NCBI GenBank assembly: GCA_022508865.1
Contig: JAFLUK010000003.1
Location: 1 to 33,761 of the forward strand
Length of the DNA: 33,761 bases
Direction of reading: 5' to 3'
Source of the DNA: Oscillospiraceae bacterium
GTDB taxonomy: Bacteria; Bacillota; Clostridia; Oscillospirales; Acutalibacteraceae
Shown: piece by piece, positions 1 to 33,761 of the stretch
How the letters are laid out: each line of letters opens with the position of its first letter
How positions within the stretch are numbered: the stretch's first letter is position 1
The notes under the pieces: generated by a model
Database searches by the model: none
What the model was told of the DNA's origin: nothing
The model's input: only the letters and a program-made list of their open reading frames with translations
Program-made: the position numbers and the translations under genes

Positions 1-20
1 GCCCTTTTATGTTGGAAGCA

Positions 21-1301
21 TTATGTTGCTTTGAACCACAGATTTTGTTGTCCGTGGGAATCTACATTAGCATTTATTTTGTACCATATATGCTTGTTAT
101 CGCTTTCTATGTAGTAATCCAGCACCTTATCCAGTGAAATATCTGAATTAACAGTTGCGGCAGTTTGGGAATATTTGCTGTGCTGTGGTTTCAGCTCTGT
201 TCCTGATTTTATCAAAACGCTCTCTGTTCCGTTAATGTGGCTTTCACATTTGTTATAAGTATCCAAAATATTCCGTGATACCCTTTCAACATCTACATAA
301 TATTCGGTAAAGCTCTTTGCCGTCACCTGAAAATAATAGGTTTTTCCCCTTTCAAGATAACAAATAAAGTCGTTTTTGTTATTTCTGATAGAGGGACACT
401 CCTGTACCTCTCTGATTGCAGAATTAATCTTGAATTTTACCCCCTTGCCGTTATAAAGGGTAATTCTGTAATACCCTGCATTTTCAGCATCGAATGTAAG
501 TACTCCTCTTTTGTTGTCGGAGGCTGTTTTTGAATTGAATCGGTTGGTTCCCACATTCATAGGAATTCTTGTATACATATCATAGTGGGAGGTGCAGGGA
601 TTGTACTCAATGTTGTTCTCTATTGCATAGGTCTCGGTAGGTGAGCCGATTACACTGCTCAAGTAAAAATTCTCCCCCATATTATCAAAGGCTTTTTCTC
701 CTATTTTAAAAACAGAAGCTCCTATTATCATACTTTTTATGGATTTACAGCCCATGAAAGCATCTTCACCTATAATCTTAAGGTCGTCCGGAAAAGAGAC
801 GGCAGTAACATACTTACAATTTCGGAACATTCCCGTGGGGATTTTTTGGAGTCTTTTTGGCAGAACTGCCTTTTCTATTGCAGAATTTTCAAAAAGTGCT
901 TCGCCGCAGTCTGTATAGTCGGAGTTAAAAATTACTTCCTTTAAATTACTGCATTTTGCAAATGCCCTGCTGCCGATTTTTTTCAGGCTTTCGGGCAATG
1001 TCACTTTTTCGATGTTGTCATTTTCATAAAAAACTTTGCTGTCAATTTCTATAACAGGTTTTCCGTTTATGGTTTTGGGGATAACAAGGTTTTTGTCCTC
1101 GCCTGTATAGGAGGTTATTTTTACTCCGCTGCCTGAAAGTTCCGTTTCCATACCACTTGGCGACATATCAACCACACCTGTGTAGTACAGAATAATACAG
1201 AATATAAAAACAAAAAGCAGTGCAAAAAAACTGCCGATAATAACCCTTGTTATACTTATTCTATTTTGTCCTTTGTTTTTTACATCTTTAATATCAGCCA
1301 A
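21..1301 (-). CDS. Membrane-anchored BspA-type leucine-rich repeat (LRR_5) protein
   Basis: 426-aa ORF; N-terminal TM segment (VIIGSFFALLFVFIFCIILYYTG) followed by LRR_5-like repeats (IEKVTLPESLKKIGSRAFAKCSNLKEV, VTAVSFPDDLKIIGEDAFMGCKSIKSM). Confidence 0.85.
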   Translation of the reverse strand: MADIKDVKNKGQNRISITRVIIGSFFALLFVFIFCIILYYTGVVDMSPSGMETELSGSGVKITSYTGEDKNLVIPKTINGKPVIEIDSKVFYENDNIEKVTLPESLKKIGSRAFAKCSNLKEVIFNSDYTDCGEALFENSAIEKAVLPKRLQKIPTGMFRNCKYVTAVSFPDDLKIIGEDAFMGCKSIKSMIIGASVFKIGEKAFDNMGENFYLSSVIGSPTETYAIENNIEYNPCTSHYDMYTRIPMNVGTNRFNSKTASDNKRGVLTFDAENAGYYRITLYNGKGVKFKINSAIREVQECPSIRNNKNDFICYLERGKTYYFQVTAKSFTEYYVDVERVSRNILDTYNKCESHINGTESVLIKSGTELKPQHSKYSQTAATVNSDISLDKVLDYYIESDNKHIWYKINANVDSHGQQNLWFKAT

Positions 1302-1360
1302 AAAACTAACTCCTAATCCTTTTTAAATTATTTTAGCATTGAAATACTTTCAGGTCAATA

Positions 1361-1390
1361 TTGACCGATAGTTTTTGAATAGTGTATACT
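1361..1390 (+). promoter_or_regulatory. Candidate sigma-A promoter for AEC transporter
   Basis: TTGACC (1361-1366), 18-bp spacer, TATACT (1385-1390), about 50 bp upstream of the ATG. Confidence 0.55.
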
Positions 1391-1441
1391 ATAAATACAA
1401 TAATAAATAGGTAATTACATTTACTTTTAGAGGAGTATTTT

Positions 1442-2383
1442 ATGTTTATTACCACACTTAATCAACTGTTTGTTCTAATGGGTTTTTTACTGACAGGTTT
1501 TATTCTGAAAAAGGGAAAACTGCTCCCGGACAATACTGCCACCGTAATTTCCCGGTTGCTGAACTTTGTGCTTATGCCAGCCACTATAATCAACACATTT
1601 ATGGATAAGTTTACAGTGAATAATTTTATAAACAAATGGCATTTAATGCTGTACTCCTCGGTAATTCTTATTGGATGTATTATAGTTGCCTTAATACTTG
1701 GTATATTTTTTGACAGAGATAAATATGTGCAGAGAATTTACCGCTATTCTTTTACTGTGGGCAACTTTGCATTTTTGGGTATTGCCTTTGTTGAGGGGCT
1801 TGCTCCGGACATTCTTTTTGACTATCTTCTTTTTATCCTGCCAATGAATTTGTACACCTTTTCGTTAGGTGTTGCCTGGCTTATCCCTACAGATAACAGT
1901 GGCAAAAAAGGTTTTTCTTTAAAATGTCTTTTGAACCCCATCTGCATATCGCTGGTAATCGGCGGAGTAATGGGTCTTACCAATGTGATGAGCTTTATTC
2001 CGTCAATCTTTAATTTTCTTACACAGGTGATTCAGGGTACAGCAAAGACCATGGCGCCAATGGCTATGATTTTGACAGGCTTTGTTATAGGCAGCCGCCC
2101 AATAGTGAGCCAGCTGAAAAACTACAAGGTGTATATTTGTGCTGTAATCAGACTTATTATTATGCCTGTTGTCATAATGCTTATATTAAATGCTGTTAAT
2201 GCAGACGACGAAATTCTCAAGGTTGCATTATGCGCAAACGCAATGCCTTTAGGACTTAACACCGTTGTTATTCCCTCTGCCTATGGCAGGAATCCTGAAC
2301 TTGGGGGCAGTCTGGCACTTGTAAGCCTGCTTGTATCTTTAGTAACAATACCAATTTTGTTTGGTATATTTTTCCCGACATAA
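1442..2383 (+). CDS. AEC (auxin efflux carrier) family transporter
   Basis: 313 aa, polytopic; AEC-like N-terminus (GFLLTGFILKKGKLLPDNTATVISRLLNFVLMPATIINTF) and C-terminal ANAMPLGLNTVVIPSAYG; RBS-like AGAGGAG upstream. Confidence 0.88.
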   Translation: MFITTLNQLFVLMGFLLTGFILKKGKLLPDNTATVISRLLNFVLMPATIINTFMDKFTVNNFINKWHLMLYSSVILIGCIIVALILGIFFDRDKYVQRIYRYSFTVGNFAFLGIAFVEGLAPDILFDYLLFILPMNLYTFSLGVAWLIPTDNSGKKGFSLKCLLNPICISLVIGGVMGLTNVMSFIPSIFNFLTQVIQGTAKTMAPMAMILTGFVIGSRPIVSQLKNYKVYICAVIRLIIMPVVIMLILNAVNADDEILKVALCANAMPLGLNTVVIPSAYGRNPELGGSLALVSLLVSLVTIPILFGIFFPT

Positions 2384-2390
2384 TACGCAA

Positions 2391-2972
2391 TTAATTCTTT
2401 TTCAACTGAACAAGATTCCAGTCGCAACCCTTATCATTTTCTATAAAGTCAATGAGGCTGTCGGCATCGTCAAAATATCGGTACAAATCACTGCATTTTT
2501 CTCTCACAAAACCTTCTTTAACAGAGTTAAGCATCATTTTTTCCATATGGTCATAGTAGCCGTTGATGTTATATATTGCTATTGGCTTGTTGTGTCTGCC
2601 AAGTTGTTTCAGAGTGACTATCTCAAAAAATTCTTCAAAAGTACCAATACCTCCGGGAACTATCACAAAGGCATCTGCCATATCCTCCATAATAGCCTTT
2701 CTTTCTCTCATGGTTTCGGTGGTAATCATTTTTGTACATTCTTCATACAGACCTTCAATTTTATCATCTAAAAAGAATGTTGGCACAACACCGTAAATTT
2801 CACTGTTGCTTTCTTTAAAACCTCTGGCTACAGCTCCCATAAGACCTTCTCCACCGGCGCCAAATACAAGGGTGTGGCCTTTTTCTCCAAACTTCTTTCC
2901 CAACAGACAGGTTAAATCTATATAGCTTTTGTCAATTTTATCACTGGCTGCGCCAAATACGCATACTTTCAT
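2391..2972 (-). CDS. LOG family / TIGR00730 Rossmann-fold protein (cytokinin riboside 5'-monophosphate phosphoribohydrolase-like)
   Basis: GAGGEGLMGAVARG and PGGIGTFEEFFE motifs of the LOG family; 193 aa. Confidence 0.9.
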   Translation of the reverse strand: MKVCVFGAASDKIDKSYIDLTCLLGKKFGEKGHTLVFGAGGEGLMGAVARGFKESNSEIYGVVPTFFLDDKIEGLYEECTKMITTETMRERKAIMEDMADAFVIVPGGIGTFEEFFEIVTLKQLGRHNKPIAIYNINGYYDHMEKMMLNSVKEGFVREKCSDLYRYFDDADSLIDFIENDKGCDWNLVQLKKN

Positions 2973-3085
2973 ATCAATACCTCGATTTGTTTAAACAGTT
3001 TACTATATATTATATTATGTATTTTACCGGTTGTAAATTATAATATTATAAAAATCTCTTTCAATTCTTATTTAGGGGGAAAAAT

Positions 3086-3688
3086 ATGTCCTACATATGC
3101 CTGATAGGTAACAAAAACGGAATATTAGCTGCTTCGGATACAAGGGAAACTTTTGACGGTTATAACCACCGTGACAACAGACAAAAGGTATTCAAATGCA
3201 AAAAGCAAAATCTTGTGTGGGCTTGTTGCGGTCTTACTATGCTGGAGGGCAAGGACTATCTGCGCCTTGTGGAGTTTATAATGAGAGATACCAAAACAAC
3301 TCTTGACCAAAAGTTGGACTATATCTACAGAAGTATAAAAAAGGCAACAACAGAGGGCTTTAACCGCCTTGGCAGCGGCAGTGCAATGGATATTCTCATA
3401 GGTCATATGGGTAAACGTACTATGATGATAAGAATGAATATTTCAGTAGGAAATATTCAAACAAATACCTTTTTTGCGCCCCTTGCTCTGCAGGGAGGAA
3501 GCGGAAAACTTCACTTGCCAAAAATGAAGCTTGATGAATACAATGAGCTTACATATGAGGAACTGAAAAAATATGCGTATAAAAGGGTTGAAAATGTCAT
3601 ACAAAAAGAAATAGAGCTTTGTGCAAAGACCCCACAAATGGTACAGACAATCGGCGGACACGTTACTATTGAAGGTCTGAAAAAATAA
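3086..3688 (+). CDS. Putative proteasome-beta/HslV/Anbu-like Ntn hydrolase
   Basis: 200-aa ORF with RBS TTAGGGGGAAAAAT-ATG. MS-YICLIGNKNGILAASDTR...RQKVFK: after Met removal Ser1, Asp17, Arg19 and Lys33 fall at proteasome catalytic positions; C-terminal LQGGSGKLHLPKM...LTYEELKKYAYKRVENVI...GGHVTIEGL resembles the beta-subunit GSG...LT.EE...A...I...GG.v.v pattern. Confidence 0.6.
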   Translation: MSYICLIGNKNGILAASDTRETFDGYNHRDNRQKVFKCKKQNLVWACCGLTMLEGKDYLRLVEFIMRDTKTTLDQKLDYIYRSIKKATTEGFNRLGSGSAMDILIGHMGKRTMMIRMNISVGNIQTNTFFAPLALQGGSGKLHLPKMKLDEYNELTYEELKKYAYKRVENVIQKEIELCAKTPQMVQTIGGHVTIEGLKK

Positions 3689-4119
3689 ACAGTTGTTAAG
3701 TTAATTTGAAAATATTTCCAAATTTAAATACAAAAAACGGAAAATTGTTAAAAACTGTTATATATACATTTTTGCAATAAATATTGAAATTAGAGTAACT
3801 TTGTGATAATCTTACGATGTTACAGAGTAATTGAAATAAGCTCATTGCCATATTTAAACAGGGGATAAGATTATGGCAGAGTGCAGGAGAAATTCTTTGT
3901 AAATAATATTAAAATACAGTTAGTTGCCGGCAAAAATCCTTTCTGCAAAATTGTCGCCGAAAATATTATTAGTGCTATTTCCATAAAAATTTACAGATTT
4001 TATTATGGAATATGATAATAGTATATTTAAAGATGTTCTGTTATAATATATATGGGTTATTTTAGAGTATGGATTTCTGTACTCTAATTTGAAATTGAAC
4101 AAAGAAGAAGGGATTTTTT

Positions 4120-7100
4120 GTGAGAAGATATTTAAAACCGTTGTCACTTGTTATGGCGTTGACGCTTCTTGTTAATATACTGACATTTTCAGTATTTTCG
4201 GCAACTAAGAATGATAATTCAAGTGGGGCTGATATTGACGTGGAAGCATCAAAAGTATCATACACAAATGCAACAAGCAACTATAAGACATACAGCGGCT
4301 CAGATCTTGGTGCAAACTATACACCTGCAGCTACAACCTTTAAGGTTTGGGCTCCATCTGCATCAACTGTAAAACTGAACCTTTACAAAACAGGTTCGGA
4401 TTCAGAGTCGGGTGCAGGCAAAATAGGTACATATGATATGACGCTGGACAGTTCAACAGGTGTATGGTCTGTTGTTCAAAACGGTGACCTGAAAAATGTA
4501 TACTATACATATAGTGTTACAGTAAGCGGAAAAACCAAGGAAACACAGGACGTATATTCAAAAGCTACCGGTGTTAACGGTGCACGCTCAATGGTTATTG
4601 ATATGGCATCTACCAATCCTGATGGCTGGACAAATGACAAGCATGTTTTGTTTGACAGCGCAGCAAAGGCAGCTGTTTGGGAAGTTTCTATCCGTGACTT
4701 TACAATAGACGCTTCCTCGGGTGTAGATGCTGACAAGCGCGGTAAATTTTTGGGCTTTGCACAGCGTGGCACAACACTTAACGGTGCAGGCAATGTAAAA
4801 ACAGGTATTGACTACCTTGTAGAAAATAAGATTAACTGCGTGCAGATTATGCCAATGTACGACTTTGGTTCAGTTGACGAAACAAAGGGTGGTCAGAACT
4901 GGGGTTATGACCCTGTAAACTACAATGTTCCCGACGGCTCATTCTCATCTGACCCTTACCATGGCGATGTAAGAGTTAAAGAACTTAAGACTATGATTAA
5001 GGCTCTTCACGATGCAGGTATTTCTGTAATTATGGACGTAGTTTATAATCATATGTACAGTGCAGATGATTCCTGCTTTGAAAAGACTGTTCCGGGATAT
5101 TATTTCCGTATGGACGGCTCAACATATCTTAACGGTTCAGACTGCGGTAACGTTACAGCTTCCGATAAGACAATGTACAGAAAGTTTATGATTGATTCAA
5201 CCAGATATTGGGCAGAGGAATATCACATTGACGGTTTCCGTTTTGACCTTATGGGTTGTCACGATATTACTACAATGAATCAGATTCGTTCAGAACTTGA
5301 TAAAATTGACCAGAGAATTATCATGCATGGTGAGCCTTGGCCTGCATTCAGCGGCTGGAGCGGACACAATGGTATTAGTATGACAAATGCCTGTGTTACA
5401 GACCAGTCAAGCAAGGTTAACGCCAGAATCGGTATGTTTAACGATAATTTCAGAGATGCTCTTAAGGGCTCTACAGATAAGGAAGATAAGGGATATATTC
5501 AGGGCGTTACAACAAATGAAGCTGCCATTAAAGCAGGTGTTTGCGGCGGTGTTTCTACAACATTCGGCAAGAGATATCAAGCTCCTTCACAGGCTGTTTC
5601 CTACAACTCTGCTCACGATAACCTTACACTTTGGGATAAGATTGTAAAATCAATGGGCAGCACAGACTACGATGGCACAAACGCTACTTATCTTGCAATT
5701 AATAAGCTTTCTGCGGCTCTGATTTTCACCTCCCAGGGTAAGGCATTTACACAGGCAGGTGAAGAGTTTGCCAGAACTAAACACGGCGACCACAACTCCT
5801 ACAAATCAGGAGATACAGTTAACAAGTTTGACTGGTCACGTGTTGTTAAGTATAAAAATCTTGTAGATTACTACAAGGGTCTGAGAACTATCAGACAGGT
5901 TTACAGCCCATTTACAGATGGAACAATGACGTCTGCAAATACAATGTATGTAAGCTATCCAAGCCCTACAGGTGTAATTGCTTTTACAATTCAGAACAAG
6001 ACTGCAAACGCTTCCAAGGAATGGGGAACAGTGGCTGTTATTACCAATGTTACATCATCACAGCAGTCAGTAACACTCCAGTCTACAGGCACAGTACCTA
6101 CATCATGGGCAACTATTGTTAACGGAACAAGTGCAGGACTTAAGAATCTGGGTACAGTATCAGGTAAAACAATTACTGTTCCTGCCAGAACAGCTATGGT
6201 TCTTGTTGATAAGGCTTCCTTTGATGCAAGGAATATTGAAGATGATACAACTCCGACAACTCCACAGAAGAGCACAGTAACTTGGAACACAACTAAAATC
6301 AAGGGCTTTAAAGATGGCACAACAACAGAGGAATATACAAGCTCTGCAGGTATGATTACCAAGGTTGTTCAGCCTGAAGACGGCTATAAAATTGCATATG
6401 CTCAGGTTATCAATAACGGTACCGATATTACATCAACTGCTTTTAACAGCAGCACAAATACCATTAACTTTATGAGAAACGGAAACGCTACCATAACACT
6501 GGTTGCTGTTGCAGGCGGTGAAAAGCATCTTTACGGCGACGTGGACAGTAACGATGTTGTTGATGTAAGAGATGCAACAGCAGTGCAAAAGGCAACTGCA
6601 GGAATTATTAATCTGGATGAGATTCAGGAAAAGGCAGCCGACGTTAACGGTGACAAGATTATGGATGTAAGAGATGCAACGCTTATTCAGAAAAAGTGTG
6701 CAAGCATCGTTACGGAGTTCCCTGTTGGCGAGTCTTTTGATACAGGCGGCGGAGATTTCACATTCCCGACACAGCCGTCAAGCAGTTCAAGCGTAACTTC
6801 ATCAACATCAGCTACAACACCATCCAGCTCTACAGAAGGCGGCACAGTCAGCTTTAGCTCAACGATTGACCAAGGCGACGAAAGATGGGCAGCATATATG
6901 TGGAATGATGCAGGAGATATGTGGTGGGCTGACGTTGTTGGCGGCACAGTACAAGTACCAAGCGGTGCAACAAGCATTATCTTTGTACGTATGAGAGGTA
7001 CATCAACTGAAAATGCTTGGGATCCGGAAGGAGTAACAGACGACGAAAAGAATGTGTGGAATCAAACAGACGATTTGCCACTGATAATCGGAGCAAAATA

Positions 7101-7158
7101 TCAGGTAACAGGCTGGGGAAGCGGCTGGGGAGCACTTCTTGACTGTACTTATGGTTAA
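4120..7158 (+). CDS. Secreted type I pullulanase (GH13) with CBM48, internal type I dockerin and C-terminal putative starch-binding module
   Basis: GTG start with RBS GAAGAAGGGA; signal peptide; CBM48-like TTFKVWAPSASTVKLNLY; pullulanase motif QNWGYDPVNYNVPDGSF; GH13 motifs DVVYNHM, GFRFDLMGCHD, IIMHGEPW, NSAHDNLTLWD; two dockerin repeats GDVDSNDVVDVRDATAVQKATAG / ADVNGDKIMDVRDATLIQKKCAS; Ser/Thr linker; Trp-rich C-terminal domain. Confidence 0.93.
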   Translation: MRRYLKPLSLVMALTLLVNILTFSVFSATKNDNSSGADIDVEASKVSYTNATSNYKTYSGSDLGANYTPAATTFKVWAPSASTVKLNLYKTGSDSESGAGKIGTYDMTLDSSTGVWSVVQNGDLKNVYYTYSVTVSGKTKETQDVYSKATGVNGARSMVIDMASTNPDGWTNDKHVLFDSAAKAAVWEVSIRDFTIDASSGVDADKRGKFLGFAQRGTTLNGAGNVKTGIDYLVENKINCVQIMPMYDFGSVDETKGGQNWGYDPVNYNVPDGSFSSDPYHGDVRVKELKTMIKALHDAGISVIMDVVYNHMYSADDSCFEKTVPGYYFRMDGSTYLNGSDCGNVTASDKTMYRKFMIDSTRYWAEEYHIDGFRFDLMGCHDITTMNQIRSELDKIDQRIIMHGEPWPAFSGWSGHNGISMTNACVTDQSSKVNARIGMFNDNFRDALKGSTDKEDKGYIQGVTTNEAAIKAGVCGGVSTTFGKRYQAPSQAVSYNSAHDNLTLWDKIVKSMGSTDYDGTNATYLAINKLSAALIFTSQGKAFTQAGEEFARTKHGDHNSYKSGDTVNKFDWSRVVKYKNLVDYYKGLRTIRQVYSPFTDGTMTSANTMYVSYPSPTGVIAFTIQNKTANASKEWGTVAVITNVTSSQQSVTLQSTGTVPTSWATIVNGTSAGLKNLGTVSGKTITVPARTAMVLVDKASFDARNIEDDTTPTTPQKSTVTWNTTKIKGFKDGTTTEEYTSSAGMITKVVQPEDGYKIAYAQVINNGTDITSTAFNSSTNTINFMRNGNATITLVAVAGGEKHLYGDVDSNDVVDVRDATAVQKATAGIINLDEIQEKAADVNGDKIMDVRDATLIQKKCASIVTEFPVGESFDTGGGDFTFPTQPSSSSSVTSSTSATTPSSSTEGGTVSFSSTIDQGDERWAAYMWNDAGDMWWADVVGGTVQVPSGATSIIFVRMRGTSTENAWDPEGVTDDEKNVWNQTDDLPLIIGAKYQVTGWGSGWGALLDCTYG

Positions 7159-7199
7159 TCCTTTTCGCAGTAATAAATAAAACAAGATAAAATCAAATT

Positions 7200-7230
7200 A
7201 GGGCTGTCACACTACAGATGTGACAGCCCT
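7200..7230 (+). terminator. Intrinsic terminator after pullulanase
   Basis: AGGGCTGTCACA-ctacaga-TGTGACAGCCCT, 12-bp perfect stem followed by GTTTATAT. Confidence 0.85.
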
Positions 7231-7257
7231 GTTTATATATGTAATAGATGAACAACA

Positions 7258-7980
7258 TTATACCTTAATTTGATTAAGTACCTCGCCAACTTTGCCGTGT
7301 ATTACCAAGCTTGCAATTTGGTCTGCGGAAGTCGGACTTAAGTTAATAAGCACCAAATTATTCCCTTTAAAATATCTGATAAATCCTGCGGCAGGGTACA
7401 CTGCAAGGCTTGTGCCTGCAATAATAAGCGTGTCTGCATTTGCAATGGCGTTAAGCGCGCCTGATACTGTGTTGTCGTCAAGCCCTTCCTCATACAGTAC
7501 AACATCAGGTTTGACTATATTGCCGCACTTTGTGCATATGGGTATACCGCTGCTGTTTTTTACAAATTCACCGTCATAAAAACTGTGGCATGAAGTGCAG
7601 TAATTTCTATGTATACTACCATGTAATTCATAAACATTTTTACTTCCTGCCTTTTGATGTAAGCCGTCAATATTTTGAGTTACAACGGCAGACAGCTTCC
7701 CTGCTTTTTCAAGCTCTGACAGCTTTAGATGAGCAGAATTTGGTTTTGCATTCAGGAGAATCATCTTGTCCTTGTAAAATTCATAGAATTCCTCTGTCTT
7801 GTTGCAGAAAAATGTATGGCTGATAATTTCTTCAGGAGGGTATTTGTACTTAATGTTGTACAACCCGTCAACAGAGCGAAAGTCGGGAATACCGCTTTCT
7901 GTGCTTACTCCTGCTCCGCCAAAGAACACTATACTTTTACTCTTGTCTATTATCTGTTGGAGTTTTTCAATTTCTGTCAT
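7258..7980 (-). CDS. cobB: Sir2-family NAD-dependent protein deacylase
   Basis: GAGVSTESGIPDFRS, TQNIDGLHQKAGS, ELHGS, and paired Cys motifs CTSCHSF...CTKCG. Confidence 0.93.
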   Translation of the reverse strand: MTEIEKLQQIIDKSKSIVFFGGAGVSTESGIPDFRSVDGLYNIKYKYPPEEIISHTFFCNKTEEFYEFYKDKMILLNAKPNSAHLKLSELEKAGKLSAVVTQNIDGLHQKAGSKNVYELHGSIHRNYCTSCHSFYDGEFVKNSSGIPICTKCGNIVKPDVVLYEEGLDDNTVSGALNAIANADTLIIAGTSLAVYPAAGFIRYFKGNNLVLINLSPTSADQIASLVIHGKVGEVLNQIKV

Positions 7981-7999
7981 AATATCACCTATAGCAAAA

Positions 8000-8025
8000 G
8001 CAGCTTTCCTCTTTAGAAAAGCTGC
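8000..8025 (-). terminator. Candidate terminator downstream of ldh
   Basis: GCAGCTTT...AAAGCTGC hairpin with T-tract on the minus strand (GCTTTTGC) and also TTTTTTT on the plus side. Confidence 0.5.
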
Positions 8026-8036
8026 AGTTTTTTTAT

Positions 8037-8975
8037 TTAAAGCTCAATGCCTGCAAAGTAATCATCAAGCACCTGACAGCTTTTGTTCAGTTTGTTCATT
8101 TCCCTGCCTGTAAGGGAAAGTTCAATAAGACTTTTCACACCATTTTGGTTAATAATTGCAGGTGTGCCTACATAGGTATCTTTGTGACCATACTCGCCGT
8201 CAAGCTGGCAGGACACAGTAAGAACAGAGTTTTCATTTTGTAAAATAGCTCTGCAAATCTGAACAATAGCCATACCTATGCCGTAGTAGGTTGCTCCTTT
8301 TGCCTTTATAATTTTGTAGGCAGAATTTCTTACTTCCTCTTCAATTTTTTCAAGGTCAGGCATTTTGTATTGTTCCGGATTATCAAGGATAATGTTGTGA
8401 ACAGGCTTTGTGGAGAGGAGCGCCTGACTCCAAGGCACAAATTCAGAGTCGCCGTGTTCACCCATAACATAGGCATGTACACTACGTGGATTAATGTCAA
8501 AATATTCACCCATAAGGTACCGAAGCCTTGCAGAGTCAAGGGTTGTACCTGTGCCAAGCACTTTGTTCTTTGGAAATCCCGAAAGCTCCTTTGTTACCCT
8601 TGTCATAATATCAACAGGGTTTGTTGCTACAAGGAATATTCCGTCAAAACCACTTTCGCAAACAGGAGAAATAATACTTTTAAACACACCTGTGTTTCTG
8701 TTGAGAAGCTCAAGTCGTGTTTCTCCCTCTTTTTGGGCAACGCCTGCGCAAATTACAACAATGTCTGCATCACTGCAATCGGTGTATTCACCTGAATAAA
8801 TCTTCATTGAGGATTTGGAAAAGGCAAGTCCGTGATTTAAATCCATTGCTTCGCCAAAGGCTCTTTCCTTGTTAATATCAATAAGCACAAGCTCGTCACA
8901 TACATTCTGATTAAGGGCGGCATATGCAAAGCTCATACCTACCATACCCGTGCCTACAAGAACTATTTTTTTCAT
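8037..8975 (-). CDS. ldh: L-lactate dehydrogenase
   Basis: GTGMVGMSFAYA nucleotide-binding motif, NPVDIMT, GTGTTLDSARLRYLMGEY, catalytic GEHGDSEF. Confidence 0.93.
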   Translation of the reverse strand: MKKIVLVGTGMVGMSFAYAALNQNVCDELVLIDINKERAFGEAMDLNHGLAFSKSSMKIYSGEYTDCSDADIVVICAGVAQKEGETRLELLNRNTGVFKSIISPVCESGFDGIFLVATNPVDIMTRVTKELSGFPKNKVLGTGTTLDSARLRYLMGEYFDINPRSVHAYVMGEHGDSEFVPWSQALLSTKPVHNIILDNPEQYKMPDLEKIEEEVRNSAYKIIKAKGATYYGIGMAIVQICRAILQNENSVLTVSCQLDGEYGHKDTYVGTPAIINQNGVKSLIELSLTGREMNKLNKSCQVLDDYFAGIEL

Positions 8976-9051
8976 AGAAAGTGCTCCTTATTAAATTAAT
9001 TGTATTATACCACATATTTTTCAAATAAAAAGTTCTTATGCAATTTTTGCA

Positions 9052-9080
9052 TTGATAAGATTTTATAACAATGATATAAT
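9052..9080 (+). promoter_or_regulatory. Sigma-A-like promoter for CLC-type transporter
   Basis: TTGATA (9052-9057), 17-bp spacer, TATAAT (9075-9080). Confidence 0.65.
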
Positions 9081-9117
9081 AAAGTGATGTTTAAAAAATA
9101 TCGTTGGAGATGTAGAA

Positions 9118-10386
9118 ATGAAAGAGATTTTGTGGATAACAAAAATAAAAATTAAACGAATATCTCTTTATGTAGTTGTGTTTATTAAGTGGCTTTTTAT
9201 TGCTTCGATCACAGGTGTGTTGGGCGGAGGAATAGGATTTGTGTTTAACAAGGGTATTTTGTATGCTACTGCACTTCATAGAGAACACCCTCATTTTTTG
9301 TTTTTAATGCCTCTTTTGGGACTTTTAATAGTGTTGATGTATGAAAAAGCAAACCTTTCAGGTGATGGGGGTACAAACCTTATTCTACACTCCATACGCC
9401 ATTTAAGAGGAGTTCCCATAATAATTGCGCCCCTTATATTTGTCAGCACTCTGCTTACTCACCTTGCAGGCGGCTCGGCAGGACGAGAGGGTGCAGCCTT
9501 GCAGCTTGGAGGAAGCATTGGTGCACAGGTGGGCAGACTTTTCAGATTGGACAGAAAGGATATGAACACAGCAGTAATGTGCGGTATGGGTGCGTTTTTC
9601 TCTGCACTTTTCGGCACACCGCTGACTGCGGCCTTTTTTGCCATGGAGGTTATAGCCGTTGGTGTTCTGTACTATTCCGCATTTGTACCATGCGTAGTAT
9701 CAAGCCTTAGCGCTTATGCCGTCAGCTATGTTTTAGGTGGTTTATCGACGAAATACAATCCTCCTGTTATTCCTCGTTTTGAGATTATATCTGTGGTGCA
9801 AACCGGTGTTCTGGCTATAATATGTGCATTTATCAGCATAATATTCTGTCTGATTATAAAATACAGCAGACAAGGATTTGAAAGACTACTCAAAAACCCA
9901 TACATCAGAGTTGTGGCAGGCTCACTGCTGTTTATTGGACTTGTTTTTGTGTTTGGCAGCAAATACACCGGACTGGGAACCTCTGTAATCAACAATGCAA
10001 TAAACAAAGGACAAGCTTCCTACTACGACTTTTTTCTGAAAATGGTATTTACCGCACTTACAATGGCAATTGGCTTTAAGGGAGGAGAAATTGTTCCCAC
10101 ACTGTTTATCGGTTCTACCTTTGGCTGTGCCTTTGGGGCACTTTTGGGTCTTGACCCAACCTTTGGAGCGACAATAGGTCTTGTAGCTGTGTTCTGTGGT
10201 GTTGTTAATTGCCCCATGGCTTCCGTAATGTTAAGTGTTGAGCTTTTTGGTGGAGAGGGCATTGCGTATTTTGTTGTTGCAGTGTGTATCAGTTATATGC
10301 TTTCGGGATATTACAGCATATACAGCAGCCAGCGTTTTGCGTACAGTAAGCTCCATGCAGAGTATGTAAATGTAAAGGCTAAATAA
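9118..10386 (+). CDS. CLC family anion transporter, CLC-F (fluoride/proton antiporter)-like
   Basis: GGSAGREGAALQLGGSIGAQVG and GFKGGEIVPTLFIGSTFGCAFG motifs; C-terminal YSSQRFAYSKLH. Confidence 0.85.
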   Translation: MKEILWITKIKIKRISLYVVVFIKWLFIASITGVLGGGIGFVFNKGILYATALHREHPHFLFLMPLLGLLIVLMYEKANLSGDGGTNLILHSIRHLRGVPIIIAPLIFVSTLLTHLAGGSAGREGAALQLGGSIGAQVGRLFRLDRKDMNTAVMCGMGAFFSALFGTPLTAAFFAMEVIAVGVLYYSAFVPCVVSSLSAYAVSYVLGGLSTKYNPPVIPRFEIISVVQTGVLAIICAFISIIFCLIIKYSRQGFERLLKNPYIRVVAGSLLFIGLVFVFGSKYTGLGTSVINNAINKGQASYYDFFLKMVFTALTMAIGFKGGEIVPTLFIGSTFGCAFGALLGLDPTFGATIGLVAVFCGVVNCPMASVMLSVELFGGEGIAYFVVAVCISYMLSGYYSIYSSQRFAYSKLHAEYVNVKAK

Positions 10387-10460
10387 ATTTTTAGTAGACA
10401 TTTTGGAAAAGTTAGTATAGAATATATTTTACATAAAGAATGGAAAAGAGAGATATCATC

Positions 10461-11186
10461 ATGATAAAGAACATATTTTTTGATTTGGACGGAACGCTTC
10501 TTCCCCTTGATATGCAAAAATTTATGTCTTTGTACTTTAAATCAATTACAGAATCAGTGTGCCCTTATGTGCCCCTTGATCCACAGACGGTAGAAAAGGC
10601 AATTCTTGCAGGACTTGATGCCATGTATAAAAACAATGGGGAAATTACAAACAAAATGCGTTTTTGGAATACTGTTGCCACAGTAACCTACCCAAGAATA
10701 GTTGATTCTATTCCGATTTTTAACGGATATTACGAAAATGAATTTTTGTTAACAAAGGAAGCCACCGCCACTAATCCCCTCTCTGCAGAAATTGTAGAAA
10801 TTTTGAAGAAAAAGGGCTACAAGCTGGTTGTAGCTACAAATCCTTTCTTCCCCAAGATTGGAACAGTAAGGCGTGTAAAGTGGGCAGGAGTAAATGAGGA
10901 GGATTTTGAATATATTACCACATATGAAAATTCAAAATACAGCAAGCCCAATCCAAAATATTTTACAGAAACCTGTATATCCGCAAATTGCCGTCCTGAA
11001 GAAACTCTTATGGTGGGCAATGATGTTGAGGAAGATATGTCTGCAAAGAAGGTGGGTCTTGATACCTACCTTGTTACAGATTGCCTTGTAAACAGGAAGA
11101 ACGAGGATATTTCGGCATATAAGCATGGCACAATGAAGGATTTTTACCAATTTTGTCTTGCACTCCCCGATATTAAAAATAAATAA
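10461..11186 (+). CDS. HAD family hydrolase
   Basis: FFDLDGTLLPLD, VVATNPFFP, KPNPKYF, MVGNDVEEDM motifs; ATG 10461 preferred over 10440 because GAGAGA sits upstream of it. Confidence 0.88.
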   Translation: MIKNIFFDLDGTLLPLDMQKFMSLYFKSITESVCPYVPLDPQTVEKAILAGLDAMYKNNGEITNKMRFWNTVATVTYPRIVDSIPIFNGYYENEFLLTKEATATNPLSAEIVEILKKKGYKLVVATNPFFPKIGTVRRVKWAGVNEEDFEYITTYENSKYSKPNPKYFTETCISANCRPEETLMVGNDVEEDMSAKKVGLDTYLVTDCLVNRKNEDISAYKHGTMKDFYQFCLALPDIKNK

Positions 11187-11202
11187 TAATAAATAAAAAG
11201 CA

Positions 11203-11251
11203 AAAAAGGAATGTTCATTTTACCTGAAATCAAAAACGAACATTCCTTTTT
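11203..11251 (+). terminator. Hairpin terminator (possibly bidirectional)
   Basis: AAAAAGGAATGTTC ... GAACATTCCTTTTT, 14-bp perfect stem with 21-nt loop. Confidence 0.65.
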
Positions 11252-11254
11252 ATA

Positions 11255-11401
11255 CTATTTCTCATCAATAATGATTTTTACATTGCCTTGGGGAGTTCTG
11301 AATTTGTATTTTGTTTTGTAGACAGGTTTATTAATAAGCATTTTCAGAACAAACCCAAGAATATAACAGAGAAATGTAAACAGACAAAAATTAATAATCA
11401 T
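11255..11401 (-). CDS. Small membrane protein (about 48 aa), not in the supplied ORF track
   Basis: Minus-strand ORF MIINFCLFTFLCYILGFVLKMLINKPVYKTKYKFRTPQGNVKIIIDEK-stop; hydrophobic N-terminus, RBS-like AAAGGA 8 nt upstream; terminator 11203-11251 directly downstream. An alternative ATG at 11410 gives 51 aa. Confidence 0.45.
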   Translation of the reverse strand: MIINFCLFTFLCYILGFVLKMLINKPVYKTKYKFRTPQGNVKIIIDEK

Positions 11402-11511
11402 TTTGAACATCCTTTCGCTTTATTAAATTATTTTTCCTTACAATTTAATTCTAGCATTCAGGGTGTCCTGATTTTGGTACTTATCTTGCTGTTTTCTTCT
11501 GCCTTTCTTTT

Positions 11512-12525
11512 TTACTTTTTATGGCTGTACAGAGTTGCAACAGACTGTATTCTCTGGGTGTATTCATCAGCAACTTTTTTGGGGGCGACAATTTTAACCC
11601 CGTTTCCAAAGCCAAAGAGCCAACCGTAAAATTGAGGGCTGAGATTAACTGTTGCCGTTACAAAAAAGCTGTTGTCATCAGCCTTGGAAATATATACATC
11701 ACTGCCCAGCCTGTCCATTACAACTCCAATCAAATTGTTGCTGAACATCAGCTTGACAGTAACCTCCTCGCCGCCGAACATTCCGAAGACCCTTTTGGAA
11801 TAGGTTGCAAGGTTAAATTTTTTAAAGACGGTGTGACCATCGCGATTTTCGTTACTTATTTGGATTTTATCCATTTTGTCAACACGATAATGCTTTATCT
11901 TTTGGTCAACATCATCGTAGGCAATCAGGTAGTAGTTTTCGTCATCCCAAGTAAGCGCCCAAGGAGAAATTTTGTAGATTTCTCCGTCTTTGCGCTTTGT
12001 TTTGATTACCTTCTGATTACTGCCAAAGTTCAGTGACCACTGATAATATTCAAATGTGATTTTCTTTCCTGCATCAATGGCATTGTATATGGTATCTGTA
12101 TTGTAATAAATTTTTTCATTCATTGTCTTGATTCGGTTGCTGACAACCACCTGACGTTGCAGAAGTTTACCCTCGTATTGTGAGGCAAGGTTTTCAACCT
12201 TTTTTATCAGCTCAAGACTTTTTTTCTCTGTAATAAATTTGCTGCTTTGCACCGCATCTACCAACAGCTTCAGTTCGGGAAGTTCAAAATCTCTGCTCAA
12301 CAGTTTGTATGTAACAGTTTTGCTTTTGCATTTTATAATATCCATACCAAATTCCTGCAGAGTTTTAATGTCGCCGTAGATAGATTTTCTTTCGGCAGAT
12401 ATGTCGTGCTCATTAAGGTAGTTGATAATCTCATTTATTGTAACACCGTGGTTTTCGTCGGTGAACTCATAAAAGAATTTTTGAAGGTACAGCAGTTTTT
12501 GCTGTTGGGTAATGTTTTTAGCCAT
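11512..12525 (-). CDS. WYL domain-containing HTH transcriptional regulator
   Basis: N-terminal wHTH (QQKLLYLQKFFYEF...SAERKSIYGDIKTLQEFGMDI), WYL-like core (KKITFEYYQW...KISPWALTWDDENYYLIAYDDVDQKIKHYRVDKM). Confidence 0.9.
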   Translation of the reverse strand: MAKNITQQQKLLYLQKFFYEFTDENHGVTINEIINYLNEHDISAERKSIYGDIKTLQEFGMDIIKCKSKTVTYKLLSRDFELPELKLLVDAVQSSKFITEKKSLELIKKVENLASQYEGKLLQRQVVVSNRIKTMNEKIYYNTDTIYNAIDAGKKITFEYYQWSLNFGSNQKVIKTKRKDGEIYKISPWALTWDDENYYLIAYDDVDQKIKHYRVDKMDKIQISNENRDGHTVFKKFNLATYSKRVFGMFGGEEVTVKLMFSNNLIGVVMDRLGSDVYISKADDNSFFVTATVNLSPQFYGWLFGFGNGVKIVAPKKVADEYTQRIQSVATLYSHKK

Positions 12526-12540
12526 TTTTTTCTCCTGTAT

Positions 12541-13470
12541 TTATGCAAAGTTTTGAGCTAATGCCACAACCAAAGGCATTGTAATTATGGAAAGAAGTGT
12601 TGTGGCAGACACCAGTCCTACGGACAGGGAGGTGTCTCTGTCAAATTTTGTTGAGAACATTGTAGTGGTGGCTGCCGCCGGGGCAGAGGTTGCAATAATT
12701 ATAGCTACGAGCATACTACCTCTTATACCGCAGAGATACAAAACAAGCAGGGACACAAGAGGTATTGCAACAAGTCTGAAGAACATAGAAAGATAAGCAA
12801 ATTTGTCTGTGAATGCTTTTTTCAGCTTTGCATTTGCAAGATGACAGCCGATAATAACCATTGGAACAGGAGTGTTGAGAGCGCCCATATAGTCCAAGGG
12901 TTTTGAAATAATTTCCGGCAGATGAATATTAAGTGCCCACAGCAGAATAGCCAGAGTAACTCCAATCAGTCCGGGATTTGTAATCATTTTCCTTACAGAT
13001 AAATCATTTTTGTTGCCGCTCATAGCTACCAGACCGTAGGTCCACACAAAAAGATTGAACATTGCAACGTAGATTGCTCCGTAGAATACACCATCGTTGC
13101 CAAGGATTGCCTGTTGCAAAGGAAGGCTCATAAATCCGCAGTTGGAAAAAATAGTTCCCACTCTGAGAACGGACCTTCTTTTCATATCCTTGTCACGAAA
13201 GGTAAAGATACAAAGAAAAATGCTTGCAAGATAAATGCAAAGTACAACCACAACCGTCAAAAGAAGGTTAAGGAGCATTTCTCTGTTGAATTTGCAGTGC
13301 TGGAAGGAATTGATGATAATGCAGGGTGTGGCAAAATACAGCACAAGATTGGTCATTCCTTTAACTGCACTATCTCCGATAAGCCTTGTTTTTTTGCAGA
13401 TAAGACCAATGGCTATAAGTATAAACAGTACTGCAACCTGTTGGGTAAGGGTTAAGAAATTAGTTAACAC
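12541..13470 (-). CDS. AEC family transporter (second copy)
   Basis: 309 aa; VLFILIAIGLICKKTRLIGDSAVKGMTNLVLYFATPCIIINSF and C-terminal SAPAAATTTMFSTKFDRDTSLS; polytopic. Confidence 0.88.
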   Translation of the reverse strand: MLTNFLTLTQQVAVLFILIAIGLICKKTRLIGDSAVKGMTNLVLYFATPCIIINSFQHCKFNREMLLNLLLTVVVVLCIYLASIFLCIFTFRDKDMKRRSVLRVGTIFSNCGFMSLPLQQAILGNDGVFYGAIYVAMFNLFVWTYGLVAMSGNKNDLSVRKMITNPGLIGVTLAILLWALNIHLPEIISKPLDYMGALNTPVPMVIIGCHLANAKLKKAFTDKFAYLSMFFRLVAIPLVSLLVLYLCGIRGSMLVAIIIATSAPAAATTTMFSTKFDRDTSLSVGLVSATTLLSIITMPLVVALAQNFA

Positions 13471-13473
13471 AGA

Positions 13474-13746
13474 TTACACCCCCAGGGAAGCAAAAAACAT
13501 TTCGTATGCGTCGTCCCAACCGTCTATTGCCGAAACACCCCCGCCGTTAACAGAACGAAGCTTGCTGTCGTTCATATCCTGTCCAAAGGCGAACAGCTCC
13601 CCAAGATAGATTTCATACCCCAAACTTTGGCAGGTGTCGCAAAAGCACTTCATAGGGTCGCTGCTTTTTCTGGTATCAAGCAGTGTTTGTTTTAAGTTTT
13701 CATCGTGTCTGGCTTTCTCCAGCAGTAATCTTAATTTTTCCTCCAA
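13474..13746 (-). CDS. Nif11-like leader peptide / Nif11-family protein
   Basis: 90 aa, TTG start with RBS AGGAG; LLLEKARHDENLKQTLLDTRKSSDPMKCFCDTCQSLGYEIYLGELFAF...DMNDSKLRSVNGGG matches the Nif11 leader layout (ELSDEELxxVAGG-type end), followed by a 20-aa tail. Confidence 0.65.
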   Translation of the reverse strand: MEEKLRLLLEKARHDENLKQTLLDTRKSSDPMKCFCDTCQSLGYEIYLGELFAFGQDMNDSKLRSVNGGGVSAIDGWDDAYEMFFASLGV

Positions 13747-14039
13747 TATTCTCGTCTCCTGTATTATAACACATTTTAAGTACCATAATCGGTACTGATG
13801 ACCGATATTAATATTATACTACAATATGCATATAATTCAATTGTTTTAAAAACTTACTTTACAAAAAACGACAAAATTTTTGTAATAATTGCATAATATA
13901 TTTTAAAGTTATTGTATAAGGTGGATAATTTTTCGGTGAAATGCAAAGAAAACAGTCAATTTTTTTGTATATAATGTCACAACGATATGATTTACAAAAC
14001 AACAAATCTGTATAACCTTCCGAAATTTATTTGAAGAAA

Positions 14040-14068
14040 TTGACTTGAAGCAATAAAACTCTTATAAT
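14040..14068 (+). promoter_or_regulatory. Sigma-A-like promoter for the DUF6465-like gene
   Basis: TTGACT (14040-14045), 17-bp spacer, TATAAT (14063-14068). Confidence 0.7.
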
Positions 14069-14144
14069 TCATAGATGTAGGGCAAAAAATAATGTTGACC
14101 CTAAGGCAGATAACTGCCATATTTTCTGAAAGAAGGTTTTTTCA

Positions 14145-14588
14145 ATGGCAACAACAAAGAAAACTGCTGCTAAGGCAGAAACAAAGAAAACTACTGCTAA
14201 GGCAGAAGAAACAAAGGCAGCTGCTGCAACAACAAAGAAGGAAGCTGCAACAAAGACAGCAACTAAAAAGGCTGACACAAAGGCAGAGGTTAAGGCAGAA
14301 GAAAAGCCTGCAAAGAAGGCTGCTGCTAAAAAGACAACTACAAAGAAGACTGTAGCAAAGAAGACTACTGCAAAGACACCTTCAAAGAAGGCTGTTAAGG
14401 AACCAACAGTTAAGGTTTTTGTAGAATACAACGGTGTTCAGGTATCTCTTGAGGATGTTATCAACAATGTAAAGCTTGTAAACAACAAGGATGCCAAGGA
14501 ATATACAATTTACCTTAAGCCTGAAGAACAGAAGGCTTACTTCGTTGCTGATAACGAAGAAAAGGAAATGGATGTATTCTTCTGCTAA
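14145..14588 (+). CDS. DUF6465-like protein with histone-H1-like Lys/Ala/Thr-rich N-terminal region
   Basis: RBS GAAAGAAGG; about 85-aa low-complexity KKTAAKAE/TKKTT region then globular VKVFVEYNGVQVSLEDVINNVKLVNNKDAKEYTIYLKPEEQKAYFVADNEEKEMDVFF. Confidence 0.8.
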   Translation: MATTKKTAAKAETKKTTAKAEETKAAAATTKKEAATKTATKKADTKAEVKAEEKPAKKAAAKKTTTKKTVAKKTTAKTPSKKAVKEPTVKVFVEYNGVQVSLEDVINNVKLVNNKDAKEYTIYLKPEEQKAYFVADNEEKEMDVFFC

Positions 14589-14607
14589 TTTTCACAGTAG
14601 CAAAACT

Positions 14608-14629
14608 GTCCGCTCAATTATGGGCGGAC
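14608..14629 (+). terminator. Intrinsic terminator
   Basis: GTCCGC-tcaattatgg-GCGGAC followed by TTTTTATTTT. Confidence 0.75.
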
Positions 14630-14733
14630 TTTTTATTTTGCGGTATAAAGCTTTGAAAAAGTGAATATGGTTGTATTAACCGGAATTCTATGAAAAAAAT
14701 AAATAAAAAATCAGTTATTATGGTGAAAAATGC

Positions 14734-14762
14734 TTGATAAATATTGGAAAAAAGTTTATAAT
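14734..14762 (+). promoter_or_regulatory. Sigma-A-like promoter for the IscU-like/GGGtGRT operon
   Basis: TTGATA (14734-14739), 17-bp spacer, TATAAT (14757-14762). Confidence 0.7.
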
Positions 14763-14812
14763 GACCTTGTATGAGTTATACTCAAATAAAATGACGAAAG
14801 GAGTTAAGTACA

Positions 14813-15505
14813 ATGAATTATTCACATGAAGTAATGAATATGTGTACTGTAACAAAAGGACCAAAGCACGGCCCTGCACCTATCCCCGAAGAGGGCAAAT
14901 GGGTAAAAGCATATGAAATTAAAGACATTTCCGGTTTTTCACACGGTATTGGCTGGTGTGCTCCACAGCAGGGTGCCTGCAAAATTTCTCTTAATGTAAA
15001 AGAAGGTATTGTTGAAGAAGCTCTTGTTGAGACAATCGGCTGCTCCGGTATGACACACTCTGCTGCTATGGCTGCTGAAATTCTTCCCGGAAAAACTCTT
15101 CTTGAATGTTTAAACACAGACCTTGTTTGTGATGCTATCAACACAGCTATGAGAAACATTTTTGAACAGCTTGTTTACGGTCGTTCACAGACAGCTTTTT
15201 CAGAGGACGGTTTGCCAATCGGCGCAGGACTTGAGGACCTTGGTAAGGGTCTCCGTTCACAGGTTGGTACAATGTACTCAACACAAAAGAAGGGTGTTCG
15301 TTTTATGGAAATGGCAGAAGGCTATGTTCTTAAAACAGCTCTTGACGAGAATGATGAAGTTATCGGCTACCAGTTTGTAAAGCTGGGCAAAATGCTTGAG
15401 GATATCCGCCATGGTGTTTCACCTGATGAAGCATATAAGAACAACATCGGTCAGTACGGTCGTTTTGACGGCGCAGCAAAGTACATTGACCCAAGAGAAG
15501 AATAA
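14813..15505 (+). CDS. IscU/NifU-N-like iron-sulfur scaffold family protein associated with GGGtGRT protein
   Basis: 230 aa; EALVETIGCSGMTHSAAMAAEILPGKTLLECLNTD resembles the NifU-N/IscU core (FKTFGCGxAIASSSxxTExxKGKTLDEA); further Cys in GWCAPQQGACK. Confidence 0.8.
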   Translation: MNYSHEVMNMCTVTKGPKHGPAPIPEEGKWVKAYEIKDISGFSHGIGWCAPQQGACKISLNVKEGIVEEALVETIGCSGMTHSAAMAAEILPGKTLLECLNTDLVCDAINTAMRNIFEQLVYGRSQTAFSEDGLPIGAGLEDLGKGLRSQVGTMYSTQKKGVRFMEMAEGYVLKTALDENDEVIGYQFVKLGKMLEDIRHGVSPDEAYKNNIGQYGRFDGAAKYIDPREE

Positions 15506-15526
15506 TCAGTAAGGAGGAATCTTATA

Positions 15527-16531
15527 ATGGCTGTTACATTTGAAAGTAAAGAAAGAAGAATGCCAAAGATTGAGAAGTGCCTTGCTGAATATGGTATTGC
15601 ATCTCTCGAAGAGGCAAGACAGATTTGTCTGGACAAAGGCTTTGACCCTGATGAAATCGTAAAGGGTGTTCAGCCTATCGCATTTGAAAACGCCAGCTGG
15701 GCTTATACTCTCGGTTGTGCTATTGGTATCAAAAAGGGTGTTACATCTGCTGCTGAAGCTGCAGAGTGCATCGGTGTAGGTCTTGAGGCCTTCACAATCC
15801 CCGGCTCTGTTGCAGAGCAGAGAAACGTTGGTCTTGGTCACGGTAACCTTGGCGCAATGCTTCTCAGAGATGAAACAAAGTGCTTTGCATTCCTTGCAGG
15901 TCACGAATCTTTTGCTGCTGCAGAGGGTGCTATCGGTATTGCAAGAAACGCTAACAAGGCAAGAAAGGAACCACTCCGAGTTATTCTTAACGGTCTTGGT
16001 AAGGATGCTGCTTACATCATCTCAAGAATCAACGGCTTTACATATGTAGAAACTGACTTTGACTTCTTCACAAGCGAACTTAAGATTGTTCGTGAAGTTA
16101 AATTTTCTGACGGTGAAAGAGCTGCTGTTCGCTGCTATGGTGCAAACGACGTTCGTGAGGGCGTTGCAATTATGCAGAAAGAAAATGTTGGTGTTTCTAT
16201 CACAGGTAACTCAACTAACCCGACACGTTTCCAACACCTTGTTGCAGGTACATACAAGAAGTGGGCTATTGAAAATGGCGTTCAGTACTTCTCTGTTGCT
16301 TCCGGTGGCGGTACAGGTCGTACACTTCACCCGGATAATATGGCTGCAGGTCCTGCTTCCTATGGTCTTACAGACTCTATGGGCAGAATGCACGGCGATG
16401 CACAGTTTGCAGGTTCTTCTTCTGTTCCTGCTCACGTTGAAATGATGGGTCTTATCGGTATGGGTAACAACCCAATGGTAGGCGCAACAGTTGCTTGTGC
16501 AGTTGCAGTTTATGAGAGCATTAATAAGTAA
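15527..16531 (+). CDS. GGGtGRT family protein (function unknown)
   Basis: Contains the family-naming motif SGGGTGRTLHPDNMAAGPASYGLTDSMGRMHGDAQF; strong RBS AAGGAGG; 21 bp after the upstream gene. Confidence 0.93.
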   Translation: MAVTFESKERRMPKIEKCLAEYGIASLEEARQICLDKGFDPDEIVKGVQPIAFENASWAYTLGCAIGIKKGVTSAAEAAECIGVGLEAFTIPGSVAEQRNVGLGHGNLGAMLLRDETKCFAFLAGHESFAAAEGAIGIARNANKARKEPLRVILNGLGKDAAYIISRINGFTYVETDFDFFTSELKIVREVKFSDGERAAVRCYGANDVREGVAIMQKENVGVSITGNSTNPTRFQHLVAGTYKKWAIENGVQYFSVASGGGTGRTLHPDNMAAGPASYGLTDSMGRMHGDAQFAGSSSVPAHVEMMGLIGMGNNPMVGATVACAVAVYESINK

Positions 16532-16557
16532 TTCATTACTTTAAATTTGCAGAACCA

Positions 16558-16582
16558 AGGGCTTTCGAAAAACGAAAGCCCT
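16558..16582 (+). terminator. Strong intrinsic terminator of the GGGtGRT operon
   Basis: AGGGCTTTCG-AAAAA-CGAAAGCCCT perfect 10-bp stem then TTTTTC. Confidence 0.9.
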
Positions 16583-16674
16583 TTTTCATCGTGTGGAAAG
16601 TCCTTTTTTCTTTTGGAAATACTACTTGAAATATCCTGTAAAATAAGAGTATAATAAACACAGGTGGTGATGCT

Positions 16675-16911
16675 ATGGGCGGAAAGACTATAATAAAAAG
16701 AATTTTCATTATATGTTGTATTCTTCTGCTTTCTTTTGGTATGTTTATTGGTGGAATGATGTTGACAGAAAGGTATAAAACCACCATTGTAACCACCTAT
16801 AACAAATATTATGACAAATATCATAATCAGGCAGAGGGATATTTAAAACAAATTAATGACGAAATACACCGCAACATAGAGCTTGCCTCACAAAATACTA
16901 ACAAAAAGTAA
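16675..16911 (+). CDS. Small single-pass membrane protein, unknown function
   Basis: 78 aa; RBS GGTGGTG; N-terminal TM IIKRIFIICCILLLSFGMFIGGMML and a charged C-terminal helix. Confidence 0.65.
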   Translation: MGGKTIIKRIFIICCILLLSFGMFIGGMMLTERYKTTIVTTYNKYYDKYHNQAEGYLKQINDEIHRNIELASQNTNKK

Positions 16912-16949
16912 AAGCCATTGACTTTGCATCTTGCAAATCAATGGCTTTT
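16910..16949. terminator. Bidirectional terminator between convergent genes
   Basis: AAAAGCCATTGA-c-TTTGCA-tct-TGCAAA-TCAATGGCTTTT, an almost uninterrupted 18-bp stem with A/T flanks. Confidence 0.85.
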
Positions 16950-16966
16950 GTAATTATTATATGTTG

Positions 16967-18544
16967 TTATACGTTGTCATCTGCCGGTGAGGATTTTGTT
17001 GCCGAGGTGAAAAGTCTTTGCAAATCAACTACAGCGTTTTTGTAAACATAGGAAATTTGCTTGCCGTTTACTGTGATGTAATACTTCTGATTTCCCATAT
17101 CGTAGAACTTCATTTCGTCCTGACTTCTGTCTGAATTGTAGGTATAGCGGATAGTCATTTTCGGACTGCCGCTGATTGCTTCATTTGTAAATCCGTGACG
17201 TAAAAAGTTTTCGCCGTGGGTAAAGTCAAAGGCTGTCTGGAAAGCACCCCTGCTGATTTCTTTGCCGTTGTACTTAACTGTTGTTACAGTGGCTGATTGG
17301 TCATTGTCACTCTTTTGTGTAGCAAGAGTAAAGGTGTAGCTTTTGCTTCCAAAGTTAACCTCGGTCTTGCTGAGGCTGGACATCTGATTATCAACAAAAT
17401 ATTTAGTACGCAAATCATTCAGTGTGTGTTGTGTCCACTTGATAGAGTCGGAAAGAATTCTATAAACAACCTTACCGCCGCTCTTCATCAAATAGCAGTA
17501 GCCCTTTTTGTCAGGCTTGCTTGCCTTAAGACTAACTGTTGTGTCGGGATATTCTGCATACAGCTCTGCAAAAGGAGTTTTAAGACCGTATTTATTAAGC
17601 TGTGCTTCTCCGGGATTTACATACACAACGGAGTTTGCCTGTATTCCTCTGATTCCTGCCTCAACCTCGCTACAGCCTGAATCGCTGCCATAGTAGCTTG
17701 AAGGCTTTTTAATAAGGTAGTTTGTAGAGGCTGTTTCGTCATCACTTGGTACAAATTCTACAGTTTCCTTAAAGTTAGTACCGCTAAGGCGAACAAGTGT
17801 TGGAGAAGCATTGTCGCCGCTGTCGGCAGACTTTGTCACCACAAGGCTCATAAGGTCGTTAATGCCATAGAGGAAGGTGTCAACCGCATCGGACTCTACA
17901 AGGTAAATATAGTCCTTTGTGCCGAATTTTACATAAACCCCTGCGTCAGTAGGGGCGTCGCCTCCCACAATAATTTTTGCAGATGTTTTATCTGTGTATG
18001 TAATCTTAACTGTTGCTCTTGGTGAGTCAAAGCCAAAGTCTTTATCCTGTGTTCCGTCAGTGGAAACAATTTTTATAAAGGAAAGAGAAGCTGCATCGTT
18101 TGCAATAGCATCAGGTGTGCCATCTGCAATTGCATACTTTTCATAGCCTACAAGGGTGTACTCTGTAGCCTGTGTTTCCTCTTTTTCCTCTCCGTTTTCG
18201 TCAGTTGTTTTTTTAACAGGTGTATAGCTTTTTATTTTGTACTTGCTCTTTGTGTTTTCCACTTCAATTGTTTTTATGTTTCTTGGAATATATGACAGCA
18301 GATCGCCTGTGCCGTTTTCTGAAACTTCGCCGTCAGCGTTAACTTCAGGCTCGGCCTGATGAAGATTGTCCTTGTCAACAGTGGCATCAAATTTTGCAGT
18401 TTTTGTAGGGTCTACTGCTGTTGTGTCATCCTGACTGTCGGGCAAATTCAGCACTACAACAAGTGCAGCTGCAATAAGAGCCACAACCAAAACAGGAACA
18501 AGTATTTTTAAAAGTTTATTTTTACTTTTTTTCTTAACAGCCAT
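16967..18544 (-). CDS. DUF4340 domain-containing membrane-anchored protein
   Basis: 525 aa, N-terminal TM anchor, extracytoplasmic beta-rich protein (GFDSPRATVKITYTDKTSAKIIVGGDAPTDAGVYVKFGTKDYIYLVESDAVDTFL) typical of DUF4340; 3' to a GldG-like gene. Confidence 0.8.
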   Translation of the reverse strand: MAVKKKSKNKLLKILVPVLVVALIAAALVVVLNLPDSQDDTTAVDPTKTAKFDATVDKDNLHQAEPEVNADGEVSENGTGDLLSYIPRNIKTIEVENTKSKYKIKSYTPVKKTTDENGEEKEETQATEYTLVGYEKYAIADGTPDAIANDAASLSFIKIVSTDGTQDKDFGFDSPRATVKITYTDKTSAKIIVGGDAPTDAGVYVKFGTKDYIYLVESDAVDTFLYGINDLMSLVVTKSADSGDNASPTLVRLSGTNFKETVEFVPSDDETASTNYLIKKPSSYYGSDSGCSEVEAGIRGIQANSVVYVNPGEAQLNKYGLKTPFAELYAEYPDTTVSLKASKPDKKGYCYLMKSGGKVVYRILSDSIKWTQHTLNDLRTKYFVDNQMSSLSKTEVNFGSKSYTFTLATQKSDNDQSATVTTVKYNGKEISRGAFQTAFDFTHGENFLRHGFTNEAISGSPKMTIRYTYNSDRSQDEMKFYDMGNQKYYITVNGKQISYVYKNAVVDLQRLFTSATKSSPADDNV

Positions 18545-20166
18545 TATTTTTTCCTCCTGATTGCCCAGATTACAATGCCCAGAACAAGCACACCGATAGG
18601 TACTATACCAAGGAAGATTACAGATGGTATTGTGGCGTCTGTGGCAGCTTCAAGTCCTAAATCTGTACTGGAAGCGGTAGCGCTTGTAATTGTAATTGTT
18701 TCTCCCTCGTTTTCTGTGAGAACATTGCAAAGATTAACAAAATAGTTTGCGTTGTTGTACTGTGTGTAGCCGTTGAGGAAAGTGTCGGATATGGCGTAGT
18801 AGGAGCCGATTACAACAACATTCTTGTTAATTCCTTCTGATACTTCGGAACGATTAATTGCAACACCGCAAAGTGGTTTTCCGCCGCCGTCCTGAACTTC
18901 CTCTTCAGATTGAGCAGTAAGTGGAATAATGTCTGCCTTATCTGATGAATCAAGAAGTGTTAGTGCTGTTGAGTTATCTGTAAAGCTGATTGGCTTAACA
19001 TCACCCATAACCACCTTTGTGGATATATCTATGCCGGTTGTAAAGGTATCGTTGCTGTAGTCAAAAATAGAAATTGTGTGCTGATTAGGATACATTGATG
19101 TAAGATAGCTGTTGTCCTGCTCATATATCCAATTGTCAGTTATTTTCATACCCTGTTCTTCAAGGAATGCATCAAGGTTAGGGGTGCCGTTTTCAACAAG
19201 ATAGGGGCTTGGAACATAAACAAAGGTTTTGCTCTTTTTCTTGGCTGTACCAAGGAAGTTGTTTACCTTTTCCAGAGATTCTTCCGAAATATCCTTGGAA
19301 GGTCCGATAAAGAACACAATGTCTGTATCCTTGGGAATATCCTTATTGGAGTCCAAATCTACGTCAGAAACGCTGTAAGCCTGATTTTTAAGAAGGGTCT
19401 TAAGCCCTGAATATATGCTCTGTCCGCTCTGGCTGTCTTTTTCCGCAGTTATACCGGAAGATGTTACAAAGCAGGCATTAACAGGATTTGTTTGTGTCAG
19501 GGCAAGTAAAGCAGTGCACACAGCCTGTTCAACATTGCTCTTTGTAATGTTTGTTGTGTAGGTATCCTGATCTATTTGAAAGGCAAACAAATCCTCCATA
19601 GACAAGCCCTTGTAGTTATTGTCTCCTGCATCAACAATACAAACAGCACCTGCCTCCGAAAAGTTCAGGTCACTGTATCTTGTTGTAAAGGACGGGTCTG
19701 AAGAAACATCCTTGTACTTAAAGGTTATGTGACTGTTCAGTGCCGCAATTTCCTTGAAAAAGCGGTTTGCCTGGGTAAAGTACGCAACATCGAAATAGTC
19801 GTCATATGATGTAAAGGTATTCTCCTCCAAAAGGAGATAAATAGTAATATCCTTGTCTACATTTTTGCACAGTTTTTCTGTATCCTCCTGAAGCTGATAC
19901 ATATTGCTGCTTGTAATATCAAAGGCAAGGGAGGGGAATTTGCTTTCCAGAACGGAAGCAATAATGTTGACTGCTATTACACAGGCAAGAAAAACTGCTA
20001 CTACTGCGGCAAACAGCCAGCCTCTTGCAAATTTTCTTGAATGTAAAATATCTTTAATTTTTGAATTTTTGTTTTCTTTTTCTGTAGCGATTTCCTTTGC
20101 TGAATTTTCAGCATTATCATTTTCAATTTCTGAAGCAAGGAATTCTTCAATATTTTTCTTTGACAT
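18544..20166 (-). CDS. GldG-like ABC transporter auxiliary/substrate-binding protein
   Basis: 540 aa; N- and C-terminal TM helices; FDITSSNMYQLQEDTEKLCKNVDKDITIYLLLEEN...YFDVAYFTQANRFFKEIAALNSHITFKYKD. Overlaps the next gene by 1 bp (TAATG). Confidence 0.8.
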   Translation of the reverse strand: MSKKNIEEFLASEIENDNAENSAKEIATEKENKNSKIKDILHSRKFARGWLFAAVVAVFLACVIAVNIIASVLESKFPSLAFDITSSNMYQLQEDTEKLCKNVDKDITIYLLLEENTFTSYDDYFDVAYFTQANRFFKEIAALNSHITFKYKDVSSDPSFTTRYSDLNFSEAGAVCIVDAGDNNYKGLSMEDLFAFQIDQDTYTTNITKSNVEQAVCTALLALTQTNPVNACFVTSSGITAEKDSQSGQSIYSGLKTLLKNQAYSVSDVDLDSNKDIPKDTDIVFFIGPSKDISEESLEKVNNFLGTAKKKSKTFVYVPSPYLVENGTPNLDAFLEEQGMKITDNWIYEQDNSYLTSMYPNQHTISIFDYSNDTFTTGIDISTKVVMGDVKPISFTDNSTALTLLDSSDKADIIPLTAQSEEEVQDGGGKPLCGVAINRSEVSEGINKNVVVIGSYYAISDTFLNGYTQYNNANYFVNLCNVLTENEGETITITSATASSTDLGLEAATDATIPSVIFLGIVPIGVLVLGIVIWAIRRKK

Positions 20167-20178
20167 AATCTTACCTCC

Positions 20179-20889
20179 TTAACTCCAGCGTCTTTTTTCA
20201 AGTACTCTCAATGTAAGGAAAATAAACAGTACAATTACAGAAAGGAAGAATACTGTATCTGCCACGCTGAGGATACCTGTTGTAAAGTTTGTATAGTGAC
20301 GGACAAAGGAAATGCTTGCAATTGCAGTGCTCAACCATTCTACAGAAACCAGGTTTGCAATGGAATCAATGAAGAAGATGGCAAGACCTGCACACATTCC
20401 GATGATTGCAGAGATTATCATACTCTCTGTAAGAGAAGAAATAAACACGTTAAGTGCAATCATTGCAGAGCCAAGAAGAATTGTACCCAAAAGATTACCC
20501 AGGAAAACCGACCAGTCAGGTGTGCCGCTGGGATAGGTGCAAAGTGTCAGTGCGAAAAGTATGTATATAGCCATACAGCAAAGGAACATTACCGTTGAGC
20601 CCAAAAATTTGCCCATTACAATCTCGCCAAGTCCCAGTGGAGAGGTAAGGAGAGCCTGGTCTGTCTTTTGCTTTTTTTCTTCTGAAAAGCTTTTCATTGT
20701 AATAATAGGAATAACAAGAACTGTAATCATAAACATATTGGAAAACAGTGTTGCCATATCCTTGCTGCTTCTCATAAGGCAGTAGTAGTAGAAAAACAGT
20801 CCTGCAAAGAAGTAGTAAACTGCAAGGACTACATAGCCGACTGCCGAGGTAAAGAATGAACCCAGTTCTTTTTTCAGTATTGCTGTCAT
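20179..20889 (-). CDS. ABC transporter permease (GldF/ABC-2 type)
   Basis: 236 aa, six hydrophobic segments; KELGSFFTSAVGYVVLAVYYFFAGLFFYY, ITMKSFSEEKKQKTDQALLTSPLGLGEIVMGKFLGS. Confidence 0.88.
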   Translation of the reverse strand: MTAILKKELGSFFTSAVGYVVLAVYYFFAGLFFYYYCLMRSSKDMATLFSNMFMITVLVIPIITMKSFSEEKKQKTDQALLTSPLGLGEIVMGKFLGSTVMFLCCMAIYILFALTLCTYPSGTPDWSVFLGNLLGTILLGSAMIALNVFISSLTESMIISAIIGMCAGLAIFFIDSIANLVSVEWLSTAIASISFVRHYTNFTTGILSVADTVFFLSVIVLFIFLTLRVLEKRRWS

Positions 20890-21842
20890 TATTTTTTACC
20901 TCCCTTTATAGCCTTGCCTGATGTAAGTCGTAAGTATGCTTCTTCAAGGCTCATACCGCCCTCATTCATACCGAGAATAGGCATATTATTTTTAGCCATA
21001 GCATTAAACACGTCTTTTCTGATGTCGTTCTCAATTTTGTGTTCAATGTTGTAAATAAATGTATTGTTGTTTGTCTGTCTGTCAACAGAAATTTTTCTTA
21101 TTCCTGTTACGGTTTTCAGTGCAGAGGTAACTGCCGATACAGTACCCTCGGCTTCCAGAGTAAGGATGCCCTTGCCTGAAATTGCAGAGGAAAGCTCATT
21201 TGTCTTTGTGTCGGCGGCAACCTCACCGTTGCAGATAACAACAATTCGGTCACAGATTGCAGAAACCTCGGAAAGTATATGGGAAGAAAAGATGATTGTG
21301 TGCTTCTTGCCAAGTCCTTTGATAAGTGTTCTGAATTCCTTAATCTGTGAGGGGTCAAGACCAACTGTAGGTTCGTCAAGAATAAGTACAGGGGGATTTC
21401 CCAGAAGTGCCTGTGCCAGACCTACCCTTTGCTTGTAGCCCTTTGACAAATTGCGAATAATTCTGTTTTGGTGGTCGCCCAGCTTTGTGATTGTAAGCAC
21501 CTCGTCAATATGTTCCTTTTTGGGCAGTTTAACCTTTTTGATAGAGAACATAAATTCAAGATATTTTCTTACTGTCATATCCGTATACAGCGGTGGAATT
21601 TCAGGAAGATATCCAATTTGTGATTTTGCTTCCTTCGGGTCCTTTAAAATTTCTGCATCGTTTATGGTAACTGTTCCGCTTGTAGATGAAATATAGCCTG
21701 TAATGATGTTCATTGTGGTGCTTTTGCCTGCACCGTTAGGTCCGAGAAAGCCCAAAATTTCGCCATCGTTTACAGTAAAGCTGATGTTGTTAACAGCCGC
21801 AATATCACCGTAGCGTTTAACAAGGTTTTTAACCTCAACCAT
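20889..21842 (-). CDS. ABC transporter ATP-binding protein (GldA-like)
   Basis: Walker A GPNGAGKST, signature NLSKGYKQRVGLAQ, Walker B VLILDEPTVGLDP, H-loop SSHIL. Confidence 0.95.
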   Translation of the reverse strand: MVEVKNLVKRYGDIAAVNNISFTVNDGEILGFLGPNGAGKSTTMNIITGYISSTSGTVTINDAEILKDPKEAKSQIGYLPEIPPLYTDMTVRKYLEFMFSIKKVKLPKKEHIDEVLTITKLGDHQNRIIRNLSKGYKQRVGLAQALLGNPPVLILDEPTVGLDPSQIKEFRTLIKGLGKKHTIIFSSHILSEVSAICDRIVVICNGEVAADTKTNELSSAISGKGILTLEAEGTVSAVTSALKTVTGIRKISVDRQTNNNTFIYNIEHKIENDIRKDVFNAMAKNNMPILGMNEGGMSLEEAYLRLTSGKAIKGGKK

Positions 21843-22197
21843 TTTGTCAACTCCTTTGCGATTCGCAGTATATGCTTATTCTATTTTAACAGAATAAAAA
21901 GTTTTTACAATAACTAAAGGGTAAAAGTCATTTTTTATTCACAAAGTTTCAATTCTTCTTCACATTATCACAAAAATCATCGTGAATATTTACAAAATAC
22001 AATGAAATTTTTTATGACATATGCCAACTGAAAAAATTTGCTGTTAAAAAATTCAAAAAACCTCAAATTAATCTAAAAAACTCCCTGTTTTAACAACATA
22101 CATTATATCATAAAAATTCTTGGTATTCAATTAGTATAAAGTGCCTTTTTCAGTAAACATTATTTTATATGAATACAGAAATGAAAAGGGTGATAGT

Positions 22198-22554
22198 ATG
22201 GATTATATCAAGGCGTTTGTTGTGGGAGGTCTGATTTGTGTTATCGGACAGATATTTATTGACAAAACTAACCTGACTCCTGCAAGAATATTAACCTCAC
22301 TTGTGGTAATAGGGGTTATTCTTGGGGCGGTTGGTGTGTATAAGCCCCTTGTGGATTTTGCAGGGGCAGGGGCAACAGTACCTTTAAGCGGCTTTGGATT
22401 TAATCTTTATAAGGGTGTAAAAGAGGCTATCAGTCAGGACGGCTGGCTGGGCATACTTACAGGGGGATTTACCGCCTGTAGTGCAGGAATAGCGGCGGCA
22501 ATAATTTTTGGTATGATAGCAGGTGTCTTTGGCAAGCCCAGCGACAAAAAATAA
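22198..22554 (+). CDS. spoVAE: Stage V sporulation protein AE (SpoVAE)
   Basis: MDYIKAFVVGGLICVIGQIFIDKTNLTPARILTSLVVIGVILGAVGVYKPLVDFAGAGATVPLSGFG; ATG at 22198 preferred to the 22141 ORF start (RBS AAAGGGTGA). Confidence 0.9.
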   Translation: MDYIKAFVVGGLICVIGQIFIDKTNLTPARILTSLVVIGVILGAVGVYKPLVDFAGAGATVPLSGFGFNLYKGVKEAISQDGWLGILTGGFTACSAGIAAAIIFGMIAGVFGKPSDKK

Positions 22555-22572
22555 AATTAATTGGTGATAAAA

Positions 22573-23664
22573 ATGATAGAAATACTTACAAAGCATAATG
22601 TCAGCTTTAAAACAGAATTCAGCAACAGACAAATTACCGTGCCTGTTATCTACAGCGGGGAGTATCTTTCCAATGAGCTTTTAGACCTTAATTTGGCTCG
22701 GTTGTGCTGTACTCTTTGCTGTGCCGCATATGACGAAACGGAAATGATAAAAGCTTTTCAGGATGGAGAATTTACAGAAATAAAAACTTTTTATACCCAT
22801 AACGAGGAAAATTCAGCTTCCTTTGCAGTTGCAAAACGGAACGACATCTATTATGTGGTAATCAGGGGCACCTGCGGCGAGGAATGGTACAACAATTTCA
22901 GAACAGGTGTGGGAGATACACATCAGGGATATTATGATACAGTGTGCAAAATTTTGCCTGTTATCAGTAAATATGCCAAGGGCAAAAACGGTATTGTGCT
23001 GACAGGTCATTCCAGAGGAGGAGCTCTTTGCAATCTGCTGGCGGCTGAACTAATAAAGGACGGCAGAGAAAACATCTTTGCCTACACTTTTGCCTGTCCC
23101 AATGTTACCACCAAGGAAGAAGCATACAGCAAAAAATTCAGAAACATACACAACTTTGTGTATGAGGAGGATTTTATTACTCATTGTCCCTTGGAGGAAT
23201 GGGGATATAGCAGATACGGTAATACGGTGGTGTTCAGGTCAAGGGAGATAAACTATCGCAAGCTGAAAAAGACCTTTAATGAATTGACGGGAATGAACTT
23301 TATTTCATTTAGGGATTGTAATAAAAATATTGATGATTTTACAGACACGGCACTTCGTCTTGCCGCAGGTCCGTATGAATACTACAACAAGGGTTATCTG
23401 GTGGATGAAGAATATATCTCGCTGTATGATTATTTCCTCATTATATGTGATTTGTTCAATGATAAAAATTCCTTTGAAGCAGGAATTACTCTCCTTGCCA
23501 CCAAGCTGTCTGAATTTGCGCCAATCACTAATTTTCTTGTGAGCGGAACAGAAATGACCGATTTTATTTCTCATGGCGGTGCTAAAAATTCCTGCGGAAT
23601 GTTTGCCCATTCCTGCCTTACCTATCTGTGTCTTTTGGATACTCAAAAAATTAAGGCACCATAA
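22573..23664 (+). CDS. Class-3-lipase-like alpha/beta hydrolase
   Basis: GTCGEEWYNNFRTGVGDTHQGYYDTV...IVLTGHSRGGALCNLLA nucleophile elbow GHSRG; ATG 22573 preferred (RBS GGTGA). Confidence 0.82.
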   Translation: MIEILTKHNVSFKTEFSNRQITVPVIYSGEYLSNELLDLNLARLCCTLCCAAYDETEMIKAFQDGEFTEIKTFYTHNEENSASFAVAKRNDIYYVVIRGTCGEEWYNNFRTGVGDTHQGYYDTVCKILPVISKYAKGKNGIVLTGHSRGGALCNLLAAELIKDGRENIFAYTFACPNVTTKEEAYSKKFRNIHNFVYEEDFITHCPLEEWGYSRYGNTVVFRSREINYRKLKKTFNELTGMNFISFRDCNKNIDDFTDTALRLAAGPYEYYNKGYLVDEEYISLYDYFLIICDLFNDKNSFEAGITLLATKLSEFAPITNFLVSGTEMTDFISHGGAKNSCGMFAHSCLTYLCLLDTQKIKAP

Positions 23665-23685
23665 AATTAAGGTATCATAAATATA

Positions 23686-23737
23686 AAAAAGCGAAGCAAT
23701 CCCAAAACTAATCTTTTAGGGTGTTGCTTTGCTTTTT
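23686..23737 (+). terminator. Candidate intrinsic terminator after lipase-like gene
   Basis: AAAAAGCGAAGCAA ... TTGCTTTGCTTTTT, one mismatch in the stem, with T-run. Confidence 0.6.
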
Positions 23738-23767
23738 GCTTTCTTGATAAAAATTTAATTGAAAGTC

Positions 23768-23796
23768 TTGACAAAGATTAACTCCTGTTATATAAT
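23768..23796 (+). promoter_or_regulatory. Perfect-consensus sigma-A promoter of feoAB operon
   Basis: TTGACA (23768-23773), 17-bp spacer, TATAAT (23791-23796). Confidence 0.85.
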
Positions 23797-23804
23797 AATT
23801 TTGC

Positions 23805-23822
23805 AGTTAGCTTTAGCTAACT
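23805..23822 (+). promoter_or_regulatory. Candidate metal-regulator operator 1
   Basis: AGTTAG-ctttag-CTAACT perfect inverted repeat just downstream of the -10. Confidence 0.65.
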
Positions 23823-23838
23823 TAAATTTTTGTTTATT

Positions 23839-23856
23839 AGTTAGTTTGTGCTAACT
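23839..23856 (+). promoter_or_regulatory. Candidate metal-regulator operator 2
   Basis: AGTTAG-tttgtg-CTAACT, same half-sites and spacing as operator 1. Confidence 0.65.
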
Positions 23857-23913
23857 GTAATAAAACAGAAAATCACAGAATAAAATATATTGGATAAAGG
23901 GGAGATTTTGCCT

Positions 23914-24135
23914 ATGAAAACACTTAGAAATACAAAAATCGGCAAGACGGAAACCGTAAAAAAAATTATGGGTCAGGGTGCGTTGAGAAGAAGAATTATG
24001 GATATGGGAATTACAAAGGGAGTTAAGGTAACAGTCCGCAAGGTGGCTCCTCTTGGTGACCCTTTGGAAATTACAGTAAGGGGCTATGAAATGTCTCTCA
24101 GAAAAGCAGATGCGGAAATGATAGTTTTGGAATAA
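23914..24135 (+). CDS. feoA: Ferrous iron transport protein A
   Basis: 73 aa from ATG 23914 (RBS AAAGGGGAG); GQGALRRRIMDMGITKGVKVTVRKVAPLGDPLEITVRGYEMSLRKADAEMI. Confidence 0.92.
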   Translation: MKTLRNTKIGKTETVKKIMGQGALRRRIMDMGITKGVKVTVRKVAPLGDPLEITVRGYEMSLRKADAEMIVLE

Positions 24136-24151
24136 ATTTTTTGTACCATTT

Positions 24152-24169
24152 GGTTAGTTGTAGCTAACC
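24152..24169 (+). promoter_or_regulatory. Candidate metal-regulator operator 3, between feoA and feoB
   Basis: GGTTAG-ttgtag-CTAACC perfect inverted repeat, same architecture as operators 1 and 2. Confidence 0.6.
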
Positions 24170-24197
24170 GAAATCAAAGGAAAGAGAGGAAAAAGTA

Positions 24198-26342
24198 ATG
24201 AACATAAAAATTGCCCTTGCAGGCAATCCAAACAGCGGCAAAACCACACTATTTAATTTGCTTACAGGCTCAAATCAGTATGTAGGCAATTGGCCCGGAG
24301 TTACCGTGGAAAAAAAGGAGGGTAAGTTGAAAAAACACAGTAATGTAACAGTTACCGACCTTCCGGGAATTTACTCACTGTCACCCTATACATTAGAGGA
24401 AGTTGTTGCAAGAAATTATTTAATTGAAGAAAATCCCGATGTAATACTAAACATAGTGGACGGCACAAATCTTGAACGCAACCTCTATCTTACAACCCAG
24501 CTTGTTGAACTGGGAATACCTGTTGTAATAGCTATTAATATGACAGATATTTTAAGAAAAAAAGGTGAAAAAATTGATATTGATGCCCTTTCAAAAAAGC
24601 TGGGCTGTAGTGTGGTAGAGATTTCTGCGCTGAAGGGTACAGGTATTTCAAAGGTAACCGATGCGGCTTTGGCAGCGGCAGAAAATAAGGGTAGTTTACC
24701 TGTCTATAAATTTTCCTCGTCAATAGAGGAAGCCTTAAAAAAGATAGAAATACCCGCAACTCAAGCTAACAAAATACCTGCAGAAAGACTTCGCTGGTAC
24801 TGTGTTAAGGTTTTTGAAAGAGACAGCAGGGTTAAGGAAAAACTGAATTTTTCAGATAGTGCGGCACTAAATATCGAAAAGGAAATTAAGACGGTTGAGA
24901 CAATCCTTGATGACGACTCTGAAAGTATTATTATTAACGAAAGATACTTATTCATCGAAAAAATCTTAAAGGATTGTTACATAAAAAGTAACAAGGGCAG
25001 TATGACAACTTCCGACAAGATTGATAGGATAGTTACAAACCGAATTGCGGCTTTGCCATTATTTGCACTTGTTATGTTCCTTGTATATTATATTTCTGTT
25101 ACTACAGTGGGAAGTTGGACTACCGATTGGGTAAACGATAACCTTTTTGGAGAAGGGTTTTCTCTGTTTGGACAGGAAATTGCCGGTATTCCCACTCTTG
25201 TTGAGGGAGGATTGAATACCATTGGCTGTGCAGATTGGCTTGTGGGACTTATTGTAGACGGTATAGTCGGAGGTGTTGGGGCTGTGCTTGGCTTTTTGCC
25301 CCAGCTGTTTGTGTTGTTTATGTTTCTTGCAATACTTGAGGGTTGTGGTTATATGGCAAGAATAGCCTTCGTTATGGATAAAATATTCTGCAAATTCGGT
25401 CTTTCCGGTAAGTCATTTATTCCTATACTCATAGGTACAGGCTGTGGTGTTCCCGGAATTATGGCGTCCAGAACAATAGAAAATCAGCGTGACAGAAGAA
25501 TGACAATTATCACTACCACTTTTATTCCCTGCAGTGCAAAGCTGCCTATTATTGCTCTTATAGCCTCATCAATGTTCGGCGGTGCCTGGTGGGTGGCACC
25601 AAGTGCATATTTTGCAGGAATTGCGGCAATTATTACATCGGGAATAATGTTAAAGAAAACAAAGCTGTTTTCAGGGGAAGTTGCTCCCTTTGTTATGGAG
25701 CTTCCTGCATATCATCTGCCTGCTGTCAGCAATGTGTTGAGAAGTATGTGGGAGCGTGGATGGTCCTTTATTAAAAAGGCAGGAACTATTATTCTTGTTT
25801 CTTCAATATTAATATGGGCAGGCTCTGCCTTTGGTTTTCAGGAAGGACAGTTTATATTTAATCCTGAAATGGAATTGGAAAACAGCATAATCGGTATAAT
25901 CGGCAGTGGTATTTGCCATATATTCGCACCTCTTGGTTTTGGTAATATTAAAGCAACAATAGCTACAATTATGGGCCTTGTGGCAAAGGAAGAAATTGTC
26001 GGTGTGTTTGGTGTGCTGGACTTTGTGGGTATGACTAAACTGTCTGCATATTCATTCCTGTTGTTCAATCTGCTGTGTGCTCCCTGCTTTGCTGCAATGG
26101 GTGCAATCAGAAGAGAGATGAACAGAGGAAAATGGACAATGTTTGCAATCGGTTATCAGTGTGCGTTTGCCTATGCAGTGTCATTGGTAGTATATCAGCT
26201 TGGAATGATGTTTACAGGACAGGGCAACATTTTGGGAACAGCTGTTGCAGTAATAATTACAGGAATATTTGTATATATGCTGTTAAGGCAACCCTTCAAA
26301 GGAACAAGACTGACCACAAGAGTAAAAAATGTTCAGCTTTAA
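24198..26342 (+). CDS. feoB: Ferrous iron transport protein B
   Basis: 714 aa; G1 GNPNSGKTT, G3 DLPGIYSL, NMTD, and Gate/core TM motifs (IPILIGTGCGVPGIMASRTIENQRDRRMTIITTTFIPCSAKLPI). Confidence 0.97.
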   Translation: MNIKIALAGNPNSGKTTLFNLLTGSNQYVGNWPGVTVEKKEGKLKKHSNVTVTDLPGIYSLSPYTLEEVVARNYLIEENPDVILNIVDGTNLERNLYLTTQLVELGIPVVIAINMTDILRKKGEKIDIDALSKKLGCSVVEISALKGTGISKVTDAALAAAENKGSLPVYKFSSSIEEALKKIEIPATQANKIPAERLRWYCVKVFERDSRVKEKLNFSDSAALNIEKEIKTVETILDDDSESIIINERYLFIEKILKDCYIKSNKGSMTTSDKIDRIVTNRIAALPLFALVMFLVYYISVTTVGSWTTDWVNDNLFGEGFSLFGQEIAGIPTLVEGGLNTIGCADWLVGLIVDGIVGGVGAVLGFLPQLFVLFMFLAILEGCGYMARIAFVMDKIFCKFGLSGKSFIPILIGTGCGVPGIMASRTIENQRDRRMTIITTTFIPCSAKLPIIALIASSMFGGAWWVAPSAYFAGIAAIITSGIMLKKTKLFSGEVAPFVMELPAYHLPAVSNVLRSMWERGWSFIKKAGTIILVSSILIWAGSAFGFQEGQFIFNPEMELENSIIGIIGSGICHIFAPLGFGNIKATIATIMGLVAKEEIVGVFGVLDFVGMTKLSAYSFLLFNLLCAPCFAAMGAIRREMNRGKWTMFAIGYQCAFAYAVSLVVYQLGMMFTGQGNILGTAVAVIITGIFVYMLLRQPFKGTRLTTRVKNVQL

Positions 26343-26366
26343 AAAAAGAGAGAAAAGGATTTGAAT

Positions 26367-26516
26367 ATGGGAACAATAGTAGTTGGTACTGTTACAGCGG
26401 CAGTGGTTATAGCAGCCATTGTAACTATGACGAAAAATAAGAAAAAAGGCAAAACAGCTTGCGGATGCGGATGCACAAGCTGTCCGATGCAAGGAAGCTG
26501 TCATAGTAAAAAATAA
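26367..26516 (+). CDS. FeoB-associated Cys-rich membrane protein
   Basis: 49 aa, not in the ORF track: MGTIVVGTVTAAVVIAAIVTMTKNKKKGKTACGCGCTSCPMQGSCHSKK; RBS GAGAAAAGGA; N-terminal TM then CGCGCxxC; 24 bp after feoB. Confidence 0.85.
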   Translation: MGTIVVGTVTAAVVIAAIVTMTKNKKKGKTACGCGCTSCPMQGSCHSKK

Positions 26517-26564
26517 AAACTGCACAATCAGGTTAATAAAGAAAAGTGCTTGATTTATAAAAAA

Positions 26565-26593
26565 AACCGTCCGGATTACAAATCCTGACGGTT
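26565..26593 (+). terminator. Terminator of feo operon
   Basis: AACCGTCCGGATT-aca-AATCCTGACGGTT, one mismatch, followed by ATTACTTTT. Confidence 0.7.
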
Positions 26594-26662
26594 ATTACTT
26601 TTGCAAGAGTTTATCGTTTGTTTTCAATTTGCATTGTGCAGAAAAATTATTCTAAATAATAA

Positions 26663-26682
26663 GAGGGCGGTTTTCCGCCCTC
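26663..26682 (-). terminator. Terminator of YARHG lipoprotein gene
   Basis: GAGGGCGG-TTTT-CCGCCCTC perfect 8-bp GC-rich stem followed on the minus strand by TTATTATTT. Confidence 0.7.
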
Positions 26683-26696
26683 AAACAGTTGCTTTA

Positions 26697-27266
26697 TTAT
26701 CTGTACTTTGCCAGAAAGTCTTTGTTATACTTTTCGTAGTAATTAAAGCTGCTTTCTGCCTCTGCATCGCTTGTGGTTGTGCCCTTGTACCATGACTGGC
26801 TTTCATAATAAGCTTTGATGGACGGAGTTTTGAAAATATAGCCGTGATGTGCATAGATATCGTTGATTACACTCTGAACAGTATCGGCAGAAACCCCTGC
26901 AACGTCACTTTCTGTAAATTTTCTTGAAGCTGCCTGGGAATAGCTTATGCCGCCTGAATAGTCGGACTGTGTTGCAGGCGCAACATATTCTGTGGTGGGT
27001 GCTACATATTCTGTGGTTGGCGCTACATACTTTGTAGTAGGAGCAGTAGTTGTAATTTTCTTTGGCTTTGTTGTTTTTTGTGTTGTAGATGTTTTGTCCT
27101 TAAATGAGAATGTAACGGATTCACTTATGGAAACAGTAGGCTCCTTATAGGTGATTTCTGTTGTTGGTTGTGTTTCGTCGCTATTGCCGAAAAGTTCACA
27201 GCCTGTAAAGGTCAGAAGCCCTGCAAAGATTGTCATGATTAAAAGAATTATACAAGATTTCTTCAT
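26697..27266 (-). CDS. YARHG domain lipoprotein
   Basis: Lipoprotein signal MKKSCIILLIMTIFAGLLTFTGC; Thr/Pro linker with YVAPTTE repeats; C-terminal NDIYAHHGYIFKTPSIKAYYESQSWY YARHG motif. Confidence 0.82.
   Translation of the reverse strand: MKKSCIILLIMTIFAGLLTFTGCELFGNSDETQPTTEITYKEPTVSISESVTFSFKDKTSTTQKTTKPKKITTTAPTTKYVAPTTEYVAPTTEYVAPATQSDYSGGISYSQAASRKFTESDVAGVSADTVQSVINDIYAHHGYIFKTPSIKAYYESQSWYKGTTTSDAEAESSFNYYEKYNKDFLAKYR
26980..27042 (-). repeat. Three tandem 21-bp units encoding (Y/K)VAPTTE
   Basis: GCAACATATTCTGTGGTGGGT / GCTACATATTCTGTGGTTGGC / GCTACATACTTTGTAGTAGGA. Confidence 0.8.
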
Positions 27267-27493
27267 AATTAATCTCCCTCTTTTGTGTGTTGTTTAGCAT
27301 AATGTTTTTGTGTATAAAATATCTATACACACATACTTTAACAAATTCCGAAAATATAGTCAATATTTAAAGCGAATTGTTCCAAAAATGTAATTATTTT
27401 TGTAAATATGTGATATTAGGTGATTTTTTGAAATTTATGTGATATAATGTACCTTATACAAATTATAAATAACTTTGCCGAGAGGTGTTTTTA

Positions 27494-28849
27494 TTGAATA
27501 TAATTGTTATTGGTGCCGGAAAAATAGGTAAGGCGCTGACAAAAAGTCTTAGGGAAGAGGGTCACGACGTAGTTGTTGTGGATATTAGCGAGCAAAGAGT
27601 TGACAGAATTGTGGAGGAGCAGGACGTCAACGGTATTTGCGGAAACGGCACACACTGTGATGTGCTTAAGGAAGCAGGTGTACACAACGCTTACCTCGTT
27701 ATAGCCTCGACATTTTCTGACGAAATCAACATTCTTTGTTGTATCATCGCAAGGAAAATGGGCGCACGCCACGCAATTGCAAGGGTAAGAGGTCCGGAAT
27801 ATGTGCGTCAATTTGACTTTATGAAAAACGATTTAAAGATTTCTATGATGGTAAATCCTGACATGAGTGTTGCCACAGAAATTTCAAGAATACTGAAATT
27901 TCCTGCCGCCGCCAGCTACGAAACCTTTGCTAACGGCAAAATTGATATGATAGAGGTAGCTGTTAAAAGCGGTAATGTAATAATTGACAAGCCTGTAAGA
28001 GAAATTTCTCAAATTTACGGCAACAAGTTCCTTATTTGTGCCGTAAGAAGAGGAGAAGAGGTTTTCATTCCAAAGGGAGATTTTGTAATCAGGGAAAAGG
28101 ACAGCATTTATATTTCGGGCCCTCATAAATCAGTGGTGAACATACTCAAGGATATGGGTATGATGAAAAACAGAATAAAAAGTGTTATGATAATCGGCGG
28201 CTCGAGAATTGCCCATTATCTTACAATGATTTTGATAAAGGCAGGTATGGATGTTACCATTATTGAGAAAAACAGCGAAAGGTGTAGATTCCTTTCGGAT
28301 AATCTGTCTGATGCAAGAATTGTTCTTGGAAATTCCGCAGACCACAATCTTCTCATTGAGGAGGGCATTGACAAGTGCGATGCTGTGGTAACTGTTACCG
28401 ACAGTGATGAGGCAAACTTCCTTGTTTCTATGTATGCCCAGACTTTTGAAGTTAAAAAACTGGTTACAAAAATTAACGAGCCGGAGTTTTTCCAGCTTTA
28501 TAACAAGATTATGGGAGAGAGTGCAATATCCTTAAGTCAGGTAACCTCCGCCACAATAACAAAATATCTCAGGTCGAAAATGAATGTTAACGGTGACGAA
28601 ATGAAGTCGCTGTATAAACTGATGCAGGGCAAAATTGAAGCTATTGAATTTATTGCTCCGTCTGACGCAGACTATCTTTCCAAGCCTATCCATACACTGA
28701 AATTCAGAAAAGATGTACTCATTGCCGCAATCAGCAGAAAGAGGAAGATTTTCTTCCCCACAGGTGATGATATGATAGAAGCAGGAGATAGTGTAATAAT
28801 AGTAACAAAGGGTAGTGCAATCCGTTCACTAAAGGATATTTTTGTATGA
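27494..28849 (+). CDS. trkA: Trk potassium transport system NAD-binding protein TrkA
   Basis: Two RCK_N repeats (IIVIGAGKIGKALTKSLREEGHDVVVVD; VMIIGGSRIAHYLTMILIKAGMDVTIIEK) and RCK_C; TTG 27494 start preferred after RBS GAGAGG (ORF extends to 27485). Confidence 0.93.
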   Translation: MNIIVIGAGKIGKALTKSLREEGHDVVVVDISEQRVDRIVEEQDVNGICGNGTHCDVLKEAGVHNAYLVIASTFSDEINILCCIIARKMGARHAIARVRGPEYVRQFDFMKNDLKISMMVNPDMSVATEISRILKFPAAASYETFANGKIDMIEVAVKSGNVIIDKPVREISQIYGNKFLICAVRRGEEVFIPKGDFVIREKDSIYISGPHKSVVNILKDMGMMKNRIKSVMIIGGSRIAHYLTMILIKAGMDVTIIEKNSERCRFLSDNLSDARIVLGNSADHNLLIEEGIDKCDAVVTVTDSDEANFLVSMYAQTFEVKKLVTKINEPEFFQLYNKIMGESAISLSQVTSATITKYLRSKMNVNGDEMKSLYKLMQGKIEAIEFIAPSDADYLSKPIHTLKFRKDVLIAAISRKRKIFFPTGDDMIEAGDSVIIVTKGSAIRSLKDIFV

Positions 28850-30294
28850 ATTACAGAGCAGTAGTAAATATATTGGGCAAAATTATGTTTATAGAGGGTG
28901 CGCTTATGACCCTGCCGCTGATTGTTGCCCTTATATACGGAGAAACAAATACATATATGGCTTTTACAATTCCTATTCTGGCGCTGCTGGGAGTAGGCTT
29001 GCTTTTCGGCTTTAAAAGTCCAAAGAACAAGCTTCTCCGAGCCAAGGAGGGTTTTGTAATATGCGGTCTTGCATGGATACTTATGTCCCTTTTCGGCTGT
29101 ATTCCCTTTGTTATATCCGGAATGATACCAAATTATCTTGATGCATTTTTTGAAACAGTGTCGGGATTTACCACAACAGGGTCAACAATAATGACAAAGA
29201 TAGAGGGCAATCCCTTTGGTCTGCTTTTCTGGAGAAGCTTTACCCACTGGATTGGCGGTATGGGCGTTATTACCTTCCTGATGGCTGTTGTGCCACAGGG
29301 TGACGGACAGTCAATGCACCTGATGCGTGCAGAAGTTCCCGGCCCAAAAGCAGGCAAGATAGTAAGCAAAATGACAGACACCGTAAGAATTTTGTATATT
29401 ATCTACTTTGTACTGACAGCCTTGGAAATTGTTTTTCTTATGTTCTCGGGTATTGGATTCTATCACAGTGTGGTAACATCATTTGCAACAGCAGGCACGG
29501 GCGGCTTCTCTGTTAAGGATGCATCCATTGCAGGGTATCACAATGCATATGTTGAGTATGTTGTGGCAACCTTTATGCTGCTTTTCGGTGTTAATTTCAG
29601 CCTTTATTTCTTTATGATTTTACGGAAGTTCAAATCTGTCATAAAGGACGAAGAGCTTTGGGTTTATCTGGGTATAATTGCGGTTTCCATAGCTGTGATT
29701 ATGCTGAATCTGATGTACACCACAGATACAACAGGAGAAAAGGCGTTCAGAGACTCTTACTTTACGGTAACGGCTATTGTCAGTACAACAGGTTTTGTCA
29801 CTGCGGACTTTGAGCAGTGGTCAATCCTGCTTAAAACAATCATTGTCACTTTAATGTTTGTTGGTGGTATGGCAGGCTCAACAGGCGGCGGAATCAAGGT
29901 TTCACGAGTAATGCTGTATTTTAAGCAGATGATAAGCGACATTAAGCAAATGCTTAACCCAAGGCAGGTAATGGGTGTGCGTGTAAACAAAAAGAGTGTG
30001 GATTCCAGTGTGCTTAAAGGAATAAACACCTATCTTGTTATTTATGTGTTTATCATAATTTTCAGCACAGTGATTATCAGTATTGAGGGAGAAAGCCTTG
30101 TTACCAATTTTACAGCGGTTGTTTCCTGTTTTAATAATATAGGTCCCGGTATGGAAAGCATTGGCGCAACAGAGAACTTTGCGCACCTTGGGGTGCTGAC
30201 AAAGATTATACTTTGCTTTGATATGCTTGCCGGACGTTTGGAAATTTTCCCAATGATGATTTTACTTGTTCCTTCCACTTGGAAAAGACATTAA
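28846..30294 (+). CDS. trkH: TrkH family potassium uptake protein
   Basis: 482 aa polytopic; selectivity-loop motifs SGFTTTGST, ATAGTGGFS, STTGFVTADF; 4-bp ATGA overlap with trkA. Confidence 0.94.
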   Translation: MNYRAVVNILGKIMFIEGALMTLPLIVALIYGETNTYMAFTIPILALLGVGLLFGFKSPKNKLLRAKEGFVICGLAWILMSLFGCIPFVISGMIPNYLDAFFETVSGFTTTGSTIMTKIEGNPFGLLFWRSFTHWIGGMGVITFLMAVVPQGDGQSMHLMRAEVPGPKAGKIVSKMTDTVRILYIIYFVLTALEIVFLMFSGIGFYHSVVTSFATAGTGGFSVKDASIAGYHNAYVEYVVATFMLLFGVNFSLYFFMILRKFKSVIKDEELWVYLGIIAVSIAVIMLNLMYTTDTTGEKAFRDSYFTVTAIVSTTGFVTADFEQWSILLKTIIVTLMFVGGMAGSTGGGIKVSRVMLYFKQMISDIKQMLNPRQVMGVRVNKKSVDSSVLKGINTYLVIYVFIIIFSTVIISIEGESLVTNFTAVVSCFNNIGPGMESIGATENFAHLGVLTKIILCFDMLAGRLEIFPMMILLVPSTWKRH

Positions 30295-30310
30295 TATTTA
30301 TAAAATTTAT

Positions 30311-30340
30311 CCCCCAAGATTAAGAAAGTAATCTTGGGGG
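30311..30340 (+). terminator. Terminator after trkH
   Basis: CCCCCAAGATTA-agaaag-TAATCTTGGGGG perfect 12-bp stem followed by TAATTTTAT. Confidence 0.85.
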
Positions 30341-30357
30341 TAATTTTATGTCATATT

Positions 30358-32157
30358 CTATTTTACAGTTGATGGATTTGTTGTCTTTTGAGAAATATTT
30401 GAACTTACCTCATAGTCTGTAATTCCTCTGCCTGTGTTGGGGTTCATTGCGGAGAACACCTCGTCAAAGGCAAAGAGCATAATCAGCGCAATGCAAATTG
30501 GTATTGCGGCCTTTAATCTGATTTTTCTAAAGGCATTGTCAAGCAGCGGAGCAATAAGATAAACTATTGCAATGCCGCCAAAGGCAAAGAGCAGCAGCCC
30601 TTCAGCACAAATTCTTCCGTTAAGGTTAAGAAAATATCCTGTGTAATCCCACCAGCGTTGTCCGTTATGTGTTTTTTCAAGAAAAAGAGCAGTAAAATAT
30701 TCCACAAATCCGCAAAGCACAAATGCAGAAATAAACTCAAGCAGGGGCTTACCCCTGAACTTGTTAAGCAATAGCAGTATCAAGATTGAGCCGCTGCCAT
30801 ATATAGGCAACCATGGTCCGTGAAGAACTCCCCTGTTCACAAATATTCCGTGTTGAATATAGGAGAAGCAAACCTCCCATATCCAGCCTACAAAGGAAAG
30901 GGTAAAGAACATAAGAATAATTGAGGTTATGGAGTAGTGACGCATATAGTGGATATGCTCGTTTGCCTGTTTTCTGTCTTTTTTAAACAGAGGATTAAGT
31001 CTGTGAGGATAGACCTTTTGTTCAATTGCATCTTTAAAGGATTTAATTTTCAGTCTTCTTTCCTCTTGTTGGTTATAAAGCTTTTCCTGCTCATTGTAAG
31101 AGGGAACAATGCCAAAGAAATTTACCATAAATTTCCCAAACCCTTTTCTCTTCTTTAGGGGTGGCAAAGGCTTGTTTATCAAAACCATTACATCACTGTA
31201 TTTTTCGTTAATAGCAGTTCTTGCTGCTTTTTTATAAAGATAGACGTCATTGAGCAAATGGATGTTTTCAATTTTTTTCTTTTTGGACAGATTTCTGATA
31301 TGTTCATAATATCTGCAATAGCAACATTCCTTATAGGGATTGGTGTAAAAAATATTCAGAATTCCCAAAGTGATAATACCCAAAAAATCCCAGCCCCAAA
31401 AGGACAGTTGCAAAACAAAGCACTCCCACTTGTGTCCGTCCATCATTTTTCTGGAGAGAGTAATCGCCTTGTTTGGAGATATATCGGGATTCTCGGCAAC
31501 AATGTAGGGAACAAGGAAATAGGAATAGTACTTAATAATACCACCGATAATGGTCAAGCTCCAAAGTATTTTGTATAAAATGGTGACAAAAAGCGTAAGG
31601 GCAGGCTTAATCAACTTTCTTACACTTAAGAGAAAAGCAAATCTGCTGAAGGACAGGCTTTTGTAATGCTGTCCTTCCAAAAAGACTCGTCGGTATGCAA
31701 CTCGGTAGTTGTTCTCAATAAATATACCCGCAAGGGATATAAGAATCAGGCTTATAGAGAAAAACAGTATGGTATAGGGACTGTCCGATCCCGAAAAGGT
31801 CTGTATGGTTTTAAAGATTTTCAGATATATAGAACCGGAGTGCAACCATTTGATTGCAGAGGCAAACACACCTTCCTTGTAACCTACCTCAAGACCGTGA
31901 ATGTTGGTATTGTTATTCTCTTTATTATGAAAAAAATCCTCTGACATACTTTCTGCATCGTCAAAATTACCTTGCAAAAGATTTTGTATAATGAGGGTAG
32001 AGTTAGATTGGGTTGGAGTGGTAATTGTTTCTATTTGAACAAGGGTCAGGGCAAAGTCTGCACCAAGGAAGGAAGTAATCAAGCAGGCGATTACAAAAAT
32101 CCAGTAGTGGCGTTTAACCCCCTTTTTTCCCTGCGCTTTCAATTCTTTTCTATTCAC
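30358..32157 (-). CDS. Membrane fusion protein: DUF975-like N-terminus plus putative ABC-transporter type IV permease domain (PF06541-like)
   Basis: N-terminus VNRKELKAQGKKGVKRHYWIFVIACLI; C-terminus SFVGWIWEVCFSYIQHGIFVNRGVLHGPWLPIYGSGSILILLLL...WWDYTGYFLNLNGRICAEGLLLFAFGG. GTG start at 32157 chosen because AGGAGG lies 8 nt upstream. Confidence 0.78.
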   Translation of the reverse strand: MNRKELKAQGKKGVKRHYWIFVIACLITSFLGADFALTLVQIETITTPTQSNSTLIIQNLLQGNFDDAESMSEDFFHNKENNNTNIHGLEVGYKEGVFASAIKWLHSGSIYLKIFKTIQTFSGSDSPYTILFFSISLILISLAGIFIENNYRVAYRRVFLEGQHYKSLSFSRFAFLLSVRKLIKPALTLFVTILYKILWSLTIIGGIIKYYSYFLVPYIVAENPDISPNKAITLSRKMMDGHKWECFVLQLSFWGWDFLGIITLGILNIFYTNPYKECCYCRYYEHIRNLSKKKKIENIHLLNDVYLYKKAARTAINEKYSDVMVLINKPLPPLKKRKGFGKFMVNFFGIVPSYNEQEKLYNQQEERRLKIKSFKDAIEQKVYPHRLNPLFKKDRKQANEHIHYMRHYSITSIILMFFTLSFVGWIWEVCFSYIQHGIFVNRGVLHGPWLPIYGSGSILILLLLNKFRGKPLLEFISAFVLCGFVEYFTALFLEKTHNGQRWWDYTGYFLNLNGRICAEGLLLFAFGGIAIVYLIAPLLDNAFRKIRLKAAIPICIALIMLFAFDEVFSAMNPNTGRGITDYEVSSNISQKTTNPSTVK

Positions 32158-32280
32158 TGAAATTCCTCCTGAAATTTCCAAAAATACAAATCAAAGGATA
32201 TTATTTTTAATTGTAACCGTCTGCAAAATATGATATAATATAACACAATATAACAAATTTCGCAGATTGGAGTATAATAT

Positions 32281-33480
32281 ATGATAGCTATCTTTATTGC
32301 ACCCTTTTATCTTCTTGTATGCGGATATATTTTAACACGATTTTTCAAGACAGCTGCCTGTTGTCATTCCTATGCAGATAAAAAGAGAATCAAAATTCCT
32401 GCAACAGTTTTGTTCGGTATTTTGGCTTTTTCACCACTTATAGCTTTTTTTCTCCCCTATCACACAACTGCAAGAAAAATTGCCCAGCTTGTAAATGCCT
32501 ATTGGTTTGGAGCAATTCTTTATATTTTGCTGATAACGGTAATAAGTCAGCTGATTTCCCTGTTTCTCCGACGAGTAATTAAGGTAGTTCCAAATGATTT
32601 TTTCAAAAGAAAAAAAGTTAGCTTTGTTTGTCTTTTTCTGTCACTTATTACTGTGCTGTCTGTATGCGGCTATGGCTTTTACAATGCAAGGAACATTCAG
32701 CTTTCGGAATACTCCGTAAGCATAAATAAAAATGCAGGGAATATAAAAAAGCTGAAAATTGCTCTGATTGCCGATTTGCACATAGGCTACAGCATTGGGC
32801 TTGACCATATTAAAAAAACCGTTGAAATGGTAAACAGCCAAAAGCCTGACCTTGTTTGTATTGCAGGGGATATTTATGACAATGATTTTAACGCAATACA
32901 GGACCCTGACGCTATTGCCAATGAGCTTGCAAAAATGAAAAGCACCTATGGTTCATATGCCTGCTGGGGTAATCATGATGTAGATGAAAAAATCCTTGCA
33001 GGATTTACCTTTGGCGGGGACAAAACCTATAGCCGAAGCAGGGATATTGAGGACTTTATGAAAAAGGCAAATATAAAAACCCTTTCCGACGAAACAGTCC
33101 TTGTAAATAACAGTTTCTATATTTCAGGCAGACTTGACAGCTCAAAGCCTGTTACAGACAGTGGAGAGAGAAAAACTCCTGATGAACTGCTAAAGGATTT
33201 GGACAAATCAAAGCCTGTTGTGGTGCTCTATCACGAGCCTGACCAGCTTGAAGAATTATCAAAGGCAGGAACAGATTTGCTGCTTTGCGGACACACTCAC
33301 GACGGACAGCTGTTCCCCGGAAATATAGTAACAAGACTAAAATGGGAAAATGCCGCAGGCTACCTGAAAAAGGGCGATATGCACAATATTGTAACTTCAG
33401 GGGTAGGTGTTTGGGGTCCCTTTATGCGTGTGGGCACAAAAGCCGAGGTTGTTTCAATTAATGTAACCTTCAGTAAGTAG
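32281..33480 (+). CDS. Membrane-anchored metallophosphoesterase
   Basis: IADLHIG, CIAGDIYDN, CWGNHD, LYHEPDQ, LLCGHTHDGQ motifs; N-terminal TM helices. Confidence 0.93.
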   Translation: MIAIFIAPFYLLVCGYILTRFFKTAACCHSYADKKRIKIPATVLFGILAFSPLIAFFLPYHTTARKIAQLVNAYWFGAILYILLITVISQLISLFLRRVIKVVPNDFFKRKKVSFVCLFLSLITVLSVCGYGFYNARNIQLSEYSVSINKNAGNIKKLKIALIADLHIGYSIGLDHIKKTVEMVNSQKPDLVCIAGDIYDNDFNAIQDPDAIANELAKMKSTYGSYACWGNHDVDEKILAGFTFGGDKTYSRSRDIEDFMKKANIKTLSDETVLVNNSFYISGRLDSSKPVTDSGERKTPDELLKDLDKSKPVVVLYHEPDQLEELSKAGTDLLLCGHTHDGQLFPGNIVTRLKWENAAGYLKKGDMHNIVTSGVGVWGPFMRVGTKAEVVSINVTFSK

Positions 33481-33574
33481 CCTATTAGTAATTCATTATT
33501 AAAAATTGGATACATAACTTGCCTGAAGATTAATCGTTTTTCTAAAGTATTATCTATTATAAACTATGAAAAAT

Positions 33575-33607
33575 ATCAGGTCAACAAAAAATAAAATTAT
33601 ACCTGAT
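33575..33607 (+). terminator. Weak candidate terminator after metallophosphoesterase
   Basis: ATCAGGT ... ACCTGAT then TTTTTC; long AT-rich loop. Confidence 0.4.
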
Positions 33608-33643
33608 TTTTCTACAAAATATTGTTGAAATCAAATTAAAAAG

Positions 33644-33669
33644 GAGCTTGCCCAACCATGAGCAAGCTC
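33644..33669 (-). terminator. Terminator of the truncated minus-strand gene at window end
   Basis: GAGCTTGC ... GCAAGCTC stem followed on the minus strand by CTTTTTAATTT. Confidence 0.7.
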
Positions 33670-33688
33670 TCTGTGTTTTTTGATATAA

Positions 33689-33761
33689 TTATACAAATTT
33701 TACAGATGTGCCTGTTACAAGAATTTCTGCTGCACCCTGCATAACAGACGAACTGGAAAAC
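33689..33761 (-). CDS. C-terminal fragment of YbjQ/UPF0145-like heavy-metal-binding-domain protein (runs off window)
   Basis: Minus-strand frame ends FSSSSVMQGAAEILVTGTSVKFV-stop, like the YbjQ C-terminus (…RxxxS…EILAYGTAV.V). Confidence 0.6.
   Translation of the reverse strand, partial: FSSSSVMQGAAEILVTGTSVKFV

Follow-up and report, generated by a model that had tools for sequence, protein, structure and literature searches.

What does the small gene at positions 3086..3688 (plus strand) encode, and does its product form a distinct class of proteasome-like enzyme, as the original prediction proposed? The gene lies in a window of 33,761 bases, which is an entire contig from an assembly of 1.55 Mb that is 92% complete. 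On the basis of its open reading frame, homologues, AlphaFold2 models, Foldseek searches, a profile comparison and dN/dS values, we conclude, with a probability of about 0.83, that the gene encodes a stand-alone, single-domain, proteasome-like Ntn hydrolase of 200 residues, with a Ser1 nucleophile exposed by Met removal and with no dedicated unfoldase. The family appears to belong to the known proteasome-like homologues, and the novelty lies in its details.

The product begins MSYICLIGNKNGILAASDTRETFDGYNHRDNRQKVFK, and its ATG start codon is followed directly by a serine codon. A ribosome-binding site, AGGGGG, is read directly in the sequence at positions 3074..3079 (plus strand), 6 nt before the ATG. 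The same Met-Ser start is found in every copy of the family, apparently with a GTG start codon in one of them (L065), and the absence of a propeptide is therefore borne out by reading frames that start directly at Met-Ser. A promoter of its own had also been proposed for the gene. This did not hold up, as the promoter-like consensus upstream is weak (9/12 positions), and the upstream region contains 11 promoter-type matches versus 6.6 ± 3.0 in shuffled sequences, which is not far above.

Is the reading frame conserved? A pattern scan of genome contigs with the single protein yielded no homologue. Whole-genome searches detected same-genus orthologues with 52-62% identity in three genomes (G321, G345 and G364), and a distant homologue with 25-28% identity in G221, from another genus of the same family. 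A profile search added a third group in genus g253, which belongs to another family of the order and includes Candidatus Onthomonas avicola, Oscillospiraceae. The pairwise dN/dS values of 0.07-0.39 indicate purifying selection and, together with the 35 homologues, rule out a chance reading frame or a pseudogene. A second, very diverged copy stands in tandem with the normal one in G1515 (L102:1971-2867); it has MSH instead of MSY at the start and has lost Arg19.

The conservation counts rest on 35 non-redundant family proteins, which extend down to ~25% identity with the window protein. Invariant in all 35 are Ser2, Asn9, Gly12, Asp18, Lys34, Gly49, Thr88, Gly122, Gly138, Leu160, Gly190 and Gly191, while Tyr3, Cys5, Arg20, Cys48, Arg167 and Asp175 are kept in 34. 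In the window gene, the codons of the catalytic pattern lie on the plus strand at 3089..3091 (Ser2, mature Ser1, the presumed nucleophile), 3137..3139 (Asp18, mature Asp17), 3143..3145 (Arg20, mature Arg19) and 3185..3187 (Lys34, mature Lys33). The four positions claimed to match those of the beta subunits after Met removal are thus confirmed, with 35/35, 35/35, 34/35 and 35/35 conservation, and the invariance of Ser1, Asp17 and Lys33 supports the serine as the presumed N-terminal nucleophile. From the composition of the protein itself, the chance of finding S/D/R/K at mature positions 1/17/19/33 is p ~8e-6. The codons of Cys47-Cys48-Gly49 occupy 3224..3232 (plus strand). In the alignment with HslV, beta subunits and Anbu, Gly49 is the equivalent of the oxyanion-hole Gly47, and the Cys-Cys-Gly on this strand (Cys47 in 30/35 and Cys48 in 34/35) looks family-specific. 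Mature position 21 is Thr or Ser in the family, as compared to Thr21 of the beta subunits, which serves in substrate binding in the proteasome. The equivalents of proteasome Ser129 and Ser169 show no conservation, and the Ser129 position is mostly occupied by Trp or Ala. The codon at the proteasome Asp166 position, placed by the location of helix H4, lies at 3608..3610 (plus strand). It encodes Glu175 in the window protein, which is the sole Glu at a position that is Asp in the other 34 proteins. This change is conservative and could be relevant to function.

The AlphaFold2 models of the window protein (pLDDT 93.3, pTM 0.90) and of a g253 homologue (pLDDT 94.6, pTM 0.91) both adopt the strand and helix order of the Ntn fold. 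In Foldseek searches, 20S beta subunits rank first (E ~1e-8), and HslV (3ty6) and Anbu (5nyw) are also matched; all three have a probability of 1.00 and a TM score of ~0.6, which is modest for solved beta subunits. Predicted phage proteasome-like proteins are remote matches, also at probability 1.00. The proposed proteasome-like fold is therefore supported by sandwich models from two clades. Neither of the two findings named beforehand as refuting the prediction, a fold other than the Ntn sandwich or variation of Ser1, Asp17 and Lys33 among homologues, was observed. The C-terminal half of the window model runs through a strand, the GG, a helix (157-181) and a strand (193-199) that forms the end of the model. 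The beta-type layout claimed for this half is thus present, but the GGSG that had been counted toward it is no family motif, as only its second glycine (Gly138) is invariant.

The helices deserve closer attention. H1, H2 and H4 are present in both models, while, of H3, the window protein is predicted to have four residues and the g253 homologue none. Beta rings contact each other mainly through H3 and H4 (PMC8665760). With H3 reduced or absent in both monomer predictions, canonical double-ring stacking is doubtful. From these models, we infer that the oligomer would be small, or would form a ring that differs from the canonical double ring.

How closely is the family related to known proteins by sequence? 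None of 13 members has a significant Pfam or NCBIfam family in hmmscan, none of the 13 reaches the PF00227 gathering score, and searches of the PDB sequences with a single sequence or with a profile yielded nothing significant. Consequently, these genes would mostly carry the annotation "hypothetical", as the family is missing from Pfam and NCBIfam. By contrast with these searches, hhalign of the family profile versus HslV, beta and Anbu gave 95.3% over 186-188 columns, i.e., the full length, versus 0.07-0.40% for six column-shuffled controls; since the reference alignment is small, the 95.3% is support and not proof. The E. coli HslV and Thermoplasma beta references in this alignment were entered by hand, and the Thermoplasma sequence is identical to PDB 3c91/1pma. 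The homology thus rests on the catalytic pattern, the fold and a profile comparison with few references, because the PDB and Pfam searches gave no significant match.

We inspected the weak matches from the class and phylum samples (L037-L042, L044 and L045; L043 was left out). The best single-protein profile match is L037, at 85%, a protein of 431 residues from a member of Clostridia (L037:1489-2784, G824). It starts MSAGVCIMNKNGIALAADS, so that Ser1 and Asp17 occupy the positions that they have in the present family, and it shares the C-terminal TVGG. Unlike the family proteins, it carries an insertion of >200 residues, and it has no Pfam match. Judging by its layout, we read it as a PMI-like homologue of the proteasome, and we set it apart from the family as a longer proteasome-like protein. 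L044 and L045 are true HslV genes, recovered by the family profile with marginal scores. L040 (E 6e-5) was rejected, as its reading frame lacks the N-terminal motif, and the matches in L038, L039, L041 and L042 fall in unrelated reading frames.

The distribution of the gene is narrow and uneven. It was found in 4 of 100 genomes sampled within the genus of the window, and in 2 of 300 sampled from the family, with the window's own genome counted. In g253, it is near-universal (30/32 genomes), and among 106 sampled genera of the family of g253, it was found in g253 only. The class and phylum samples contained no member outside the order. Searches of 50,697 phage and 72,556 plasmid records gave only chance-level matches (tblastn, E up to 1-10), and PHROG and PADLOC returned no match of note for the gene. 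With no related protein in the phage and plasmid records, we rejected a phage or plasmid origin. In the family searches of eight carrier genomes, ClpP was present in all eight, and PF00227 exceeded its curated cut-off in none; HslV therefore appears to be absent from these carriers.

Which genes accompany it? In the window, a divergent LOG-family gene (PF03641) lies upstream at 2391..2972 (minus strand), and a gene with CBM48, alpha-amylase and dockerin domains lies downstream at 4120..7158 (plus strand). Both were assigned by Pfam and serve as context only. In each of the five carriers that we examined from the genus of the window, the Ntn gene sits between the divergent LOG gene and the amylase-like gene; the dockerin was seen on the neighbour in the window. 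This pullulanase-like neighbour is probably secreted, and we compare it with the proteins of Ruminococcus bromii-type amylosomes. The species G318 (L069:1115-1520) provides an empty site, where the LOG and amylase genes are intact (69-72% identity) with neither the Ntn gene nor a remnant between them. The Ntn gene is thus gained or lost as a single unit. Farther along the window, a GGGtGRT-family gene (PF14057) at 14813-16531 is directly preceded by a gene for a conserved-looking protein of 230 residues with no Pfam match, which is possibly an iron-sulfur scaffold-like partner. At 14145-14588, the window encodes a protein of 147 residues with a Lys/Ala-rich, histone-H1-like N-terminal stretch.

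In g253, the gene occurs in two main settings. In the first, at 14 loci, an HD-domain hydrolase gene lies downstream of the Ntn gene and overlaps its stop codon, mostly by 4 bases and at three loci by ~19. The hydrolase (e.g., L051:1761-2786) is HD_4-like in its N-terminal part and HD_3/YfbR-like in its C-terminal part. A NudC-like NUDIX gene often ends 22-31 bases upstream of the Ntn gene in these loci, and at two further g253 loci, the HD gene lies divergently upstream. The overlap suggests translational coupling and a functional link. In the second setting, at 15 loci, which include a few same-genome duplicates, the Ntn gene is followed by a convergent gene with no Pfam match. This conserved convergent neighbour (L026:6618-7706 and the 14 other loci) carries a CRDNCC motif and may resemble flagellin lysine methylase-like proteins. 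In G221, a thymidine kinase gene begins 1 base past the stop of the Ntn gene. No AAA+ unfoldase gene was found among the neighbours scanned, in agreement with the original prediction.

Next, we compared the family with the known proteasome-like proteins. A survey by Fuchs, Alva and Lupas (2021) added 22 subfamilies of proteasome-like proteins, of which five (FC1-FC5) are confined or nearly confined to Firmicutes; according to these authors, there are limited clues to the function of the 22 groups, propeptides are reported for most beta and HslV subunits only, and the homologues have no co-occurring AAA+ partners (PMC8665760). BPH has Ser1 outside Betaproteobacteria (PMC5777263), and CodW of B. 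subtilis is another Ser1 protein (EMBO J 2003, cited in PMC5506225). The claim of a distinct class is weakened by these Firmicute clusters, by the Ser1 BPH and by CodW. Propeptide-less, unfoldase-free and Ser1 homologues have already been described; what is new in the present family is the fixed Ser1, the reduction or loss of H3 in the models, the near-universal presence in g253, with a patchy occurrence elsewhere, and the frequent HD overlap in g253.

Several of the known groups can be set aside. Unlike the 20S beta subunits, the family proteins have no propeptide, and with PF00227 below its cut-off in the eight carriers, no alpha-subunit partner is apparent there. With HslV/CodW (ClpQ), the family shares the character of a bacterial beta-like subunit, and its profile weakly recovers HslV genes; however, HslV pairs with HslU and mostly has a propeptide, and we rejected HslV membership on the missing PF00227 match and the lack of an AAA+ gene among the neighbours scanned. 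Anbu had been named as the closest analogue. It is indeed propeptide-less, has no known unfoldase, and starts with Met-Thr-Tyr-Cys, which resembles the Met-Ser-Tyr-x-Cys of the family. In contrast, Anbu has Thr1 and the C-terminal helix H5, and its references span 241-289 residues, whereas the family has Ser in 35/35 and no H5 in the model. We therefore rejected Anbu membership. Its place as the closest analogue is doubtful as well: the C-terminal extension is absent, and the best match is L037, though Anbu alone, with a weak 11.8% versus the family profile, scores about equal to HslV. BPH resembles the family in its compact subunit, its lack of a propeptide and an unfoldase, and its Ser1 outside Betaproteobacteria. 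However, BPH belongs to the Pfam proteasome family (PMC8665760), while the present family has no PF00227 match, and BPH forms a tetradecameric double ring. The Lys-37, Gly-50 and Ser-139 of Td-BPH (PMC5777263) contrast with Lys33, Gly48 and no conserved Ser in the family, so BPH membership was also rejected. Finally, the family is no connectase, as its models keep H1/H2 and show no pair of inserted helices between S3 and S4.

The closest descriptions are those of FC1-FC5. Like these and the other group II homologues, the family combines the Thr1/Ser1, Asp17, Lys33 and Gly47 core with the lack of a propeptide and of an AAA+ partner, and, like FC1-FC5, it has a narrow Firmicute distribution and no assigned function. 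Accordingly, the family may be a member of the published clusters FC1, FC2, FC3 or FC5, which we rate at a little below even odds; this classification is compatible with the mechanism proposed below. It is favoured by the same phylum, the rarity, and the lack of a propeptide, shared context, AAA+ partner and insertions (PMC8665760), and FC1 is itself described as diverse (PMC8665760). The reduced or missing H3 speaks against it, since only connectase and PPH/RPC are named as lacking some of the helices H1-H4 (PMC8665760), a comparison that uses the descriptions of the clusters; membership itself is defined by clustering with the sequences of the published groups at P < 1e-10 (PMC8665760). A bolder classification is possible but tentative: a separate, undescribed subfamily with fixed Ser1, no H3 and no canonical double ring, acting as a stand-alone hydrolase or ligase, and coupled in g253 to an alarmone-/nucleotide-type HD hydrolase.

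How would the enzyme work? First, methionine aminopeptidase would take off Met1 and expose Ser1, with no need for propeptide cleavage. Then, Ser1 Ogamma, activated by Lys33 and, via water, by the free alpha-amine, would attack an amide or peptide carbonyl. Asp17 would orient Lys33, with the oxyanion hole provided by the Gly48 backbone NH. Finally, the acyl-enzyme would be released by water, in an amidase or peptidase reaction, or by another amine, in a transfer reaction. The proposal builds on Anbu and BPH, for which Met removal and the modification of Thr1 by epoxomicin have been shown (PMC5666114, PMC5777263). By analogy with them, we infer Met removal, catalysis and peptide-like substrates for the family protein, and action without a dedicated unfoldase. 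In the proteasome, a Ser1 reportedly works less efficiently than Thr1 (PMC5777263).

As a first guess, peptide hydrolysis without a dedicated unfoldase is the likeliest activity, and small-amide hydrolysis is the main rival. In the latter case, the protein would be a specific amidohydrolase or acylase for a small molecule or a single substrate, perhaps tied to nucleotide turnover, a reading that we regard as possible but well short of even. Other Ntn families act on small amides. The neighbours often handle nucleotides (NUDIX and HD/YfbR-like genes in g253, thymidine kinase in G221 and LOG in genus g1), and no unfoldase partner accompanies the gene. However, the neighbours differ between genera, 15 g253 loci have the unrelated convergent gene instead, and the active-site pattern, including the Thr/Ser at mature position 21, is that of the proteasome.

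The acyl-enzyme might also join peptides, in which case the protein would be a protein ligase or transpeptidase. Among proteasome homologues, there is a precedent in connectase, a monomer that performs ligation rather than hydrolysis (PMC8665760), and the ring-stacking helix is predicted to be missing in the present family too. This reading is unlikely, as H1/H2 are kept and the insertion that typifies connectase, two helices between S3 and S4, is lacking. Equally improbable is a structural or regulatory protein that retains the fold but has lost catalysis, in spite of the lost Ser129/Ser169 equivalents, the D-to-E change at the Asp166 position of the window copy and the inertness of BPH itself on standard substrates (PMC5777263), because the invariance of S1, D17, K33 and G48 in 35 sequences, down to ~25% identity, would be unexpected without catalysis.

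The stand-alone, proteasome-like Ser1 hydrolase thus remains our preferred reading. Proteasome evolution has been discussed from few characterised homologues, to which the family adds a small, propeptide-less subunit with a fixed Ser1. As 35 sequences, a confident model, near-universal presence in one genus and a recurrent operon partner are at hand, its function becomes approachable through the HD neighbour. Moreover, the family bears on the question of whether canonical ring stacking is needed for proteasome-like subunits to work.
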